Position numbers and translations under genes: made by a program
Notes under the pieces: model-generated
The model's input: the letters and a program-made list of their open reading frames with translations, nothing else
Database searches by the model: none
What the model was told of the DNA's origin: nothing
Shown here: piece by piece, positions 1 through 64,000 of the stretch
Layout of the letters: each line of letters opens with the position of its first letter
How positions within the stretch are numbered: the stretch's first letter is position 1
NCBI RefSeq assembly: GCF_020567425.1
Contig: NZ_JAJCVJ010000002.1
Span: 434,001-498,000 of the forward strand
Direction: 5' to 3'
Length of the DNA stretch: 64,000 nucleotides
Source of the DNA: Salinirubrum litoreum
Lineage (GTDB): Archaea; Halobacteriota; Halobacteria; Halobacteriales; Haloferacaceae

Positions 1-1
1 C

Positions 2-1225
2 TTCCTCGACCACACCGCCGAGGTGTGTTACCTCGAGGACGGCGACTTCGCGGCCGTCCGACCCGACGACGTGACGATCGAGAACGGCGACGGTGAGCGC
101 GTCGAGCGCGACGTCGAACGGGTCGACTGGCAACCCGAGGAGACCGGGAAGGGCCAGTACGAACACTTCATGCTGAAGGAGATCTTCAGCCAGCCGACCT
201 CGCTGAAGAAGACCATCGAGGGGCGCATCGACAGCGGGGCGGAGCCGGCACTCGAGGACATCGACGCGTCGACGCTCGCCGACGTAGAGCGCGTCCGACT
301 CGTCGGCAGTGGCACGTCGTACCACGCCGCGCTGTTCGGTGCCGCGCTGTTGAACCAGTCGGGCGTCAGCGCCCGCGCGATCCGGGCCAGCGAGTACGAC
401 GTCAACACCGGTGACCCGGAGCCGAACACCCTGTTCGTCGCCGTCACCCAGAGCGGGGAGACGGCGGACACGCTCGGCGCACTCAGACGGGCCAAGCGGA
501 ACGGTATCGACACCATCGCGGTGACGAACGTCGTCCAGTCCACGGCCGCCCGCATCGCCGAGACGCCGCTGTACATCCGGGCCGGCCCCGAAATCGGCGT
601 CGCAGCGACGAAGACGTTCTCCTCACAGGCCGTGATGCTGACCCTGCTGAGTCAGGTCGTCGCGGACGCCGCCGACGGAGCCTCGACCGTCGACGACGTC
701 GAGCGACTCATGACGGACCTCGAACGGCTCCCGGAGTCGGTCGAGGAGGTGCTGGCGTCGAGCGACGCCGAGGCGGTCGCGACGCACTACCTCGGCAAGG
801 ACGCGTTCTTCTTCATCGGCCGCGGCATCGGCTGTTCGGTCGCCAAGGAGGGCGCGTTGAAGTTCAAGGAGATCACCTACGAGCACGCCGAGGGGTTCGC
901 GTCGGGCGAACTGAAACACGGACCACTCGCGCTCGTCACCGAGGACACGCCAATCGTCGCGGTCTGTACCCGATCCGGCGAGCGGACGGTGAAGAACGCG
1001 ATGGAGGCACAGACGCGGGGCGCCCCCATCGTCGCCGTCGCCCCCGCCGGCCACGAGGCCGTCTCGGAGGCCGACGCCCACCTGTCGGTCCCGGACGTCC
1101 ACCCCGTCTGTCGGAGCCTGCTCGCGAACGTACAGCTCCAGTTGCTGTCGTATCACTGTGCGGCGACGCTGGGTCGCGCAATCGACAAACCCCGTAACCT
1201 CGCCAAGAGTGTTACTGTCGAATGA
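2..1225 (+). CDS. glmS: Glutamine--fructose-6-phosphate aminotransferase (isomerizing), C-terminal part; 5' end outside window
   Basis: Makes glucosamine-6-phosphate from fructose-6-phosphate and glutamine, the first step to UDP-GlcNAc. The frame is open to the left edge, so the N-terminal Cys glutaminase is outside the window; about 407 residues remain. Visible are the family hinge EHFMLKEI and two sugar-isomerase (SIS) domains, the first opening with LVGSGTSYHA and the second with FFIGRGIGCSVAKEGALKFKE, ending in the usual KSVTVE tail. The next gene starts 28 nt downstream on the same strand, so the two are probably co-transcribed. Together with glmU (3163-4344) and glmM (6030-7364) this reconstructs the archaeal/bacterial GlmS-GlmM-GlmU route. 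Family assignment is secure; the start cannot be seen. Confidence 0.96.
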   Translation, partial: FLDHTAEVCYLEDGDFAAVRPDDVTIENGDGERVERDVERVDWQPEETGKGQYEHFMLKEIFSQPTSLKKTIEGRIDSGAEPALEDIDASTLADVERVRLVGSGTSYHAALFGAALLNQSGVSARAIRASEYDVNTGDPEPNTLFVAVTQSGETADTLGALRRAKRNGIDTIAVTNVVQSTAARIAETPLYIRAGPEIGVAATKTFSSQAVMLTLLSQVVADAADGASTVDDVERLMTDLERLPESVEEVLASSDAEAVATHYLGKDAFFFIGRGIGCSVAKEGALKFKEITYEHAEGFASGELKHGPLALVTEDTPIVAVCTRSGERTVKNAMEAQTRGAPIVAVAPAGHEAVSEADAHLSVPDVHPVCRSLLANVQLQLLSYHCAATLGRAIDKPRNLAKSVTVE

Positions 1226-1253
1226 CCGTCCTCCCGGGACATCCACCACCACG

Positions 1254-2963
1254 ATGAACAAGGAACTGTTCGGCGTCTTCGGCGACAGAGCGGTGTTCGA
1301 CGAGCACACCGCGACCGGGAGCTACGACTGGGTCCACGAGGGTGAACGGGCGACGGTCGCCGTCAGAGACCCCGCACTCGGGCTCCCGGGACGAACGGCC
1401 GCCTACGCGGACGAGCGCGGTGCCTGTCTGCTCTGGGGCGAGGTGTTGCCGCCGGACGGCGCGACGTCGCCGGTCGCCGAGCGGACACTCGACCGCTACG
1501 CGGCGGTCGGGACGGACGCCTTCGACGAACTGAACGGGTCGTACCTCGCGTTCGTCGAGTACGACGGCGAGGCCCTCGTCGCCACGGACCCCGTCCGGAC
1601 GTGGCAGTGCTTCTACGCCGACACCTCGTACGGTCGCGTCTTCGGCACCGACCCGAAGCACGTCCTCGACACCGTCGAGGAGCCGTCGATCGACCCCCGT
1701 GGTGTCCTGGAGTTCGTCCACCTGAGCGTCGTGCTCGACGAACGGACGGCCTTCGAGGAACTCTCGCGGGCCCCCTTCGACGGCTACCTCACCGGCACCG
1801 GCACGGGGACACTGGACCGGTTCGTCTACGACCACACGGGAAGCGAGGAGGTAGACTGGGTCGGCGAACTGGCCGATCGACTGCGGCGGGCTATCCGCCG
1901 GCGGACCGTCTACCCCGGCAAGAAGGGACTCATGTTGAGCGCGGGGTACGACTCCCGGGTCGTCGCCGTCGAACATCCGCAACTCGACGTCTGCTACACG
2001 CTCGGTCGCGAAGGGCACCCCGAGGTGGACGTCGCCGGCGACGTGGCGGCCCAGTACGGCGTCGACCACGAGACGTTGCTGCTCGGAGACGACTACCTCA
2101 ACACCGACGCCGAGACGATAGAGTACGGGATGGGTATCAACGAGTCCATCCACATCCACCAGGCGGGGTGTCTCGACGGGGTCGACGCCGACACCGTCTA
2201 CCACTGTCTCTTCTTCGACACGCTGTTCCGTGGCCACTTCCTGCCGCGGAAGACGGTCGACGTGCTCGACTACAGCGTGCCACGACAGGGGCTGGAACCG
2301 GACCCCGACGTCACCGACACGCTCACCTCGAAGTTCGGCTACCACTCCACCCGCGACCGGGTTCTCTCGGAGTGTTTCAGCGAGTTCGGCACCAGCCGCG
2401 AGTTCACAGAGGGCGTGATTCAGGAGCAACTCGACAAGTGGGACGACCGGTACGAGAACGTCTACGACAGTATCGCCCTGCTCGGCATCCAGAACCAACC
2501 CACGCTGTCGTTCCACTACCACCTCAGCGACAACTTCATCGAGTCGTTCGTCGCCGCCGACACGGAACTGCTGGACTGGCACTGCCGGGCACCTCCGGAC
2601 GTACGCTCGACGGAGACGTTCCGGGCCGCGCTCCGTCGTCTCGACGACGACATCTTCAGGCACCGGCCACCGAACCGCCCACACGACTCCTTCCGCAAGA
2701 ACCAGATCGAGAAGTTCCTCCGGGCGCGACTCCCGTTCGTCGACACGTTCGAGCGACCGTGGCCCGACCTCGCGGAGCAGTACGAGGCGGAGTCGCTCGA
2801 CACGAAACTGTTCCCCGGCTACCCGAGCGTCCACGAGTTGCCGGTCAGGATGAAGCTCCGCGTCAACGACATCGCGACGTGGATGGACGACCGGTTCGAG
2901 CACCGCACCGTCACCGCGAACGACGTTCTCTGTCCCGGCGGCGGCCCGCAGATAGAGTCGTGA
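1254..2963 (+). CDS. Asparagine-synthetase-like protein without the glutaminase cysteine
   Basis: 569 residues with the two-part architecture of asparagine synthetase B. The N-terminal ~140 residues resemble the class II glutaminase fold (NGSYLAF, TDPVRTWQCFYA) but Met1 is followed by Asn, not the catalytic Cys2, so glutamine hydrolysis is unlikely. The C-terminal synthetase part has a PP-loop-like LSAGYDSR (228-235) in place of SGGxDS, then GREGHPEVDVAG. Start at ATG 1254 is chosen because it follows the glmS stop by 28 nt and gives the family-like N-terminus MNKELFGVFG. Co-directional with glmS inside an amino-sugar cluster. I infer an ATP-dependent amidation or ligation related to surface glycans rather than asparagine supply, but the substrate is unknown. 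Confidence 0.8.
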   Translation: MNKELFGVFGDRAVFDEHTATGSYDWVHEGERATVAVRDPALGLPGRTAAYADERGACLLWGEVLPPDGATSPVAERTLDRYAAVGTDAFDELNGSYLAFVEYDGEALVATDPVRTWQCFYADTSYGRVFGTDPKHVLDTVEEPSIDPRGVLEFVHLSVVLDERTAFEELSRAPFDGYLTGTGTGTLDRFVYDHTGSEEVDWVGELADRLRRAIRRRTVYPGKKGLMLSAGYDSRVVAVEHPQLDVCYTLGREGHPEVDVAGDVAAQYGVDHETLLLGDDYLNTDAETIEYGMGINESIHIHQAGCLDGVDADTVYHCLFFDTLFRGHFLPRKTVDVLDYSVPRQGLEPDPDVTDTLTSKFGYHSTRDRVLSECFSEFGTSREFTEGVIQEQLDKWDDRYENVYDSIALLGIQNQPTLSFHYHLSDNFIESFVAADTELLDWHCRAPPDVRSTETFRAALRRLDDDIFRHRPPNRPHDSFRKNQIEKFLRARLPFVDTFERPWPDLAEQYEAESLDTKLFPGYPSVHELPVRMKLRVNDIATWMDDRFEHRTVTANDVLCPGGGPQIES

Positions 2964-3162
2964 TCGCCGCGAAGCCTCTTCTCTCTCCCTGCGCGGTCCC
3001 GTCGAGGGACGGTGCCTGACTCGGCACCGTGAGCAGTGTCGGCGGGGGCTGAACGCACACCGGAGCGATCCGACGACGAGTGTCGACGCCGAGGCGACCG
3101 ACTCCTGACGATCCCAAACCCGAGGCAGAACAGCCGAGAGAGATGTATCGCGAGTGGTTCGC

Positions 3163-4344
3163 TTACCGGTCGCGCGAAATCGTCGCGTTCGGCTCGGTGT
3201 AGACGCCGCCGGAGAGCTTCACGCCCGGGGCCAGCGAGGTGTCGATACCCGTCTTCACCTCGTCACCGAGGACGACGCCGAACTTCCGGCGGCCCGTCGA
3301 GACCCGGTCGCCCTTCACCGTCAGCGTCACGTCGGCGCCGTCGTGGCGCAGGTTCGCCACCTTCGTCCCCGCCCCGAGGTTCACGTCGTGGCCGAGGACG
3401 CTGTCGCCGACGTACGAGAGGTGGCCGACGCTGGCCCCGGCCAGCAGGACGCTGTTCTTCACCTCGACCGCGTGGCCGACGTGGACGTCCGGGCCGATGC
3501 GGGTGGCTCCCCGGACGTAGGCGTTCGGCCCCACGTCCGCATCCGACTCGACGAGCACCGGCCCCTCGAGGACCGACCCGGCGCGGACGGTCGCCCCCTC
3601 CTCGACGACCACGTCGCCTTCGAGTCGGGCGTCGGAGCTGACCTCCCCCTCGACACGCCGGTCGAGCGCACCGAGTTTCCACTCCGTGGCCGCGAGCAGT
3701 TCCCACGGCCGGCCGACGTCGAGCCACCGGTCCAGCGAGACGGGCGTCACGTCGTGTTCGTCGACGACGTGGGCGAGGACGTCGGTTATCTCGGCCTCGC
3801 CGCGGTCGCTCTCGGGGACGTCGAGCCACTCGGTCGCGGCCTCGGGGAAGACGTATGCCCCGGCGTTGACCCGGTTCGTCGGCGGATCGGCGGGCTTCTC
3901 GACGATCTGCGTGACGACGCCGTCGTCGACGCCGACGACGCCGTAGTTGGAGGGCTCGTCGACCCGCACGGTCGCGACGCTCGGGCCGGCCGCGAACAGG
4001 TCCCGGAGGCTCCCGGCGTCGTAGAGGTTGTCCCCGTTCAGCACGGCGAAGGGGCCGTCGAGGTGCGGTGCGGCCGCCCGCACGGCGTCGGCCGTCCCGC
4101 GCTGTGACTCCTGGACGACGTACTCGACGGGCACCCCGGCGAACTCGTCGCCGAAGTAGTCGCGGACGTACTCCTCGCCGTAGCCGACGACGAGGGTGAG
4201 TTGCTCCGCGCCGGCCGCGACGGCGGCCGCGGCGGTGTGACCCGCGATGGGCCGGTCGCCGGCGGGGAGCATCGGCTTCGGTCGGGTCTCGGTGAGCGGG
4301 CGCATCCTGGTGCCTTCGCCGGCGGCGAGAACGATCGCGTGCAT
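3163..4344 (-). CDS. glmU: Bifunctional sugar-1-phosphate nucleotidyltransferase / left-handed beta-helix acyltransferase (GlmU-type)
   Basis: 393 residues. The N-terminal nucleotidyltransferase carries the signature GEGTRMRPLTETRPKPMLP (9-27); the ending IVEKPADPPTN is also typical. The C-terminal third is a hexapeptide-repeat left-handed beta helix (VLEGPVLVESDADVGPNAYV, TRIGPDVHVGHAVEVKNSVL). Predicted to acetylate glucosamine-1-phosphate and form UDP-GlcNAc; the related archaeal enzymes also include glucose-1-phosphate thymidylyl/uridylyltransferases, so the exact sugar is inferred from neighbouring glmS and glmM. A TATA box 30 nt upstream of the ATG suggests a leaderless transcript. It is convergent with the gene ending at 2963, with a 199-nt gap containing nothing recognisable. 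Confidence 0.88.
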   Translation of the reverse strand: MHAIVLAAGEGTRMRPLTETRPKPMLPAGDRPIAGHTAAAAVAAGAEQLTLVVGYGEEYVRDYFGDEFAGVPVEYVVQESQRGTADAVRAAAPHLDGPFAVLNGDNLYDAGSLRDLFAAGPSVATVRVDEPSNYGVVGVDDGVVTQIVEKPADPPTNRVNAGAYVFPEAATEWLDVPESDRGEAEITDVLAHVVDEHDVTPVSLDRWLDVGRPWELLAATEWKLGALDRRVEGEVSSDARLEGDVVVEEGATVRAGSVLEGPVLVESDADVGPNAYVRGATRIGPDVHVGHAVEVKNSVLLAGASVGHLSYVGDSVLGHDVNLGAGTKVANLRHDGADVTLTVKGDRVSTGRRKFGVVLGDEVKTGIDTSLAPGVKLSGGVYTEPNATISRDR

Positions 4345-4369
4345 GGCTGCGCAGAGACGGGGAACCGCC

Positions 4370-4377
4370 CTTATTAT
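4370..4377 (-). promoter_or_regulatory. TATA box of the glmU-type gene
   Basis: On the minus strand the sequence reads ATAATAAG, centred about 30 nt upstream of the ATG at 4344, the spacing expected for leaderless haloarchaeal transcripts. Confidence 0.65.
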
Positions 4378-4474
4378 CCGTGCGGTAAGTCGACGGAGGG
4401 AGCGGAACGTCGCCCCGGTGTCGCCGGTTTACCCCCAGCCTAGCGGTCACCTCGACGGGGGTCTCGCAGGCGGC

Positions 4475-5860
4475 TCAGCAGCACCGGACGCCGTGCGCGT
4501 CGAGCAGAGAGACGACCGCCGTGAACTCCCAGACGAGGCGCTCTTCGAGTCGGGTTCGCTTCCGCGTCGTCTCGACGATGTAGGCCGGCAGGCGGCGGTC
4601 GCCGTAGCACTTGTGGACCAGCATCGGTCGGTCGCCGTCGAGCAGGTTCCCGCGGTCGAAGTCGTAGTAGTGCGGGCGGTCGTCGTGGGCGAAGAACAGG
4701 TCGTTCACCCGGTCACAGGCGTCGCCGGCGATGCCGGCACCCGCGACCGTCGGGAAGATAGCCTGCCCGACGCTGGAGTCGTGGTTGTAGATGCCGCGGG
4801 CTGTGTGACAGTCGACGACGACGTCGGGGTCGTACCGCTCGACGACGTCCCAGATCGCGTGGGCCAGCCGCGAGGTCGGCGTCCGGCCGGTCGGGAACTG
4901 CCGGTTGAGGTCCCCCTCGCGGGTCGCACGGCGTCCCGCGGCGATGGCGGGGCGGTTCGCCTCGGGGAGGACGACGACCCGGCCCGTGGCGGGGCGAAGG
5001 TCGGTGAGACGGTTCGCGGTCGCGAAACCCGCCTCCTCGTCGCCGTGGACGCCGCCGACGACGAGCGCGGTCGGACCGGGACGACCCGAGTCGATCACGT
5101 GCAGTGGCGTCGCGTACTTCGTGCCCGGGAGGAGGGTCCGGCGGGTCACCGACCCCTCGGCAACGCGGTCGAGTCGGCCCGCGAGCCAGTCGAGGAGCCC
5201 GGAGTCGCGTCCGTCTGTGGTGTCGGCCAGCAGGCGAACCGTCGGCACGTAGGGTGCCCGGAGCGAGAACCGGCGCGCCTCCTCGGTGGCGGCCCGGACC
5301 GTCTCGTCCCACCGACCCTCGCCGGCCAGCGAGGGAATCTTGACGTGGTTGCGGACGCCGCCCGCTCGCAGCAGGGACTCGAGTCGCCGCTCGGTGTACG
5401 GCCACGTCGAGAAGTTCCAGAAGGCGTACTCGAAGAATCGCCAGAAGTTCCCCGGCTCCAGTGCCCAGACGCCGGCGGCCGTCCGCGAGGAGAGCGCGAG
5501 TTCGCCGGCGCCGCCGTCGAGTTCCCGCGCGGGGTCGGCCGGATCGTACGCGAGGAACCGGAGTTCGACGTTGAGGTGACCGGGTCGGACGTAGGTCTCG
5601 ACGACGTCTTCGAGGCGACCCCGAACGAACGTCCGGGCCGCCGGGTCAGAGAGGGTGAGGAAGACGACGGCAGTGGGGTTCGACTCGTCGGTCCCCATCG
5701 TCGGGTGTTGCCGGTCGGGCAGCGACGGTGCGGTGGCGACGACGCCGGGGACGTAGTCCGCGCTGACCCGTCTACTCCCGGCGAGCAGACCGAGCGTACC
5801 GAGAGCGCCAGCGAGGAACGTTCGGCGAGCCGTCGTGGTTGTGGGGCGTGATGCTTCCAT
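4475..5860 (-). CDS. Tat-exported fusion: cysteine-less DsbA-like domain plus zinc-dependent deacylase (aspartoacylase/M14-like)
   Basis: 461 residues from the ATG at 5860, which gives an N-terminus with a twin-arginine signal, ARRTFLAGALGTLGLLAG (11-28); an in-frame GTG at 5920 would add 20 residues. Residues ~60-215 look like a DsbA/thioredoxin_4 domain: NPTAVVFLTLSDPAAR, then GNFWRFFEYAFWN, then RAPYVPTVRLL, but the usual CPYC is replaced by DPAA, so no disulfide chemistry. Residues ~245-420 carry the succinylglutamate desuccinylase/aspartoacylase zinc motifs GGVHGDEEAG (H272, E275) and VVDCHTA (H352). It lies between glmU and glmM, suggesting a role in cell-surface amide hydrolysis; the substrate is unknown. 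Confidence 0.82.
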   Translation of the reverse strand: MEASRPTTTTARRTFLAGALGTLGLLAGSRRVSADYVPGVVATAPSLPDRQHPTMGTDESNPTAVVFLTLSDPAARTFVRGRLEDVVETYVRPGHLNVELRFLAYDPADPARELDGGAGELALSSRTAAGVWALEPGNFWRFFEYAFWNFSTWPYTERRLESLLRAGGVRNHVKIPSLAGEGRWDETVRAATEEARRFSLRAPYVPTVRLLADTTDGRDSGLLDWLAGRLDRVAEGSVTRRTLLPGTKYATPLHVIDSGRPGPTALVVGGVHGDEEAGFATANRLTDLRPATGRVVVLPEANRPAIAAGRRATREGDLNRQFPTGRTPTSRLAHAIWDVVERYDPDVVVDCHTARGIYNHDSSVGQAIFPTVAGAGIAGDACDRVNDLFFAHDDRPHYYDFDRGNLLDGDRPMLVHKCYGDRRLPAYIVETTRKRTRLEERLVWEFTAVVSLLDAHGVRCC

Positions 5861-6029
5861 ACCAGCTAGTCTCACCTGGGGGTGCTCAGCGGTCCCCTTC
5901 ACATGTGCAGCGTTTATCACCTCTTACGTACAGCTTAAATCGAATATACAACTGATTGATCGTCGAGTGCATATCAGCCACGTCGAGGGTCGCCGTCTTC
6001 GACGGTACTCTCCAGAGGTCCGCGCGAAC

Positions 6030-7364
6030 TCAGGCCGTGACGTCGGCCAGTGCCTCGTCTACCAGTTCGGTGGCCGTCGCCGACAGCGCCTCCGTCTGTG
6101 CCCGCGACCGCCCCTCGACGGTGATGCGGACGAGCGGTTGCGTCCCGCTGGCCCGGACGAGGAACCAGCCGTCGTCCGTCTCGACGCGGACGCCGTCGAG
6201 TTCCTGCACGTCGTCGTACCGCTCGCGGACGCGGTCCGCGACCGTCTCGACGACCGCCGACTTCGCCGTCGTCTCGACGCTCCGGCGCTCGATGGGGTAG
6301 GTGTCGACGCCCGCGAGCAACGCGGACAGCGTGTCGCCTGCGGCGACCATCCCGGCGAGCGTGCAGGCGGCCAGCGGCCCGTCGGGACACATCGTCTGTC
6401 CGGGCCAGATCCAGGCCCCACTCGGTTCCCCGCCGAAGACGACCCGGTCGTCGCGGCAGGCGTCTGCCACGTAGACGTCGCCCACCTTCGTCCGGACGAC
6501 CTCCGCCCCGACGGTCGCGAGGGCGTCGTCGACGGCGAGGCTGGTGTTCAGCGGTGCGGCGACCGCGTCCCCCTCGCCGGCCACCTCGCGGCCGAACAGC
6601 GCGAGCAACTGGTCGCCGGCGACGAACGACCCCGTCTCGGTGACGGCCATCGTCCGGTCGGCGTCGCCGTCGTGGGCCACCCCGAGGTCGGCGTCGGTGG
6701 CGGCGACGTGGTCGCGCAGCGCCCGGCAGGTCTCCGCAGTCGGTTCGCTCTCGCGGCCGGGGAACCGACCGTCCGTCTGGCCGTGGAGCGTCGTCACCGC
6801 AGAGCCCACGTCGGCCAGGACGTCTGCGGTCACCCGGCCGGTCCCGTTGCCGACGTCGACGACCACCGAGAGGCCGTCGAGGCCGTCCGTGCCCGCGAGT
6901 CGCTCGCGGAGCGCCGCCCGGTGGCGGTCACCGAGGTCACGGCGTCGGTCGTCGCCGAGGCCGTCCCAGGCGGCCCGGTCGTACTCGCCGGACTCCATGC
7001 GGTCAGCGAGTGCGTCACGTTCCTCGGGGCCGAAGGCGATACCGCTCGGCAGCCAGAACTTCAGGCCGTTGTCGGTCTCGGGGTTGTGAGAGGCGGTGAC
7101 GCCGACACCGGCGTCGGCGTCCAGCCAGCCCACCGCCCGCGCCAGCGCCGGAGTCGACTGGACGCCGAGTCGGACGGCGGTCGCGCCACACTCCTGGAGG
7201 CCGGCGACGAGTGCGTTCTCCAGCATCTGCCCGCTCTCGCGGGCGTCCCGTGCGACGACGACGCGGTCGTAGCCGTCGCTGGCGAGCGCCCGACCCGCGT
7301 CGCTGGCGAGCGTCGCCGTTATCTCCGTCCCGACGGGTCCCCGGATGCCGCTGGTTCCGAACAT
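6030..7364 (-). CDS. glmM: Phosphoglucosamine mutase
   Basis: 444 residues. Converts glucosamine-6-phosphate to glucosamine-1-phosphate. The phosphoserine loop is VTASHNP with Ser92; the metal-binding loop is HDGDADRTM; the sugar loop is GGEPSGAW; the phosphate-binding loop near the C-terminus is RASGTQPLVRI. The start at ATG 7364 gives the canonical MFGTSGIRG N-terminus and lies about 31 nt downstream of a TATA box; a longer reading through the upstream GC-rich region has no family similarity. It completes the UDP-GlcNAc pathway with glmS and glmU in this window. A phosphomannomutase activity cannot be ruled out from sequence because haloarchaeal paralogs overlap in specificity. Confidence 0.93.
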   Translation of the reverse strand: MFGTSGIRGPVGTEITATLASDAGRALASDGYDRVVVARDARESGQMLENALVAGLQECGATAVRLGVQSTPALARAVGWLDADAGVGVTASHNPETDNGLKFWLPSGIAFGPEERDALADRMESGEYDRAAWDGLGDDRRRDLGDRHRAALRERLAGTDGLDGLSVVVDVGNGTGRVTADVLADVGSAVTTLHGQTDGRFPGRESEPTAETCRALRDHVAATDADLGVAHDGDADRTMAVTETGSFVAGDQLLALFGREVAGEGDAVAAPLNTSLAVDDALATVGAEVVRTKVGDVYVADACRDDRVVFGGEPSGAWIWPGQTMCPDGPLAACTLAGMVAAGDTLSALLAGVDTYPIERRSVETTAKSAVVETVADRVRERYDDVQELDGVRVETDDGWFLVRASGTQPLVRITVEGRSRAQTEALSATATELVDEALADVTA

Positions 7365-7389
7365 ACAGTGTCGCAGTTCGCGCGTGCCC

Positions 7390-7400
7390 CTTACTATAGA
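7390..7400 (-). promoter_or_regulatory. TATA box of glmM
   Basis: Minus strand TCTATAGTAAG centred about 31 nt before the glmM ATG at 7364. It is the only AT-rich stretch in the area, implying a leaderless glmM mRNA. Confidence 0.65.
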
Positions 7401-7876
7401 CCGGATAACCGACGCGGCACGGTCGTGACAGCAAGGGGGTCGGGTCCCCGCCGGGAGACACAGTACACGAGAGAGCGGCGGGTGACCGGCCCGACGAGAG
7501 AGTCGACGCCAGGTCGACCGGTGTTCCGCCGCTGGATGACAGTGACAGCAGGTGGGCCGGGTGACCGGCCCGGGGCAAAGGGACAGCAGGGATGTGGATC
7601 GGCGCAGACGGGTCGCGGCCCAGACGATGGGATGGTGGGTGGCAGACTCGGCTGTGCCGGTGGTCGCCGTCGACACGGTAGGGCGTGTCCCGACGATCCA
7701 TCGGAGAGTGACCTCGCGGCCACTTGCTTATGTGCCCCGTAAGCCGGGTGGTCGGCCGGGATCCGGTCAGTTGTCACCGGACGGGACGGCCAGAAATCGC
7801 GGGACAGAGGATAGGCGGTGACTAGAGTCGCGAACGATGTCGACCGTACTTGTACCCGTACCGAGAGCGACTCGAC
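7401..7876. other. GC-rich intergenic region without a convincing gene
   Basis: About 475 bases between the glmM promoter and the PadR-like gene. Short motifs recur: the segment GGGTGACCGGCCCG occurs at about 7491 and 7559, and GTGACAGCA or GGACAGCA occurs three times. Open frames exist on both strands but have no plausible start, no recognizable domain and an Arg/Pro/Cys-rich composition typical of shadow frames. A small AT-rich spot (TGCTTATGTG, near 7727) could be a distant promoter. Confidence 0.4.
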
Positions 7877-8158
7877 GTGACAGTCCACGAACTCTCGGCG
7901 ATACAGCGCGACCTGCTGTTCGTCGTCTACGGGATGAACGACCCGTCCGGACAGGCTATCAAAAGTGAACTGGAGGCCACGCAGGACCGGTCCGTCCTCG
8001 CGGGGCACGTGTACAGCAACCTCGACGACCTCGCTGACACGGGCCTCGTCGACAAGCGAAGCAAGACCGGCCGGACGAACGAGTACGCCGTCACCGAGAC
8101 GGGCCGCGAACGACTCCACAGACGACTCCAGTGGGAGTCACAGTTCGTCCGGAAGTGA
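7877..8158 (+). CDS. PadR-like winged-helix transcriptional regulator
   Basis: 93 residues from GTG 7877 (a TTG at 7850 would add nine). The domain is essentially the whole protein: LSAIQRDLLFVVYGM forms the first helices, SGQAIKSELE and VLAGHVYSNLDDLADTGLV the recognition region, and the wing ends GRTNEYAVTETGRERL. This is the compact haloarchaeal PadR-like type without an effector domain. It is followed after 62 nt by the rhodanese lipoprotein, which has its own promoter. Target genes are unknown. Confidence 0.8.
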   Translation: MTVHELSAIQRDLLFVVYGMNDPSGQAIKSELEATQDRSVLAGHVYSNLDDLADTGLVDKRSKTGRTNEYAVTETGRERLHRRLQWESQFVRK

Positions 8159-8185
8159 ACGCCCCCCTCGTCGCCTTATCGTCCG

Positions 8186-8193
8186 TATAATAA
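8186..8193 (+). promoter_or_regulatory. TATA box of the rhodanese lipoprotein gene
   Basis: TATAATAA centred 31 nt upstream of the ATG at 8221, in an otherwise GC-rich 62-nt gap. Confidence 0.65.
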
Positions 8194-8220
8194 ACCGCCG
8201 ACCGACCCGAGCCTGAGTCG

Positions 8221-9294
8221 ATGTCAGACAACCAGTCGACGCGCAGGCGGTTCCTCGGCGTCGCCGGGGCCGCCGTCACGACAGGTCTCGCTGGCTGTGC
8301 GAGCGACGGCGGACAGACGGAACCGACCGACGCGACGGCGAACGACACGACTGCCGGCGGGACCGACTCGCCGACGCCCGCACCCGAGAACCGGATGCGT
8401 GGTCCCCGCGAGGGTGACGACCTCCCTCCGGACCCGAAGCCGGACGACGGCTACCCGCCCGAGTTCGACGAGGTTCCCGAGCAGCGGTCGCTGACTCCCG
8501 AGAGTTACGACACGCTCTCTCGGGAGACGACCGACGGCACGACTGTCGAAGTCCCGCTCATCCCCATCGAGGACGCGTACTACATGTACGCACGGGGGGA
8601 AGCCCGCTTCGTCGACGCCCGGAGCGAGACCGGTTACGACGTCCAGCACGTCTTCGGCTCCGTGCTCTCGCCCGCCCCCGACGGCCGACGTTCCGACCCG
8701 CCCTCGGACTGGGACGAGCAGGCCCCCGTCGTCACCTACTGTCACTGCCCGCACCACCTCTCGTCGCTCCGCGCGGCCGACCTCCTCGACAGCGGCTTCG
8801 AGCAGGTGTACGCCATCGACGAAGGGTTCCAGGCGTGGCTCGACCGGAACTACCCCCTCGCCGGGAGCGACACGAACCGCGACTACACCGTCCGCACCGT
8901 CCGAGGCCAGACGGACGCGAGCGACGCCGGCGAGACGGCGTGGACCATCCACGCGCCGACAGACCAGGTCGAGGCGACCGAGATCGAGTCCGACGGCTCC
9001 TACGAGATGGAACTGAAGTTCGTGCAGGTCGACGCCGACAGCGTCGTCCAGGTCGAGACGCCCAGCTACACCGTCGAAGCGCCCCTGAAGACGGTCACCA
9101 GCACGACCGTCACGGCCGAGACGGGCGAGACCGTCGCCGGCAACAGCACGTCCGGCAACTCGACCAGCGGTAACACGACGTTCGGGAACTCGACCGACGA
9201 CAACAGCACGATCGATGATTCGAGCGACGGGAACAGTTCGCTCGGCGACGGCACCGACACGAACGGGACGAGCGACGACGGCACCGGCTGGTGA
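8221..9294 (+). CDS. Tat-exported lipoprotein with a rhodanese domain and an Asn-glycosylation-sequon tail
   Basis: 357 residues. The N-terminus has a twin-arginine motif and lipobox (RRRFLGVAGAAVTTGLAGC), so it should be exported by Tat and anchored by a lipidated Cys. Residues ~120-220 form a rhodanese fold: ARFVDARSETGYDVQHVFGS, active-site-loop region VVTYCHCPHHLSSLRA with Cys, then FEQVYAIDEGFQAWLDRNYP. A beta-rich region follows. The last ~50 residues are Gly/Ser/Thr/Asp/Asn rich and contain about eight N-x-S/T sequons in a row (NSTSGNSTSGNTT and more), which suggests a heavily glycosylated linker or stalk. Sulfur transfer at the cell surface is inferred; the substrate is unknown. Confidence 0.85.
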   Translation: MSDNQSTRRRFLGVAGAAVTTGLAGCASDGGQTEPTDATANDTTAGGTDSPTPAPENRMRGPREGDDLPPDPKPDDGYPPEFDEVPEQRSLTPESYDTLSRETTDGTTVEVPLIPIEDAYYMYARGEARFVDARSETGYDVQHVFGSVLSPAPDGRRSDPPSDWDEQAPVVTYCHCPHHLSSLRAADLLDSGFEQVYAIDEGFQAWLDRNYPLAGSDTNRDYTVRTVRGQTDASDAGETAWTIHAPTDQVEATEIESDGSYEMELKFVQVDADSVVQVETPSYTVEAPLKTVTSTTVTAETGETVAGNSTSGNSTSGNTTFGNSTDDNSTIDDSSDGNSSLGDGTDTNGTSDDGTGW

Positions 9295-9363
9295 GGTGTC
9301 GCCGCGACCGCCACCCGCACCACGACCGTCACCGCTACGACGACGCCGGCCGACCACCACGTC

Positions 9364-9591
9364 ATGCCCGGCAGTCCCGTCCTCCGCACCGACCGTCTCA
9401 TCCTGCACCCGGCGACGACCGACGACCTCGACTTCCTCGACCCGGCGCTCCACGACCCCCCGCGGGCGCTGCTCGACACGCTCGGCTTCCGCGAGGAGGG
9501 ACGCCCCGAGTCGGAGGCCTACGTGGACGCCGAGTGGACCGACAGCCTGCGGTACGGGCTTCTGCGGGATGCGTGGCGCGGAGCGGAGTGA
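9364..9591 (+). pseudogene. Remnant of a GNAT (RimJ/RimL-type) acetyltransferase with the middle deleted
   Basis: The 75 codons stay in frame. The first 25 residues match the beginning of a RimJ/RimL-type acetyltransferase (VLRTDRLILHPATTDDLDFL) and the last 40 match its end (LDTLGFREEGRPESEAYVDAE, YGLLRDAWR). The roughly 90-100 residues between them, including the acetyl-CoA binding R/Q-x-x-G-x-G/A loop, are missing at residue ~31. An in-frame internal deletion is the simplest reading, so the product should be inactive. ATG 9364 is the natural start. The next gene begins 3 nt after its stop. Confidence 0.7.
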
Positions 9592-9594
9592 CCG

Positions 9595-9792
9595 GTGGCA
9601 GACGTTCGAGGACCGAGTACGCGCCGACTCGTACTCGTCGCTGTACTCGTCGGTGCTGGGTTATTCTCCACGCTCGCCCGGATCCTCGCGGGCGAACAGA
9701 GTCCGTGGGTGCTGTCGATGGCAGGTGCCTTCGGAGTGATGCTGTTGATCGTCGGCCAGCAACTGTGGGTGCGAACCCGACGAGACGCGTGA
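9595..9792 (+). CDS. Small two-helix membrane protein, function unknown
   Basis: 65 residues from GTG 9595, which lies 3 nt after the preceding stop. Two hydrophobic segments are visible, LVLVAVLVGAGLFSTLA and VLSMAGAFGVMLLIVGQQLW, with Arg-rich ends (STRR, RTRRDA). No family recognized. It converges with ilvD, whose stop is 20 nt away. Confidence 0.6.
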   Translation: MADVRGPSTRRLVLVAVLVGAGLFSTLARILAGEQSPWVLSMAGAFGVMLLIVGQQLWVRTRRDA

Positions 9793-9812
9793 ACGCAGAC
9801 CGCGAGTGGTGT

Positions 9813-11546
9813 TCAGTCGTCCCGCTTCGCACCGGGGTTCGTCACCGCACCGTTCGCCGCCGATCCGAACGTCGCGCCGTACTTCGCCAGCACGCCGGAT
9901 GCGTAGTTCGGGTCGGGGCGCTCCCACGCCTCGCGGCGCGCGTCCAGTTCCTCGTCCGAGAGATCGACCGACAGCTCCCGGTTCGGGATGTCGACCGTGA
10001 TCTCGTCGCCGTCTTCCAGCAGGCCGATGGGGCCGCCGACGAACGCCTCCGGGGCGACGTGGCCGATCATCGGGCCTCTGGTCGCGCCGGAGAAGCGCCC
10101 GTCGGTCAGCAGGGCCACGTCGTCCTCGTGTCCCTGGCCGACGACCGCCGCCGTCACGCCGAGCATCTCGCGCATCCCCGGGCCGCCCTGCGGTCCCTCG
10201 TTGCGGATGACGAGCACGTCGCCCGATTCGAGGTTCCCCTCCTGCACGTAGGCCATCGCCGTCTCCTCGTCCTCGAAGATGCGGGCGGGCCCGTGGTGGT
10301 GGAAGTTGTCTTCTCCGGTCACCTTCAGGACGCTCCCGTCCGGGGCGAGGTTGCCGGTGAGGATCTTGATCGCCCCCTCCTCGTGGATCGGGTCGTCGAC
10401 CGGCGAGAGGAAGTCGGCCTCGATCTCCTCGTCCGGCGGAAGCTGTCCCGTCTCTTCGAGATGCTCGATCTCCTCGGCGAGGGTCCGGCCGGTGATCGTC
10501 TCCGCGTCGCCGTGGAGCAGGCCGGCGTCGAGCAGGCGGCGGAGGACCACCGGCACGCCGCCGATCTCGTGGAGGTCGTTCATCACGCGCGTCCCGCCGG
10601 GCTGGAGGTTGGCGATCTTCGGCGTCCGGTGGGAGATGTCGTCGAACTCCTCGATGGAGAGGTCGATGCCGGCCTCGGCGGCGAGTGCGAGCAGGTGGAG
10701 CACGCCGTTCGTCGAGCCACCGACTGCCACTTGGAGGGCGATGGCGTTCTCGAAGGACTCCTTGGAGAGGATGCTGGAGGGGGTGCGATCCTCGCGGACC
10801 GCTTCGAGCGCGAGTTCGCCGGCCTCGCGGGCGACCGCGTAGCGCGACTCGTCTTCGGCGGGCGGGCTGGCGGAGCCGAGGGGGGCGAGCCCCAGCACCT
10901 CGGAGATGGAGGCCATCGTGTTCGCGGTGAACATCCCGCCACAGGAGCCCGCACCGGGGCAGGCGTGGCGTTCGAGGTCGTCCAGTTCGTCTTCGCTCAT
11001 GTCGCCCGAGGCGACCGCGCCGACGCCCTCGAAGACGTTCTGGATGGTCACTTCTCTCCCGTCGTGTTCGCCGGGCATGATCGACCCGCCGTAGAGGAAC
11101 ACGGAGGGGAGATCGGTCCGGATCGCGGCCATCATCATCCCGGGGAGGTTCTTGTCACAGCCCGCGACCGTCACGAGGGCGTCCATGCGCTCGCCGAAGG
11201 CGACGAGTTCGACCGAGTCGGCGATGACCTCACGCGAGATGAGGCTGGCCTTCATCCCCTCGGTGCCCATCGAGATGGCGTCGGAGATGGTGATCGTCCC
11301 GAACTCGATCGGCATCCCCTCGGCCGACTCGACGCCCTCGATCGCGGCGTCGGCCACGTCGTCGAGGTGGACGTTGCAGGGCGTGATGTCGGCGGCGGGG
11401 TTGGCGACGCCGACCATCGGGGCAGAGAGGTCGTCGTCGTCGTAGCCCATCGCGCGGAACATCGCCCGGTGGGGGGCGCGTTCGGTCCCCTCGGTGACCT
11501 CCGAACTCGGGAGATCGGGGTCCTTTCGTCGGTCCTGTTGGCTCAT
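9813..11546 (-). CDS. ilvD: Dihydroxy-acid dehydratase
   Basis: 577 residues, the usual family length. Catalyses the iron-sulfur-dependent dehydration that yields the 2-oxoacid precursors of valine, isoleucine and leucine. Conserved cluster-binding cysteines are C57 (ADITPCN), C130 (VAGCDKNLPG) and C202 (CPGAGSCGGMFTANTM). The C-terminal half has GRFSGATRG. The ATG at 11546 is chosen because a TATA box sits 29 nt upstream and the protein starts like other haloarchaeal IlvD proteins; the frame stays open upstream only through a repeat region. No other branched-chain genes are adjacent, so it seems to be a single-gene transcription unit. Confidence 0.96.
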   Translation of the reverse strand: MSQQDRRKDPDLPSSEVTEGTERAPHRAMFRAMGYDDDDLSAPMVGVANPAADITPCNVHLDDVADAAIEGVESAEGMPIEFGTITISDAISMGTEGMKASLISREVIADSVELVAFGERMDALVTVAGCDKNLPGMMMAAIRTDLPSVFLYGGSIMPGEHDGREVTIQNVFEGVGAVASGDMSEDELDDLERHACPGAGSCGGMFTANTMASISEVLGLAPLGSASPPAEDESRYAVAREAGELALEAVREDRTPSSILSKESFENAIALQVAVGGSTNGVLHLLALAAEAGIDLSIEEFDDISHRTPKIANLQPGGTRVMNDLHEIGGVPVVLRRLLDAGLLHGDAETITGRTLAEEIEHLEETGQLPPDEEIEADFLSPVDDPIHEEGAIKILTGNLAPDGSVLKVTGEDNFHHHGPARIFEDEETAMAYVQEGNLESGDVLVIRNEGPQGGPGMREMLGVTAAVVGQGHEDDVALLTDGRFSGATRGPMIGHVAPEAFVGGPIGLLEDGDEITVDIPNRELSVDLSDEELDARREAWERPDPNYASGVLAKYGATFGSAANGAVTNPGAKRDD

Positions 11547-11570
11547 GTCGTGGTGCTTGCTCCCCGGTAT

Positions 11571-11578
11571 GCTTAAAG
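11571..11578 (-). promoter_or_regulatory. TATA box of ilvD
   Basis: Minus strand CTTTAAGC centred about 29 nt upstream of the ilvD ATG, consistent with a leaderless transcript. Confidence 0.6.
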
Positions 11579-11589
11579 TGCCGCTCACG

Positions 11590-11960
11590 GGCGAACGTTG
11601 CTGGCCGACTGTGGGTCGTGAGCGAACTGGAGTCGCGACTCTGGTTGACCCGGACACTCTGGCTGGCCCGGACACTCTGGCTGGCCCGGACACTCTGACG
11701 ACCCCACGACTGCACGGCACTGCGACCGCATCCGCGACCGCGACAGTAACCGCGACCGCATCCGCGACCGCGACAGTAACCGCGACCGCATCCGCGACAA
11801 CGACAGCAACGCACCTCGGTCCTCCCCAGCCTCGGGGCGCGCCCGAGAGCGCGCCCCTCCCTCGCGCGCGTCGGAGTCGCGCGCGCCGTTTCGAGGTGAA
11901 AGCGCACGCAACTCTCGTGACCCGATCACACGCCAGCAGGCGGGGAGGTGAGGGGAAGTG
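11590..11960 (-). repeat. Copy D of a dispersed composite non-coding repeat, with two tandem arrays
   Basis: The ilvD to acyl-CoA dehydrogenase gap contains an 18-bp tandem repeat (ACTCTGGCTGGCCCGGAC, about 3.4 copies, 11637-11697), a 30-bp tandem repeat built of GCGACCGCATCC and GCGACAGTAACC blocks (about 3 copies, 11722-11810), a GC-palindrome zone (11835-11890), and near 11930-11955, read on the minus strand, CTCACCTCCCCGCCTGCTGGCG. The last part matches 30837-30857 and 50016-50034 almost exactly, and the zone before it matches other intergenic regions of this window. No coding capacity is supported. Confidence 0.75.
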
Positions 11961-12082
11961 ACTGCGACGACCCGGTTCCGACTCTACGACGACTCGCCGG
12001 GTGACGACCAGTGACACCGCGATGGGTGACGACCAGAGCGAGTCGACACGAACCGTGCGTTGCTCACGTGTCACACGCCCAC

Positions 12083-12094
12083 GAGGTTATGCAC
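12083..12094 (+). promoter_or_regulatory. Promoter of the acyl-CoA dehydrogenase gene
   Basis: GAGGTTATGCAC, centred 28 nt upstream of ATG 12116. The placement supports that start over an in-frame ATG at 12089, which lies inside the box. Confidence 0.5.
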
Positions 12095-12115
12095 CTGCAC
12101 ACGAATACCCCGCGC

Positions 12116-13933
12116 ATGCGCACCGCAGACGACGACACCGCCGACGCCAGCGACCCCGACGCGAACTACTGGGATGCGGACCCGGCCCTCCGGCAGGCAG
12201 TTGAACGCGCACTCCCCGAGGCGGACTGGTCGGACAGCGAACCCCGTCTCGCCGCCTTCGGCCGGGCGGTCGCCGAGACCATCGCACCGAACAGCGACAC
12301 AATCGACCGCCACCCGCCGGCACTGCACACCTACGACGCCCACGGCGAGGTGGTGAACGAGGTCGAGTACCACCCCGCGCAGGCCGAGAACGAACGACTC
12401 GTGGTCGAACACGGCGTGGTGGCCGACAGCTTCACCGCACCCGAGGGCCGCGACGAGCCACTCCCCTTCACCCACCACCTCGGGATGCTGGCCCTGTTGA
12501 CCTACGCCGACGTGGGCCTGACCTGCCCGGTCGCCATGACCTCCGGCGTGGCGCTCGTCCTCGACACGTTCGACGACGGGAGTCTGAGCGAGTTCCGCGA
12601 CCGACTGGTCGCCCGCGACCCCGACGACTGGATCCAGGGCGCGATGTTCATGACCGAGAAACAGGGCGGGAGCGACGTCGGGAAAAACGAGACGACCGCC
12701 GAACGGGATGCCGACGGGGACTGGCGGCTCACCGGCGAGAAGTGGTTCTGCTCGAATATCGACGCCGGGGCACCGCTCGTGCTCGCTCGGCGACCCGACG
12801 CCCCCGAGGGCACCGAGGGCCTCTCGCTGTTCCTCCTCTCACAGCGCGACTCCGACCCCGACGAGGGCGTCTACTACCGCCGCCTGAAGGACAAACTCGG
12901 CACGAAGTCGGTGCCGACCGGCGAACTCGAACTCGACGGCGCGCTCGCACACCCGGTCGGTGATCTGGACGCCGGCTTCGCGCAGATGACCCGGATGGTG
13001 AACCTCGAACGCCTCGCCAACGCGGCCGCCGCAGTCGGCCTGATGGGCCGGTGTCTGCTCGAAGCACGGACCCACGCCGCCGACCGCGAGGCGTTCGGCC
13101 GGACGTTGGACGAGCATCCCCTGATGGCGCGTGACCTGGTCGAACTGACGGTCGACCACGAGGCCGCAGTCGCCACGACGTTCGAGGCGGGCCGGCAGTT
13201 CGACGCCTTCGAGCGCGGCGTCGCGGGCACCACCGAAACGAGCGAAGCGGCCCCGACGACCGACGCCGACCGTGCCCGGCGACTGGTCCGCCTGCTCGTC
13301 CCGGTAGTCAAGAACCGCACCGGTCGACTGGCGGTCGATCACGCCAGTTACGCGATGGAAGTTCTCGGCGGGAACGGCTACGTCGACGAGTTCGTCACCC
13401 ACCGACTGCTCCGGGACGCGCAGGTGCTGCCCATCTGGGAAGGGGCGACGAACGTCCTCGCACTGGAGACGCTCCGCGTCCTCGCCCGCGAAGGCGCACA
13501 CGAACCACTGCTCGCGGACGTGAGTGCCCGCCTCGACGCGGCCGACGACCCACTGCTAGCCGACACGGTCGCGGCCGTCGCGGCCGCGCGCGACGACTGC
13601 CGGACCGCACTCGGGACGCTGGCGACCGCCGACCGCGACTACGCCCAGACGCAGGCGAAGGAACTCGTCGAACTGTTGTACGACGTAACGGCTGGGAGTC
13701 TGCTCGTCGAGTCGGCGAGTACGGGACTGGCAGACGGGGACGCACGCGGCGTCCTCGTCGCCCGCGAGTTCGTCGACCAACACCTCCGGGAGCGGCCGGT
13801 TCGCGGGATCACGAGCGAGAACCGGCGGCCGCTGGATCACGTCGACGCTATCGTCGACCACGAGTCGGTCCCGCCTGCGGATCTGCGGGAGTCCGACGAG
13901 TCGCCGTCCACGCCGGACGCGGCCGACGATTGA
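12116..13933 (+). CDS. Acyl-CoA dehydrogenase, AidB-like
   Basis: 605 residues, longer than the usual ~380-residue dehydrogenases and fitting the AidB/isovaleryl-CoA-like branch, which begins with a helical N-terminal region (DANYWDADPALRQAVERALP). FAD/substrate-domain motifs are MTEKQGGSDVGKNETTA and GEKWFCSNIDA; the C-terminal helical domain has MEVLGGNGYVDEF and LPIWEGATNVLALE. A C-terminal extension of about 120 residues follows. Role: flavin-dependent dehydrogenation of an acyl-CoA, or an AidB-like role of unclear substrate. Start at 12116 follows the promoter position. The downstream gene is convergent, 18 nt away. Confidence 0.9.
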   Translation: MRTADDDTADASDPDANYWDADPALRQAVERALPEADWSDSEPRLAAFGRAVAETIAPNSDTIDRHPPALHTYDAHGEVVNEVEYHPAQAENERLVVEHGVVADSFTAPEGRDEPLPFTHHLGMLALLTYADVGLTCPVAMTSGVALVLDTFDDGSLSEFRDRLVARDPDDWIQGAMFMTEKQGGSDVGKNETTAERDADGDWRLTGEKWFCSNIDAGAPLVLARRPDAPEGTEGLSLFLLSQRDSDPDEGVYYRRLKDKLGTKSVPTGELELDGALAHPVGDLDAGFAQMTRMVNLERLANAAAAVGLMGRCLLEARTHAADREAFGRTLDEHPLMARDLVELTVDHEAAVATTFEAGRQFDAFERGVAGTTETSEAAPTTDADRARRLVRLLVPVVKNRTGRLAVDHASYAMEVLGGNGYVDEFVTHRLLRDAQVLPIWEGATNVLALETLRVLAREGAHEPLLADVSARLDAADDPLLADTVAAVAAARDDCRTALGTLATADRDYAQTQAKELVELLYDVTAGSLLVESASTGLADGDARGVLVAREFVDQHLRERPVRGITSENRRPLDHVDAIVDHESVPPADLRESDESPSTPDAADD

Positions 13934-13951
13934 ACGACGCCATCACTCCCG

Positions 13952-14914
13952 TCACCGCCAGCGGTCCAGCCCGCTCTGCCGCCGGGCGACACCGGGCGGG
14001 TCGGCGACCCACCGCGTTCGCTCGGCGCGCAGTCGGTCGGTGTCGGCGGCCGGCGGGTCGGCGGACTCGTGGGCCGGGCAGTCCGCCCCGCAGTCGCTCG
14101 CCGGATCGACCACGCGGTCGAAGTGGTCGCAGAAGGGGAGTCCGGTGTCGGTGACACCGGCGTTCGCACAGGCCGGATACTCGTCCGGTCGCCACCCCTT
14201 TCCGTAGGCCTTCTCCGCGATTCGTCGGCGCTTTCGAGCCTTCTCGGCGGGTGAGACGAGTTCGACGTCGGTCCGAAGTGGGTGTTCTGCGACCGGTTCG
14301 ACGCCCGGGTCGGTCGGATCGAAGGGAGTCGGCTCTCGGATTATCTCCTTGTCGCCCGACTCGGGATCGAACCGCCAGACGCCGACCGCGTCCGGAAGCC
14401 GGTTCAGGTGTGCCCGCGTGACGTAGCTCTCGGTGGCGAGGATCACCCGATCGAACAGGCCGAGTGCGGTGTCGATCCGGAGTTGCCGGTCGAGGTCGCC
14501 GGGCGTGCCGAGGTCGGGTTTGTTCTCGATTGCGACGAGTTCGGCGAACCAGTTCTCGGGGTAGCGCGTCGCCCGGCGGACGTAGTCCCGGTTCCCCCGG
14601 CGTTCGCGCTCGAAGAAGCCGACCTCGCAAGCGGTCTCGACCACGTCGCGGGCGTGGTCCGGGTGACAGTCGAGTGCCGACCGTGCGGACACTGCCTGCC
14701 CGGTGCCCACGTCGCTCTCGACGGCGAGTGCGGGAATCGTCTCGCTGGTGATCCGGGCGCGAGCGTCGAAGTCGAACCCCGGCACCACGCCGCAGACGTC
14801 CACGATCCGACTCCCCGGCGAGGCGACCGCGCCACCCAGTTGTCGGGCCGGGAGCCAGTCCGTCGTCTCTTCGAGGTGGGCACACAGCGCCAACTCGAAG
14901 GCGTACTCGCGCAC
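13952..14914 (-). CDS. DUF5787-type haloarchaeal protein (likely nuclease-fold)
   Basis: 320 residues from a GTG at 14914 (MREYAFELALCAHLE). The frame continues open far upstream across hel308, but that extension is antisense shadow. Seen: ELVAIENKPDLGTPGDLDRQLRID, which resembles a restriction-endonuclease-fold core (E-x-K within a beta strand followed by a QLR helix), and a C-terminal cysteine cluster (PACANAG, GLPFCDHF, DCGADCPAH) that may bind metal. I recall this family as DUF5787, commonly next to Hel308 in haloarchaea. It is divergent from hel308 with a 117-nt shared upstream region. A role in DNA metabolism is an inference. Confidence 0.75.
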   Translation of the reverse strand: MREYAFELALCAHLEETTDWLPARQLGGAVASPGSRIVDVCGVVPGFDFDARARITSETIPALAVESDVGTGQAVSARSALDCHPDHARDVVETACEVGFFERERRGNRDYVRRATRYPENWFAELVAIENKPDLGTPGDLDRQLRIDTALGLFDRVILATESYVTRAHLNRLPDAVGVWRFDPESGDKEIIREPTPFDPTDPGVEPVAEHPLRTDVELVSPAEKARKRRRIAEKAYGKGWRPDEYPACANAGVTDTGLPFCDHFDRVVDPASDCGADCPAHESADPPAADTDRLRAERTRWVADPPGVARRQSGLDRWR

Positions 14915-14998
14915 GTCGGGAGAGACGGACGGCAGGCGCAAAAACGTCGCGCTCGGTCCTGCCGCCCGCCTGTCCGGGCCGCCGCCCGCGTCCCGACA

Positions 14999-15006
14999 GT
15001 TTAAAC
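14999..15006 (+). promoter_or_regulatory. TATA box of hel308
   Basis: GTTTAAAC, a perfect 8-bp palindrome, centred 29 nt before ATG 15032; being palindromic it could serve both directions, but the divergent gene starts 85 nt away. Confidence 0.6.
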
Positions 15007-15031
15007 CACGGCACGCGCCAACTCCGGGTAG

Positions 15032-17464
15032 ATGCGAACCGAGGACCTGACCGGCCTGCCCGAGGGGGTCCCCGAGGCGCTCTGCGACGAGGGCATCGCG
15101 GAGTTGTACCCCCCGCAGGCCGCGGCAGTCGAGGCGGGCGTGACCGACGGCGACAGCGTCGTCGCCAGCGTGCCGACCGCCAGCGGGAAGACGCTCATCG
15201 CGGAACTGGCGATGCTCTCGGCGGTCCAGCGCGGCGGGAAGGCGCTCTACATCGTCCCCCTGCGGGCGCTCGCCTCCGAGAAGAAAGCCGAGTTCGAGCG
15301 CTGGGAGGAGTTCGGGGTCACGGTCGGCGTCTCGACCGGCAACTACGAGTCGGACGGCGAGTGGCTGGCGACCCGCGACATCATCGTCGCCACCTCGGAG
15401 AAGGTGGACTCGCTGATCCGGAACAACGCGCCGTGGATCGACGATCTGACCTGCGTGGTCGCCGACGAAGTCCACCTCGTGGACGACCGGAACCGGGGCC
15501 CGACCCTCGAAGTCACCCTCGCCAAACTCCGGCGGATCAACGCGGGACTCCAGACCGTCGCGCTCTCGGCGACGGTCGGCAACGCCGACACCGTGGCCGA
15601 GTGGCTGGACGCCGAACTCGTCCAGTCGGACTGGCGACCCATCGACCTGAAGATGGGCGTCCACTTCCGCAACGCGGTCAACTTCGGCGACGGGAGCCAG
15701 CGTGAGGTCCAGACCGACCGAAGCGAGAAGGCCGAATCTGCGCTCGTCGCCGACGCACTGGACGAGACGGACGACGAGGGGAATCGCGGGTCGTCGCTCG
15801 TCTTCGTCAACTCCCGCCGGAACGCCGAGAGCTCTGCCAAACGACTGGCGAGCGTGACCGAGAGTCGCCTGACGGGCGACGAGCGTGCCGACCTCGCCGA
15901 GTTGGCAGAAGAGATCCGGCAGGTGTCGGACGCCGACACCAGCGACGACCTCGCGGACGTGGTGGCGAAGGGGTCGGCGTTCCACCACGCCGGGCTGGCC
16001 AGCGAACACCGGAGTCTCGTCGAGCAGGCGTTCCGCGACCGACTGATCAAGGTCGTCTCCGCCACGCCGACGCTCGCGGCCGGCGTCAACACGCCGAGCA
16101 GACGCGTCATCGTCCGCGACTGGCGGCGCTACGACGGGGACGCCGGCGGGATGAAACCGCTCGACACACTCGAGGTCCACCAGATGTGCGGTCGCGCGGG
16201 CCGGCCCGGCCTCGACCCCTACGGCGAGGCCATCCTGCTGGCGAACGACAGCGAGACGATGGACGAACTGTTCGAGCGGTACGTCTGGGCCGACCCGGAG
16301 CCCGTGCGATCCAAACTCGCGGCCGAACCCGCACTGCGGACCCACCTGCTCGCCACGGTCGCCTCCGGCTTCGCCACGACCCGCGACGCCCTGCTCGAAT
16401 TTCTCGACCAGACGCTGTACGCGACCCAGACCGAGAAGTCCGGGCGACTGGAGGAAGTGACCGACAGCGTGCTGGACTACCTCCACGCGAACGACTTCCT
16501 CGACCGCGACGACGGAACGTTGAAAGCGACGAACATCGGCCATACCGTCTCGCGGCTCTACCTCGATCCGATGAGCGCGGCGGAGATCATCGACGGACTG
16601 GAAGACGGGCCACGCGGTACGAGCAAGTCGGCGTCGGCGAGTCGCAGTCGGCCTGCGGCGGCGGGGTCGACCGCGAGTGCCGACGGGGACGAGGAGACGG
16701 CCGGCTTCCAGACCGCGTCGGAACTGGCGGGGGACGCGACCGAGGACGACAGTGAAACCGACGACGCGGACACGGCCGACACCGGCGACGAGTTCACCGA
16801 ACTCGGCCTCTACCACCTCGTCTGCCGGACGCCGGACATGTACCAGCTCTACCTCAAGTCCGGCGACAAGACGACCTACACCGAACTCAACTACGAACAC
16901 GAGGACGAACTGCTCGGGCGAGCACCGACCGAGTGGCAGGAAGCCGAGTTCGAGGACTGGCTCTCGGCGCTGAAGACCGCGAAACTGCTCGACGACTGGG
17001 CGAGCGAGGTCGACGAGGACCGTATCTGTGAACGCTACGGCGTCGGGCCGGGCGACATCCGGGGCAAAGTCGAGACGGCCGAGTGGCTCCTGCGGGCCGG
17101 CGAGCAGTTGGCACAGGAACTCGACCTGCCGGTCGTGCCGGTCCGCCGGGCGAGAAAGCGCATCGAGTACGGGGTTCGCGAGGAACTGCTCGACCTCGCG
17201 GGCGTCCGGAACGTCGGCCGCAAGCGTGCTCGGCGGCTGTTCGAGGCCGGCATCGAGAGCCGGGTCGATCTGCGCGACGCGGACAAGTCGGTGGTCCTCG
17301 CGGCCCTGCGTGGACGCGAGAAGACGGCAGAGCGCATCCTGGAGAACGTCGGCCGACAGGACCCCTCGATGGAGACGGTGGAGGCCGACAGCGAGACGGC
17401 GGCGGAGGCGGCCGAGGCGGACGCGGGTCGTGACGGACAGGCGAGTCTGGGGGACTTCGGATGA
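15032..17464 (+). CDS. hel308: ATP-dependent DNA helicase Hel308
   Basis: 810 residues. Superfamily 2 helicase acting on stalled replication forks. Q-motif region [12 protein letters not shown], Walker A VPTASGKT (47-54), motif Ia [21 protein letters not shown] box near 144, SATVGN (motif III), FHHAGL (motif V region) and [12 protein letters not shown] (motif VI) are all visible; the ratchet domain and a C-terminal helix-hairpin-helix ([20 protein letters not shown]) follow. Between motif VI and the ratchet domain, about residues 528-588, there is a Ser/Ala/Asp/Glu-rich low-complexity insert. The stop overlaps the start of cgi121 by 4 nt (ATGA), so the two are translationally coupled. Confidence 0.96.
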
Positions 17465-17991
17465 GAGTCGTCGAGGGCATCGCCGAGGTGGACGACCTCG
17501 ACACGTTCCTCGCGGCCCTCGACCGCGTCGCCACGGAGTACGGCTGTACGATCCAGGCGTTCGACGCCCGGTACGTCGTGGATCGAACTCACCTCCGACG
17601 GGCGCTCGACCTGGCCGACCGGGCGATCGCACGAGGGGAGAACGTCGCCCGCGACCGGGCCGTCGAGGTGTTGCTGTACGCGGCCGGCAGACGCCAGATC
17701 GACGAGTCGCTGACGATGGGCGTCGCCGAGGGCGAGACGCCGGTGGTCGTCGTGGTGGCCGACGACCCGGAAACCGGAGCAGACGTGTGGTCCGGGGCTG
17801 ACGACGACGCGGCGGAGGCGGCGGCAGTTGCGGTCGCGGCCCTCCTCACCCCCGCCGAGACGCTCGGCGACTACGACGAGTCGCGCGTTCGGTCGTTCTT
17901 CGAGGTGGGCGACCACGAACTGGCCGCGACCGGCGCGACCCTCGCCGAACTGGTCCACGAACGAGTCGCGTTGCTCGACGTGTCGAAGTAG
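17461..17991 (+). CDS. cgi121: KEOPS complex subunit Cgi121
   Basis: 176 residues. Cgi121 binds the tRNA 3' CCA end for KEOPS-dependent t6A37 modification. Matching features: [25 protein letters not shown] near the N-terminus, the central [21 protein letters not shown], and the end [24 protein letters not shown]. The ATG overlaps the hel308 stop by 4 nt. The DNA-repair/tRNA-modification pairing is an operon arrangement known in haloarchaea. No other KEOPS genes are in this window. Confidence 0.93.
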
Positions 17992-18037
17992 GTCCGTCGC
18001 GTCTGAACCGGAACGCCCACCCGACTACCGCCGAATA

Positions 18038-18119
18038 TCTAACTGTGTTAGACGCGTCTGAGCGGGCGTCTCAGCCGCCGACTAGTCAGTTCGTGAGACA
18101 GTAGTGCACAGTACTGTGC
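18038..18119. promoter_or_regulatory. Cluster of perfect palindromes upstream of a winged-helix gene
   Basis: Three perfect dyads occur in 82 nt: TCTAAC-TGT-GTTAGA (18038-18052), AGACGCGTCT (18050-18059) and GCACAGTACTGTGC (18106-18119). The last lies about 45 nt upstream of the TATA box of the gene starting at 18197 and has an imperfect outer extension (GTGAGAC at 18095-18101 facing GTCTTCAC at 18119-18126). The first two may terminate the hel308-cgi121 transcript; the third looks like an operator. Confidence 0.5.
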
Positions 18120-18163
18120 GTCTTCACACATGAGTACGTTTGCCGTAAAGACTGTTGCAAACG

Positions 18164-18171
18164 CATTATGA
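18164..18171 (+). promoter_or_regulatory. TATA box of the winged-helix gene
   Basis: CATTATGA centred 30 nt upstream of ATG 18197, supporting that start over the ATG at 18221. Confidence 0.55.
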
Positions 18172-18196
18172 AGTAGGAATCCGTAGAACGCCAGCG

Positions 18197-18493
18197 ATGC
18201 GCAGACCTCGTGTCGTTGGGATGACCAACGCGGACGACCGAATCCTGGAGTTCCTCCGCAACGAGGGGAACGGCGAACTCGTCGCCAACCCCGCAGTGAT
18301 CGCCGTCAACATCGGGTTCAGTCCGCACACCGTCCGGGAACGGGTCGGTCCGCTCCGAAGTTGTGAACTGATCGAGTACCACGACGGGAGTCGCGGACTC
18401 TACCGGATCACCGACACGGGACGCGACTACCTCGACGGGCGACTCGACGACGACGCCATCGCGGACCTCGAAGCGATCCTCGACGGCCACTGA
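18197..18493 (+). CDS. Winged-helix DNA-binding protein (phage-repressor-like haloarchaeal family)
   Basis: 98 residues. MTNADDRILEFLRNEG opens the helix-turn-helix, NPAVIAVNIGFSPHTVRERVGPL forms the recognition helices, and GSRGLYRITDTGRDYLDG the wing. This matches a large haloarchaeal family of ~90-residue winged-helix proteins. The start at 18197 (MRRPRVVGM) follows from the TATA position; 18221 is the alternative. Autoregulation through the palindrome at 18106-18119 is plausible but unproven. Confidence 0.75.
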   Translation: MRRPRVVGMTNADDRILEFLRNEGNGELVANPAVIAVNIGFSPHTVRERVGPLRSCELIEYHDGSRGLYRITDTGRDYLDGRLDDDAIADLEAILDGH

Positions 18494-18597
18494 CCGGGCC
18501 CGCGAGCGAGCGAACCCCGGTTTCTGTGTTGTATTCGGCAATGACCGAGGATACAGTTGACGAATAACGTGATTGGCTTCCGTGGTGTAGGTCCATT

Positions 18598-18626
18598 GTT
18601 TCTGTTCGTCCGGGGCGAACAGAGAC
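18598..18626. promoter_or_regulatory. Inverted repeat between the winged-helix gene and the 805-residue protein gene
   Basis: GTTTCTGTTCG, a 7-nt spacer, then CGAACAGAGAC: an 11-bp stem with a single G-T wobble. It lies 105 nt after the winged-helix stop and 103 nt before the next start, so it could be a terminator or an operator. Confidence 0.45.
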
Positions 18627-18728
18627 GGACCACGTCATGAACCATCCACGTGAGCGCCGGGGTCGGCCCGGCCGACGACTGGGGAGTACAGTTCGGGGGA
18701 CTCGTGGGCGACGACGGGGGGTGTGGCG

Positions 18729-21146
18729 ATGACCGACCCGGCGAGACTCGAGGAGTTCGTCGGTGTCGGCGACGTGCTTGCGGGTCGGTTACGGGAGGCC
18801 GGCATCGAGACACCGAGTGACGTCGCCGACGCGCCGGTACAGCGGTTGACGGCGGTCGAGGGGCTCTCGGCCAGACTCGCCCGGAGTCTGAAGACGCAGG
18901 CCGGTCGCCCGGCCCGCGAGTCCGCACGGACGCTCGGCGCGGCGATCAGACCGTCCGAGTGGACGATCACCGAGTCGCAGGCGACCCACATCGAGCAGTT
19001 GGGACTCGCAGACCGCGACAAGGTACTCGACTCGGTCGCCGACGACCTCCGGGACCGACTGGAACCCTTCGAACGGTTCCACCTGCCCTTCTTTCGGCGC
19101 GTCTGCGGGCGGGTGGTCGCGCCCGACCCCGCGACCGGCGACCTTCGGCCGGTGCCGAACGCGACGGTCACGGTGTACGACACCGACTGCTCCTTCTTCG
19201 GGTACTTCCCGCACTCCTCGCCGTTCTGCTGGTTCTACCCCTTCGGCCGCCACCGGGAGCGCATCGCACAGACCCGCACCGACGAGTGCGGCCGGTTCTG
19301 CGTCTACGTCCCGTGGTGGGACATCGACCGCGTCCTCCGGTACCGACTCGAACGCATCTGTCTCCGGGACGTGGTTCGACCGACTATCCGGGATCTGCTC
19401 GATCCCGACGACGTTCCGGAGGTGACGCCGATCCCGATTCCGGACCCGGGACCGGATCCCATCCGAGACCGACTCCGGATCGGACGCGGACCCCGGTCTC
19501 GCCGATCGAACCGGCGTGTCGGGTCGCCGTCGCTGTCACTGGACCTCGACAGCCCCGGTCGGCTGTCGTACCTCGAAGGGTTGGTCGGCCGGCCCGACGC
19601 GACCGAGTTGCTGACCGCGACCGACGAGCAGTCGTTCGGCGGTCGCCGGAACCGACTCGACGACCTGCTCCGGCGACCCGCGTTCGTCGATCCGACGCCG
19701 CCGCCGCTGCCGGACGACCTCCTCGGCGTCGACGACTGGACACAGGTCGAGGAGTACGAGTTCGACGTGGACCCGTCGGTGCTCGATCAGATCGACCCCC
19801 GCGAGTATCTCGGCCCGTTCCTCCGGTGCCACTACGTCCGCATCCCGACGTGGGAGACGGTGTACGACGTGCCCGACATCACCTTCGAGGTGACACAGGA
19901 CACGGACGGCGACGGCGACGAGGAACCGATCTACACCGAGGGCTACTTCGAGGTCCGGTGGGACGACGTGCCGAGCGAGGTGGAACTCGTCGCCGACCCG
20001 ACCGCCAGAACCGTCGCGTCCTGCCGGACGCCGGACCCGGAACTGTTCGTCTGCACCGAACCGTCCATCGTCTCGGCCGAGGACATGGCCCTCCGGGGGC
20101 CGTACCACGAGGACGACGGGAGCGTGACGAGCGCACCCGTCGGCGGCTACCAGCGACTGGTGAACCGACCACGGAGCGCCTCGGACGGGTCGCGGCTGGC
20201 GACCGGGGAAGCGCCCTACGCCGGCACACTCCAACTCCACGGCTGTTCCCGCGTCGGCGACGCGACCCACTACCGCGTCGTCTACCGACACAAGCCGGAC
20301 GTGGACGCGACCGACTGGTCGGCGACACAGCCGTTCACGGGGCTGCACTGGCACGTCCCGGTGCTGTTCGACGCCGATCCCTACCCCGTCGAACCGGGCG
20401 CGAACGGCTGGTACGAGAACCTGACCGTGCAGGCGATCGAGGACCACTACGGCCAGACCTTCGCGGCCGACGAGCCACAGGACCTGGTCGTCTTCCCGTA
20501 CCTGCTCCTGCAGTGGCCGACCCACCGCTACCCGAACGGCCGGTACGACCTCAGGGTGCAGGTCGGCGTGGAAGACGGGAGCGGCGGGACGACGATCACC
20601 GACCAGAGTTCGTGGATGCCGATGGTGGTGGACAACACGAACCCGACCGCTCGCATCCAGTCGCTGGAGTGGTGGCACGACAGCGAGTCGCCGGCGGACG
20701 CGCGGGACCTGCTGGCGACCGACGCCGGCGGCGACCCCACCTGTCCGGTGATCCGGCGGGCAAACGAGGCGGTTCACGTCCGCGTCGGCTACCACGTCTC
20801 GACGCCGCACCTGCGGGACCTCAGGCTCCGCATCCTCGGCTGTAGTCCGCCCGAGGGGCCGAGCGCGCCGAACCCGAGCATCGACTCGGCGAGTCCGCCG
20901 AACGGCCCGCTCGGGTCGGGGACGGTCTACCGCTACTGGCACGACCACGTCGACGCCGACACCCGAACCGGGTCGGTCACGTTCACCGTCGACGCGAGCG
21001 ACCCGGACGGGGCGTACACGGTCGCGCTGGACGCCTACAGTCGGGCGTACAACCCCGGCTCACACCCGATGAACCCCGACTGGGACGGCGACGGGACGCC
21101 GCGTCACGTCCACCCGCGACAGGGGATCGCCATCGTGACGACCTGA
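18729..21146 (+). CDS. Large protein of unknown function with an N-terminal helix-hairpin-helix domain
   Basis: 805 residues from ATG 18729 (a GTG two codons upstream is possible). No signal peptide. Residues ~4-60 form a double helix-hairpin-helix module (EEFVGVGDVLAGRLREAGI, LTAVEGLSARLARSLK). Residues ~115-185 look like a carboxypeptidase-regulatory/transthyretin-like beta domain with extra cysteines (VCGRVVAPDPATG, VPNATVTVYDTDC, DECGRFCVYVPWWDID). The rest is Trp-, Tyr- and His-rich beta-type sequence with repeated short motifs such as HVRVGYHVSTPHL and YRYWHDHVDAD. It stands alone between a regulator and a GH13 gene. I do not recognize a function; similar multi-domain proteins occur in bacteria as hypothetical proteins, which would fit horizontal transfer. 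Confidence 0.75.
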   Translation: MTDPARLEEFVGVGDVLAGRLREAGIETPSDVADAPVQRLTAVEGLSARLARSLKTQAGRPARESARTLGAAIRPSEWTITESQATHIEQLGLADRDKVLDSVADDLRDRLEPFERFHLPFFRRVCGRVVAPDPATGDLRPVPNATVTVYDTDCSFFGYFPHSSPFCWFYPFGRHRERIAQTRTDECGRFCVYVPWWDIDRVLRYRLERICLRDVVRPTIRDLLDPDDVPEVTPIPIPDPGPDPIRDRLRIGRGPRSRRSNRRVGSPSLSLDLDSPGRLSYLEGLVGRPDATELLTATDEQSFGGRRNRLDDLLRRPAFVDPTPPPLPDDLLGVDDWTQVEEYEFDVDPSVLDQIDPREYLGPFLRCHYVRIPTWETVYDVPDITFEVTQDTDGDGDEEPIYTEGYFEVRWDDVPSEVELVADPTARTVASCRTPDPELFVCTEPSIVSAEDMALRGPYHEDDGSVTSAPVGGYQRLVNRPRSASDGSRLATGEAPYAGTLQLHGCSRVGDATHYRVVYRHKPDVDATDWSATQPFTGLHWHVPVLFDADPYPVEPGANGWYENLTVQAIEDHYGQTFAADEPQDLVVFPYLLLQWPTHRYPNGRYDLRVQVGVEDGSGGTTITDQSSWMPMVVDNTNPTARIQSLEWWHDSESPADARDLLATDAGGDPTCPVIRRANEAVHVRVGYHVSTPHLRDLRLRILGCSPPEGPSAPNPSIDSASPPNGPLGSGTVYRYWHDHVDADTRTGSVTFTVDASDPDGAYTVALDAYSRAYNPGSHPMNPDWDGDGTPRHVHPRQGIAIVTT

Positions 21147-21336
21147 GTCGGGTGTCACTCGCGGCGTGTCGTCTCGGTCGGCCGCCACTGGCCGGGCGGC
21201 ATCTCGGGCGGGCGCCACTCGTTGCGCACCGTCTCGGTCTGCCGAGCAGGTCGCGGGAACGACGGTCGGCGGCCACCCGTCGACGCCGTTCGCCGCTGTC
21301 GGCCGATTTTTCACCCCCGCCCGCGAGTGACCGCTA

Positions 21337-23010
21337 ATGACGCGGCCAGCACTCGACCCGCCGGACTGGTACCGGGACGCGGTCGTCTACTCGCTCGACG
21401 TGAAGACGTTCAACGACACCGACGGCGACGGCTGGGGTGACATCCAGGGCGTCGTCGACCGACTCGGCTATCTCGACGGTCTCGGCGTCGACTGCATCTG
21501 GCTCCGCCCCTTCTACCCGAGTCCGCTGAACGACAACGGCTACGACGTGGCCGACTACTACGGCGTCGACTCCCGCCTGGGGACGCTCGGCGACTTCGTC
21601 GACCTCGTGGAGGCGGCCCACGAGCGCGGCCTGCGCATCCTCGTGGACATGGTGTTCAACCACACCTCGGTCGAACACTCGTGGTTCCAGCGCGCCCGCG
21701 CCGACGAGACCTCGAAGTACCACGACTACTACCTCTGGACCCGCGACGTCGAGTCGGCGTACAAGCGCGGGAACATCTTCCCGGAGTACGAAGACGGCGT
21801 CTGGAGCTACGACGAGGTGGCGGACAAACACTACTACCACCAGTTCTACAGCCACCAGCCGGACCTGAACGTCGCCAACCCCGAGGTCCGCCGGGAGATC
21901 CACGAGATCTTAGAGTTCTGGCTCGAACTCGGCGTCGACGGCTTCCGCATCGACGCGGCCCACCCGATGACCGAACCGAAGGGCCACGACGCGATCGGTA
22001 TCGAGGACCCCGACTGGCTCTACCGCGAGATGAAGAAAACCGTCAGAGAGACCAAATCCGACGCCGTCCTGCTGGCGGAGGCCGACGACCAGCCGGAGGA
22101 ACTCCACCGCTACTTCGGCGAGGGCGAGGCGTTCGACATGCTGTTCAACTTCGTGCTGAACTCACATCTCGTCTACGGGGTCGCCGTCGAGGACACCTGG
22201 CCGCTCCACCGCGCCTTCGAGGTCCTGCCGGACGTCTCGGGCTACGGCCAGTGGGCGAACTTCCTCCGGAATCACGACGAGTTCAACCTGCTCAAACTGC
22301 CACACGAGGCGTTCCACCACGCGAAGGACTTTTTCGGCGGCGACGGCGACGAGTCGTGGCTGTTCGGGCGGGGCCACCGCCTGCGACTCGCCGACCTCTA
22401 CGCCGGCGACCACGACCGCATCGCGCTGGCCCACAGCCTCCTGCTGTCGCTACCGGGGACGCCCGTCCTGCTGTCGGGCGACGAGATCGGGATGGGTGCG
22501 GATCTTGACCTCCCGGAACGCGAGTCGGTCCGGACGCCGATGCAGTGGTCCGACAACCGCAACGCGGGGTTCTCGTCGGCCGACCCGGACGACCTCTACA
22601 ACCCGGTCGTCGACGAGGGCGAGTTCGGCTACGATCGGATCAACGTCGCGGACCAGTTGACGGACGCCGACTCCCTGCTCAACCGGATCGAGCGCCTGAT
22701 CGACGCCCGGCACCTCTGCTCGGAGATCAGCGACGGACACCTCTCGGTGCCCGACGTGGACCCGAAGGAGGTCTGGGTCCACCGCATCGACCAGTCGGGG
22801 ACCGTCTTGCTGTGTGCGCACAACACCGCCAGCGAGGAGCGGCAGGTGACGGTCGGCTTCGACGCCCCCGACGAGACGACCGCTCGGGTGGCTGGCGACG
22901 GCGACTACGAGATCGGCGAGGGGACCTGCACGTTCGACCTCGCGCCGTGCGACTACGTCTGGCTCCGGGGCGACACGCGCGGCGAGCGCGTGCCGCTCGG
23001 CGAACCCTGA
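21337..23010 (+). CDS. GH13 glycosidase, trehalose-synthase (TreS)-like
   Basis: 557 residues. The alpha-amylase family (beta/alpha)8 barrel carries the nucleophile in DGFRIDAAHP (D206), the acid/base in LLAEAD (E248) and the stabilizer in RNHDE (D314). The N-terminus WYRDAVVYSLDVKTFNDTDGDG followed by IWLRPFYPSPLNDNGYDVADY is the trehalose synthase/maltose glucosyltransferase signature, and the end has the small C-terminal beta domain. TreS interconverts maltose and trehalose, a compatible solute in haloarchaea. No maltokinase or GH13 partner is adjacent; an oligo-1,6-glucosidase-like hydrolase is the alternative. The stop is 4 nt from the convergent DUF389 gene. Confidence 0.85.
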   Translation: MTRPALDPPDWYRDAVVYSLDVKTFNDTDGDGWGDIQGVVDRLGYLDGLGVDCIWLRPFYPSPLNDNGYDVADYYGVDSRLGTLGDFVDLVEAAHERGLRILVDMVFNHTSVEHSWFQRARADETSKYHDYYLWTRDVESAYKRGNIFPEYEDGVWSYDEVADKHYYHQFYSHQPDLNVANPEVRREIHEILEFWLELGVDGFRIDAAHPMTEPKGHDAIGIEDPDWLYREMKKTVRETKSDAVLLAEADDQPEELHRYFGEGEAFDMLFNFVLNSHLVYGVAVEDTWPLHRAFEVLPDVSGYGQWANFLRNHDEFNLLKLPHEAFHHAKDFFGGDGDESWLFGRGHRLRLADLYAGDHDRIALAHSLLLSLPGTPVLLSGDEIGMGADLDLPERESVRTPMQWSDNRNAGFSSADPDDLYNPVVDEGEFGYDRINVADQLTDADSLLNRIERLIDARHLCSEISDGHLSVPDVDPKEVWVHRIDQSGTVLLCAHNTASEERQVTVGFDAPDETTARVAGDGDYEIGEGTCTFDLAPCDYVWLRGDTRGERVPLGEP

Positions 23011-23014
23011 GTAC

Positions 23015-24322
23015 TCACGAGTGCTCGGGCGGCGACCGCTGGCTGGTCACGAACTCGACGCGGACGACCGGTTCACGATCCGTCTCGGCGATCAGCCGGT
23101 CCCTGATCCGGTCGCTCACCTCGGGGAACGTCTGTCCGACCGGCCCGCGAACCGTGACGGTGACCTCCTGTGGCTGGCCAGACAGCGGTCCGGGGTTGAA
23201 CGCCGACTGGACGCGAACCAGTTCGAGGTCCTCGTACTGCTCTTGTGCCAGCGTCTCCTCGACGGCGGCGTTGGCCGACTGCTCGAAGGTGACGTGTGTC
23301 GAGACGAGTCCGCCGACCAGCACGACCGACACGAGGAGGACGCCTCCGACGGCGAGCGAGGGACCGAACCGCCGAAGCGAGGCGTTCGCCCGGAGGTCGT
23401 CCGGCACCCACTGGTCGGGCCGATAGCCGAGATACCAGAAGACGGCGACACTGGAGACGTGTATCGACGCGACGTTCACCACGAGCAGGACGAACGCGCC
23501 GAACGCGATCGTCGGGGCGGTCCAGACGACACCGATGCCGACTGCGGCCGCCGCCGGGATGAGCGCGGCGGCGATCATCACGCCGACGAGCGCGGCCGAG
23601 ATACCCGTCGAGATACCGACCGCACCTGCGGCACCGGCACACACGCCGATCGTCAGCGACAACAGGCCGGGCGAGATGCGCTGTGCGATCTGTGCCGTGG
23701 TCGCGGGACGGAGCGACGGCGGGAGGAAGAGCCCGCTCCGGAGGATAAATCCGAACGTGATGGCACCCAACACCGCGACGCCCAGCCCGTACACCTGCGT
23801 CTTGAAGCCGTCGAGGATCATCTCGCGTGAGGCGAGCACCGTCCCGACGCTCGCGGTCAGTGCCGACCCGACCAGCGGGGCGATGACCATCGACCCGACG
23901 ACGAGTGCCGGCGCGTCGAGGAGGAGTCCCGCCGTCGCGACCACGGCGCTCAGACACGTCAGCAGGTAGTAGGTGAACGCGTCGGGGAGGAGGGTGAGCG
24001 CCTGCGACCGGAGTTCTTCTGCGGCGATACTGCTGTCTTCCTCCTCGCCGACGACGAACCGCTCCTCGATGTCGTCCATGTTCTCCGAGAGCGCGGCTTT
24101 CGCCTCGGTGACGACGGTGTAGCTGTCCGCTCGCACGCCGGCGTCCTCGAACCTGTCGAACACGACTTCGAGCGCCTGTTCGGGGACCGGAAACTCGACG
24201 ACGAGCAGATCCTCACGCGCACTCGCCTCCGGGGTGACGACGTAGTCGATGTTCTCCTCGTCGAGGATCGCGACGACGCGTTCGCTGTCGGCGTCGGAGA
24301 CGAGCGTCCGAACGAGTCGCAT
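23015..24322 (-). CDS. DUF389 (TIGR00341) membrane protein
   Basis: 435 residues. A soluble N-terminal domain (~110 residues, MRLVRTLVSDADSERVVAILDEEN) is followed by roughly seven membrane helices from residue ~110 to ~330, including YYLLTCLSAVVATAGLL, PALVVGSMVIAPLVGSALTA and GISAALVGVMIAAALIPAAA, and a soluble C-terminal tail. The GSMVIAPLVGS motif is the DUF389 hallmark. Function in archaea is unknown; a transport or signalling role is usually guessed. A TATA-like GCTTTTCC sits 27 nt upstream. Confidence 0.85.
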   Translation of the reverse strand: MRLVRTLVSDADSERVVAILDEENIDYVVTPEASAREDLLVVEFPVPEQALEVVFDRFEDAGVRADSYTVVTEAKAALSENMDDIEERFVVGEEEDSSIAAEELRSQALTLLPDAFTYYLLTCLSAVVATAGLLLDAPALVVGSMVIAPLVGSALTASVGTVLASREMILDGFKTQVYGLGVAVLGAITFGFILRSGLFLPPSLRPATTAQIAQRISPGLLSLTIGVCAGAAGAVGISTGISAALVGVMIAAALIPAAAAVGIGVVWTAPTIAFGAFVLLVVNVASIHVSSVAVFWYLGYRPDQWVPDDLRANASLRRFGPSLAVGGVLLVSVVLVGGLVSTHVTFEQSANAAVEETLAQEQYEDLELVRVQSAFNPGPLSGQPQEVTVTVRGPVGQTFPEVSDRIRDRLIAETDREPVVRVEFVTSQRSPPEHS

Positions 24323-24454
24323 CCTCTGTGCTACCGGGTGAGAGTGGAAAAGCCCAGGGGCTGTTCATCCTGGCGAAGGTGATCCGTCTCGCGCGACGAG
24401 GACGGACCCGGTCGTGGCGGAACCCATTTCAGCACCCACCACCACCCACGACCG

Positions 24455-26434
24455 ATGACAGCAGAGAGCGTCTTCGACCGCTACCGCGCCGACGTGACCG
24501 CCCCGATGCGTCGGCTCTTCTCGACCTACGGGGAACCACGGTATCGCTGGTTCGTGATCGGCGTCCTCGCCAACCTGATCGCGCAGTTCGCGTCGCTCCT
24601 GCCACCAGTCGTGCTCGGGGCCGCGATCAACGTCCTGACCAACGAGGGTGCCTACCGGCTTCCCCTCGTGCCGGCCGGCGTCCTCCCGTCGGGTGACCTC
24701 GCGCTGTTCGAGTTGTCGGTCCTGCTGATCGGCGGGTCGTTCCTCCTCACTGGCTTCTTCACGTGGGTCTACGGCATCGCCGCCAACGAGTTCGCTCACG
24801 GCGTGATGCACGCAGTACGGGTGGACTGTTTCGAGAAACTCGCCGCCCTCGACATGGCCTTCTTCGACGACAAACAGACCGGCGAGGTCATGTCCATCCT
24901 CTCGTCGGACACCGAGAACCTCGAACTCTTCTTGGACAACGCGCTGACGAACTCGGTGCGACTCGGGGCGATGCTCCTCGGCATCGGTATCGTCCTCTTC
25001 GCCGAGAACGCCTACCTCGCGGTCGTGACTCTGCTCGTCGCGCCGCTCATGGTCGCGTTCACCCGGTGGTTCATGCACCGGGCGGAACCGCTGTACGCCG
25101 AGCGCCGGTCGTCGGTCGGGAAGCTGAACACCCGTCTGGAGAACGCCATCTCGGGGATGGAACTCACGAAGTCGACCGCCAGCGAGTCCTACGAGGTCGG
25201 ACGCGTCGAGACCGCCTCGAAACGGCTGTTCGACGACACGATGGCGATGCTGAAGCTCTCGTACTTCTACCGCCCGGGGATGGAACTGCTGGCCGGCGTC
25301 TCCTTCACGCTCACCTTCGTCGTCGGCGGCTACTGGCTGTTCGTCGGCCCGCCGCCGCTTGCGACCGGTGAACTCGGTGCGGGGACGTTCGTCACGTTCC
25401 TCTTTCTCTCCCAGCGGTTCGCCACGCCGCTGGCGGAGGTGTCGAACATCGTCGACCAGTACGAGAACGCGCTTGCATCGGCGGAGCGCGTCTTCGGTCT
25501 GATGGACGTCCCGGTCGGCGTCGCCGACAGCGAGGACGCGGTGGCCGTCGAGTCGCTGTCGGGGCAGGTGGAGTACGACGACGTGTCCTTCGCGTACGGC
25601 GACGGCCCCGTCGGACTGGCGGCGACGAGTGTGGCGGGCGCTGCCGACGACGACGCGACCGCGGACGGCGGGACGGACGCGAGGGAGGCGACGGCGACCG
25701 ACTCTGGGCAGGTCATCGACGGCGTCAGCTTCGCGGCCGAACCGGGCGAGACCATCGCCCTCGTCGGCCCGACCGGCGCGGGGAAGTCGACGCTCGCCAA
25801 ACTCCTCTTGCGCCTGTACGACGTGACCGGCGGCGCGGTTCGCGTGGACGGTCACGACGTCCGGGACCTGACCCTCCGGTCGCTCCGGTCGCAGATCGGC
25901 TACGTCGGACAGGACACGTTCCTCTTCGACGGGACCATCGCCGAGAACATCGAGTACGGGGACTTCGAGGCGGACGACGGGGCGGTTCGCGAGGCGGCGA
26001 AGGCCGCGGAGGCCCACGAGTTCATCCAGAACCTGCCGGACGGCTACGACACTCGCGTCGGCGAGCGCGGCGTGAAACTGTCCGGCGGGCAGCGCCAGCG
26101 CATCGCCATCGCACGGGTCGTCCTGCGCGACCCGCCGATTCTCGTGCTGGACGAGGCGACGTCGGCGGTCGACACCGAGACGGAGTACCTGATCCAGCGC
26201 TCGCTCGACGCACTCTCGGAAGACCGGACGACGGTCGCCATCGCCCACCGACTCTCGACCGTGAAGGACGCCGACCGGATTCTGGTCGTGGAAGACGGTG
26301 TGGTGACGGAGCGCGGGAGCCACTCGGCGTTGCTGGAGCGGGACGGGTTGTACGCCGACCTCTGGCGCGTGCAGGCCGGCGATCTGGCGTCGCTCCCGGA
26401 GGGGTTCCGGACGCGGGTCGGTGACGACGACTGA
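24455..26434 (+). CDS. ABC exporter, fused membrane and ATPase domains
   Basis: 659 residues. Six membrane helices in the first ~330 residues are those of a type I exporter half-transporter; DIAFFDDK-like coupling sequence reads LDMAFFDDKQTGEVMSILSS. The nucleotide-binding domain has Walker A GPTGAGKS, Q-loop VGQDTFLFDGT, signature LSGGQRQRIAIAR, Walker B ILVLDEATSAVD and H-loop IAHRLSTV. A ~35-residue Ala/Asp/Thr-rich insert (around residues 388-422) separates the first beta strands of the ATPase domain. It probably works as a homodimer exporting lipids, drugs or peptides. No partner half-transporter is nearby. Confidence 0.92.
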   Translation: MTAESVFDRYRADVTAPMRRLFSTYGEPRYRWFVIGVLANLIAQFASLLPPVVLGAAINVLTNEGAYRLPLVPAGVLPSGDLALFELSVLLIGGSFLLTGFFTWVYGIAANEFAHGVMHAVRVDCFEKLAALDMAFFDDKQTGEVMSILSSDTENLELFLDNALTNSVRLGAMLLGIGIVLFAENAYLAVVTLLVAPLMVAFTRWFMHRAEPLYAERRSSVGKLNTRLENAISGMELTKSTASESYEVGRVETASKRLFDDTMAMLKLSYFYRPGMELLAGVSFTLTFVVGGYWLFVGPPPLATGELGAGTFVTFLFLSQRFATPLAEVSNIVDQYENALASAERVFGLMDVPVGVADSEDAVAVESLSGQVEYDDVSFAYGDGPVGLAATSVAGAADDDATADGGTDAREATATDSGQVIDGVSFAAEPGETIALVGPTGAGKSTLAKLLLRLYDVTGGAVRVDGHDVRDLTLRSLRSQIGYVGQDTFLFDGTIAENIEYGDFEADDGAVREAAKAAEAHEFIQNLPDGYDTRVGERGVKLSGGQRQRIAIARVVLRDPPILVLDEATSAVDTETEYLIQRSLDALSEDRTTVAIAHRLSTVKDADRILVVEDGVVTERGSHSALLERDGLYADLWRVQAGDLASLPEGFRTRVGDDD

Positions 26435-26469
26435 GACGGGAGCGGGAGTTCACGGTCCTCTCGACGCCG

Positions 26470-26870
26470 AAGGTGGCTCTGGTGACGTCTGGACCGTCCA
26501 TCGCGACTGCGACCGAGACTGTACCGCAGACTGCGACCACGACGACACTGCAGACTGCGACCACGACGACACTGCAGACTGCGACCACGACGACACTGCA
26601 GACTACGACCACGACGACACTGCAGACTACGACCACGACGACACTGCAGACTACGACCACGACTGCGAGTAGCGCACCTCCCAGCGGAACCGCAACAGCA
26701 CAGCACCGTGACCGCGGCACCGACCGCAACCGCACCGGGATCGGAATAGCCACGAACCTCCCCAACCGACTGCGCGTCTCGCGTCGGCGCGCCCACGAGG
26801 GGCGCGCCGGACTACGATGCTCGTCCCTCGCGCGTCACTCGCGCGCCGACAGCACCGCGGCGAGTCACGA
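26470..26870 (-). repeat. Copy F of the composite non-coding repeat, including a 24-bp tandem array
   Basis: After the ABC exporter stop there is a 24-bp tandem repeat of unit GCAGACTGCGACCACGACGACACT, about 5.8 copies at 26526-26664; the first three units have TGCG and the last three TACG at one position. It is followed by CGCACCTCCCAGCGGAACCG (26664-26683), the exact reverse complement of part of 51948-51967, then GC-rich palindromic sequence (GGCGCGCC-type) and CCCTCGCGCG near 26827-26840. Open frames here translate to short peptide repeats in every frame and are not genes. Confidence 0.75.
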
Positions 26871-26899
26871 TTCATCTGTCGCGGGCGACCCACGGCCCA

Positions 26900-27142
26900 C
26901 CTGTCACGCCCCCCTAACTGTCGTTCTGTTGTCTATAAATCGCGCGTTAGCCGGACGTCGGTGCGTACTAAATAGCGTGTTAAGCGGTGGCACTGCCCGC
27001 ATTTCGGAAAAGTGACTATCGAAATCACGGGTGCGAGAGCGGGTTTAGTTCGTATTCGTACTGTGTTGGCAAATTCAGTTCAAATCACATAATTTCGGAG
27101 TTAAGAAAGAGTTAAAATGGCGTATTCGAACCGCTATCGTGG
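26900..27142 (+). promoter_or_regulatory. AT-rich upstream region and TATA box of the halolysin gene
   Basis: This 240-nt stretch is far more AT-rich than the rest of the window. It holds a TATA-like GTTAAAAT at 27111-27118, 29 nt before ATG 27143, plus further candidates such as CTATAAAT (about 26933). The length and composition suggest complex regulation or a transferred segment; no gene is seen in it. Confidence 0.55.
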
Positions 27143-29785
27143 ATGTCGAACGAGAACGACCTTTCGCGGCGGGCGGTGTTGCAGGCGACAGTCGGCGCAG
27201 TCGGGGTCGCAGGGACGACCGGACTGGCGTCGGCGTCGCCCGGTGAGCTGGTCGAAGTCAACGTCGGGTATCGCGGCGGTGCTGGCAAGCAGGTTGTCGC
27301 CGGGGCCGCGTCGTCGGTGAAGCGCGACTTCGCCTTCGACGCGATGACGATGGAAGTGCCGGCCGAGGCACTGAACGGACTCCGACAGCGACCCGAGATT
27401 CGCTACGTCGAACCGAACAACCAGATGCGGGCGCTGGCCGAGTCCACCCCGTGGGGCATCGACCGGGTGGACGCCGACCTCGCCATCGAGAACGGCGACA
27501 CCGGCGAGGGTGCCGATATCGCTATCATCGACACGGGCATCGACGCCGACCACCCCGATCTGGCACCACACCTCGGCGACGGGACCGCGTACGTCTCCTG
27601 TGACGGCTGTGCGACCGCGTGGGACGACGACAACGGCCACGGGACCCACTGTGCCGGGACCGCCGCCGCAGTCGCCAACACCGAGGGCGTCGTCGGCGTC
27701 GCACCCGGTGCGACGCTCCACGCCGTGAAGGTCCTCGCGGCAGACGGCTACGGCTACTACTCCGACATCGCGGCCGGCATCGAGTGGACCGCCGATCGAG
27801 GCTACGACGTGGCGAGCCTGAGTCTCGGCGGTCCCTCGGGGTCGTACACGATGCAAGACGCGGTCCAGTACGCGACAGAGCGCGGCGTCACGGTCGTCGG
27901 CGCGGCCGGCAACGACGGCCCGTGCTCGGACTGTGTGATCTACCCGGCGGCGTACCCCGAGGTGATCGCCGTCTCCGCGACGAACAGCTACGACAGCCTC
28001 GCCGGCTTCTCCTCGACCGGGTCGGAGGTCGAACTCGCCGCGCCGGGTCGGAGCGTCTACTCGACGCTCCCCGGCGGGAGCTACGGCTACTACTCGGGCA
28101 CCTCGATGGCCTGCCCGCACGTCGCGGGCGCGGCCGGCCAACTGATGGCCGCCGGCTACTCGAACACCGAGACCCGCGACCGACTCGCCGGCACGGCCGA
28201 GGACATCGGTCTGTCCACGAACGAGAGCGGGAACGGCCTGCTCGACGTGGAGGCCGCCCTCGCCGACGGCACCGGCGACACGCCGGTCGCGGTCTCGACC
28301 GGATCGGCCTCGTCGGTCGCCGAGACGACCGCCACCCTCTCCGGCACACTCGACGACCTCGGCGGGGCCGACTCCGCCGACGTGGCCTTCGAGTACCGCG
28401 AGGCGGGCACGAGTGGGACGACCACCACGACCGCCACGACCGAGACCGCGACCGGGACCGTCTCCGCCGACGTGTCCGGTCTCGCCTCGGGCACCGACTA
28501 CGAGTTCCGCATCACGGCGACCGCCTCCGACGGCGACACCGACACCGGGACGTTCTCGTCGTTCACGACGGTCACGGCCGACACATCGGTCGTCGTCAGC
28601 ACCGACTCGGCCTCGTCGATCACGGAGACGACCGCCACGCTCACCGGCACCGTCGACGACCTCGGCGGCGCGGACTCGGCCGACGTGAGCTTCGAGTACG
28701 GCCCGGCGGGTGGGAGCCTGTCGAACTCGGTCTCCGCCGGCACGGTCTCGGCGGCCGGATCGGTCTCGGCAGACGTGTCCGGTCTCTCGTCCGGGACGGA
28801 CTACGAGTTCCGCGTCGCCGCGACCGCCTCCGACGGTGACACGGACACCGGCGGCGTCGCCGGCTTCACCACCGACGCGGACACCTCGGTCGTCGTCTCG
28901 ACCGACTCGGCCTCGTCGGTCGGCGAGAACAGCGCCACGCTGGCCGGGTCGGTCGACGACCTCGGCGGCGCGTCCTCCGCCGACGTGAGTTTCGAGTACG
29001 GCCCGGCGGGCGGAAACTTGTCGAACTCGGTCTCCGCCGGCACGGTCTCGGCGGCCGGCAGCGTCGAGGCGTCGGTGTCCGGACTCGCTGCGAGTACGGA
29101 CTACGAGTTCCGCATCACGGCGACTGCCTCCGACGGCGACACCGACACCGGGAACCTCGCGTCGTTCACCACAGACGCCGACCCCTCGGTCGCGGTCACG
29201 ACCGACGCCGAGTCCTCGGTCGGCGAGACGACTGCGACCCTGAACGCGACGGTCGACACCCTCGGCGGCGCGTCCTCGGCCGACGTGACCTTCGAGTACG
29301 GACCCGCAGGCGAGGGGCTGTCGAACTCGGTGTCGGGCGGCACCGTGTCCAGCACTGGCTCTGTCTCGGCGTCGGTGTCCGGGCTCTCGGCGGGGACGGG
29401 CTACGAGTACCGGGCGGTCGCCGACGCCTCCGACGGCGACACCGACACCGGTGGCGTCGAGGCGTTCACCACCGACAGCCAGCCGACCGAGTCCGCACCG
29501 ACCGTCGAGGGCATCTCGACGAGCGCACGGAGCAACCCGGCGCTGGCCCGGTTCCGCGTCAACTGGACGGTCGCGGACGCCGACGGCGACCTCTCGACTG
29601 TCGAGGTCACACTCGCAGACAGGACCGGCGTCGTCGCCAGCGACACGACCAGCGTCTCCGGCGGGAGCGCCAGTGCGACCTCGAAGCTCAAGACTCACGC
29701 GAAGGCCACCACCTTCGACCTCACCGTGACGGTCACCGACCGCGCGGGCAACACGAGTTCGCGGTCGACGACGGTCTCGCGGTAA
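27143..29785 (+). CDS. Tat-exported subtilisin-like serine protease (halolysin type) with four fibronectin-like repeats
   Basis: 880 residues. A twin-arginine signal (SRRAVLQATVGAVGVAG, ~8-24) is followed by an inhibitor-like propeptide (to ~100) and the S8 catalytic domain with Asp130 (IAIIDTGID), His166 (NGHGTHCAG), Asn257 (GAAGNDG) and Ser321 (SGTSMACPHVAG). From ~380 come four ~95-residue beta repeats, each with a TATL-x-(G/A)-x-(L/V)D-L-GG start, SADVxFEYGPAG middle and TDYEFRxxATASDGDTDTG end, then a final ~100-residue domain. Repeats 2 and 3 are nearly identical over long stretches. Haloarchaeal halolysins normally end with a single C-terminal extension, so the repeat array is larger than usual. 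Extracellular protein degradation is the likely job. Confidence 0.93.
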   Translation: MSNENDLSRRAVLQATVGAVGVAGTTGLASASPGELVEVNVGYRGGAGKQVVAGAASSVKRDFAFDAMTMEVPAEALNGLRQRPEIRYVEPNNQMRALAESTPWGIDRVDADLAIENGDTGEGADIAIIDTGIDADHPDLAPHLGDGTAYVSCDGCATAWDDDNGHGTHCAGTAAAVANTEGVVGVAPGATLHAVKVLAADGYGYYSDIAAGIEWTADRGYDVASLSLGGPSGSYTMQDAVQYATERGVTVVGAAGNDGPCSDCVIYPAAYPEVIAVSATNSYDSLAGFSSTGSEVELAAPGRSVYSTLPGGSYGYYSGTSMACPHVAGAAGQLMAAGYSNTETRDRLAGTAEDIGLSTNESGNGLLDVEAALADGTGDTPVAVSTGSASSVAETTATLSGTLDDLGGADSADVAFEYREAGTSGTTTTTATTETATGTVSADVSGLASGTDYEFRITATASDGDTDTGTFSSFTTVTADTSVVVSTDSASSITETTATLTGTVDDLGGADSADVSFEYGPAGGSLSNSVSAGTVSAAGSVSADVSGLSSGTDYEFRVAATASDGDTDTGGVAGFTTDADTSVVVSTDSASSVGENSATLAGSVDDLGGASSADVSFEYGPAGGNLSNSVSAGTVSAAGSVEASVSGLAASTDYEFRITATASDGDTDTGNLASFTTDADPSVAVTTDAESSVGETTATLNATVDTLGGASSADVTFEYGPAGEGLSNSVSGGTVSSTGSVSASVSGLSAGTGYEYRAVADASDGDTDTGGVEAFTTDSQPTESAPTVEGISTSARSNPALARFRVNWTVADADGDLSTVEVTLADRTGVVASDTTSVSGGSASATSKLKTHAKATTFDLTVTVTDRAGNTSSRSTTVSR

Positions 29786-29906
29786 CGGTCTCGACTGGGG
29801 TCCCGGCGCGGCTCTCACGGCGGGCCCGTTTCACGCGGCGGCCACACCAGTTGGATTCGACACGGAATCCCGAACAACTATCAACGACGCGCGTGTTTCA
29901 GGTGTC

Positions 29907-30560
29907 GTGCGACGACGACTGCTCGCCGGGCTTGCACTCGGTGTCATGCTCATGCTGTCGGGCTGTGCGACCGTCTCGGTCCACTCGGACGTGGCGGGCG
30001 ACAGCAGCATCTCGGAGTACCGAATCGACGTGAACACGACGACGACGGTCTACAGTCTGCTGAACGACCGGGCGGAGTCGGCCGGCTACGAGAACTTCTC
30101 CTCACAGCTCCGTGCCGGTATCAACGAGAGCAACGCCGAGTCGGTGACGGTCGACTCGGCCATCGAGGGCGAGCAGGTGCAGTTCACGCTGGTCGCCACC
30201 GGCTACGATCCGGTGTCGAACGAGAACCTGAACGTCACGACCGAGGACGGCACACTCGTCTACAGCGACACGACGTTCTACAACGCCTCCCAGTCGACCG
30301 ACTTCGACGCCGGCGTCGGCTCCGACCTGGAGATGCGCTACACCGTCGAGATGCCGAACGACGTCGACACGGCTCGGGGTGCCGACTCGGTCAACGGGAG
30401 CGAGGCGACCTACAGCGCCTCCGGACCGGACGCCTTCTCCGAGACGCAGGTGTACGTGACGAGCGAGGCGTCGGCGGTGCCGGTGCCGGGCTTCGGCGTC
30501 ACCGTGGCGGTGGTGGCAGTGCTGGGCGCGGCGCTGTTGCTCCGGCGCGGGCGGAACTGA
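29907..30560 (+). CDS. Surface protein with lipobox and PGF-CTERM sorting signal
   Basis: 217 residues from GTG 29907. The N-terminus is a Sec signal with a lipobox-like end, LALGVMLMLSGC (7-18). The C-terminus is a PGF-CTERM tripartite signal: PVPGFG, a hydrophobic helix (VTVAVVAVLGAALLL) and RRGRN, recognized by archaeosortase A. The body is acidic with several N-x-S/T sequons (NTTT, NFSS, NESN, NVTT, NASQ, NGSE). Predicted to sit on the outer face of the membrane; function unknown. It lies 121 nt after the halolysin gene on the same strand. Confidence 0.8.
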   Translation: MRRRLLAGLALGVMLMLSGCATVSVHSDVAGDSSISEYRIDVNTTTTVYSLLNDRAESAGYENFSSQLRAGINESNAESVTVDSAIEGEQVQFTLVATGYDPVSNENLNVTTEDGTLVYSDTTFYNASQSTDFDAGVGSDLEMRYTVEMPNDVDTARGADSVNGSEATYSASGPDAFSETQVYVTSEASAVPVPGFGVTVAVVAVLGAALLLRRGRN

Positions 30561-30599
30561 CTCCAAAAACTCAAAGCACTCGCCCCGAGTGGAGTTGGG

Positions 30600-31035
30600 T
30601 GTCGCAGGGTCCGGGGCGGGACGACGGGGTAGGGGTCGTTCGACCGACCCGGACCCGCTGCGACGCAACACGCGGGTGACTGGTTCTCGGCGTCTGTCCG
30701 ACCGATTCGTGAGACGAGCGACGCTCTCGGAGACACCGTGCGCTTCGACCCCCCGTGGCGAGCGTCCCAGCGCGTCGTGTGGCTCGACAGCCGACTTCAC
30801 ATCGCTGGTCCGGAGCCCGGTTCGCTCGTACTCCCCTCACCTCCCCGACTGCTGGCGACGCGGCCTGCGCGCAGGTCCTCGCTGTCGCTCGGACACTGCG
30901 CGGTGTCGGTCGCCAGCAGCTCGCGTCCTGTCGGGGTCCGGGCTGCCGTCGCGTGGGTGACGAGTGTGGTGTGGTCTTTCAGCTCGAATGCGGCGCGCGC
31001 GACCCCGTGGTCTTCGTGAGCGGAACGAACAGGCC
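30600..31035 (+). repeat. Copy A of the composite non-coding repeat
   Basis: The gap from 30561 to 31150 has no supported gene. Its core is 30837-30930, which matches 50012-50107 almost base for base: CACCTCCCCGACTGCTGGCGACG followed by CTCGCTGTCGCTCGGACACTG and CGGTGTCGGTCGCCAGCAG. CTGCTGGCGAC (30849-30859) and GTCGCCAGCAG (30909-30919) form a perfect 11-bp inverted repeat. Downstream, TCTTTCAGCTCGAATGCGG and GCGCGCGCGACC (about 30977-31003) match the minus strand of copy D. Frames are open but coding is not supported. Confidence 0.75.
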
Positions 31036-31111
31036 GGAGAGAGCGGGACGCAGTCGCCCACAGCACGCCTCACACCCGTAGAAGGCACTGCTTACCATCT
31101 GGAACGCACTG

Positions 31112-31121
31112 AGTAATTAAG
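31112..31121 (+). promoter_or_regulatory. TATA box of the 49-residue zinc-ribbon gene
   Basis: AGTAATTAAG centred about 34 nt upstream of ATG 31151. Confidence 0.5.
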
Positions 31122-31150
31122 TTCACACACGGCAGACAGTGACACGCACC

Positions 31151-31300
31151 ATGACAGACCACCACGGTCACGACGGGACCGAGTCGTACTTCGAGTGTGC
31201 ACTCTGCGGTGCGACCGACAGAAGTGACGCAATCGACTACGACACCCTCGGCTACCCCGTCTGTCCCGACTGTGGCTTCGGCCCCGGTCTGTCGGTGTGA
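31151..31300 (+). CDS. Small zinc-ribbon protein (49 residues)
   Basis: The ORF codes for 49 residues beginning MTDHHGHDGTESYFECALCG and containing CALCG and CPDCG, two CxxCG knuckles 25 residues apart, as in haloarchaeal one-domain zinc-finger micro-proteins. It has a TATA box at the right distance and is followed by a perfect hairpin at 31321-31339. Function is unknown; proteins of this kind are thought to bind nucleic acids or partner proteins. Confidence 0.75.
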   Translation: MTDHHGHDGTESYFECALCGATDRSDAIDYDTLGYPVCPDCGFGPGLSV

Positions 31301-31320
31301 CGTGGTTGGCTCGACATGGA

Positions 31321-31339
31321 CCCGTGGACCCCCCACGGG
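31321..31339. terminator. Hairpin downstream of the zinc-ribbon gene
   Basis: CCCGTGG-ACCCC-CCACGGG, a perfect 7-bp stem, begins 20 nt after the stop codon at 31300. No adjacent T-run, so termination is a guess. Confidence 0.35.
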
Positions 31340-31416
31340 CCCCCACGACCGACACGTGTGGAATCCGTTCGCCTCGCCCCCTCAGACTCACTGACACACG
31401 CCCTCCGTTTTTCGGC

Positions 31417-31701
31417 TCAGACGGTGAACAACTCCGTCTCGGCAGGCACCGCGAACAGCCCCATCCGAACCCCGGCGTCCAGCCACCCGTAGCCGTACGA
31501 GAACGACGCCAGCGCGTTCACGAGGTCGTCCGACTCCCGGAAGTGCCGGCCGTCTTCGAGGTACGACTCGGCCATCTCCAGACACTCCGCCGCCGCGTCG
31601 GCCAGTGGCGTCCCCGCCGGGACCGCGACCTCCGCGACCGACAGCGCCTCCGCGAGCATCCCCTCGTACCGGTCCGTCTTCTCCACCAGATCGGCGGTCA
31701 T
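31417..31701 (-). CDS. DUF357 family protein
   Basis: 94 residues, entirely one helical domain: MTADLVEKTDRYEGMLAEAL, AAECLEMAESYLEDGRHF and ALASFSYGYGWLDAGVRMGLF. The last motif (YGYGWLDAG) is the family hallmark. Function unknown; the fold resembles an alpha-helical hairpin. A TATA-like GTTTAGCC about 29 nt upstream (31727-31734) supports a leaderless start. Confidence 0.85.
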   Translation of the reverse strand: MTADLVEKTDRYEGMLAEALSVAEVAVPAGTPLADAAAECLEMAESYLEDGRHFRESDDLVNALASFSYGYGWLDAGVRMGLFAVPAETELFTV

Positions 31702-32008
31702 ACCACCGGCTCCGACCGCCGGCGGCTAAACGCTTGCCGACCGCGCACGGATCCCCGGACCCGTCCACGACTCGATCGCGGATCCCGCCTCGACGCTGCT
31801 CGTGACCGCCAGGTCGGCGAGCGCACCTGTCGTGACTCGGGTAGACAAGACTCGCCAGTTCGATCTGCCGAGAAGTCGGACCTACAGCAGCATCCGCAGC
31901 GCCCTCTGGTCGAGTGAGGCAATCCCGTCCACCACGTGGTTGTTCGAGATGTTCACAATTCCATCCGACAGCACAAGCTAAATACGCACTCGCAGGGTAC
32001 GAGTAGTC
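31702..32008. promoter_or_regulatory. Divergent promoter region between DUF357 and thioredoxin reductase genes
   Basis: 307 nt with no convincing gene. The trxB-side TATA box is AGCTAAATAC at 31977-31986, centred 28 nt before ATG 32009. The DUF357-side box is at 31727-31734. In between lies GC-rich sequence with Arg-rich shadow frames. Confidence 0.55.
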
Positions 32009-33106
32009 ATGACCGAGGACACGGAGACCGGAGCCGCCGAAACCGACGGCGGCGTCGTGGAGCACCGACGACTGATCGTCGCCGGGACGGGCATCGCGGG
32101 ACTGACGGCGGCCATCTACGCCGCGCGGTCGAACAACGACCCACTCGTCTTCGAGGGCGACGAACCCGGCGGCCAGTTGACCCTCACGACCGAGGTGGAC
32201 AACTACCCCGGCTTCCCCGAGGGCATCTCCGGGCCGGAACTGATCACCGACATGAAGTCACAGGCGAAGCGCTTCGGCGCGGAGACGAAGAACGGCGTGA
32301 TCGCGTCGGTCGACGACGCCACGCGCCCCTTCCGCGTCGAGTTGACGAACGGCGACGTCTACACCGCCGACGCCGTCATCGCGGCCTCCGGTGCGAGCGC
32401 CCGGACGCTCGGCATCCCCGGCGAGGACGAACTGATGGGCTACGGGCTCTCGACGTGTGCGACCTGTGACGGCGCGTTCTTCCGGGGCGAGGACATCGTC
32501 GTCATCGGCGGCGGCGACGCCGCGATGGAGGAGGCCAACTTCTTGACGAAGTTCGCCGACACCGTCTACCTGATCCACCGCCGCGAGGAGTTCCGCGCGG
32601 AGGACTACTGGATCGACCGCGTGCAGGAGAAGGTCGACGCGGGGGAGATCGAGATCATGCGCAACACGGAGGCACTCGAACTCCACGGCACGCCCGAGGA
32701 CGGCGTCGACCACGTCACGCTCGCTCGGCACCCAGACGGCCACCCGAAGGAGAAACTGGACGACCCCGAGTTCGCCGACGAGGTCGAGGTGTTCGACTTC
32801 GACGCGGGCGCGGTGTTCTACGCCATCGGGCACACGCCGAACACGGAGTACCTCCAGGGAACGGGAGTCGAGATGGACGACGAGGGCTACCTGCAGACCG
32901 CCGGCGGCTTCGACGGCGGGCAGACCGCGACCGCCGTGCCGGGCATCTTCGGCGCGGGCGACGTGGTGGACTACCACTACCAGCAGGCCATCACCGCCGG
33001 CGGCATGGGCTGTAAGGCCGCCATCGACGCCGACGACTACCTGGAGAGCGAGGTCGGCGCAGAGTCACAAGCGAGCGAACCGGCGGCCGCCGAGTCGGAC
33101 GACTGA
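32009..33106 (+). CDS. trxB: Thioredoxin reductase family flavoprotein
   Basis: 365 residues. FAD-binding RLIVAGTGIAGLTAAIYAAR (note GTGIAG rather than GGGPAG), GGQLTLTTEVDNYPGFPEG, the redox-active pair in CATCDGAFF (C150, C153), the NADPH-binding VVIGGGDAAMEEANFL and IHRREEFRA, and a final FGAGDV motif are visible. An acidic N-terminal extension (~18) and C-terminal tail (~20) are typical halophilic decorations. It should reduce thioredoxin-like proteins. The next gene, 107 nt downstream, is co-directional but unrelated. Confidence 0.93.
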   Translation: MTEDTETGAAETDGGVVEHRRLIVAGTGIAGLTAAIYAARSNNDPLVFEGDEPGGQLTLTTEVDNYPGFPEGISGPELITDMKSQAKRFGAETKNGVIASVDDATRPFRVELTNGDVYTADAVIAASGASARTLGIPGEDELMGYGLSTCATCDGAFFRGEDIVVIGGGDAAMEEANFLTKFADTVYLIHRREEFRAEDYWIDRVQEKVDAGEIEIMRNTEALELHGTPEDGVDHVTLARHPDGHPKEKLDDPEFADEVEVFDFDAGAVFYAIGHTPNTEYLQGTGVEMDDEGYLQTAGGFDGGQTATAVPGIFGAGDVVDYHYQQAITAGGMGCKAAIDADDYLESEVGAESQASEPAAAESDD

Positions 33107-33213
33107 CGCGACCGCGTTCCTTCCGGATCGGCCTCCCGTCGCCCGCGACTCACCAGTGCGGAGTCGGCACTCGATTCCCACAGACACTTAGGCGGTGACG
33201 ACCGACCACGCCT

Positions 33214-33498
33214 ATGGTCGACACCGAGGCGTACACCATCGAAGCACCGGACGGCAGCACCGAGGCGGTCGAACTCCCCGAGGGACTCGTCGACCTGCTC
33301 TCAGAGCAGGGCGAGTCGAAGGAGTCGGTCGTCGCGGACATCACCCTGCTCGCCTTCGCCCAGCGTGCCCACGCGCTGGTCCACCACTCGCAGGGCGACG
33401 TGACCGAGGACGTCGCGGCGATCGGCGAGAAGGCCGAAGAACTGTTCGAGGAGCGCTTCGGCGTCTCCTTCGCGGAAGCGACCGGCCACCAGCACTGA
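33214..33498 (+). CDS. Small acidic haloarchaeal protein, function unknown (DUF7545-like)
   Basis: 94 residues beginning MVDTEAYTIEAPDGSTEAVE. The body is predicted helical (DLLSEQGESKESVVADITLL, AQRAHALVHHSQGDVTEDVA, EELFEERFGVSFAEATGHQH), with no cysteines or membrane segments. I associate it with a haloarchaea-restricted family but am unsure of the number. A weak promoter (CACTTAGGC, about 33184) sits 28 nt upstream. Confidence 0.7.
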   Translation: MVDTEAYTIEAPDGSTEAVELPEGLVDLLSEQGESKESVVADITLLAFAQRAHALVHHSQGDVTEDVAAIGEKAEELFEERFGVSFAEATGHQH

Positions 33499-33633
33499 CG
33501 CGGCCGCTCCTGCGTTCGACTCGGTCCCGACGACGCCCGAGGAGTGACGACGAACCCCGATTCGCTCGACGCGACGCCGGCCGATTACCGAGGAGCATCA
33601 CCGGACCGTGACCGGATGAATTATGCGCATGGG

Positions 33634-33642
33634 TAATTTTTA
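33634..33642 (+). promoter_or_regulatory. TATA box of the 37-residue zinc-knuckle gene
   Basis: TAATTTTTA centred 33 nt upstream of ATG 33671, inside a short AT-rich stretch that also holds GAATTATG. Confidence 0.5.
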
Positions 33643-33670
33643 GAGGGAGGGAGTCGTAGCTCGAACCGTC

Positions 33671-33784
33671 ATGGCCGCGAAACGACCCCACCCCGGACTG
33701 GCCCACGTGACCGTCGTCCCGACGAACTTCGAGCGCGAGGAGACGACGTGTCCCTCCTGTGGCGAACCGCTCGCCGAGCACTGA
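33671..33784 (+). CDS. Micro-protein with a single CPSCG zinc knuckle (37 residues)
   Basis: The ORF begins MAAKRPHPGLAHVTVVPTNF and ends CPSCGEPLAEH. A single CxxCG motif at the C-terminus would need dimerization or a partner to complete a zinc site. Its own promoter-like element and clear start make it credible despite its size. It ends 110 nt before a convergent hydrolase gene. Confidence 0.6.
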   Translation: MAAKRPHPGLAHVTVVPTNFEREETTCPSCGEPLAEH

Positions 33785-33893
33785 GGCTCGTCTTTCGTCC
33801 GAATCCGACTTCTGTCCGTCGTGGAGAACTCGGTCGAACCGGCGACGAGAGCAGTCTCCCCCGTGAGACCGGCAGGGATACCTTCGGTGTCAC

Positions 33894-34664
33894 TCACAGA
33901 CCGGCGACGAACGACGAGAGACGATCGTTGAACGCGTCGGGAGCCTCCAGCATCGCCAGGTGTGCCGCGTCGGCCACCTCGGCGTACTCGCAGTTCGGCA
34001 TCTCGTCGGCGAGATACTCGTGGTACGCGGGGGGTGTCAACCGGTCGTGCTCCCCGACCAGTGCGAGCGCGGGCGTCTCGATGCCGCCGAGTTCCCCCCG
34101 AACGTCGAAGGTGTGACACGACAGGAAGTCGCGTTCCGTGACCGACCGACCCGCGTCGCGCATCCCGGCGCGGGAGACCGCGAGCGTCGCCTCGTCGGGG
34201 TCGTGGAGCAGGTGGTCCGGTTCGTGGAGAAAGTCGACCGCGCGGTCGAAGTCGTCCGCGAGCCACGAGAGCAGGTCGTCCAGCACGGAGAGTTTCGCGC
34301 CCGTCCCGGCCAGCACCAGCCCCGCCGGGTCGTAGTCACGTTCCAGTGCCATCGTCAGCAGGACCGCCCCACCGAGCGAGTTGCCGACCAGCACCTCGGC
34401 GTCGACCGCCTCGGCCACCGCCAGGACGTCGTCTACGTACGCCGACAGCGCCGTGTACCCCGCTTCGGCGTCCACATCCTCACTGTCGCCGTGCCCCGAG
34501 AGGTCCACGGCGGCGACCGGGAACTCGTCCGACAGGCGGAACTGCGACTTCCAGACCGCGTGTGACCCGCCGCTCCCGTGGACGAACAGCGTGGTCGGTC
34601 CCGCCCCGCCCCGGTCCGAGTGGCGGTAGGCCGTCCGACGCCCGTGGTGCGTGACTGTCTCCAT
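33894..34664 (-). CDS. Alpha/beta hydrolase
   Basis: 256 residues. Oxyanion region FVHGSGGS, nucleophile elbow VGNSLGGA with Ser95, acid in LVGEHDRLTPP and the base in DAAHLAMLEAP. The lid region ~130-175 is acidic and short. Family members are esterases, lipases or C-C hydrolases; nothing here fixes the substrate. A TATA box (minus GTTTATAC, about 34688-34696) is 28 nt upstream. Confidence 0.88.
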   Translation of the reverse strand: METVTHHGRRTAYRHSDRGGAGPTTLFVHGSGGSHAVWKSQFRLSDEFPVAAVDLSGHGDSEDVDAEAGYTALSAYVDDVLAVAEAVDAEVLVGNSLGGAVLLTMALERDYDPAGLVLAGTGAKLSVLDDLLSWLADDFDRAVDFLHEPDHLLHDPDEATLAVSRAGMRDAGRSVTERDFLSCHTFDVRGELGGIETPALALVGEHDRLTPPAYHEYLADEMPNCEYAEVADAAHLAMLEAPDAFNDRLSSFVAGL

Positions 34665-34802
34665 ACAGCGTGGTTCCGCGCGACACGGTATAAACGCCCT
34701 GTCGTCTGTGGCGTAGCCGGTGGAGGTCGACTAGCGGGGTGGAACCGCTAGACAACTGTTTCGACGATACCCGACGCCCTCTGCCGATTTTCACGCGAAA
34801 GA

Positions 34803-34810
34803 TTTAAATA
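34803..34810 (+). promoter_or_regulatory. TATA box of the Hsp20-like / cdc48 operon
   Basis: TTTAAATA, 37 nt before ATG 34843, leaving a 5' leader of about 10 nt. Confidence 0.6.
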
Positions 34811-34842
34811 CTTAGCCGCCTAACTTCTGGTTAGGATTACAC

Positions 34843-35091
34843 ATGAGCACCCACCAGTTCGCACGCCGTGACGACCGTTTCCTCCGCCGGTACGAGTACG
34901 ACGACAGCTGGGTCGTCGCAGGCGACCTCGGTGTCGCCGACGACGCAGTCAGCGTGGACGTCGTGGGGACGACCGCCATCGTCGTCATCGACGACGGCGA
35001 ACGCGTCTCCGAGACCGAGTTCGAGCTTCCCGGCCCGGACGCCGAGGTCTCGATCAACAACGGCGTGCTGACCGTCACCGTCCGGAAGTAA
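34843..35091 (+). CDS. Hsp20/CS-domain-like small protein preceding cdc48 (DUF7127-like)
   Basis: 82 residues. After a short basic N-terminus ([19 protein letters not shown]), the sequence [32 protein letters not shown] and [13 protein letters not shown] follows the beta-strand pattern of an alpha-crystallin/CS domain (the GVL-x-V-x motif is diagnostic). It lies 41 nt before cdc48, almost certainly in one transcript, suggesting a small adaptor or chaperone handing clients to the unfoldase. Confidence 0.75.
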
Positions 35092-35132
35092 CCCCCGATA
35101 GAACTTCGATCCCTCCAGTCGATACACTACGT

Positions 35133-37400
35133 ATGAAACTCATCGTCAAACCACTGAAGCAGAAGGACGCGGGCCGACAACTCGCAGCGATCGACAAGCA
35201 AGCGACCGAGGAGATGGGCCTCGAGGCGGGCGACTTCGTCCGCATCGAGGGCCGCGAGGGGACCGCCCTCGCGCGCGTCTGGCCCGGCTACCCCGAGGAC
35301 CGGGGCACCGGCGTCGTCCGCATCGACGGCCGACTCCGCCAGCAGGCCGACGTCGGCATCGACGACCGCGTCGAGGTGACGAAAGCCGACGTGCAACCGG
35401 CCCGCAAGGTCACCATCGCGCTCCCCCAGCGACTCGGCATCCGGGGCAACATCGACACGCTGATTCGGCGTGAACTGGGCGGTCAGCCCGTCACCAGCGG
35501 CCAGACCGTCAAACTCCCGTTCGGCTTCGGCTTCATGGCCGGCGGCGGCCAGTCGATCCCGCTGAAGATCGCGTCGACCGACCCCTCCGGGACGGTCGTC
35601 ATCAACCAGGACACCACCGTCGAGATCAGCAAGAAGCCCGCCGAGCAGATCCGCGGCGGCGAGGCCGCGGGCGGTGCCGGCGGCGAGGGTCCCTCGGTGA
35701 CCTACGAGGACATCGGCGGCCTGGAGAACGAACTCGAACAGGTCCGGGAGATGATCGAACTCCCGATGCGCCACCCGGAACTGTTCAAACGGCTCGGCAT
35801 CGAACCGCCGAAGGGCGTGCTCCTGCACGGCCCGCCGGGCACCGGCAAGACGCTGATCGCCAAGGCCGTCGCCAACGAGATCGACGCCCACTTCCACACC
35901 ATCTCCGGCCCGGAGATCATGTCGAAGTACTACGGCGAGTCCGAGGAACAGCTCCGTGAGGTGTTCGAGGAGGCCGAGGAGAACGCCCCCGCGATCATCT
36001 TCATGGACGAACTCGACTCCATCGCGGCCAAGCGCGAGGAGGCCGGCGGCGACGTGGAACGCCGCGTCGTCGCCCAACTGCTCTCGCTGATGGACGGACT
36101 CGAAGAACGCGGGCAGGTCGTCGTCATCGGCGCGACCAACCGCGTGGACGCCATCGATCCCGCCCTGCGCCGTGGCGGGCGCTTCGACCGCGAGATCGAG
36201 GTCGGCGTCCCGGACCGCGAAGGCCGGAAAGAGATCCTCCAAGTCCACACGCGCGGGATGCCACTCGCCGAGTCTGTCAGTCTCGACGAGTACGCCGACA
36301 ACACCCACGGGTTCGTCGGGGCCGACCTGGAGACGCTGACGAAGGAGTCGGCGATGAACGCGCTCCGGCGCATCCGCCCGCAGTTCGACCTGGACGACGA
36401 GGAGATCGACGCCGAGATCCTCGAGTCGCTGGAGGTCACCGACGACGACATGAAAGACGCGCTGAAGGGGATCGAACCTTCGGCGCTCCGCGAGGTGTTC
36501 GTCGAGGTGCCCGACGTGACGTGGGAGGACGTCGGCGGGTTGGAGGGGACCAAAGAACGCCTCCGCGAGACGATCCAGTGGCCGCTGGAGTACCCCGAGG
36601 TGTTCCAGCAGATGGACATGCAGGCCGCGAAGGGCGTGCTCCTCTACGGCCCGCCGGGGACCGGGAAGACCCTGCTGGCGAAGGCCGTCGCCAACGAGTC
36701 CGAGTCGAACTTCATCTCGGTGAAGGGGCCGGAACTGCTGAACAAGTTCGTCGGGGAGTCCGAGAAGGGCGTCCGCGAGATCTTCAGCAAGGCCCGCCAG
36801 AACGCGCCGACCGTCATCTTCTTCGACGAGATCGACGCGATCGCCACCGAGCGCGGCCGCAACTCGGGCGACTCGGGCGTCTCCGAGCGCGTCGTCTCCC
36901 AGCTCCTGACCGAGTTGGACGGGCTCGAAGCCCTCGAAGACGTGGTCGTGATCGCCACGACGAACCGGCCGGACCTGATCGACTCGGCGCTCCTGCGACC
37001 CGGTCGACTGGACCGGCACGTCCACGTCCCGGTGCCCGACGAGGAGGCCCGGCGTGCGATCTTCCAGGTCCACACCGAGTCGAAGCCGCTGGCCGACGAC
37101 GTGGATCTGGATTCGCTGGCCCGCCGGACCGACGGCTACGTCGGTGCCGACATCGAGGCGCTCTGCCGCGAGGCGTCGATGGCCGCCAGCCGCGAGTTCG
37201 TCAACAGCGTCTCGAAGGAGGAGATCGGCGAGTCGGTCGGCAACGTCCGGGTCACGATGGCTCACTTCGAGGACGCACTGGACGAGGTCGGTCCCTCGGT
37301 GAACGACCGGACGCGGGAACGCTACGACGAGATCGAAGAGCAGTTCAAGCGCTCCGACTTCCGCCAGCAGGAAGCCGAGGTCAGTCGGACGTTCCAGTGA
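35133..37400 (+). CDS. cdc48: CDC48/VAT-type AAA+ ATPase
   Basis: 755 residues. N-terminal double-psi barrel region ([20 protein letters not shown]), D1 Walker A GPPGTGKT at ~232-239 with Walker [12 protein letters not shown], and D2 Walker A at ~504-511 with Walker [12 protein letters not shown]. Both domains keep arginine-finger regions ([26 protein letters not shown]). It unfolds proteins for the proteasome or disassembles complexes. Operon with the Hsp20-like protein upstream. Haloarchaea usually have several CDC48 paralogs; this one lacks any unusual insert. Confidence 0.96.
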
Positions 37401-37640
37401 TCGGCGGCGCGACTCCGGTCTGATCGCGGGCGGGCCTTCGGCTGACCACCGCGTGTCGACTACGGAACACGCTCGCGCGGCCTCGTCGGACTCCTCGATC
37501 AGTGGTGGGTCTCAGTACCCGTCTCGGCGATGGATTTCGCTGTTCCTGTGAGGACAGCACACGCGAGTGACACCGAGACAAATCCCGGCTAGACCGGCAA
37601 ATTGGCGGATACGACGTCCAGTTTCCACCCAGGACGGCTA

Positions 37641-38279
37641 TCACGGAGGCGCGTCGGCTGTCGACGTCGCTCGGTCCGTCGACGTCTCCGCCGTCCGGAG
37701 CACCACTCCGATCGCCAGGAAGGCTAGTGCCTGACCACTCCCGAGGACGAACGGTGCTCCTGTCGGGGCTCTGGGCCCGAGTGTCGTGACGCGAACGACG
37801 TTCACGGCGAAGAGAAGAGCCGGCACCAAGAGTAACAGACCGAGAGACTGTGACTGCACGTCGGTCCAGCGGACGGCGATAGCGAACGTCAGGAACCCCG
37901 GAACGATGCCGACGAGCATCAGTAGATTGAGGACTGCGAACCAGGCCGGTGGCTGTCCCCAGAGACCTGTGAGTTGGCCGAGGTTCACGACAGCAGTGAC
38001 GGTGGCACCGCCTAGGCCGACGGTTGTGAAGACGGCGGCGGCACGGTTCAGCCAGGTGGTCCGACCGGGGAGCCTCGGATACAACCCCAACAGTCCCACG
38101 AAAGCCAGCATCCAGCCACCGGGGCCGAACACGTCTACTGCGGGTCGTGGCGCGATGTCCGTGAACACGTCTGCTCCCCAGAGCATCGCGAACACGGCAA
38201 ACAACCCTGCCGCACCGAGAAAGGCTCCCGCACGCCATCGTTCGAGCGACTGCCACGGAACGGTGTCGGGACGTGACAT
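37641..38279 (-). CDS. Multi-pass membrane protein of unknown function
   Basis: 212 residues from ATG 38279. About six membrane helices: AGAFLGAAGLFAVFAMLWG, GGWMLAFVGLLGLYP, AAVFTTVGLGGATVTAVVN, FAVLNLLMLVGIVPGFLTFA, LLLLVPALLFAVNVVRV and SGQALAFLAIGVVL. No signature recognized. It is divergent from the zinc/HTH regulator at 38471 with a 191-nt shared region that contains a TATA-like CAAATAGAG on its side, so the regulator may control it. Confidence 0.7.
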   Translation of the reverse strand: MSRPDTVPWQSLERWRAGAFLGAAGLFAVFAMLWGADVFTDIAPRPAVDVFGPGGWMLAFVGLLGLYPRLPGRTTWLNRAAAVFTTVGLGGATVTAVVNLGQLTGLWGQPPAWFAVLNLLMLVGIVPGFLTFAIAVRWTDVQSQSLGLLLLVPALLFAVNVVRVTTLGPRAPTGAPFVLGSGQALAFLAIGVVLRTAETSTDRATSTADAPP

Positions 38280-38439
38280 ACCAGGTGAACCAGTGGAGAG
38301 CGTGACAATAGCTCTATTTGGTACGCGCGTACTACAAGAGATTCGACAGGTTCGCAAAACGGACGCGGAGATCCGGTGGCCGCGTCTTCGTCCCGGATCG
38401 GCAGTCGGGCGACGTCCGGCACGTCGCTGGGTGGCCAAA

Positions 38440-38447
38440 GATATTAT
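38440..38447 (+). promoter_or_regulatory. TATA box and Shine-Dalgarno-like site of the regulator gene
   Basis: GATATTAT is centred 28 nt before ATG 38471. AAGGAGGGG (38461-38469) immediately precedes the start, too close to act as a standard ribosome-binding site if the mRNA is leaderless. Confidence 0.55.
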
Positions 38448-38470
38448 CAGTTCGACCGGCAAGGAGGGGT

Positions 38471-39451
38471 ATGACGACCGACGAGGGCCCCGACGAAGCG
38501 TCGATGCTGACGCCCGAAGAGGCGTTCTCGGTGCTGGGCGACGACACACGCCTCGGGATCTTACAGGTACTCGGGGAAGCGGACGAACCGCTCGGCTTCT
38601 CGGATCTGTTCGACCGGGTGGAGTACGACGACCCGCCGAACTTCAACTACCACCTCAAGAAACTCCTCGGCCACTTCGTCGACAAGACTGACAGCGGGTA
38701 CTGCCTTCGACAGGCCGGACAGCGCGTCGTCCAGGCAGTGCTCTCGGGGGCGGTCACCGAAGCGCCGACCCTCGACCAGACCCCGATCGACAGAGCGTGT
38801 CAACACTGTGGACACTCGCCGATCGAGGTCGAGTACCGGGAAGAACAGGTCGGGATGTACTGCACGCAGTGCGCCGGACAGTACGGCGATACGAACGACG
38901 TGGATACGTTTGATTCCTCGAAGGACGCCGAGCGCATCGGCTACGTCCACCTTCCGCCGGCGGGAGTTCACGGGCGAACGCCCGCCGAGATGACCGAGGC
39001 GGCGTTCATCTGGACCGTCGCACAGACACAGGCACTCCACAGAGGGGTCTGTCCCCGATGTTCGGCTCCGGTCAGTGACTCGGTGACCGTCTGTGAGACA
39101 CACGAACCTACCGACGGACGCTGTGATCGATGCGATCGTCGGTACGCGGCCGTCGTGCACTGTCGGTGTGAGAACTGCCCGTTCGAACTCGGCGGCTCTG
39201 CTATCGGGTCGCTCCACACCGAACCAGACCTGCTGGCGTTCCTCTTCGGCCACGGCTTCGATCCGTTTTCGTCCCCGTTTCCGTCGACGATCAACGCCGC
39301 TTCCTTCGAGGAGGAACTCCTCGGGACCGAGCCACTCGAGTTGCAGTTCAGGTTTACCATCGGTGACGACGTCCTCGCATTGACCGTCGACGAGAGTCTA
39401 GACGTGATCGAGTCCACGACGAGCAAAGCATCGACGGATCGGGTGCAGTAG
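38471..39451 (+). CDS. ArsR-like winged-helix regulator with cysteine-rich zinc-binding middle
   Basis: 326 residues from ATG 38471. Residues ~12-95 are a winged-helix domain (EEAFSVLGDDTRLGILQVLG, FSDLFDRVEYDDPPNFNYHLKKL). Then come three cysteine clusters: CQHCG with CTQC, CPRC with CETH, and CDRC with CRCENC, suitable for two or three zinc ions. The C-terminal ~90 residues are acidic alpha/beta. This is the haloarchaeal DUF7351-like regulator layout. It is divergent from the membrane protein gene at 37641-38279, its probable target. Confidence 0.75.
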   Translation: MTTDEGPDEASMLTPEEAFSVLGDDTRLGILQVLGEADEPLGFSDLFDRVEYDDPPNFNYHLKKLLGHFVDKTDSGYCLRQAGQRVVQAVLSGAVTEAPTLDQTPIDRACQHCGHSPIEVEYREEQVGMYCTQCAGQYGDTNDVDTFDSSKDAERIGYVHLPPAGVHGRTPAEMTEAAFIWTVAQTQALHRGVCPRCSAPVSDSVTVCETHEPTDGRCDRCDRRYAAVVHCRCENCPFELGGSAIGSLHTEPDLLAFLFGHGFDPFSSPFPSTINAASFEEELLGTEPLELQFRFTIGDDVLALTVDESLDVIESTTSKASTDRVQ

Positions 39452-39650
39452 ATTGTGCATCGACGAGACTCGTGTCTGGTCTGAAAGCGGACACGCGCTC
39501 TGTACTCGGCACCGCGTTTCTGTCTGTTCTTCAGGATCTCTTGCTCTTCGGGCGTAGATTCCACCGTACTCGTAGATATCGGCTGTCGCCGAACCAGTAC
39601 ACCGCGAGAAGCGACCGCCGACAGAGAGTCGACTGCCGACTCCTACTGAC
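39452..39650. other. Intergenic region with no recognized feature
   Basis: 199 nt between the regulator stop and the hom stop (convergent). Slightly AT-richer than its surroundings; no promoter, hairpin or gene can be supported. Confidence 0.3.
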
Positions 39651-40622
39651 CTACTCCAACCGACCGACGTCCGACAGCACCGCACTCGCCGTCTCGGGAC
39701 CGCCGGCACCGCGACCCGACAACGAGAGATTCCCGGCGTGGGCCGTCTCCAGTTGGACGATGTTCCGGGTGCCCGACACGGCGAGCGTCCCGTTCTGCGG
39801 GACGAGGCGCGGGCCGACCCGGACACCCTCGGCAGTCGCCTCGCCGATCAGTCGGATGGTGCGCCCGTCCTCTGCGGCGAGTTCCAGCGCACTGCCGGGG
39901 ATGTCCACGATACCTTCCACCTCGGCGTCCGCGAGGGTGAACTCCCGGTCGCCGTCCGACAGCAGGTTGGCGAGGATCACGCACTTCAGCGCCGCGTCGG
40001 TGCCCTCCACGTCGAAGGAGGGGTCGGTCTCGGCGACGCCGAGGTCCTGCGCCTCCGCGAGGACGTGTTCGTAGCCCAGTCCCTCGGCGGCCATCCGGGA
40101 GAGGATGAAGTTCGCGGTCCCGTTGAGCACGCCCCGCGCCGTCGAGATGTGTCGGGGGTCGAAGTCCGCGATGGTCGACAGCACCGGGATGGCCCCGCCG
40201 ACGGTCGCCTCAAACAGCACCGACCCGGCGCTGTCGGCTTCCAGCGCTCGCACGTCGGCGTACCGCTCCGCGACCGGACCCTTGTTGGCGAGGACGGCGT
40301 GCCGGTCCGATTCGAGTGCGGATCGGACGTGCGAGAAGCCCGGTTCCGCGTCGCCGAGCGTGGTGGGAGTCGCCTCCACGAGCACGTCGTAGTCCGCCGC
40401 GAGGGCGTCCGCCGGATCGAGATCGCCGACCACGCCCTCGGTGTCCTTCCGGGCGAGGATCGTCTCGGGGTCGAGCGTGGCGGGACCGGCAGTCCCCCCG
40501 GTTGCGTCCGCGACCGCCGCAGTCGAGGAGTCCGCGACCGCGACGACCTCGTGGCCGTACTCGCCGGCGAGTTCGACGACCGAGCGGCCGACCGCACCCG
40601 CGCCGAGGACGGCGAGTCTCAC
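39651..40622 (-). CDS. hom: Homoserine dehydrogenase
   Basis: 323 residues from GTG 40622. Reduces aspartate semialdehyde to homoserine on the threonine/methionine branch. The NAD(P)-binding motif is LAVLGAGAVGRSV; the catalytic-domain motif GVLNGTANFILSRM matches the family pattern, as do LANKGPVA and TDPSFDVEGTDAALK. It lacks a C-terminal ACT domain, but the immediately upstream gene is a separate ACT protein whose stop overlaps the hom start by 3-4 nt, so the regulatory domain is supplied in trans. Confidence 0.94.
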   Translation of the reverse strand: MRLAVLGAGAVGRSVVELAGEYGHEVVAVADSSTAAVADATGGTAGPATLDPETILARKDTEGVVGDLDPADALAADYDVLVEATPTTLGDAEPGFSHVRSALESDRHAVLANKGPVAERYADVRALEADSAGSVLFEATVGGAIPVLSTIADFDPRHISTARGVLNGTANFILSRMAAEGLGYEHVLAEAQDLGVAETDPSFDVEGTDAALKCVILANLLSDGDREFTLADAEVEGIVDIPGSALELAAEDGRTIRLIGEATAEGVRVGPRLVPQNGTLAVSGTRNIVQLETAHAGNLSLSGRGAGGPETASAVLSDVGRLE

Positions 40623-41239
40623 GCCGACCCCTCCGGGAGCGGTTCGACGACACGAAGGTCCTTCTCGCGGGCGACCGCCCGCACCGTCGCCAGGACGTCC
40701 TCGGTGTGGCCGGACCGCGTGGCGAGTCGCAGGCGTGCGCTCGACACGTCCTCCGTTCCTTCGGGTGCCGACAGCGAGAGGTCGGTGACGGAGCCGTCGG
40801 TCGAGTCGGCGATGCGCCGGAGCGTGTCGGAGAGGTCGGTGTCCACCAGGTGACCGACCAGCAACAGGGTGAGTTGCTCGCCGTAGCGTTCCGCGCCGGC
40901 CTGGATGACGTTGATCCCGTTCTCGCGGAGCGCCTCGACGATGCGGTCGAACCGGTCCGGGGGACACTCCAGATCGACCTCCACGGGGATACGACCCCGT
41001 GGGGTGAGGTTGCCGCGTTCGTGGAAGATGGAGAGGAGGTTGCCGCCGTTCTCGGCGATGGGACGTAGGGCGTCGAGCAGTTGGCCCGGTTCGTCGACGA
41101 GTTCGAGGCGGACGGTGTGGGCCTGAGGTCGCTCGCCGCCGTCGGTCTCCGGGAGGTCGTCGCTCTCGGCGTCCTCGACGTCGGCGGCGTCGACCGCCGA
41201 CCCCGCGTCGGGTGCGTCGAGGCTCGCGTCCTCGCTCAT
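40619..41239 (-). CDS. ACT-domain protein coupled to homoserine dehydrogenase
   Basis: 206 residues. An acidic ~40-residue N-terminus (MSEDASLDAPDAGSAVDAAD) leads to a first ACT domain (HTVRLELVDEPGQLLDALRP, GGNLLSIFHERGN) and a second, weaker one (ARLRLATRSGHTEDVLATVR). ACT domains bind amino acids and regulate biosynthetic enzymes; here threonine or another product is the obvious candidate ligand. Its stop overlaps the hom start, and its own ATG overlaps the stop of a 34-codon upstream ORF, giving a three-cistron coupled arrangement. Confidence 0.9.
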   Translation of the reverse strand: MSEDASLDAPDAGSAVDAADVEDAESDDLPETDGGERPQAHTVRLELVDEPGQLLDALRPIAENGGNLLSIFHERGNLTPRGRIPVEVDLECPPDRFDRIVEALRENGINVIQAGAERYGEQLTLLLVGHLVDTDLSDTLRRIADSTDGSVTDLSLSAPEGTEDVSSARLRLATRSGHTEDVLATVRAVAREKDLRVVEPLPEGSA

Positions 41240-41340
41240 CGGCGCACCCCCGGACGCCGCGACCCTGTTGTGTGCGACAGTCCGGCGGGTGGCTGTCGCT
41301 CGGTGCCGATCCAGCACGTGGGTCGCGTGCCCGTTGGCAT
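41236..41340 (-). CDS. Putative leader ORF of the ACT-hom operon (34 residues)
   Basis: Begins at the ATG whose A is at 41340, which is 27 nt from the centre of a TTATAA box, so the transcript should start at this codon. The peptide begins MPTGTRPTCWIGTERQPPAG and has six threonines in 34 residues, including Thr-Thr. Its TGA overlaps the ACT gene ATG by 4 nt (ATGA). The position, threonine content and coupling suggest a regulatory leader peptide, but the peptide could also be incidental. Translation has not been shown. Confidence 0.5.
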   Translation of the reverse strand: MPTGTRPTCWIGTERQPPAGLSHTTGSRRPGVRR

Positions 41341-41364
41341 ACGTGGTGAAAATCGGGCGAGGCG

Positions 41365-41370
41365 TTATAA
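41365..41370 (-). promoter_or_regulatory. TATA box of the leader-ACT-hom operon
   Basis: Minus strand TTATAA within AACTTATAACGCC, centred 27 nt upstream of the leader ATG and about 128 nt upstream of the ACT start. Confidence 0.65.
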
Positions 41371-41399
41371 GTTTTCGTCGGTTGCGTCGGACGACCGAC

Positions 41400-41510
41400 C
41401 CCCCACGCGGTCCGGTGGCGACCGGACCCGCACCGTGCCCGAGGGACGGCGATGAGCGAGTCACCGGTCGCGTCGCCAGCAGTCGGAGAGGTGTGGGGAG
41501 TACCGCGACA
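41400..41510 (-). repeat. Copy C of the composite non-coding repeat
   Basis: On the minus strand 41412-41500 reads CACACCTCTCCGACTGCTGG, then CGACGCGACCGGTGACTCGCT, then a CGGGCACGGTGCGGGTCCGG segment, aligning with 50013-50100. The arm CTGCTGGCGAC (41472-41482 on the minus strand) is intact, whereas the opposite arm has two changes (near 41413-41422). It occupies the gap between the ACT-hom promoter and the dnaG promoter; nothing else is seen between 41377 and 41655. Confidence 0.7.
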
Positions 41511-41659
41511 ACCGGCGTCCGAACCGGCCCAGCGACACGCCGAGAACACGGTCCGAGGTGCGTGGGACCCGACACGACAGGGCCTCGGGAGACCGACGAA
41601 TCCACCAGACTGCGCGCCGACTCGCTGTGGGTACGACAGCTATTTCCGGCACGCCCGCC

Positions 41660-41729
41660 TTATATAACCCGTCCATGAGTTACATCATGGCGTCATCACC
41701 ATCACGCCCCCCTTCGGGGCAGATCACCA
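41660..41729 (+). promoter_or_regulatory. dnaG promoter and 5' leader with small hairpin
   Basis: TTATATAA at 41660-41667 predicts transcription from about 41690, roughly 40 nt before the dnaG ATG at 41730. The leader contains GCCCC-CCTTC-GGGGC (41707-41721) as a 5-bp hairpin 8 nt before the start. An ATG at 41687 close to the predicted start opens an out-of-frame 36-codon ORF overlapping dnaG. Confidence 0.55.
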
Positions 41730-43364
41730 ATGGACGATACATCCAAATACCTGATACACGCCGACATCGCCGCCGACGGGGTGGTAGAGCGGAGTGACGT
41801 CGTCGGGGCCATCTTCGGGCAGACCGAAGGGCTCCTCGGTGACGACCTCGACCTCCGCGACCTCCAGCAGTCGTCGAAAGTCGGCAGAATCGACGTACAG
41901 ATCGACAGCGAGAACGGCCAGTCTCACGGGACCGTCACCATCGCCTCCAGTCTCGACAAGGTGGAGACGGCCATCCTCGCGGCCTCGCTCGAGACCATCA
42001 CCCGCGTCGGCCCGTGTCGGGCGACCATCGAGGTGGCCGACATCGAGGACGTGCGCGCCGCGAAGCGACGCGAGGTCGTCGAACGCGCGAAGCAACTCCT
42101 CACCGACTCCTTCGACGACAGCGTGATGGACTCCCGCGAGATTCTCGACGAGGTACGGGAGGCCGTCCGCGTCGAAGACATCACCGAGTACGCCGGTCTC
42201 CCGGCGGGCCCACACGTCGCCGACTCCGACGCGATCATCGTCGTCGAGGGGCGGGCGGACGTGTTGACCCTGCTGAAGTACGGGATCAAGAACGCCATCG
42301 CGGTCGAGGGGACGAACGTCCCCGAGGCAGTCGCGGACCTCACGGCCGAGCGCACCGTGACGGCCTTCCTCGACGGCGACCGTGGCGGGGAACTGATCCT
42401 GCGGGAACTCGCGCAGGTCGGCGACGTGGATCACGTCGCCTTCGCCCCCTCGGGCAAGTCCGTCGAGGACCTCGCGCGCCACGAGGTGATGTCTGCACTG
42501 CGTGACAAGATCGACTACGCGACGCTCGTGGAGTCGGGCGAACTCGATTCGGCAGGGTCGGCCGAGCCGACCGACGCGGAGGACACCGCACACCCTCGGA
42601 CGGGGTCGCGGGCGACGACTGAGTCGCCTGCGGCCGACACTCCCGATGGGGAGCGCGTCCGATCCGAGACCGGTGTCGGTGCCGTTCAGTCGGCCGACAC
42701 CGGTAGTTCGTCCGGTGAGCGTGTGCCGACCGACGCGGTCTCTTCCGCGTCCACCGCGTCGACCACACCGACGGAGACGTCGACAGCCCAGCCGACCACG
42801 GGTCACTCGCCGACCGGCACGGCCGCCGACGACGAGTCGACCACCGCCGAGTCGGTACCCGACGACGTCGGGTCGACTCCGGCCGACGGAGCTGAGGGCG
42901 ACACCGACTCGGACGAGTCGACAGCCGAGACTGCGAGCGATGCCGGCGGCTCGACCGAGGAGACGACGTCCGGGACGGACGAGTCGGCCGAGAGTGGCTC
43001 GGGCGCGACCGACGCGGACGCCTCGGACGCCCCGGACGACTCGGACAGTCCGGACACCGAATCGACGGCGACGCTCCGAGGGCACGTCTCGGACGTGATC
43101 GACGGCGAGTTGGGCGTCGTCAGACTGCTCGGTCCCGACCTCGCCGTCCTCGACGAGACCGACGCGGGGGAGGCGTTCACGGCGCTGGAGTCCAGCGACC
43201 CCGTGCCCTTCGCGGTCGTCCTCGACGGTCCCGTGAGCCAGCGACTGCTCGACGTGGCGGCCCAGCGCGGGGTCGATCACCTGATCGGCGAGTCGACCGA
43301 ACAGTACGTCAAGAAACCGGTGAGCGTGCGGGTGCGGACCGCAGAACAGCTCCGAGCGAGCTGA
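41730..43364 (+). CDS. dnaG: Archaeal DnaG primase / exosome-associated DnaG
   Basis: 544 residues. The archaeal N-terminal domain ([32 protein letters not shown]) is followed by a TOPRIM domain with the catalytic glutamate in [11 protein letters not shown] and [10 protein letters not shown]. Residues ~272-450 are a long Ser/Thr/Asp/Glu/Ala-rich, apparently disordered linker, and the conserved C-terminal domain ([35 protein letters not shown]) closes the protein. Archaeal DnaG associates with the RNA exosome and can prime DNA. A weak internal hydrophilic repeat exists in the linker but no domain. Confidence 0.95.
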
Positions 43365-43425
43365 TCGACATCCGGCGATTCGACCGGCCCCGACCGGAGC
43401 ACCGGTTCGCCGGTCGCGACTCGCG

Positions 43426-44094
43426 TCAGTCGTCGGCGGGTGCGCCGATGGGGTCTTCGATACCGTCGAAGGAGCCGAAGTGGAGCACCTCGTCGGTCTC
43501 ACGCCGGAGCTTTCGCTCGTTCTGGAGGTCGTCGCTCTCCTCGACCGGGTAGCCCATCGTGAGCAGCATGACCGGTTCGTACTGGTCGGGGACGTCGAAC
43601 TCGCTCAGGACGCCCTCGGCGTCGAACCCGCCCATCGGACAGGTGGCGACGCCGCGGTCCCAGGCCGCGAGCATGACGCTCATCGCCACCAGCGCGGTCG
43701 AGCGCGTCGTCCAGACGCGGCGGTCTTCCTCGTCCATCTCGGCCATCCCCTCGGCCGTCTCGATCAGCGCCTCCTTCACGTCCTCGTTCGGGATGTAGTC
43801 CTTGTCGAGCCAGTCCTGGAAGACTCGGTCGGCGTGTGCCGAGGGGTCTTTGTTGCCGAGGACGACCACACCGGCCGGCGCGTCGGTGACGTGTTCCTGG
43901 TCGTTGGCGACACCGCGCAGGCGCTCGCGGTCCTCGTCGTCGGTCAGGACGAGGAACTCCCACGGCTGGAGGTTGAAACTGGAGGGCGCGAACGTGGCGT
44001 CCGCGAAGATGTCGTGGATCGTCTCCTCGTCGAGCGACTCGTCGGTGTACTCGTGGACAGAGCGGCGGCTCCGCAGTGCTTCGCTGAGTTCCAT
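43426..44094 (-). CDS. Nitroreductase family flavoprotein
   Basis: 222 residues from ATG 44094. FMN-binding nitroreductase fold: LRSRRSVHEYTDE, FAPSSFNLQPWEFLVLTD, TCPMGGFDAEGV and TMGYPVEE are the conserved blocks. The substrate is unknown; such proteins reduce quinones, flavins or nitro compounds with NAD(P)H. A TATA-like GCTTTACC (minus, 44118-44125) is 28 nt upstream and sets the start. It converges with dnaG. Confidence 0.9.
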   Translation of the reverse strand: MELSEALRSRRSVHEYTDESLDEETIHDIFADATFAPSSFNLQPWEFLVLTDDEDRERLRGVANDQEHVTDAPAGVVVLGNKDPSAHADRVFQDWLDKDYIPNEDVKEALIETAEGMAEMDEEDRRVWTTRSTALVAMSVMLAAWDRGVATCPMGGFDAEGVLSEFDVPDQYEPVMLLTMGYPVEESDDLQNERKLRRETDEVLHFGSFDGIEDPIGAPADD

Positions 44095-44344
44095 CGAGTG
44101 AGGGTAGGGGCGGGAGTGGTAAAGCGAGCGCGGACGCGGGGCTGGTTGCCGCTTTCTGTATGCTACCAGCAAACACGAAATAATCAGTAACTTGCGTGAA
44201 ATCTACTAACAGTGGCGCAACCCGATTGCACGATGTTACCGCCCGAGACTGGCGTCGTGACGACCGACGCCGAGGGCAGTGACCGACCACCGACGAGCGA
44301 CCAGTGACCGGCAACGGTTTGTCGCGGGCGAGTGAGACAGAGTC

Positions 44345-44509
44345 GTGAGACGGAAGACGCAACTCGGGTTCGTCGTCAGCCTCCACCTCGTCCTGTTCTC
44401 GACCGCGGCGGCGGCAGGCGGAGCGACTACGGCGGGCCTAGCGTTCGGTACCGTGAGCGCACTCGTCCTCGCCGTCACGCTGTTCTACGAACTGTCGGTG
44501 CCCACGTGA
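44345..44509 (+). CDS. Small two-helix membrane protein (54 residues)
   Basis: From GTG 44345. Two hydrophobic stretches, LGFVVSLHLVLFSTAAAAGG and VSALVLAVTLFYEL, with a positive start (MRRKTQ). The composition differs from shadow frames, which are Arg/Pro-rich here. No family known. No promoter at the leaderless distance is visible; the nearest AT-rich sequence is 160 nt upstream. It ends at the twin palindrome at 44506-44527. Confidence 0.45.
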   Translation: MRRKTQLGFVVSLHLVLFSTAAAAGGATTAGLAFGTVSALVLAVTLFYELSVPT

Positions 44510-44527
44510 TCACCGGCATGTGATCAC
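44506..44527. terminator. Twin GTGATCAC palindromes at a convergent gene junction
   Basis: GTGATCAC occurs at 44506-44513 and again at 44520-44527, separated by CGGCAT. The first copy contains the stop of the small membrane protein and the second the stop of the ABC1 kinase gene (minus strand). Either copy can pair with the other, so it may act as a bidirectional terminator. Confidence 0.4.
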
Positions 44528-46203
44528 TCCCGGCGGCGTTCCTTCATCCCCTGCCGGGTGAACTGCGGCTTGGCGCGCAGGCCCTTCTTGGACCGGAAGG
44601 ACCGCCACAGCAGGAACGCGATGGGGAGTGTCCCCACCGCCGCGATCACCGGCGGAAGCACGTTGTTCGGGGTCGGGAACGCGTAGAGGATGGCCGTCGA
44701 GAGGATACCCACCGCGAGCAGGAAGCCGTAGACGATGCGCTTGGCGAGTTTGTCGAAGACGTTGTTCTTGTCCTCGACCCGGACGTTGACCGTCACGTTC
44801 TCGCGCTCCACGCGGTCCAGTACGCGTTCCAGTTTCGGCGGGACCGTCACCAGCGACTTCGCGGATCGCTGGACCTGGTCGCCCGCCCCTTCGAGGAACT
44901 GCTTGATCGACTCCTCGCGGTAGCCCTCCTCGGTCAGGTAGTCCGTGGCGACCGAGATGAAGTCGAACTCGGGATCGAGCGTCACACAGACGCCCTCCAC
45001 GACCGTCGCCACGCGCAGGACCAGCGCGAGGTTCCGGGGCAGGCGAAGCGGGAACTCGTAGATGGTGTTCTCGACCTGTTCGATGATCTGATTGACGCGG
45101 TACTGCTCGATGTCCTCGCCACGGGCGTCGGCGATGGCGAGTTCCATCACGTCGCCCATCACCTGCCGGTCCGCCTCCGGCGACAGCGTCCCCATCTCGA
45201 TGAGCGTGTCGAGGATGCCGTCGATGTCCTGGTTCGCCACGGCGATGTAGAACTCGACGATCTTCTCCTGGATGAACGGGTCGACTCGGCCGGACATCCC
45301 GAAGTCGTAGAAGATGATCGAGCCGTCGTCGTCCACCGCCAGGTTACCGGGGTGCGGATCGGCGTGGAAGACGCCGTCCTCGACGATCATCTGGAGGTAG
45401 ATGCGCTGGAGTTTCGTCGCCAGTTCCGTCCGGTCGAACCCCATCTCGTCGAGCGTCTCGACCTCGTTGATCTTCACGCCGGGACAGTACTCCATCGTCA
45501 GGACGCGCGGCCCCGACGCCGACTCGATCACGTCCGGGATGCGGATCGCCTCGTCGTCGGCGAAGTTCGACTGGATCTCGCGGAGCATCTGGCCCTCCCG
45601 GCCGTAGTCCATCTCCTGGCGGATGGTCTCGGCGAACTCCTCGGTGAGGTTCTCGAGCGAGAACGCCCGGCCCTGTCCGATGAACCGCTGGACGAGGGGC
45701 ATCGACCACCGGAGGACGCGCAGGTCCGCCTCCACCAGCGACTCAATGCCCGGTCTCCGGACCTTCACGGCGACCTGCTCACCCTCGTAGGTGGCGAGGT
45801 ACACCTGTCCGAGACTCGCGCCGCTGATCGCCTCGGTGTCGAACTCGTCGTACACCTCCTCGACGGGACCGAGTTCGTCCTCTAACACCTCCTTCGCGCC
45901 GGCCCACTCGGCGGGCGGCACCTCGTCCTGGAGACTCGACAGCACGTCGACGTACTGCGGCGGGAGGATGTCCGGGCGCGTCGAGAGCAGTTGGCCGAGT
46001 TTGATGAACGTCGGCCCCAGCGTCAACAGCGACTCGAGCAACACCTCTGCGCGGTGGACACGCGTCTCGGCGTCCACCGAGCGTGTGCCGCCGAACAGCA
46101 GGAAGCGCCGTCGGTCGCGCGTCCACGCGACGAGCAGTGGGAAGAACTGGTAGACGACGACGAAGAACCGCCAGTAGGCGCGGAGGGAGACCAGCGTCAC
46201 CAC
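44524..46203 (-). CDS. ABC1/UbiB/AarF family protein kinase-like
   Basis: 559 residues from GTG 46203 (GTG 46200 is also possible); the frame extends upstream into hsp20 without similarity. UbiB motifs: the KxGQ motif in TFIKLGQLLSTRPDILPPQY, the ATP-lysine in VAVKVRRPG, and the catalytic/metal loop HADPHPGNLAVDDDGSIIFYDFG. Two membrane helices near the C-terminus (VYGFLLAVGILSTAILYAF and VIAAVGTLPIAFLLW) anchor it. UbiB proteins act in isoprenoid quinone or lipid homeostasis. It is 7 nt downstream of hsp20 on the same strand. Confidence 0.92.
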   Translation of the reverse strand: MVTLVSLRAYWRFFVVVYQFFPLLVAWTRDRRRFLLFGGTRSVDAETRVHRAEVLLESLLTLGPTFIKLGQLLSTRPDILPPQYVDVLSSLQDEVPPAEWAGAKEVLEDELGPVEEVYDEFDTEAISGASLGQVYLATYEGEQVAVKVRRPGIESLVEADLRVLRWSMPLVQRFIGQGRAFSLENLTEEFAETIRQEMDYGREGQMLREIQSNFADDEAIRIPDVIESASGPRVLTMEYCPGVKINEVETLDEMGFDRTELATKLQRIYLQMIVEDGVFHADPHPGNLAVDDDGSIIFYDFGMSGRVDPFIQEKIVEFYIAVANQDIDGILDTLIEMGTLSPEADRQVMGDVMELAIADARGEDIEQYRVNQIIEQVENTIYEFPLRLPRNLALVLRVATVVEGVCVTLDPEFDFISVATDYLTEEGYREESIKQFLEGAGDQVQRSAKSLVTVPPKLERVLDRVERENVTVNVRVEDKNNVFDKLAKRIVYGFLLAVGILSTAILYAFPTPNNVLPPVIAAVGTLPIAFLLWRSFRSKKGLRAKPQFTRQGMKERRRE

Positions 46204-46210
46204 CCCGCCG

Positions 46211-46567
46211 TTAGGCGTCCTCGACGGGGATGGTCCGTTCCGGCGTCGCTTCGCGCTTGGGCAGGTGGAGTTCGAGGACGCCACGGTCGATATCGCCGCT
46301 GGCGTCCGCGCCGGTCACGTCCGGCGGCAGTGGCAGTTCCGCGTCGAGGAACAGCGACCGGTCCTCGCTGACGTAGCGGAACTCCGGCGGGAGTCGCTTG
46401 TCGCGTCGCGCCTCGATCACCAGTTTTCCGGTCTCGACTGACACGTCCAGCGTGTCGGCCGTCACGCCCGGCAGGTCCATCACGAGGAGGTACTCCTCGT
46501 CGCTCTCCAGCAGATCGGCGAACACGGCGTCGGGGAGTTCGCGCAACGCGTCGCGCAAGGCTGACAT
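46211..46567 (-). CDS. hsp20: Hsp20/alpha-crystallin family small heat-shock protein
   Basis: 118 residues. The alpha-crystallin domain is YLLVMDLPGVTADTLDVSVE, then LFLDAELPLPPDVTG and the closing GVLELHLPKRE. The C-terminal IPV (TIPVEDA) is the I-x-V tail that binds neighbouring subunits. It should act as an ATP-independent holdase. It is cotranscribed with the ABC1 kinase gene, 7 nt downstream. Confidence 0.9.
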   Translation of the reverse strand: MSALRDALRELPDAVFADLLESDEEYLLVMDLPGVTADTLDVSVETGKLVIEARRDKRLPPEFRYVSEDRSLFLDAELPLPPDVTGADASGDIDRGVLELHLPKREATPERTIPVEDA

Positions 46568-46666
46568 AGATCTGTCTAAGGGGGCGGGGTCGAAAAAGCC
46601 CGCGATACAGTACGGGACTCGGTGGCAGGCGGCACGGGCCCGGGGATCGTCTCGGCTCGGACGGCC

Positions 46667-48205
46667 TCAGCGCTCCCGTGACACCCACACGTCCCGGTCG
46701 GCGTCGCCGCGATCGACGATGCCCACGTCACACTCGATCTCGGCCAGTCGCTCGAAGGTCGGCGGCGAGACGAACCGCGAGGCGGCCGACCGGTCGCGGC
46801 TCGCACCCAGGAGGACGAGGTCGTAGGCGTCCGCGTTCGCGCTGATGAACTTCGTGACCTCCGACCGGGCGACCCGCGTCTCCACCGGGCCGGTCGCGGT
46901 CTCCACGAGGTTCGCCAGTTTGGTCTCCGCCGACCGTCGCTCCGACTCGCGCTCGATACAGGTGCAGACGCTCACCTCGCCGGTCTTGCCCGCGAGTCGT
47001 TCCGCGAAGTCGATCATCGCGTGGGCCGAGTCACCCGGCCGCGCGACCGGGACGAGGACGCGCTTCCACTGGTCCTCACCGCGTGTCGCCCGGAACGCGA
47101 CCGCGTCGATGGGTCCCGAGAAGATGCCCCGGACGAACGGCGAGAGCAGGCCGTCTTCGGTCTCGTAGGGCGTCACGACGAGATCGCAGTTGGTCGCGCT
47201 GGCGGTGTCGATGGCGGTCTGTGCCGACCCGCCGTCGGCCGCGACGACGACCTCACAGGGGACGCCGACCCGACTCCGGATCGTCGCGGCCTGCGCTTCC
47301 AGTCGCTCTGCGGCGGTCTCGGCCGCGCGGTCCGCGACCGCCTGCTCGAAGTCGTCGTCGAACGACGCCCGAACCTCGTCGGGCAGGTCGGCGGGCGTCT
47401 CGGCGTCGTGGGCCGCGAGCACCGCCCGCTGTGCGGCCGCCATCTGCTCGTCGTCCACGATGTCGAGCAGGACGACCTTCCCGGCGTCGTGGGCCGCCGC
47501 GAGGCGCGCGCCGAAGACGGCGGTGGTCTCGCTCGTCTCGCCGCGCATCGGGACGAGGACGTGGTCGTCGGCCTGCGTCGTCCCGTACAGGTAGCGGGCG
47601 CGCTCCTCGTAGAACTCCTCGCGCCAGACGGCGAACGCGACCGCGACGATGCCGCCGGAGACCGCCACGCCGAGGACGTACGCCGCCGCCGGATCGAGGG
47701 CGGTGCCCAGCACCGTCACCGACTCGCCACGGGCGCTCACGAGCACCAGCAGGGCGGTGGAGAACGCGGCCGGTTCCTCGACGTTCGCGACCCACGTGAT
47801 CGCGCCACAGAGCATGATCGACAGGCCGGCGCTGACCGGACTGATCGTCCCGGCGGAGACGCCGCCGAGACCGAGCAGGGAGAGTTCCAGCGCGACCCAC
47901 CCCGCGACCGCCCCGGCGACCAACCCACCGACGAACGTCGTCGGCGAGGAGTACTTCCCCTGCGGGTCGGCGAAGAGGGTGTACGTGCCCGACGCGAGCG
48001 GCGGGAAGAGCAGAAACGAGAGGTTCGTCAGGTTCGTGACCTCGGTGACGAACGCGATCAGGACCGGGACGAACAGGAGGGTCGTGAGGTGGAGGAGGTT
48101 GTTCGTGTCCTCGACCCACCGGCGCAGTTCCCCGAGTTCTCTGCGCTCGATCCGCCGAACGCGTCTGCGGAACGCGGTGAGTCGTGCCCGGACCCTGTCC
48201 AGCAT
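46667..48205 (-). CDS. HPP-family membrane protein fused to universal-stress-protein domains
   Basis: 512 residues from ATG 48205. After a basic N-terminus there are about five membrane helices (residues ~37-210) of HPP type (LSFLLFPPLASGTYTLFADP, TTFVGGLVAGAVAGWVAL). The second half is two Usp-like domains: DDHVLVPMRGETSETTAV with GVPCEVVVAADG, and KRVLVPVARPGDSAHAMI ending LVLLGASRDRSAASRFVS. HPP proteins are nitrite/small-anion transporters in chloroplasts; the Usp domains likely sense nucleotide or stress. The arrangement is typical for haloarchaea. Confidence 0.88.
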   Translation of the reverse strand: MLDRVRARLTAFRRRVRRIERRELGELRRWVEDTNNLLHLTTLLFVPVLIAFVTEVTNLTNLSFLLFPPLASGTYTLFADPQGKYSSPTTFVGGLVAGAVAGWVALELSLLGLGGVSAGTISPVSAGLSIMLCGAITWVANVEEPAAFSTALLVLVSARGESVTVLGTALDPAAAYVLGVAVSGGIVAVAFAVWREEFYEERARYLYGTTQADDHVLVPMRGETSETTAVFGARLAAAHDAGKVVLLDIVDDEQMAAAQRAVLAAHDAETPADLPDEVRASFDDDFEQAVADRAAETAAERLEAQAATIRSRVGVPCEVVVAADGGSAQTAIDTASATNCDLVVTPYETEDGLLSPFVRGIFSGPIDAVAFRATRGEDQWKRVLVPVARPGDSAHAMIDFAERLAGKTGEVSVCTCIERESERRSAETKLANLVETATGPVETRVARSEVTKFISANADAYDLVLLGASRDRSAASRFVSPPTFERLAEIECDVGIVDRGDADRDVWVSRER

Positions 48206-48319
48206 CGGTTTCGATTGTCGCGTGGCGGGCAAGAACGTGACGGAGCGCGGTCGGCGGGGAGACCGATCTTCCGACAGTGTGACGCGAACTGTTAGGTGAC
48301 TGGCGTGTGCCGAGCTAGT

Positions 48320-48697
48320 GTGAACGAGCGACAGACCGCCGCCGCGAACGTCGTGATCGGCTCACTCGTTCTCGTGAGCATCGTCGCCCAACCGGGACCT
48401 CGACAACTCCTCGCTACCCTCCAGTCGTCACCGGCACTGCTCGGGATCGGCCTCTTCGGTACCGCGCTGGCGGTCGTCGCTGAGCAAGCCGACCGACGAT
48501 TCGACTGGCGGGGAGCGAGCGCCCTGCTCGCCGTGGTTCTCGTCGTCCCGTTGCTCGCGGCCGGGTACGCCGTCGCCGGTCTCGTCGGCGTCCGCGTGAC
48601 TGCCTCGCTCGTGATGCTCGGCGTCGTCGTGATCTCGGTCGTGAAACTCCTCCGGACGCAGTCTGGAGGATCGGAGACGGCAGACGCGGTGGAGTAG
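48320..48697 (+). CDS. Small four-helix membrane protein of unknown function
   Basis: 125 residues from GTG 48320. Hydrophobic segments AANVVIGSLVLVSIVAQ, LLGIGLFGTALAVVAEQ, ALLAVVLVVPLLAAGYAV and TASLVMLGVVVISVVKLL indicate four membrane passes. No motif recognized. Convergent with the uridine phosphorylase gene (5-nt gap). A weak promoter (ACTGTTAGG, about 48289) is 30 nt upstream. Confidence 0.65.
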   Translation: MNERQTAAANVVIGSLVLVSIVAQPGPRQLLATLQSSPALLGIGLFGTALAVVAEQADRRFDWRGASALLAVVLVVPLLAAGYAVAGLVGVRVTASLVMLGVVVISVVKLLRTQSGGSETADAVE

Positions 48698-48702
48698 CCG
48701 AG

Positions 48703-49434
48703 TTACGCCCGCAGGTCCTCGACCGCGTCGAGCGTCAGCGCGATGGCCCGGCCGACGTTGTTCTGGGCCTTCTCCGGCAGTTCCTCGTCGGAGTCCGCAC
48801 CCTTCTGGGTGCCCTCGACCAGGTTCCCGTCGACCGTGCAGATCGCACCGGCCTGCAGGCCCTTCCGGCGTGCGAGCGTGAACACCGTGGCGGCTTCCAT
48901 CTCGACCGAGAGGATGCCCGCCCGCTCCCAGTCCTCGACGTACTCGTCGGTCTCGGCGTAGTACGCGTCGTCCGACGCGATGGGACCGACGTGGACGTCC
49001 TCGTCGTTCGCCTCGGCGGAGTCGACGAGCGCCGACAGCACGTCGTAGTCCGGGACGGCGGGGTACTCGACGGCCTCGTAGCGTTTCGAGGTGCCCTCGT
49101 TCTTCGCCGCGCCGGTGGCGACGATCATGTCGCCGATCTCGATGTCCGACTGGAGCGCGCCGGTGGTGCCGACGCGAATGAACGTCTCGCACCCGACGTT
49201 CGACAGTTCCTCGACCGCGATGGCCGCCGAGGGACAGCCGATTCCGGTGGAGCAGATCGTGAGCGGGACGCCCTCGTAGGTCGCGTTGACGAGTTTGTAC
49301 TCGCGGTTCTGCGCGACGGTCTCCGCGTCCTCGCAGTGGCCGGCGATGCGGTCCACGCGACCGGGGTCGCCCGGGATCAGCGCGATGTCGTGTACGTCGC
49401 CCTCCTCGACCAGTAGATGCGGCTGTTTCGCCAT
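48703..49434 (-). CDS. udp: Uridine/nucleoside phosphorylase
   Basis: 243 residues, the family's usual size. IALIPGDPGRVDRIA and STGIGCPSAAIAVEEL bind phosphate; RVGTTGALQSDIEIGDMIVA and SVEMEAATVFTLAR form the nucleoside site. It cleaves uridine (or a related nucleoside) to base and ribose-1-phosphate, feeding the archaeal nucleoside-degradation pentose pathway. A TATA-like GCTTTTGC (49457-49464, minus) is 27 nt upstream. Confidence 0.92.
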   Translation of the reverse strand: MAKQPHLLVEEGDVHDIALIPGDPGRVDRIAGHCEDAETVAQNREYKLVNATYEGVPLTICSTGIGCPSAAIAVEELSNVGCETFIRVGTTGALQSDIEIGDMIVATGAAKNEGTSKRYEAVEYPAVPDYDVLSALVDSAEANDEDVHVGPIASDDAYYAETDEYVEDWERAGILSVEMEAATVFTLARRKGLQAGAICTVDGNLVEGTQKGADSDEELPEKAQNNVGRAIALTLDAVEDLRA

Positions 49435-49488
49435 ACCGGCAGTCGTCGCGTGTGCGGCAAAAGCGGTCCGATCGAAGGCGGAGGACGC

Positions 49489-49842
49489 TCAGCGCGCCCC
49501 GCTCTCGTCGGGGGTGTAGCCGCCGTACTGGAGGAGTTCGCGGGCGCGGTCGGGTTTGGCGAGGAACACCTCGCGGTCGGCCGGGAGGTTCTCGGCGGTG
49601 AAGCAGTCGCGCGGCACGGCGAGCGTCCCGGCGGGGACCCCCTCGTCGCCCACGACCGGGAAGTGTGCCCCGCCGAGTTTCATCACGAGCGGTGTGTCGA
49701 GTCGAGCGATGCCCTCGTCGGGGGCGTACAGTTGCTCGTTGACGCGTTCGTGGTCGGCGCGGTGGATGACCGCCCGGTCGTCGTCGTGCGGTTCGACGTA
49801 CAGGCGACCGAGGTAGTAGCCGGCGGAGAACTGTTCGAACAT
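49489..49842 (-). CDS. DUF5802 family haloarchaeal protein
   Basis: 117 residues from ATG 49842. MFEQFSAGYYLGRLYVEP, HRADHERVNEQLYA and RLDTPLVMKLGGAHFPVVGD are the conserved blocks that I recall for this family. No catalytic motif; function unknown. TATA candidates AGATTTACA (about 49877) and TATAAAAAG (about 49896) lie upstream on the minus strand. The other side of the upstream region is copy B of the repeat. Confidence 0.8.
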   Translation of the reverse strand: MFEQFSAGYYLGRLYVEPHDDDRAVIHRADHERVNEQLYAPDEGIARLDTPLVMKLGGAHFPVVGDEGVPAGTLAVPRDCFTAENLPADREVFLAKPDRARELLQYGGYTPDESGAR

Positions 49843-49989
49843 TGCTATGCTATGCCGTACCAAGACTGTTCTCGTTTGTAAATCTTTGCGAAAGGCTTTT
49901 TATAGACGATCAAATCCGGGACTGTTCGGTTCTCGGCGAGATTCGTCGGGAATCGTGTCGTGAGTCGGCTGTCTGGTGGACTCGGTGGG

Positions 49990-50470
49990 GAATCCGGCTG
50001 TCGCAGTCCCCCCACACCTCCCCGACTGCTGGCGACGAACGTGCGGGCAGGTCACTCGCTGTCGCTCGGACACTGCCCGGTGTCGGTCGCCAGCAGATCG
50101 CGTCCTGTCGGATTCCAGAACCGGCGGTAGCGAGCGTTCAACCGGCTATCTGGCGGAGTTGGAAACCTCGAAATCGGTGATAGATGGTGGGTTGCGTGCG
50201 ACTTCACTGATAAGTCTGGCGCGTGCGAGAACCGCGCGCGAGGGAGGTGAGCACGGGCGGTGCGGAGAACTTCGGGCGGTGTTGAGAGAAGTCAAGAGGT
50301 TGGGGAAGACGAGGTGCAGTGCCGTCGCGGTCGCGGATGCGGTTGCGGTTCTGCTGGGCGGTGCGCTACGACGAGTGGCGGTGCTGGTGCAGTAGCTGTC
50401 GTGGGCGCGAGTTGCGGTGGCGTAGCTGTCGCGGGTTGCGGTGCTGTCGGTACAAGAAACCTCCACCACC
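49990..50470 (+). repeat. Copy B of the composite non-coding repeat (most complete copy)
   Basis: Fills the 696-nt gap between DUF5802 and hemL. Parts in order: a stem-loop with arms CTGCTGGCGAC (50026-50036) and GTCGCCAGCAG (50086-50096); GCGCGCGAGGGAGG with GAGCACGGGCGGTG (about 50240-50262); GGTTGGGGAAGACGAGGTGC (about 50299-50318); GTCGCGGTCGCGGATGCGG repeats; and GTTGCGGTTCTGCTGGGCGG (about 50342-50361) plus further GTAGCTGTCG units to about 50460. Each part has counterparts in other copies. Frames are open but without coding signs. Confidence 0.75.
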
Positions 50471-50538
50471 TCACGTCACACGTTCCTCGTTCGTCCGGAC
50501 AAGAAACTACTAACCCGCCGCCACACCAACGACGGGCC

Positions 50539-51876
50539 ATGCACCACGACGAGTCGCGCGACCTCTACGACCGCGCTCTCTCCGTCATCCCCGGCGGGGT
50601 GAACTCGACGGTCCGGGCCATCGACCCGTACCCCTTCTTCGTCCAGCGCGGCGACGGCGCACACGTCGTCGACGCCGACGGCAACCGCTACCTCGACTTC
50701 GTGAACGCCTACGGCCCACTGCTGTACGGCCACGACCCACCCGAGCAGGTCCAGTCGGCGATCCAGTCGTACTCCGCCGAGGGACCGATGTACGGCGCGC
50801 CGACAGAGATCGAGGTCGAACTCGCCGAGTTCCTCGCGCGCCACGTCCCGTCGGTCGAGATGACCCGGTTCGTCAACAGCGGGACCGAGGCCACGGTCTC
50901 CGCCGTCCGACTCGCCCGTGGCTACACCGGCCGGGACAAGATCGTCGTCATGCGCGGCGGCTACCACGGCGCACAGGAGACGACCCTCGTCGAGGGCGAG
51001 GCGGGCCACGTCCACCCGAGCAGTGCCGGCATCCCGGCGGAGTTCGCCCAGCACACCATCCCGGTGTCGTTCAACGACCCCGAGGAGATCACCCACGTCT
51101 TCGAGCGCCACGGCGACGACATCGCGGCCGTCCTCACCGAACCGGTGCTGGGCAACACCGCGACCATCCTCCCGGTCGACGGCTACCTGGAGACGCTCCG
51201 CGAGTTGTGTGACGACCACGGCGCACTGCTCGTCTTCGACGAGGTGATGACCGGCTTCCGGGTCGGCGGCCTGCAGTGTGCCCAGGGGAAGTTCGGCGTC
51301 ACGCCCGACGTGACCACCTTCGCCAAGATCGTCGGCGGCGGGTTCCCGGTCGGTGCCATCGGCGGGAAGGCCGAGATCATGGAGCAGTTCACGCCCTCCG
51401 GCGAGGTGTTCCAGGCCGGCACGTTCAACGGCCACCCGGTCGCCATGGCCGCAGGGTTGGAGTATCTCACATACGCCGCCGAGCACGACGTCTACGAGCA
51501 CGTGAACCGCCTCGGCGAGCGTCTGCGCTCGGGGCTGACCGACATCCTCGCGGAGAAGGAGCCGACCTACACGGTCGTCGGCACCGACAGCATGTTCAAG
51601 GTCGTCTTCTCCCGCAGGGGCCCCGACGACCTGACAGACCAGTGTGACTCCGGGTGTCGCCAGCGGGCCGACTGCCCCCGGTTCGACCACTGTCCGAAGA
51701 ACGGGGCGGACGTGCAGGCCGCCGAGACGAACCGCTACGAGCGCGTCTTCTGGCACGAGATGAAAGACGAGGGCGTCTTCCTCACGCCGAACCAGTTCGA
51801 GTCCTGCTTCATCAGCTACGCCCACACCGAGGCGGACATCGACCGGACGCTCGAAGCGTACGACGCCGTGCTCTGA
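50539..51876 (+). CDS. hemL: Glutamate-1-semialdehyde 2,1-aminomutase
   Basis: 445 residues from ATG 50539. PLP enzyme producing 5-aminolevulinate for heme, siroheme and cobamide synthesis. [20 protein letters not shown] starts the family; [17 protein letters not shown] and [13 protein letters not shown] are conserved; PLP-lysine lies in [14 protein letters not shown] Cys-rich insertion, [17 protein letters not shown] (about 371-387), is typical for haloarchaeal members and may bind metal. A promoter-like ACTACTAAC is 30 nt upstream. Confidence 0.95.
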
Positions 51877-51904
51877 ACGACCACCGTCGTCCGGCCACGC
51901 GCGT

Positions 51905-52010
51905 TTCGTCGTGGCGGCGAGCGAACACCGCTGTGCGGGTGCGGTTCCGCTGGGAGGTGCGTCAGATCGCGTAGCTGTGCCGTCGCGGTCCTGTCACCGT
52001 CACGGCGTCT
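51905..52010 (+). repeat. Copy G, right-end fragment of the composite repeat
   Basis: GGTTCCGCTGGGAGGTGCG (51949-51967) is the exact reverse complement of part of copy F and parallels copy B near 50348, followed by GTAGCTGTGCCGTCGCGG. Only the right-hand end of the repeat is present, between hemL and tRNA-Met. No gene is seen here. Confidence 0.65.
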
Positions 52011-52066
52011 GCACCGACGTCCAGGCAGCCTGTGACTCGTCGAGACGAAGAAGAACCCGAAAAAGA

Positions 52067-52180
52067 TGGGCCCTGCCGGATTCGAACCAGCGACCGCCCG
52101 GTGTCCCACGACCGCCGACCGCACCCGCAGACGACGACCGGTATGAGCCGGGTGCTCTAACCAGACTAAGCTAAGGGCCC
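52067..52180 (-). tRNA. tRNA-Met (CAT) with a 39-nt intron
   Basis: The minus strand folds as a tRNA: acceptor GGGCCCT pairing with AGGGCCC (A discriminator, no encoded CCA), D arm GCTTAGTCTGGTTAGAGC, anticodon stem CCCGG/CCGGG, T loop GGTTCGAATCC. Loop is CTCATA then A, with anticodon CAT at 52143-52145. The intron at 52103-52141 sits after position 37, the canonical archaeal site. Elongator tRNA-Met introns are known in haloarchaea. CAT could also be an initiator or Ile2 (tilS-type) tRNA; the intron favours elongator Met. Confidence 0.9.
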
Positions 52181-52295
52181 GACAATCGCAGGTTCCGACC
52201 GGCCGAACTTTAGCCTACCGGGATACCGACGCCCTCCGTGAGATCGAAACGTCGAAGGGACAAGCGTTAACACCACATGTTTGGTTAGTTCTGGT

Positions 52296-53084
52296 ATGCG
52301 TGGCTCGGGAGCGGCGTTTCGAGGCGAGGACGACGACCGGGACCTCGGAGCGGTACTCGACGACCTCAAGAGTGCCGGCTGTGCCGTCCTCGTCACCGGG
52401 ACCGCCCCCGAAGCCTGTGTCGCCGCCTCACAGAAACTGTTCGGTGCTCCACACCAGCACAGACGCCGTGTCCTCGTCACCCACGAGACCGGGTCGGACG
52501 CCGACCGCTGGCTCCCGGAGGGCGTCTCCGTCTGCGACGAGACCGAACTCCTCCGTCCCCCACTGATCGGCCGAGACACCGCGAGTGACTCGCCCGCCCC
52601 CGACGACACCGCGCTCGACGGGCCGACGATCGACGACCCAGAGACCGACGTCTCCGGAGTCGAGACGCCGGCACACGGCGGCCCCACGACAGAGCCACCG
52701 GACGGCGGGCCGACGGCCGAACCGTCCACGACCGCCCTCGACCGCCTGCGGAGCGACCTCTCGGACGTGATCTCCGACTACCAGTCCGACCGACTCGAAC
52801 CCGGCGAGGTCCGCGTCGGGGTCACCTCCGCCGACGCGCTGGCGAGCAAGTACGGCCGGACCGAACTGCTCTCCTTCGTCCGGACCGCGACGGCGCTGAT
52901 CCGGGGGGTGCGCGGCCTCGGTCACCTCCAGTTGGGCCAGTCGCGGGACGGGGACCTCGTCCCACTGCTCGACGACCTGTTCGACGCCCGTGTCGACGTG
53001 CGGAAACAGCCCGGTCTCCCGGCCGAGCAACGCTGGCACGTCCCCGGCTACGGCACGACCGAGTGGATCCGGATCGAGGAGTGA
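52296..53084 (+). CDS. DUF7504-like protein (degenerate RecA/KaiC-type), copy 1
   Basis: 262 residues. The N-terminus, GCAVLVTGTAPEACVAASQKL, sits where a Walker A loop would be in KaiC-like ATPases but lacks GxxxxGK(S/T), so ATP binding is doubtful. A Pro/Thr/Asp-rich linker (~95-150) separates it from a C-terminal alpha/beta domain (VRVGVTSADALASKYGR, LGQSRDGDLVPLLDDLFDARVDVR). The gene at 53120-53713 encodes a shorter relative. Haloarchaeal members are linked to signalling, but this is inference. A TATA box (GTTAAC, 52265) is 29 nt upstream. Confidence 0.7.
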   Translation: MRGSGAAFRGEDDDRDLGAVLDDLKSAGCAVLVTGTAPEACVAASQKLFGAPHQHRRRVLVTHETGSDADRWLPEGVSVCDETELLRPPLIGRDTASDSPAPDDTALDGPTIDDPETDVSGVETPAHGGPTTEPPDGGPTAEPSTTALDRLRSDLSDVISDYQSDRLEPGEVRVGVTSADALASKYGRTELLSFVRTATALIRGVRGLGHLQLGQSRDGDLVPLLDDLFDARVDVRKQPGLPAEQRWHVPGYGTTEWIRIEE

Positions 53085-53119
53085 GCGACGGGCCGGCGGC
53101 GAGCAAGTGGACGCCGACG

Positions 53120-53713
53120 CTACGCCCGAAGCGTCACGTCGCCGTCCTCGACCCGAACCAGCGAGTCGAACAGTTGCGTGAGTCTGGCGACCGTCTGGTC
53201 GTCGTGAGCCGTCGGGTCGAGGTGGAAGTGTGCCAGCGCCTCGACCGACGCGAACCGGCGACAGATCGTGTGGAGAAACCGGAAGACCGTCGCGAGTGGC
53301 GCGTACTGCAACATCGTCGTCACCGAATCGACACAGACGACCACCCGGTCGTCGGTCTCGGCCCACGCCGAGAGCGTGTCGCTGACCGCGATGCCGACCC
53401 CGGTCAGGTCGGTCGGCGAGGCGCGCGTCACCTCCACGTTCCCGGTCGCCGCAGACTGCCAGTCGTCGTCGCCGGCGGCCATCTCCCCGACCGTCACCAG
53501 TCGCACCGCTGTCGGCAGGTCTCCCACCCTGTCGGCCCACCGGTCCAGCCAGTCGGCCGGCGTGTCGAGATAGCTGATCACCAGCACACGAGTCGCGGCC
53601 GTCTCGGCCGGCGTCAGTAGCGCGAACCCGGTGTCGCGGGAGGTCGAGTCGAGCGACTCCGAGAGGAGGAGGACGTTGCGCTGACGCGGAAGTCGGTCGT
53701 GGAGTGGAGCCAT
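53120..53713 (-). CDS. DUF7504-like protein, copy 2
   Basis: 197 residues from ATG 53713. RNVLLLSESLDSTSRDTG replaces the Walker A region; ATRVLVISYLDTPADWLDRW, VVVCVDSVTTMLQYAPLATV and FASVEALAHFHLDPTAHDDQ follow the KaiC-like order, with a Walker-B-like VCVDS. It converges with copy 1 (35-nt gap) and is 1 nt downstream of the 139-residue gene, sharing its transcript. Confidence 0.7.
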   Translation of the reverse strand: MAPLHDRLPRQRNVLLLSESLDSTSRDTGFALLTPAETAATRVLVISYLDTPADWLDRWADRVGDLPTAVRLVTVGEMAAGDDDWQSAATGNVEVTRASPTDLTGVGIAVSDTLSAWAETDDRVVVCVDSVTTMLQYAPLATVFRFLHTICRRFASVEALAHFHLDPTAHDDQTVARLTQLFDSLVRVEDGDVTLRA

Positions 53714-53714
53714 C

Positions 53715-54134
53715 TCAGATCGCCGATTCGACGGCGTCGAGCACTGGAACGATCGGTTCGTCCGGATCGAGCGAGATGACCAGCCCCGCGTCGGCGTGGA
53801 ACAGTCGGACGAGCGTGAGTCGGTCCTGGCGAGTGACGATCGACCGGACCTCCCCGGCGTGTGGCAGGAGTTCCTCCGAGAACAGGTCGCGCTCGGTGAA
53901 GTCGATGTGGACGTACGAGTGAACCTCGTCGAAGTGGTCGAGCATCGCCTCGCGGCCGCCGTAGGTGTCGAGCGTCTCGGGAGAGGCGTACAGGATGCTG
54001 AACGCGTCGGGCGTGTACTCGATGACAGCGTGGACGGCGTCGCCTGCAACCTCGCGTGCGGCGGTCAGTCCGGCGTCGGCGTCGAAATCGACCAACTGAG
54101 AAGTGTTCTCGACCACGGCTCTGTGATAACTCAC
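53715..54134 (-). CDS. Small haloarchaeal protein upstream of the DUF7504-like gene (DUF7522-like)
   Basis: 139 residues from ATG 54134. VVENTSQLVDFDADAGLTAA, AVIEYTPDAFSILYASPETL, DHFDEVHSYVHIDFTERDLF and VISLDPDEPIVPVLDAVE show an alpha/beta domain. No catalytic motif is recognized. The stop is followed by a single base and then the next gene's ATG, so it is co-transcribed with DUF7504 copy 2. The pair recurs in haloarchaea as I recall, perhaps as a response-regulator output unit. Confidence 0.65.
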   Translation of the reverse strand: MSYHRAVVENTSQLVDFDADAGLTAAREVAGDAVHAVIEYTPDAFSILYASPETLDTYGGREAMLDHFDEVHSYVHIDFTERDLFSEELLPHAGEVRSIVTRQDRLTLVRLFHADAGLVISLDPDEPIVPVLDAVESAI

Positions 54135-54233
54135 GCGGCAGTGTTGAAGTATCTACTGGCACTCGTGAGACGAGAGACCGACTCGGAGGCCCCCGGCAAC
54201 ACGCTCAAGTACGGCGAATGTGTCGGAGCACCA

Positions 54234-55016
54234 ATGACACGCACTGCCCTCGTCACCGGCGCGTCCGGTGGCATCGGTCGGGAACTGGCGACGCTGTTCG
54301 CCCGCGACGGCCACGATCTGGTCGTCGTCGCCCGGAGCGAAGAGGAACTGATCGAACTCGGGAACCGGCTACAGAACGACTACGGCGTCACCGTCACCGT
54401 GGTCGTGAAGGACCTCGCCGACCCCGACAGCCCCGCGGAGATCCAGTCGGCACTCGACGACAGAGGCGTCGACGTCGACATTCTGGTCAACAACGCCGGC
54501 TTCGCCACCTACGGCCGCTTCCTCGACACCGACCTCGACACCGAACGCGACGAGTTACAGGTGAACGTCCTCGCCGTCACGGAGTTGACGAAACGCTTCC
54601 TCCCCGGCATGGTCGAACGCGGCGAAGGTCGAGTCCTGAACGTCGCCTCGACGGCCGCGTTCCAACCGGGGCCGCTGATGGCGGTGTACTACGCCAGCAA
54701 GGCCTACGTACTCTCCTTTTCGGAGGCGCTCACGGCCGAACTCGACGAGACCGGGGTCACCGTCACCGCGCTCTGTCCGGGGCCGACCGACACCGGCTTC
54801 CAGTCGCGTGCCGACATGGGTGCCTCGAAACTCGTGCAGGGCGAACTGCAGGACCCGGCCGAGGTGGCTCGGGCGGGCTACCGGGGGATGCAGGAAGGGG
54901 AGGCCGTCGTTGTCCCCGGACTCCGGAACAAACTGCTGACCGTCGCGGTCAGACTCCTGCCCCGCAGTGTCGTCCGGTCGATGGTGAAACGCGCACAGGC
55001 ACCGACGAGCGAGTGA
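54234..55016 (+). CDS. Short-chain dehydrogenase/reductase
   Basis: 260 residues from ATG 54234. Rossmann motif VTGASGGIGREL, NNAGFATYG, catalytic Ser in NVASTAAFQPG, and the YYASK catalytic Tyr/Lys motif; the Leu/Gly-rich end and PG-x-x-x-TGF motif place it with the DHRS7/YqjQ-like classical SDRs. Substrate unknown. Divergent from the 139-residue gene with a 99-nt gap. Confidence 0.92.
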   Translation: MTRTALVTGASGGIGRELATLFARDGHDLVVVARSEEELIELGNRLQNDYGVTVTVVVKDLADPDSPAEIQSALDDRGVDVDILVNNAGFATYGRFLDTDLDTERDELQVNVLAVTELTKRFLPGMVERGEGRVLNVASTAAFQPGPLMAVYYASKAYVLSFSEALTAELDETGVTVTALCPGPTDTGFQSRADMGASKLVQGELQDPAEVARAGYRGMQEGEAVVVPGLRNKLLTVAVRLLPRSVVRSMVKRAQAPTSE

Positions 55017-55107
55017 GTCGGGTCGCGCGACCGACAGAGACGGCGGTCGCGTCCCCGGCGGCGACCGGACCGAACCGTTTTTTCGGTGGTCCGTCTCTTC
55101 GTCACGC

Positions 55108-55710
55108 ATGGGCGTTCCGGAGGAGGCCGACGAGACCGGCGACGAGGGAGACGGCACAGACGGCGAGCCACGGCAGGACCCCGCGAGTCCGACCGCGACG
55201 ATCACGACGGAGGACCCCGAGCTATCGGACCTGCCCGTGACACTCGTCGCGGGCGACGCCGAGGGGTACGTCGGCCGCGAGACGGTCGTCGTCGGCGTCC
55301 CGAACGCGAACGAGACGGACCTGCCGGCGCCACCGTGGAGCCGCGAGTACGCGATCCGACTCGGCGTGAGCGGGACCACACTCGCGGTCGATCTGCGACC
55401 CGCTGGACTGTCGCTTCCGACCCGACTGCTCGCCGCCGTCCTGCGACCGCTGGGTGTCGCAGACCCGGACGTGCCGGGGTCGTTCGGCCCGCCACTCGGC
55501 CCGGTCGACGCCAGACTACGCGAGGCGGTGCAGTCGGACGCGGTGCTCGCGTCGGTCCAGATGGCGACCGACGGTGACGACGACCGCGTGCTGGCGGGCC
55601 GGTGTCTGGTTCACGCGCCGGCACCCGGTGTCCGGACGCTGCACTTCCGGTACGACCGCGAGTTCGTGACGTGTGACGGGCCGGTGGAACTGCCGGTTCG
55701 ACGCGAGTGA
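55108..55710 (+). CDS. Haloarchaeal protein of unknown function
   Basis: 200 residues. The first ~45 are acidic and disordered (MGVPEEADETGDEGDGTDGE); the rest is compact alpha/beta (SDLPVTLVAGDAEGYVGRET, VGVSGTTLAV-like segments, TRLLAAVLRPLGV, HFRYDREFVTCDGP). No signal peptide or membrane segment. A T-rich promoter candidate CGTTTTTT lies 28 nt upstream. I cannot assign a family. Confidence 0.7.
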   Translation: MGVPEEADETGDEGDGTDGEPRQDPASPTATITTEDPELSDLPVTLVAGDAEGYVGRETVVVGVPNANETDLPAPPWSREYAIRLGVSGTTLAVDLRPAGLSLPTRLLAAVLRPLGVADPDVPGSFGPPLGPVDARLREAVQSDAVLASVQMATDGDDDRVLAGRCLVHAPAPGVRTLHFRYDREFVTCDGPVELPVRRE

Positions 55711-55793
55711 CGCGGCTGTGTCTTCCACCTGAATCCGCACCGGCGTCCGTCTGAACCGACGCCGCTTAGTTCACCACCCCCCAACCACCGCCC

Positions 55794-56828
55794 GTGTCAC
55801 CGGTCGTCGCCCAACTCGCCGCGTTCGACTGGCTCCTACCACTGCTCGGGACGGCGCTGTCGCGGGTCGCCCGCATCGCCGTCTTCGTCGCGGTCGGTGT
55901 CTACCTCGCGAACGTCGCGGTCGCGTTCGGTGCCGTCGAGCGCATCGCGGCACTCTCGCGGTACCTGACCGACCCGGCGAACCTGCCCGACGAGGTGGGG
56001 ACCGCCATCCTCGCCACGACCGCCTCGACGACTGCGGGCTACGGGATGCTCGCGGAGTTCCGCGAGTCCGGGACGCTGGACGACCGCGCGACGCTGATCG
56101 CCGTCACGATCAACACGTTCTTCGGCTTCGTCCAGCACATCTTCACCTTCTACGCGCCCGTGTTGATCCCGATTCTCGGCCTGGAGGTCGGCCTGCTGTA
56201 CGTCGGTTCGCGGGCCGGCATCGCGCTGGCGATCACCCTCGTCGGCATCCTCGCCGGGGCCGTCCTGCTGTCGGACGGGAACGTCGACCGGGCGTCGATG
56301 CCCGACGACGTGACCGCCCCCGACGGCGGCGAGGAGACGACGACCCGCGAGAAACTGCGCGACGCGGCCGACTCGACGTGGGACAAACTGAAGGACATCG
56401 TGCCGCGACTCGCGGTCGTCTACGTCTTCGTCACGATCCTCGTCGAACGCTGGGAGTCGATCAGTCGGGGCATCGAGTCGCTGACGGGTGTCGATCCGGC
56501 GACCGTGACGGCGGTCGTGGAGTCGCTGACGACGCTGGTCGGACTGCCGGGGGCGGCCGTGCCGGTCATCACGGTGTTCGCGTTCGACACGACGCTGGGG
56601 GCGCTGACCATCGCACCGCTCGTCGGCGAGGTGTTCACCCCCCGAACCGCGGTGGCGACGATGCTCGTCGGCGGTATCGTCTCCTTCGCCTTCTCGACGT
56701 TCAAGCGGTCCATCCCGTTCCAGTACGGCATCTGGGGCGCGGAGTTCGGCTCGAAGGTGATCCTCGTGAACACCGGGCTGAAGGTGGTGTTCATCGGCGT
56801 CGCCGTCGTGTTGTTGCTGGTGCCGTGA
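55794..56828 (+). CDS. Nucleoside-recognition (GATE) domain membrane protein
   Basis: 344 residues from GTG 55794. Two GATE-type membrane halves: the first has ATTASTTAGYGMLAEFRESG and TINTFFGFVQHIFTFYAPVL, the second GAAVPVITVFAFDTTLGALT and the end RSIPFQYGIWGAEFGSKVI. A charged loop (~165-205) joins them. About eight membrane helices. Members resemble FeoB or spore-maturation SpmA/B gates; the ligand is unknown. A promoter-like CTTAGTTC is 30 nt upstream. Confidence 0.85.
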   Translation: MSPVVAQLAAFDWLLPLLGTALSRVARIAVFVAVGVYLANVAVAFGAVERIAALSRYLTDPANLPDEVGTAILATTASTTAGYGMLAEFRESGTLDDRATLIAVTINTFFGFVQHIFTFYAPVLIPILGLEVGLLYVGSRAGIALAITLVGILAGAVLLSDGNVDRASMPDDVTAPDGGEETTTREKLRDAADSTWDKLKDIVPRLAVVYVFVTILVERWESISRGIESLTGVDPATVTAVVESLTTLVGLPGAAVPVITVFAFDTTLGALTIAPLVGEVFTPRTAVATMLVGGIVSFAFSTFKRSIPFQYGIWGAEFGSKVILVNTGLKVVFIGVAVVLLLVP

Positions 56829-56975
56829 GTTCGGGACCGCACTCGCCGCGAACGACCGGGACGTGGCGCGAGCGTGATGCGAACAGTTACCACAGCACAC
56901 GTCGTAGTTCGATCGGTACTCGCTCCGCAGACCGGTCGGCCTCGCGTGTCGTCGTGCAGAGTGCCGGAGCAAGCT

Positions 56976-57182
56976 ATGCCGACAGCGACACACCACAGCT
57001 TCTGGACGAGACGCCGCCGACTCGCCGTCGTCGGTGGCCTGCTACTCGCACTCGCGGTCGCGGTGACACCGATCCAGTGGTACGCCGGCTACCGCGCGGT
57101 CCGACGTGTCAGGTCGAACGCGAGTGTGCGACCACCGGTGCGCAGGCGGGGCGTCGAGGCCGACGATCCGGCCCGCGCCTGA
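56976..57182 (+). CDS. Small single-pass membrane protein, doubtful
   Basis: 68 residues from ATG 56976 (MPTATHHSFWTRRRRLAVVG). One helix (LAVVGGLLLALAVAVTPIQWY) with an Arg-rich cytoplasmic flank and a basic tail. No promoter at the leaderless distance and no homolog known to me; it could be real or a chance frame. Confidence 0.35.
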   Translation: MPTATHHSFWTRRRRLAVVGGLLLALAVAVTPIQWYAGYRAVRRVRSNASVRPPVRRRGVEADDPARA

Positions 57183-57243
57183 TCTGAGGGACCGACTGAC
57201 ACGAAGATTCAATCGGCTCGGCGTCGTACAAGCCGGGAGACAG

Positions 57244-58140
57244 ATGAAGACTCTCGTCAGCGGTTCCACCGGACTGATCGGTCGCGCGCTCGTCAGCCAC
57301 CTTCGGGACGCAGGCCACGAGGTCACACGACTGGTACGACCCGGCACCAGTGACAGCGCCGACGGCGTCGAGTGGGACCCCGCGAACGGACTGCTCGATC
57401 CGGACGACGTAGAGGGGTTCGACGCGGTCGTCCACCTCGCGGGCGAGTCCATCAACCAGCGGTGGACCGACGCGACGAAAGACCGCATCCTCCAGAGTCG
57501 CGTGCAGGGGACCGAACTGCTCGCCGGGACGCTGGCCGAACTCGACGAGCCACCCGAGGTGCTGGTCTCGGCCTCCGCCGTGGGCTACTACGGCGATCGG
57601 GGCGACGAGTGGCTCCCGGAGGACGCCGGCGCGGGCGACCTGTTCATCTCCGACGTGTGCCAGCAGTGGGAAGACGCGTCGCAGGTGGCAAGCGAGAACG
57701 GAGTCCGGGTCGTCAACATCCGAACTGGCGTGGTGCTCAGCGACGAGGGCGGGGCACTCCCGCAGATGCTCCCGCCGTTCAAACTCGGTCTCGGCGGGAA
57801 ACTCGGGTCCGGCGACCAGTTCATGCCGTGGGTCGCCCGAGAGGACGTGGTCGGTGCCATCGCGTTCCTGCTGGAGCACGAGGAGCTATCGGGACCGGTG
57901 AACGTCTGTGCGCCGAACCCAGTGAGAAACACCGAACTGACCGACGCCCTCGGTGACGTGCTGGGTCGCCCGACCGTCTTCTTCGTCCCGGCGTTCGGCG
58001 TCCGGTTGCTGTTCGGCCAGATGGGCGAGGAACTGCTACTCGCGAGCGACCGAGTCCGGCCCGCGAAACTCGCGGACGCCGGCTTCGAGTGGGAGTACGA
58101 GGAGTTGACGCCGGCGCTCGAACACGCGTTGCGGGACTGA
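57244..58140 (+). CDS. TIGR01777-type NAD-dependent epimerase-like oxidoreductase
   Basis: 298 residues. Atypical SDR fold: the N-terminus is KTLVSGSTGLIGRALVSHLR, then VVHLAGESINQRWT, SASAVGYYGDRGDE, and the closing PNPVRNTELTDALGDVLGRP plus the SSP-like C-terminal domain. In bacteria the family is YfcH; substrate unknown. A promoter-like GAAGATTCAATC is about 35 nt upstream. Confidence 0.92.
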   Translation: MKTLVSGSTGLIGRALVSHLRDAGHEVTRLVRPGTSDSADGVEWDPANGLLDPDDVEGFDAVVHLAGESINQRWTDATKDRILQSRVQGTELLAGTLAELDEPPEVLVSASAVGYYGDRGDEWLPEDAGAGDLFISDVCQQWEDASQVASENGVRVVNIRTGVVLSDEGGALPQMLPPFKLGLGGKLGSGDQFMPWVAREDVVGAIAFLLEHEELSGPVNVCAPNPVRNTELTDALGDVLGRPTVFFVPAFGVRLLFGQMGEELLLASDRVRPAKLADAGFEWEYEELTPALEHALRD

Positions 58141-58223
58141 CCGGCGCGTTCGGTGCGAGTCGCGCGGCCGGTCCGCCGCCGCCAGCACGAAGCTATTCCA
58201 CACTGTATGCCGTACGTCAGCAC

Positions 58224-58742
58224 ATGACAGACAGTCGCAGGTACGGCTTCGAGGGAACCGTCCCCGAGATCAGCCCGGACGCGCACGTCAGCCGGGAGAG
58301 TACGCTGGTCGGCGACGTGACGGTGCGGGCCGACGCCTCGGTGTGGCCCGGCGTCGTCCTGCGTGGCGACGTGGGACCGGTGGTCGTCGGACGGGAGGCA
58401 CACGTCGGTGACAACGCGACGATCCACGCGAGTTCGGTCGGCGCGCGGGTGATGGTCGGTCACGGCGCGGTGTTGAACGAGGCGGTCGTCGGCGACGGCG
58501 CACTCGTGGGGTTCAACGCGACGGTCGGCACCGGCGTCGAGATCGGATCGGGGAGTATCGTCGCGGCCGGGACGGTCGTCCCGGAGGGGTACGCCGTCCC
58601 GGCCGCGTCGTTCGTCCGTGGGGTTCCGGCGACGGTCACCCCGCTCGCGGAGACGAGTATCGACGCCGAGGCGACCTTCGAGGCGTACAACTCCGGCGAC
58701 TACACCGACCTCGCGGGGCGACACGACGACCTGTTCGAGTGA
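58224..58742 (+). CDS. Gamma-carbonic-anhydrase-like left-handed beta-helix protein missing one zinc ligand
   Basis: 172 residues from ATG 58224. Hexapeptide repeats with VWPGVVLRGDVGPVVVG, NATIHASS and VGHGAVL align with gamma-class carbonic anhydrases. The first two zinc histidines (IH and GH) are present, but where the family has HGC the sequence is NEA, so the third ligand is Asn. Carbonic anhydrase activity is therefore doubtful. It converges with the HPP gene 1 nt away. Confidence 0.85.
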   Translation: MTDSRRYGFEGTVPEISPDAHVSRESTLVGDVTVRADASVWPGVVLRGDVGPVVVGREAHVGDNATIHASSVGARVMVGHGAVLNEAVVGDGALVGFNATVGTGVEIGSGSIVAAGTVVPEGYAVPAASFVRGVPATVTPLAETSIDAEATFEAYNSGDYTDLAGRHDDLFE

Positions 58743-58743
58743 G

Positions 58744-59238
58744 TCACGAGAACAGCGCATCGACCGCGACCACCACGCCGACGGCGAGGAGGATCAGGCC
58801 GGCGTCGGTCGCCGTCGGCATGAGACCGAGTGCGACGATGAGTGTCGTCGCGCAGGCCGGGGCGTGGCGGTAGTCGGTGGCTCGCATCGCCGCGGTCGTC
58901 GCGGCCACGGCGACCGTCGCGCTGGCCGCGAGTCGGAGGCTTCCGGCCGAGAACGCGGTCGGCGGGTCGGTGACGACGAGACCGGCCGCGAGCAGGTGGT
59001 ACGCAAGGAACCCGGGGACGGTGCCGACTGCGTGCCCGCCGAGGACGCGCCGGGGTGTTGCCGGCGGTGAGTCGGGGTGGACCGCGAGGACGTACGCAGT
59101 CGGGCCGAGACTCGGAAAGAGGAGTGGCCGGCCGGAGGCGACGACCGCAACACCGAGTACCGCGAGGAGACCGCCGGCGTGGAGCCCGTGTCGGAGGGCC
59201 GGTCCGAGTCGGTCGGGAGCGAGACGAGGCCGGTCCAC
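58744..59238 (-). CDS. HPP family membrane protein
   Basis: 164 residues from GTG 59238. About four helices; the family motif is GRPLLFPSLGPTAYVLAVHP, followed by GHAVGTVPGFLAYHLLA and ACATTLIVALGLMPTATDAG. It lacks the Usp half seen in the HPP gene at 46667-48205. The GTG directly follows the stop of the RNA-binding gene, so the two are co-translated. Confidence 0.85.
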   Translation of the reverse strand: MDRPRLAPDRLGPALRHGLHAGGLLAVLGVAVVASGRPLLFPSLGPTAYVLAVHPDSPPATPRRVLGGHAVGTVPGFLAYHLLAAGLVVTDPPTAFSAGSLRLAASATVAVAATTAAMRATDYRHAPACATTLIVALGLMPTATDAGLILLAVGVVVAVDALFS

Positions 59239-59655
59239 TCAGCGGTCTTCCGGTTCGATGGGGACGCCGTCTTCGGTCGGCGGCGCGACGTGGTCGACGA
59301 ACGCGTCGACGTCGGGTTCCCGGACGGTCACGTCCACCTCGATGTCGCCGAGTTCGTCGGGGTTGCCGACCGCGAAGTTGATCACGCCCTGCAGGGCGGC
59401 CTGCTTCTTCAGCGCGAAGTGGAAGCCGTCTGCGCGCTGGTTGTTGGTGAACTCCCGGCGGGCCGTGTCGAGAATCTCCTGTTCGTACAGTTTCTCCGAG
59501 AAGGGGTCGAGCGTGTGCGTCTCGGCGAGGAGTCCGTCTGCGGTCTCCTGCACCTCGGCGTTCGGGAAGACGTTCCGGACCGCGTCGGCGACGCGTTCGG
59601 TCACCTCGGTCGCGTTCACCCGTGCCTCGATGCGGACGTCGATGCTGTAGATCAT
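59239..59655 (-). CDS. RNA-binding protein of the COG1325/UPF0201-like group
   Basis: 138 residues. MIYSIDVRIEARVNATEVTE, VQETADGLLAETHTLDPFSE and GFHFALKKQAALQGVINF are the family blocks. Archaeal members form a ribosomal-protein-like fold thought to bind RNA. It overlaps the UPF0200 kinase by 4 nt (ATGA) and abuts the HPP gene, forming a tight three-gene operon. Confidence 0.85.
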   Translation of the reverse strand: MIYSIDVRIEARVNATEVTERVADAVRNVFPNAEVQETADGLLAETHTLDPFSEKLYEQEILDTARREFTNNQRADGFHFALKKQAALQGVINFAVGNPDELGDIEVDVTVREPDVDAFVDHVAPPTEDGVPIEPEDR

Positions 59656-60230
59656 CGTTCGCCCTCCACTGCCGGTGTCTCCTGCTGGTCGTCGCCGAGC
59701 AGGAGTGTCTCGATCTGTTCGCGGAAGGCGTCGAGGCTGTCGGTGTTGTCGATGGTCACGTCCGCGCGGTCCATCGCCTCGCCCATCCCGAAGCCGAGTT
59801 CGCGCTCGTCGCGGTCTCTGAGCGCATCGAGGTCCGCGTCGCTGGCGTCTCTGCCCCGGTCGGCCAGTCGTTCGGCGCGAACCTCGAACGGTGCCTCGAT
59901 GGAGACGAGCGTGAACGCCGCGCCGAACGCCTCGCGGAAGGTGTCGAGTTCGACCCCGGAGCGCAGGCCGTCGACGAGCACCACGTCGCTGTCCCGTTGA
60001 GCTTCGCGGATCAGCGGGAGCGAGCGCTCGGCGATGGCGGCCGGGCCGTCCTCCGCCCGGAGGCGAGTGGCGACCGCGCCGTGGTGGTCGGCCGGGTCGA
60101 GACCCCGGTCGCGGCAGGCCTGCCGGATCACGTCGCCCATCGTCACGACCGGGATGCCGTGCTCGCGGGCGACCGTCGCGGCCTCGCCTTTCCCGCTTCC
60201 GGGCAGGCCGACAGTACCGATGACAGTCAT
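59652..60230 (-). CDS. UPF0200 nucleotide kinase-like P-loop protein
   Basis: 192 residues from ATG 60230 (60239 is possible). The P-loop is VGLPGSGKGEA; PVVTMGDVIRQACRDRGLD and VVLVDGLRSGVELDTF are family-specific; the lid has RDRDERELGFGMGEAMDRAD. It resembles dephospho-CoA kinase or adenylate kinase; the natural substrate is not known. It leads the operon with the RNA-binding and HPP proteins. Confidence 0.9.
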   Translation of the reverse strand: MTVIGTVGLPGSGKGEAATVAREHGIPVVTMGDVIRQACRDRGLDPADHHGAVATRLRAEDGPAAIAERSLPLIREAQRDSDVVLVDGLRSGVELDTFREAFGAAFTLVSIEAPFEVRAERLADRGRDASDADLDALRDRDERELGFGMGEAMDRADVTIDNTDSLDAFREQIETLLLGDDQQETPAVEGER

Positions 60231-60365
60231 TGCCGGCACCTACTCGACTGCCGGACTTATGTCGTTCGGGACGGTGACGCGGTCGTCCGGCGGGGCGTCG
60301 CCAGAGTGGCGACCGGGGCCGAACCGGGCCCGCAGGTTTTTCTCCGGCGACGGCGTAGCGCGGGC

Positions 60366-60743
60366 ATGGGAAACAGGTCGCTTCTCGTCCGGGCGCTGTG
60401 GTTTATCATCGTCGGGTGGTGGGCGACCCCGGCGGTCGTCAACGCCGCGTGGTTCCTGAACGCGACGATCATCGGGGCCCCGCTCGGGGTGATGCTCATC
60501 AACCTCGTGCCGACCGTACTGACGCTGAAGGAACCGCGCTCGATGCTCGACCCGGAGTCGGGCGAAGGCCAGCGATCGCTCCTCGTTCGGGCGGTCTACT
60601 TCGTGTTCGTCGGCTGGTGGGCGAGTCTCATCTGGGCGAACGCGGCCGTGGTCATCTCGCTGACGATCATCGGGTTGCCGGTCGGCATCTGGATGTTGAA
60701 CCGGTTGCCGTACGTGACGTCGCTGTACCGGTTCGACGGCTGA
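60366..60743 (+). CDS. YccF-domain membrane protein
   Basis: 125 residues. Two copies of the YccF unit, RSLLVRALWFIIVGWWATPA and RSLLVRAVYFVFVGWWASLI, each followed by a second helix (NATIIGAPLGVMLINLVP, ISLTIIGLPVGIWMLNRLP). The protein is an internal tandem duplication. Function unknown. It lies just upstream of tRNA-Arg. Confidence 0.88.
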   Translation: MGNRSLLVRALWFIIVGWWATPAVVNAAWFLNATIIGAPLGVMLINLVPTVLTLKEPRSMLDPESGEGQRSLLVRAVYFVFVGWWASLIWANAAVVISLTIIGLPVGIWMLNRLPYVTSLYRFDG

Positions 60744-60785
60744 AACCAGACTGTTTTTTGCCGTGTGGTGAGTTGGTGGCATCGA

Positions 60786-60889
60786 GGGCACGTAGCTCAG
60801 TCTGGAAAGAGCGTCGGACTTCTAACCGTGGCGGTGTTCCGTCGCGGGAAGCCATCCGACGGTCGTGGGTTCAAATCCCATCGTGCCCG
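60786..60889 (+). tRNA. tRNA-Arg (TCT) with a 29-nt intron
   Basis: Acceptor GGGCACG/CGTGCCC, D arm GCTCAGTCTGGAAAGAGC, anticodon stem TCGGA/TCCGA, T arm GTGGGTTCAAATCCCAT; discriminator G; no encoded CCA. The anticodon loop is CTTCTA plus A, giving TCT at 60821-60823. The intron 60825-60853 lies after position 37, as in standard archaeal introns; the mature tRNA is 75 nt. An upstream T-run (GTTTTTTG, about 60752) lies in the promoter position. Confidence 0.9.
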
Positions 60890-60890
60890 T

Positions 60891-61038
60891 GCAGTGACGC
60901 TGGCGAGTCGCAACGCGACTCGCCGAGGAACGAACCGGCGCGAAAGGGGATTTGAACCCTGCAAATCGCACGCCCGCGCAGTGAGCGAAGCGAGCGAGCA
61001 GGACCGATTTGCTCCGGTTCAAATCCCATCGTGCCCGT
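60891..61038. mobile_element. 148-bp element duplicating the tRNA-Arg 3' end
   Basis: The 23-nt end of the tRNA plus one base, 60868-60890 (GGTTCAAATCCCATCGTGCC then CGT), is repeated exactly at 61016-61038. Between them is a 9-bp perfect hairpin GGCGAGTCG-CAACG-CGACTCGCC (60902-60924) and a long interrupted stem: GGGATTTGAACC (60947-60958) pairs with GGTTCAAATCCC (61016-61027) and GCAAATCG (60961-60968) with CGATTTGC (61005-61012). The pattern fits a footprint of site-specific integration at a tRNA gene or a small non-autonomous hairpin element. No integrase gene is nearby. Confidence 0.6.
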
Positions 61039-61129
61039 ACTACGATAGTCGTGTCTTCTGAGTGGTTCACAGAGGGTATCTGGTCGAGTCAGTCGTGAGG
61101 AACGCTGTCGAATCTGTCGCAGACAACGA

Positions 61130-61480
61130 GAGGTGAAAGCCCCCGACCGCTCAACCGCCGGGAGAGGCAAGCTCTCCCGAGCCTTCGTTCGCTTCGCTCA
61201 CGAAGACGGCCGCGACTTGGTGCGCGCTTCCCTCAGGCTGGCGGGACAAGCCCGCCAGCCCTCAGTCCAGTGCTACCGGCGTCGGGGCCGGGTCGAGCGG
61301 TCGGCCCCTTTCAGTCCCACCCGAGTTGCGACTCCATCGTGCAACTCGCGGTGGACCAGTCGGATCAGCGCGAGCGCCTCCCTGCGACCGTCGGCGTCGC
61401 CCGAGGCGGCCCTGCGCCGCCGAGGTGCGCGACACGGAGGTCGCGCCAGCCTACTCGACTGGTCTTGTGTCGTGAGTCAG
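61130..61480. other. Island of perfect hairpins of unknown origin
   Basis: No gene is supported. Perfect stems: CGGGAGAG-GCAAG-CTCTCCCG (61159-61179), CTTCGT/ACGAAG around 61183-61205, and the 10-bp GGCTGGCGGG-ACAAG-CCCGCCAGCC (61236-61260). A CTTTCAGTCCCACCCGAGTT segment follows near 61307-61326. The dense hairpins resemble the structured ends of IS200/IS605-type elements, but no transposase remnant is visible, so this is only a suggestion. Confidence 0.35.
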
Positions 61481-61700
61481 CATCACAATTCAGTTGTCGC
61501 CGTTGCGGACGGCGCGTGCGCGTGGCGCGCACGCGAGGGAGGCGAACGCGGGCGGTGCTGAGAGCGTTCGCCGAGGCTGGGGAGGTGTGAGGCTCGCGCG
61601 ATTGCGGTGCGGTCGCGGTGCTGTGGCGGTGCGGTCGAATAGTCCGTTTGCACCGGATCGAGTAGCGGTGCTGTCGCGGTCTGCGGTTCAGTTCCAAGCA
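61480..61700 (+). repeat. Copy E of the composite non-coding repeat
   Basis: GCGTGCGCGTGGCGCGCACGC palindrome (about 61518-61540), ACGCGAGGGAGG with GAACGCGGGCGGTG (61536-61558), GAGGCTGGGGAGGTGTGAGG (61573-61592) and GCGGTGCGGTCGCGGTGCTG repeats to about 61685. The order matches copies B, D and F, but the left stem-loop is missing. It lies before the sulfatase gene, whose upstream 150 nt contain a TATA candidate at about 61787 (GATATACTTC). Confidence 0.65.
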
Positions 61701-61852
61701 GTACGAACAATCGCAGTCACAGTCTTATCGAAACCAGAATCCACGATCCACACGACCTGCTCACCAGCGACTCACACTCCGAATCGATATACTTCACACG
61801 AACCTCGAACCAGAAACCACTCGTAGCCCCGCGACACACTCCCGACAACCGA

Positions 61853-63334
61853 ATGGAGCCGAACGTCCTCCTCGTCGTCCTCGACAGCGTCCGGTCGGCC
61901 AACGCCTCGGTCGACGGCTACCCCGAACCGACGACACCCTTCCTCGACCGGTTCGCCGACTCGGCGACCCACTACACGCAGGCGCGCTCGCCCGGATCGT
62001 GGTCTCTGCCGAGCCACACCTCCGTCTTCACCGGCCTGCACGTCGCCGAGCACCGCGTCACCGAACCGGATCACCGCCTCGAACCGGGCAACACCGTCTT
62101 CGAGGACCTCCAGTCGGCGGGCTACGACACCGCCGTCTTCTCCGAGAACCCGTGGCTCACGACGATGGACATGGGACTGGACGCCGGCTTCGACACCGTC
62201 GAGGGCGCACAGAACGTCCTCTTTCCGGAGGGGGCGAACCCGGTGGAGTTCACGGCCCGCGAGGGCCAGGGCCAGTACCGCGCGTTCCTCCGGTACTGTC
62301 TCGACCACGAACACCCCGCGAAATCGTTCGCAAACGGCGTGGCGAACAAACTCGCGTGGGACTTCCCGGCGCTCGTCCCGGACTCGCTCACCGCCTCCGC
62401 GCCCGCCGACGCCTACGTCGATCGGTTCCTCGACTGGCAGGCCGACCGTGACGACCCCTGGGCGGCCTGCGTCAACCTGATGGACGCCCACGCGCCCTAC
62501 GAACCCCTGCCCGACCACGACCTGTGGGCCGACGACGCACTCCGGAGACACCAGCGCGACCTCGACAAACACGTCTGGTCGTTCCACGCGGGCGACGCCC
62601 CGTGGTGGCTCTGCCGAGCCTTCGAGGCGCTGTACGACGGGACGATCCGGCAGGCGGACGCCGCCGTCGAGAACCTCGTCCGGACGCTCGACGAACGCGG
62701 CGTCCTCGACGACACGCTGGTCGTCGTCACCGCCGACCACGGCGAGGGGTTCGGCGAGGTGGACCGCCTGAAGGGCACCCGCCTCGTCGGCCACGTCGAG
62801 GGCATCCACGAGCGCCAACTCCACGTTCCTCTGCTCGTGAAGCGTCCCGGCCAGCAGACCGGCGAGACCGTCCGCGACCCCGCTACACTCACCAACTTCC
62901 CGGCGGTCGTCGAGTCGGTCAGAGACGCCCCCGAGACGACGACCAGCGACGACGCGCCGGCCACCTTCGCGGACGGCCCCGTCATCGCCTCCTCGCACGG
63001 ACTGACCGAACCGAACATGGCACTCGCCGAGGAGTACTGTGACAGCGACGACCTCTGGCAGTTCCGGGGCGACATGCTGGCGGTGTACGAGTCGGCTGGC
63101 GATGACACAGCCGAGGGTGCCGTCGCGAAGTACGCGACGTGGGGTGACGAGGCAGTGACGGTCCGGGCGGTCGACGCCGAGACGAGTTACGTCCGGGCAG
63201 ACGACGACGGCGGGCGAGTCGCCGACGTCTTCGACGACCTCGTGGACGCAGGTGTCCGCGGCGAGGGGACCGACGTGGACGACGTGGACGACGCGACGCG
63301 ACAGCGACTCCGGGACCTGGGCTACGCCGAGTAG
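61853..63334 (+). CDS. Sulfatase-family (alkaline phosphatase superfamily) protein
   Basis: 493 residues from ATG 61853. NVLLVVLDSVRSANASVDGY provides metal ligands; the modified-residue loop is SPGSWSLPSHTSVFTG, with Ser in place of the Cys/Ser of the C/S-x-P-S-R sulfatase motif and His instead of Arg; VVTADHGEGFGE provides the second metal site. The C-terminal ~150 residues are acidic. Sulfatases, phosphonate hydrolases and phosphoglycerol transferases share this fold, so the activity is open. Haloarchaeal surface glycans are often sulfated, making glycan processing a plausible role. Confidence 0.85.
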   Translation: MEPNVLLVVLDSVRSANASVDGYPEPTTPFLDRFADSATHYTQARSPGSWSLPSHTSVFTGLHVAEHRVTEPDHRLEPGNTVFEDLQSAGYDTAVFSENPWLTTMDMGLDAGFDTVEGAQNVLFPEGANPVEFTAREGQGQYRAFLRYCLDHEHPAKSFANGVANKLAWDFPALVPDSLTASAPADAYVDRFLDWQADRDDPWAACVNLMDAHAPYEPLPDHDLWADDALRRHQRDLDKHVWSFHAGDAPWWLCRAFEALYDGTIRQADAAVENLVRTLDERGVLDDTLVVVTADHGEGFGEVDRLKGTRLVGHVEGIHERQLHVPLLVKRPGQQTGETVRDPATLTNFPAVVESVRDAPETTTSDDAPATFADGPVIASSHGLTEPNMALAEEYCDSDDLWQFRGDMLAVYESAGDDTAEGAVAKYATWGDEAVTVRAVDAETSYVRADDDGGRVADVFDDLVDAGVRGEGTDVDDVDDATRQRLRDLGYAE

Positions 63335-63374
63335 CCGGTGCCGTTTTCTCCCCGGCGACGCTACCTCGGGAGCG

Positions 63375-63914
63375 ATGCCGGAAACGCCCTCCACGCTCGT
63401 CGCCGCCGCGGACGCGACCTCCGAACTGCTGTACGCCGCGGGCAGTCTCCTCGCACTACTCGTCGGTGTCGTCGCTACTGCCGCCGGTCTCGTCGCCGGG
63501 GCCGGCGGCGACCTGGTCCCCGGCGCGATACTCCTCGTCGTCGGGGTCGCGTTCCTCCTGCTCGGTGCGGCCACGACCCGGCGCGGCCGACGACGCATCG
63601 CCCGCCGGCACGGGCCGACCGCGTTCGGGAGACGGCCGACCGTCGAGTCGCGGATCGTCCGTCCCGAGGAGTCGTTCGACGGCCGGTGTGTCCGCTGTGG
63701 CGCGTCGGTCGAGTCCGGCGCGGTCCGCCGGTACCGCGAAGAGACGCTCGTGGCCGGCGTCCCCCTCTACACCCACGAGACCGGCGAGAACGCCTACTGT
63801 CTCGACTGTGCACTCGACGAGTTCGGCGTGCGTGACGACACGACAGACACCGACGCCGACGCGCTCGACGCACTGGCCGAGCGTGAGTCGGAGACGACGG
63901 AAGCGACTCAGTAG
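63375..63914 (+). CDS. Membrane protein with a C-terminal zinc-ribbon-like domain
   Basis: 179 residues from ATG 63375. Two N-terminal helices (LLYAAGSLLALLVGVVATAA and LVPGAILLVVGVAFLLLGA), a basic linker (RRGRRRIARRHG), then CVRCGASVESG and YCLDCALDEFG, i.e. two CxxC knuckles ~45 residues apart. An acidic tail ends the protein. No family assigned; a membrane-anchored zinc-ribbon domain could act as a sensor. Confidence 0.7.
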   Translation: MPETPSTLVAAADATSELLYAAGSLLALLVGVVATAAGLVAGAGGDLVPGAILLVVGVAFLLLGAATTRRGRRRIARRHGPTAFGRRPTVESRIVRPEESFDGRCVRCGASVESGAVRRYREETLVAGVPLYTHETGENAYCLDCALDEFGVRDDTTDTDADALDALAERESETTEATQ

Positions 63915-63973
63915 TCTGTCGGCGTCGTCACTCGCCGGCGAGCGACCGCAGAAGAACCGAAAGCGTCCGCCCT

Positions 63974-64000
63974 CAGATGTCCGCCTCGAAGTCTTCGAGG
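63974..64000 (-). CDS. 3' end of a gene running off the right edge
   Basis: On the minus strand a frame reading ...LEDFEADI ends with TGA at 63974-63976. Only eight codons are inside the window. It is convergent with the gene ending at 63914. Product not identifiable. Confidence 0.35.

Follow-up and report, generated by a model that had tools for sequence, protein, structure and literature searches.

A modular family of intergenic palindromic repeats in Salinirubrum litoreum and its recurrence among haloarchaea

The window analysed here is a stretch of 64,000 nucleotides from the haloarchaeon Salinirubrum litoreum (positions 434,001 to 498,000 of contig NZ_JAJCVJ010000002.1, hereafter C2), whose genome comprises 4.06 Mb in five contigs. 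A first-pass annotation had described a composite repeat dispersed through the intergenic DNA of this window, and all window copies indeed lie between predicted genes. Five blocks in fixed order had been ascribed to each copy; all five are present only in copy 5. This copy opens with the window's best module B (49985-50119, + strand; covariance model R2, 137.9 bits, E 3e-33), in which an outer stem (GGAATCCG/CGGATTCC), a CCTCCCC joint, a further stem (CTGCTGGCGAC/GTCGCCAGCAG) and an inner stem are predicted, the stems covarying in 37 copies. A diverged module C (GCGCGTGCGAGAACCGCGCGC-GAGGGA ... GAGGTTGGGGAAG) follows at 50216-50321 (+; model R1, 34.5 bits, E 2e-6), and 3' of it lies a degenerate tail (GTCGCGGTCGCGGATGCGGTTGCGG...) at 50322-50456 (+), recognised by its sequence, which recurs after module C in other copies. 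The fourth of the original blocks corresponds to this degenerate GCGGTGCTGTCGCGG-type tail, the make-up of which varies.

The other copies are less complete. Copies 3 and 4 are mainly module B, the former at 30808-30942 (+; R2 134.1 bits, E 3e-32) with a probable remnant of hairpin A of module C (GCGGCGCGCGCGACC), seen by sequence and under the model threshold, at 30990-31005 (+), and the latter with module B only at 41394-41523 (-; R2 67.9 bits, E 3e-15). On the minus strand, the truncated 5' part of a module B (11890-11983; R2 24.5 bits, E 4e-4, match 11870-11983) is joined to a well-preserved module C (11807-11889; R1 85.9 bits, E 7e-19) and a tail that consists of three tandem 30-bp repeats (11719-11808; family D19). 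Copy 2, also on the minus strand, comprises a diverged module C (26743-26849; R1 23.4 bits, E 1e-3) and a tail module, GTTGCGGTTCCGCTGGGAGGTGCG, at 26673-26704, adjoined by a seven-unit 24-bp tandem array (GACTGCGACCACGACGACACTGCA) at 26505-26672. The same tail module, with a 94% match over 32 nt, stands alone at 51930-51961 (+) in copy 6 (51905-52010), between a hemL-like aminotransferase gene and a tRNA gene. The rightmost module C (61509-61599, +; R1 61.4 bits, E 7e-13) is composed of hairpin hpA, GAGGGAGG, hairpin hpB (CGAACGC...GCGTTCG) and CGAGGCTGGGGAGG, and is followed at 61600-61690 (+) by GCGGTGCTGTGGCGG runs and a TCGAATAGTCCGTTTGCACCGGATCGAGTAGC module recognised by sequence and found also in loci L052, L054, L066 and L087. 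An R2 match at 1825-1967 (22.8 bits) lies inside a gene and was taken as chance.

Two tRNA genes near element copies, at 52067-52180 (-, 114 nt) and 60786-60889 (+, 104 nt), were the only matches of the whole window to Rfam 15 at the gathering score, so that the repeat matches no Rfam family; both were missed by ARAGORN, and their lengths suggest introns. A separate instance of repetition, four 300-nt tandem repeats at 28274-29476, lies within a subtilase/fn3-domain gene (27143-29785).

To define the family, about 60 loci were retrieved from the S. litoreum genome and the copies aligned, and covariance models were built for module B (R2) and module C (R1). Full copies span approximately 500-900 bp, longer than originally described, and contain three main modules and the degenerate tail. 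The ends of the aligned copies, for which this genome offers no empty site, are ragged, and no clean termini were seen. Module B is the CACCTCCCCGACTGCTGGCG region, with the core CTCCCCGACTGCTGGCGAC and about 62 copies genome-wide. Module C has the arrangement hpA-GAGGGAGG-hpB-CGAGGCTGGGGAGG and 98 copies, counting matches with E up to 1e-3. Module A, a 5' module missing from the first-pass annotation, lies upstream of B and ends in CCCCTTTCAGTCCCACCCG; its anchor, GGGTGGGACTGAAAGGGGC, has 65 exact copies in the genome. Within the window only the anchor was located (GCCCCTTTCAGTCCCACCC, exact pattern at 61304-61322, +, with the G-rich strand on the minus strand; G000:C2:495304-495322). With copy 5 as a blastn query, 54 matches were found in the genome, and a search for the core 19-mer that allowed up to three mismatches gave 78 occurrences, as against 11 for its reversed control. 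Reversed-pattern controls for the core 19-mer and the A anchor rule out similarity of composition alone and, together with the covariance models, bear out the original claim of a dispersed composite repeat. No near-identical copies were seen in the genome, the best identities between cores in the blastn search with copy 5 being only 88-92%. One contig, C4 (179,491 bases), terminates inside a module B copy (G000:C4:179446-179464), where the repeat may thus have broken the assembly, and at locus L055 the far end of the element, approximately +350 to +480 past the core motif, carries at least seven tandem copies of GCCACGCTTTCAGTTCCA.

Where the modules are close, their order and orientation are invariant: A precedes B in 21 of 21 cases, mostly by 106-111 nt, C follows B in 39 of 39, and A precedes C in 45 of 45, the ordered blocks being found throughout the genome. 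C also occurs without a nearby B (59 of 98 copies). All 57 module B copies checked are intergenic, on both strands, according to gene calls from a purpose-built coding model rather than curated annotation (ten flanking genes tested all had Pfam matches). Contigs C3 and C5, which we infer to be plasmids, make up 17% of the genome yet hold a single copy of each module, out of 98 for C, 65 for A and 58 for B (binomial p 2e-7, 7e-5 and 2e-4, respectively). No regular spacing or strand polarity is apparent in the position lists of A and C, and a seeming strand bias of the A copies in a single Halorussus genome did not hold up in the full list.

The copies had been called partly decayed, but their divergence is not mere decay, since base pairs are preserved through double changes. 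Of the 31 pairs predicted for module B, 15 show double changes with pairing retained, and 42 columns are invariant (37 copies); its outer stem reads, depending on the copy, GGAACCCG/CGGGTTCC, GGAATCCG/CGGATTCC, GGACCCCG/CGGGGTCC, GGACTCCG/CGGAGTCC or GGAGTCCG/CGGACTCC. Module C combines nearly fixed joints with an hpB of more than 100 distinct sequences. The general plan is thus one of fixed G-rich joints (GAGGGAGG, CGAGGCTGGGGAGG and GGGYGGGACT[G/C]AAAGGGG...GGGGCTTT[C/G]) alternating with hairpins of free sequence in which pairing is kept. In module A, searched with a pattern that left both closing-pair bases free, the bases that precede AAAG and follow CTTT form G-C in 54 copies and C-G in 57, with no other combination among the 111; these two states track clades and may represent few events. 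Halorussus-type module A (L336-L369) has an inner hairpin that keeps CCTATC facing GATATG, with one T unpaired, in a stem otherwise of free sequence.

The mismatches within these stems carry information on the strand. On the G-rich strand of module A, 42 G.U and 11 A.C wobbles were counted, and module B has 4 G.U and 21 A.C on the plus strand, i.e. 21 and 4 on the G-rich strand, all counts being phylogenetically non-independent across related copies. This excess of G.U indicates that the G-rich strand is the working one and suggests that it acts in single-stranded form, whether RNA or ssDNA. The hpB stems contain 1111 Watson-Crick pairs, 4 G.U, 7 A.C and 8 others; G.U thus accounts for 0.4% as against 4% (7 of 168) in 14 tRNAs of the same DNA (Fisher p 1e-4), which argues against selection of hpB as an RNA helix.

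In covariance-model and pattern searches of haloarchaeal genomes, many genera besides Salinirubrum proved to carry module A or C. Among 117 genomes of the order, module B was confined to S. litoreum, the one genome representing its genus, and weak matches in three other genomes (30-33 bits) were taken as chance. Module C was detected by R1 in 28 of the 117 genomes and 12 of 49 genera. Exact C matches number about 40 in Halorussus halobius and occur in other Halorussus, Halorubrum and Haloprofundus, and two genomes that are, judging by their sequence, Halorubrum yielded 102 and 71 matches when scored more fully. The A anchor is present in 30 of 57 genera (74 of 146 genomes; control, 0). In Halorubrum, A lies 3' of C on the same strand in 55 of 55 cases, mostly 17-28 nt away, whereas in S. 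litoreum A precedes C and its G-rich strand is the opposite one, indicating that the same modules have been assembled differently by clade. The exact pattern had no match in viral contigs, and a blastn search of module C against plasmids and phages returned nothing, though blastn has little sensitivity for an element that varies in its long parts. The repeat is a real and apparently undescribed, order-wide family of modular intergenic palindromic repeats, its modules recurring across much of the haloarchaeal order; we take the family to be old.

Comparison of copies suggested how the hairpins change. Among copies with identical hpB in four genomes, hpA differs in 199 of 205 pairs, so that dispersed copies seem to trade whole hairpins at the 7-14 nt joints; in Halorussus halobius, one of four hpB sequences is used by 30 of 40 copies. 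Two Halorubrum species share ten copies at the same site, in the same orientation in 10 of 10, with flank matches of at least 583 nt. The hairpins of these same-site copies are mostly unrelated (hpB identity 0.51-0.89), and one pair, L254/L328, shows a compensated change. One fetched Halorubrum site is without the element. Same-site partners were shown for about 10 of 70 Halorubrum copies, the second genome being covered in part, and movement or loss may therefore have occurred in this genus. The same comparison between S. litoreum and Halorubrum gave no signal and had no power, because most of the Halorubrum genes fetched flank an element. In a single case, an element lies directly after what seems to be the same hemL-like aminotransferase gene in Halorubrum (L226) and in the window (51876-52010).

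To our knowledge, no order-wide family of such intergenic repeats has been described in haloarchaea, and the sequence words of the element were not found in the haloarchaeal papers searched. Integron attC sites have a variable, self-complementary segment enclosed by short conserved boxes and are recognised as folded single-stranded DNA; the likeness to the present repeat is one of architecture only, no attC core sites having been seen. The nearest described kinds are the PATEs and SMRs of Haloquadratum and the BOX elements. BOX of Streptococcus pneumoniae (boxA-boxB-boxC; PMC3049150) is likewise composite and intergenic, its distinct modules keeping a set order with one of them optional, and it has strong predicted folding and many copies on both strands (PMC3049150). 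Compared by architecture, there being no known sequence relation, the present repeat differs in having free, shuffled hairpins between fixed joints and modules that recur across genera in differing orders, and no IS-like terminal repeat was identified. It shares with the REP/BIME elements associated with RAYT transposases its intergenic palindromes, a copy number of about 100 and a mosaic arrangement (PMC2817692), but the GT(A/G)G head is absent from the aligned copies and here it is the joints that are conserved and the palindromes that vary. Dispersed intergenic copies, a fixed module order and a fold kept by compensation place the repeat in a BOX/BIME-like class, which denotes kind and not homology. 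The PATEs and SMRs of Haloquadratum walsbyi are also haloarchaeal, short, palindromic and heterogeneous, without a transposase gene and with up to about 190 copies (PMC3119063). PATEs are tied by their description to IS605-type ends and strain-specific insertions (PMC3119063), which sets them apart in kind from the present repeat, for which no consistent TnpB link was found, although the two may be related in sequence.

That the copies are old insertions of a non-autonomous mobile element (a MITE, or a PATE derived from IS200/IS605) moved in trans by a host transposase, one of three options raised by the first-pass annotation, is possible but unlikely. It would account for a multi-copy, intergenic repeat in both orientations with no ORF and near-terminal palindromes, PATEs of this sort have been reported from Haloquadratum (PMC3119063), and exact C copy number varies strongly among relatives, with about 40 in Halorussus halobius as against 0-5 in the other species. 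However, the S. litoreum genome has 15 TnpB genes, and in the 12 regions fetched the only convincing match was one module C approximately 2 kb from a TnpB gene, with no B and no A 5' anchor; in two other genomes, 3 of 8 TnpB regions contain an A or C. The shared IS605-type/TnpB ends by which PATEs are defined were not found in the S. litoreum regions, leaving an IS605/TnpB origin unsupported. Contigs C3 and C5 are depleted of the repeat in spite of carrying TnpB genes, viral contigs lack the exact pattern, cores are at best 88-92% identical, and sites and orientation are common to the two Halorubrum species. Nor would decaying insertions be expected to show invariant module order and compensated stems.

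Structure, another of the original options, is supported by the covarying stems and the wobble asymmetry in A and B. Multi-copy genes for small structured RNAs with their own promoters would agree with this asymmetry, with SD-like GGAGG joints, with an AT-rich stretch resembling BRE/TATA that separates B from C in some S. litoreum copies, and with a TATA-like box 15-25 nt before module C in 13 of 38 Halorubrum copies as against 2 in the control interval. We consider such genes doubtful, as the box is missing from all 34 H. halobius copies and precedes just 4 of the 26 S. litoreum ones, hpB is almost devoid of G.U and Rfam yields no match; a universal promoter before C was rejected, the box being confined to some Halorubrum and a few S. 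litoreum copies. Equally tentative is the idea that module A forms a conserved quadruplex-duplex hybrid with a hairpin cap, foldable as DNA or RNA in the molar K+ of the haloarchaeal cytoplasm, with module C perhaps a two-layer version. Of its G-tracts (GGG, GGG, GGGG, GGGG), the third and fourth would lie opposite one another, with a short lower helix, [G/C]AAAG/CTTT[C/G], on one side and the upper hairpin of free sequence on the other. If true, hairpin-capped G-quadruplexes would occur at up to more than 100 sites per genome, with caps swapped between copies; the passages found in papers on archaeal G-quadruplexes (PMC7565180, PMC12873603) do not describe this repeat. The third original option, a protein-binding or chromosome-organising array with the G-rich joints or a cruciform as the site for a nucleoid, partition or repair protein, would suit the invariant joints, the uneven distribution among replicons and the intergenic, orientation-neutral placement. 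It is quite improbable, given position lists with no apparent regular spacing or strand polarity and a shuffling of hairpins that binding alone does not explain. Strong hairpins, and the start of several Halorubrum copies 40-90 nt from a stop codon, might suggest terminators, attenuators or 3'-UTR elements of adjacent genes. The four classes of neighbour-gene orientation around module B are about equal (15/14/14/13), tandem genes around C in three taxa are co-directed with the element 36 times (++) and opposed 26 times (--), which is nearly equal, and divergent gaps are occupied at about the genomic rate. These numbers are at odds with a terminator, a leader or a 3'-UTR element, and we regard such a role as very improbable indeed.

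The data presented above have led us to propose, with a probability of about 0.5, that the family represents ancient, BOX/BIME-like modular intergenic palindromic repeats of the chromosome, in which a folded single strand is recognised and hairpins turn over by copy-to-copy exchange. The architecture, distribution, orientation neutrality and shuffling of hairpins are established at the level of sequence comparison. The G-rich strand would work when single-stranded, either in a transcript or as ssDNA at the replication fork, and the joints together with the hairpin fold would be the thing recognised or selected. At the short joints, template switching or gene conversion might overwrite one copy with the sequence of another, which would lead to hairpin turnover and could also keep the hairpins perfect; acting at replication forks and among the copies of the genome, respectively, either process would account at once for the swaps and the perfect pairing. 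The family looks immobile at present in S. litoreum, where we take it to be inherited in place. Against selection on the fold stands the ability of template switching to perfect palindromes without it.

With its presence in half of the sampled genera, about 100 copies in some genomes, and fixed joints alternating with shuffled perfect palindromes, the family offers a handle on short-segment rewriting in polyploid, highly recombining genomes, and on whether a chromosome-wide role falls to a folded single strand, be it RNA, ssDNA or a G-quadruplex. Many unannotated GC-rich spacers would be explained by it as well. If the repeats are functional, covariance models are ready for their annotation; if they are not, they would constitute a natural record of template switching.

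Follow-up and report, generated by a model that had tools for sequence, protein, structure and literature searches.

The tRNA-Arg(TCT) locus

The window analyzed here, a 64-kb stretch of the Salinirubrum litoreum genome, contains, on the plus strand at 60786–60889, a gene for tRNA-Arg(TCT) that is interrupted by a 29-nt intron (Rfam RF00005, 60.1 bits; ARAGORN with introns allowed, tRNA-Arg(tct)i(40,29)). ARAGORN overlooks this gene at default settings because of the intron and recovers it with introns allowed. Another intron-bearing tRNA, likewise missed by ARAGORN without intron options, lies on the minus strand at 52067–52180 and has no unit of the kind described below.

The 148-bp unit behind tRNA-Arg(TCT) is bordered by a 23-nt direct repeat, GGTTCAAATCCCATCGTGCCCGT, whose two copies on the plus strand (60868–60890 and 61016–61038) are 100% identical and spaced by 148 bp. 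As the first-pass annotation of the window had stated, the repeat is exact. A 20-nt query taken from the repeat and searched with at most 3 mismatches hits only 2 places in the 64 kb, while shuffled sequences yield no match, so the second 23-nt copy is beyond chance. Copy 1 lies within the tRNA and comprises the T-arm from G52, the acceptor 3' strand, the discriminator and one additional T (+1). The tRNA 3' end is indeed duplicated, as had been claimed; the repeat, however, does not end at the discriminator (60889) but runs 1 base past it. The 3' end of the tRNA from G53 to the discriminator is the attB-like target site. Copy 2, as judged from the insertion geometry of empty and occupied alleles, is the displaced original tRNA 3' end, and it also provides the 3' strand of the outer stem.

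A spacer (60891–60946) separates the inverted T-arm from the 3' end of the tRNA and has a hairpin of its own at 60902–60924, in which arms 60902–60911 and 60915–60924 enclose a 3-nt loop. This hairpin had been reported earlier as perfect with 9 bp; it is present, but its stem has 10 bp. The inverted T-arm copy GGGATTTGAACC (60947–60958, minus strand) forms the 5' strand of the 12-bp outer stem with 61016–61027. The 8-bp inner stem consists of GCAAATCG (60961–60968) and CGATTTGC (61005–61012), which enclose the variable apex of the core hairpin (60969–61004), a segment whose length changes in steps between units. The 12 + 8 bp stem made of T-arm-like sequence had been described correctly in the first-pass annotation. 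The conserved hairpin module as a whole (60948–61026, plus strand) scores 93.1 bits with covariance model R1, of which the window copy is a training member. Folded as single-stranded DNA, the inserted stretch reaches −43.2 kcal/mol (z = −4.5), and none of 200 shuffles is equally stable. The window copy has a T-A pair at the position where most units have T-T. According to Rfam, the window contains tRNA matches only, and the same is true for six loci with units or cores.

A dispersed repeat begins approximately 40 bp past the unit (61081–61313) and has 23-nt imperfect inverted arms at 61134–61156 and 61291–61313. The stretch around GAGGTGAAAGCCCCCGACCGC has several more copies in the same genome, and the repeat looks like a separate small mobile repeat.

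Occurrence and range of the units

A BLAST search with the 148 bp against its own genome shows that other tRNAs, too, are followed by related units, and that the terminal sequence of each is the 3' end of the tRNA it follows. In Salinirubrum litoreum, units follow 10 of the 44 tRNAs found by Rfam and are missing behind the remaining 34; tRNA-Leu is followed by two in tandem. The hairpin region is also matched in most of the 60 relatives searched, and in all 20 regions fetched from relatives the element lies directly 3' of a tRNA. Of the two first-pass readings, the one of a minimal element made up of its own att sequence is right in essentials. What lay beyond the reach of the first-pass annotation is that this is a large family with tandem arrays, in which each unit carries the 3' end of its own tRNA.

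To describe the range, a covariance model was built from 40 distinct units; its E-values are rough, and the training sequences, including the window unit, match it by construction. With this model, 91 of 96 Halobacteria genomes with a completeness of 95% or more prove to contain units; the median is 11 per genome and the highest count 37, although the units are related sequences and these counts are not independent. Five Halobacteria genomes (G005, G044, G045, G048, and G070) have zero units at the threshold used. Among 247 genomes of the phylum, searched with stricter filters that may lose weak matches, 43 are positive and all belong to the order of the window organism; no units are found in relatives outside the order. 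Matches to the exact core pattern in GTDB genomes are likewise confined to Halobacteria. As for location, 33 of the 34 best loci from the model searches have a tRNA on the same strand 32–254 nt upstream, and the remaining one lies behind an att copy of a tRNA-Glu 3' end that adjoins an integrase start.

Viruses and plasmids contribute little. A pattern scan of IMG/VR for viral attP returns 15 loci, all of which are true tRNA or tmRNA genes or chance matches, with no haloviral copy, and BLAST of the consensus core against phages gives short matches only. The plasmid search finds one real unit, located behind a tRNA-like sequence on a Natrinema megaplasmid (L139). On plasmids of Halomicrobium urmianum and Halomarina sp. 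BND7 (L140 and L141, both at 5890–6090), another repeated sequence, common to both plasmids, contains a core-like hairpin, GGGAAGTCGCAGCCCGCGCAA..GAGCAGGACCGTCTTCCC, that has neither T-arms nor a tRNA. Given these hairpins, the core motif may be of wider origin.

The units are not described in the largely open-access literature searched. Within that scope, this is apparently an undescribed family of tiny gene-free insertions behind haloarchaeal tRNAs.

Boundaries and arrays

The 127 units measured are 94–207 bp long (median 131) and contain no genes; core lengths peak at 60 and 69 nt. Boundaries were determined on 74 first units aligned on their tRNA. Identity to the tRNA stays at background as far as the second base ahead of GTTC (0.27 at position −2), rises to 0.92 at −1, stays at or above 0.96 from G53 through +17, equals 0.91–0.93 at +18 to +20 and then falls. 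According to this profile, the duplicated segment consists of the T-loop, the 3' strand of the T-stem, the 3' strand of the acceptor and the discriminator, so that it begins at G53 of the T-arm and ends with the discriminator. In the same 74 units, the inverted arm matches the tRNA over about 11–12 nt only. Unit borders are thus tRNA sequence.

Units occur singly or in tandem, with the longest arrays containing five (L222 and L227). In 31 arrays the T-copy has on average 0.35 mismatches to the tRNA at rank 1 and 1.06 at rank 2 (11 arrays up, 2 down, p = 0.022). This rise with rank fits a process in which new units insert beside the tRNA and displace the old 3' end. The assortment of spacers is independent of that of cores (L096, L098, L222, and L231), and within one genome, cores that follow different tRNAs reach up to 94% identity. 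The idea that cores are tied to a given tRNA lineage was rejected, because the median core identity (0.57–0.62) hardly differs between cores behind the same tRNA and cores behind different ones. Helical phasing of unit lengths, sought as a sign of double-stranded minicircles, is not detected (R = 0.11 at 10.5 bp, p = 0.2); since lengths are inherited, this test is weak, and the lack of phasing agrees only weakly with recombination confined to one strand. In one locus (L220, 600–810; genome G120), a tandem repeat of approximately 24 bp, CCCAACCTCAATCAGCCTGTAAGT, begins exactly at the right border of the unit.

Hairpin structure and covariation

The hairpin layout is conserved: the inverted T-arm is followed by unpaired bases, then by a stem that covaries and contains a T-T mismatch, then by a variable apex and finally by the direct T-arm; in 40 aligned units the inverted and direct T-arms flank the core. 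In this alignment (A1), pairs 16–79 and 17–78, which belong to the inner stem, are formed in all 40 units with 19 and 25 double changes, respectively, and no one-sided changes. Their covariation score is reached by none of 500 shuffles, and sliding the partner by 1–3 columns removes the signal. The inner stem also covaries among 113 distinct units (A2), where 95% of cells pair, a value biased towards the model, since the alignment was fitted to it. The six inner-stem pairs of A2 have 137 double changes versus 5 G-T pairs, and the columns of the T-T mismatch hold T in 94 and 106 of the 113 sequences.

Pairing is thus selected without conservation of sequence, which indicates that the folded strand matters. 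Covariation alone does not discriminate between folded DNA and RNA. The near absence of G-T pairs favors DNA over RNA, but not strongly.

Insertion polymorphism

Orthologous loci vary in their units. Within a single genus, genomes that share the region downstream of a tRNA-Glu differ at this locus: G147 has no unit, G355 has one of 114 bp, G356 one of 100 bp, and G106 three; the unit of G355 precedes nearly the same trailer that follows the empty locus of G147. The G116 allele of this locus combines the spacer of one G106 unit with a core of another unit's family and looks like the product expected from recombination or deletion between inverted T-arms.

Orthologues of the window's tRNA-Arg behave similarly. 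The most similar gene (L046, genome G026; 90% over the tRNA) has no unit, L055 has one and L047 has three, so the downstream sequence is not fixed. The first-pass annotation had named a conserved downstream sequence at this locus as the observation that would speak against an inserted element, and had asked whether related strains lack the unit: such a fixed sequence was looked for at the tRNA-Arg orthologues and is not found, and L046 is an empty relative. That the units are mobile is well supported, while neither an excised circle nor a recombination event is observed.

Integrases and integrase-encoding elements

Six integrase elements of approximately 2.8–8.5 kb (L224 and L235–L239) join tRNA 3' ends with matching copies. 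In five of them identity starts at GTTC or at most 2 bases from it, and in the sixth, at a tRNA-Ala, a few bases further upstream. In these elements, int faces away from the att copy, which lies a short way before the int start codon, and units often follow behind att. A degenerate case is found in Halobacterium sp. CBA1126 (L133, 1936–4200), in which an integrative element of about 2 kb lies between tRNA-Lys and an att copy and contains only a tyrosine integrase and a 138-aa ORF of unknown function, with an older unit directly behind. The integrase of L133, in which Pfam recognizes phage-integrase domains, is XerC/D-like; against the integron integrase model TIGR02249 it scores 19.9 bits, with a cut-off of 265.

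Close homologues of the L133 integrase are present in 98 of 116 Halobacteria genomes. The median number of units is 4 in genomes without such a homologue versus 11.5 in genomes with one (p = 0.005), and the number of units correlates weakly with the number of integrases (rho = 0.26); phylogeny is corrected for in neither comparison. No integrase consistently linked to the units in cis is found.

Regarding architecture, an inverted T-arm near the left, tRNA-side end is present in 2 of 7 complete integrase elements (L133 and L224), and a core at the right end in none of the 7 examined. The attP regions of Humcor2, Halfgib1, SNJ2, HRPV-9, HHPV-4, and pHK2 (pleolipoviruses and related elements) lack the architecture and have no inverted T-arm. 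In G098 (L221, 775–4030), a tRNA-Gly with a unit is followed by about 2.9 kb, after which comes a 3' fragment of a tRNA together with a hairpin core identical to that of the unit; here a larger element seems to have taken a unit along.

Proposed mechanism and rival explanations

With moderate confidence, we interpret the units as minimal gene-free mobile cassettes at tRNA 3' ends, moved in trans by tRNA-targeting tyrosine integrases, probably via a folded single strand. The window unit and its family would then probably move like an integron cassette. A unit would insert at the G53–T54 boundary of the T-arm; the T-loop, the 3' strand of the T-stem and the 3' end of the acceptor would be supplied anew by the incoming copy, leaving the tRNA intact, and the old tRNA 3' end would be pushed downstream to become the right border of the unit. 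By this geometry, new units would be added beside the tRNA and older ones would drift away. Since the unit encodes nothing, the recombinase must act in trans, and XerC/D-like tRNA-targeting tyrosine integrases of the SNJ2 superfamily, which are widespread among these genomes, would be the likeliest enzymes, because their own elements join tRNA 3' ends at about the same boundary. As for the donor, the inverted and direct T-arms of one strand would pair into a double-stranded T-arm site, the outer stem; because this stem recreates the double-stranded T-arm from one strand, a folded single strand is the proposed substrate. The integrase would recombine it with the T-arm of the tRNA at G53–T54, and replication would resolve the product. 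Trans-mobilization, the identity of the integrase and the single-strand step are what we infer from sequence; a double-stranded site is a possible alternative for the last of these.

Three other explanations have to be weighed. The units might be ordinary double-stranded integration scars, each representing the end of a larger tRNA-targeting element whose inside was deleted, with the hairpin as its arm region. Integrase elements do use the same tRNA ends and adjoin units, in L133 and L224 an inverted T-arm lies close to the end that faces the tRNA, and the 2.9-kb stretch of L221 lies between identical units. In 91 of 96 genomes, however, there is the same module of 94–207 bp, with core peaks at 60 and 69 nt, which independent deletions would not produce over and over; the inverted T-arm is missing in 5 of the 7 complete integrase elements, and the core is missing at the right end of all of them. 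Moreover, strict covariation of the inner stem without sequence conservation is unexpected for a protein-bound double-stranded arm site. This explanation is unlikely, and the scar of a lost element that the first-pass annotation offered as its alternative loses ground accordingly, since the same architecture with its covarying hairpin stands behind many tRNAs of so many Halobacteria. An origin without a recombinase, through tandem duplication, slippage or gene conversion between T-arm repeats and with no dedicated mobile cycle, appears more doubtful still. It would account for identical neighboring units in some arrays (L225, L226, L230, and L234), for repeated two-unit blocks (L222 and L227) and for the G116 allele that resembles a deletion between two inverted T-arms, but it explains neither the first unit at an empty tRNA (G147 versus G355), nor the sharp boundary at G53, nor the relatedness of cores that lie behind different tRNAs or in distant genomes. 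Duplication, slippage and conversion probably account for part of the later growth and shrinkage of arrays and of core shuffling, and part of this growth and shuffling is surely homologous recombination.

The least probable of these explanations is a functional RNA, in which the unit would be co-transcribed with the tRNA and its hairpin would act in 3'-end processing, in termination or as a small RNA. Covariation suits RNA equally, the tRNA together with the unit has a very stable RNA fold (z = −7.7), and all units lie on the tRNA strand. Nevertheless, 34 of 44 tRNAs lack a unit, and orthologous loci differ in whether they have units and in how many, which means that no tRNA needs one. G-U pairs are nearly absent from the inner stem (5 versus 137 double Watson-Crick changes), Rfam gives no match except tRNA, and no function explains the exact duplication from G53 to the discriminator.

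Comparison with known systems

Integron attC sites are imperfect hairpins conserved in structure rather than sequence, with an outer stem, an unpaired spacer, a mismatched inner stem and a variable apex; the covarying structure of the units, with its conserved T-T mismatch, has a similar layout. Like the units, integron cassettes stand in tandem beside a double-stranded primary site. In PMC4792948, attC sites and the attP of CTXphi are described as recombining as folded single strands, and the integron crossover triplet is given as AAC. The crossover region of the units starts with GTT, which is AAC on the other strand; this may be a coincidence, as GTTC occurs in almost every tRNA T-loop. In L145 and L148 the integrase faces away from att and the units, as intI does in integrons. 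The differences are that the units are gene-free, that their primary site is a tRNA gene, and that they are restricted to Halobacteria, a class that the archaeal integron paper does not report (PMC9668308). Integron integrase is absent as well, with none of 59 Halobacteria genomes exceeding the TIGR02249 cut-off. Membership among integrons was rejected on account of the missing integron integrase and the absence of genes in the units.

The units also resemble CTXphi-type attP in having inverted target copies around a hairpin, as seen in the 40 aligned units. A CTXphi-type attP contains two inverted copies of the target site around a hairpin, and its single strand folds into a double-stranded target. 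Elements of this type are gene-poor, use the tyrosine recombinase of another element or of the host, and form tandem arrays. Their target, however, is dif, the chromosome dimer resolution site, while that of the units is the T-arm and acceptor of a tRNA (33 of 34 loci at a tRNA), and the units measure approximately 0.13 kb and have no phage genes. Besides, the CTXphi stem is described in PMC4792948 as mimicking double-stranded DNA with no extrahelical bases, in contrast to the conserved mismatches of the unit stem. Taken as a comparison, insertion geometry, covariation and the conserved mismatch support the analogy with attC and CTXphi.

Tyrosine-integrase elements of the SNJ2 superfamily live in the same hosts, insert at tRNA 3' ends, restore the gene and duplicate the tRNA end at both borders, as the units do. 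According to Wang 2018, as reviewed in PMC8371274, they encode their own integrase and are at least 2 kb long; the units, at 94–207 bp, encode none. The viral attP of SNJ2 type is a 13–14 bp acceptor stem beside the 3' end of int and, unlike the units, has no inverted T-arm and no core. Finally, haloarchaeal MITEs (inverted repeats related to known transposons), PATEs (palindrome-associated) and SMRs (small repeats with inverted ends) share with the units a short, non-coding, repeated and palindrome-rich nature. In the excerpts of PMC3119063 that define them, they are not described as fixed to tRNA genes or as duplicating 21–23 nt of a tRNA, and it is by this description that they are set apart.

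Significance

More tentatively, Halobacteria might have an integron-like system of their own, in which tRNA genes serve as primary sites and tRNA-targeting tyrosine integrases, with no part played by integron integrase, insert gene-free cassettes in the form of folded single strands; we regard this broader claim as possible rather than probable. If it is true, the recombination of cassettes as single strands has arisen on two or more occasions, and the beginnings of integrons could be modeled on tRNA-targeting integrases. If the cassette interpretation is right, laboratory strains of Haloferax or Halorubrum would offer an easily assayed archaeal system for studying how tyrosine recombinases adopted folded single-stranded DNA. 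The units would also explain the puzzling partial tRNA copies behind haloarchaeal tRNAs, with an effect on the mapping of tRNA-linked genomic islands, and would rank among the smallest mobile DNA families, present in nearly all haloarchaeal genomes.
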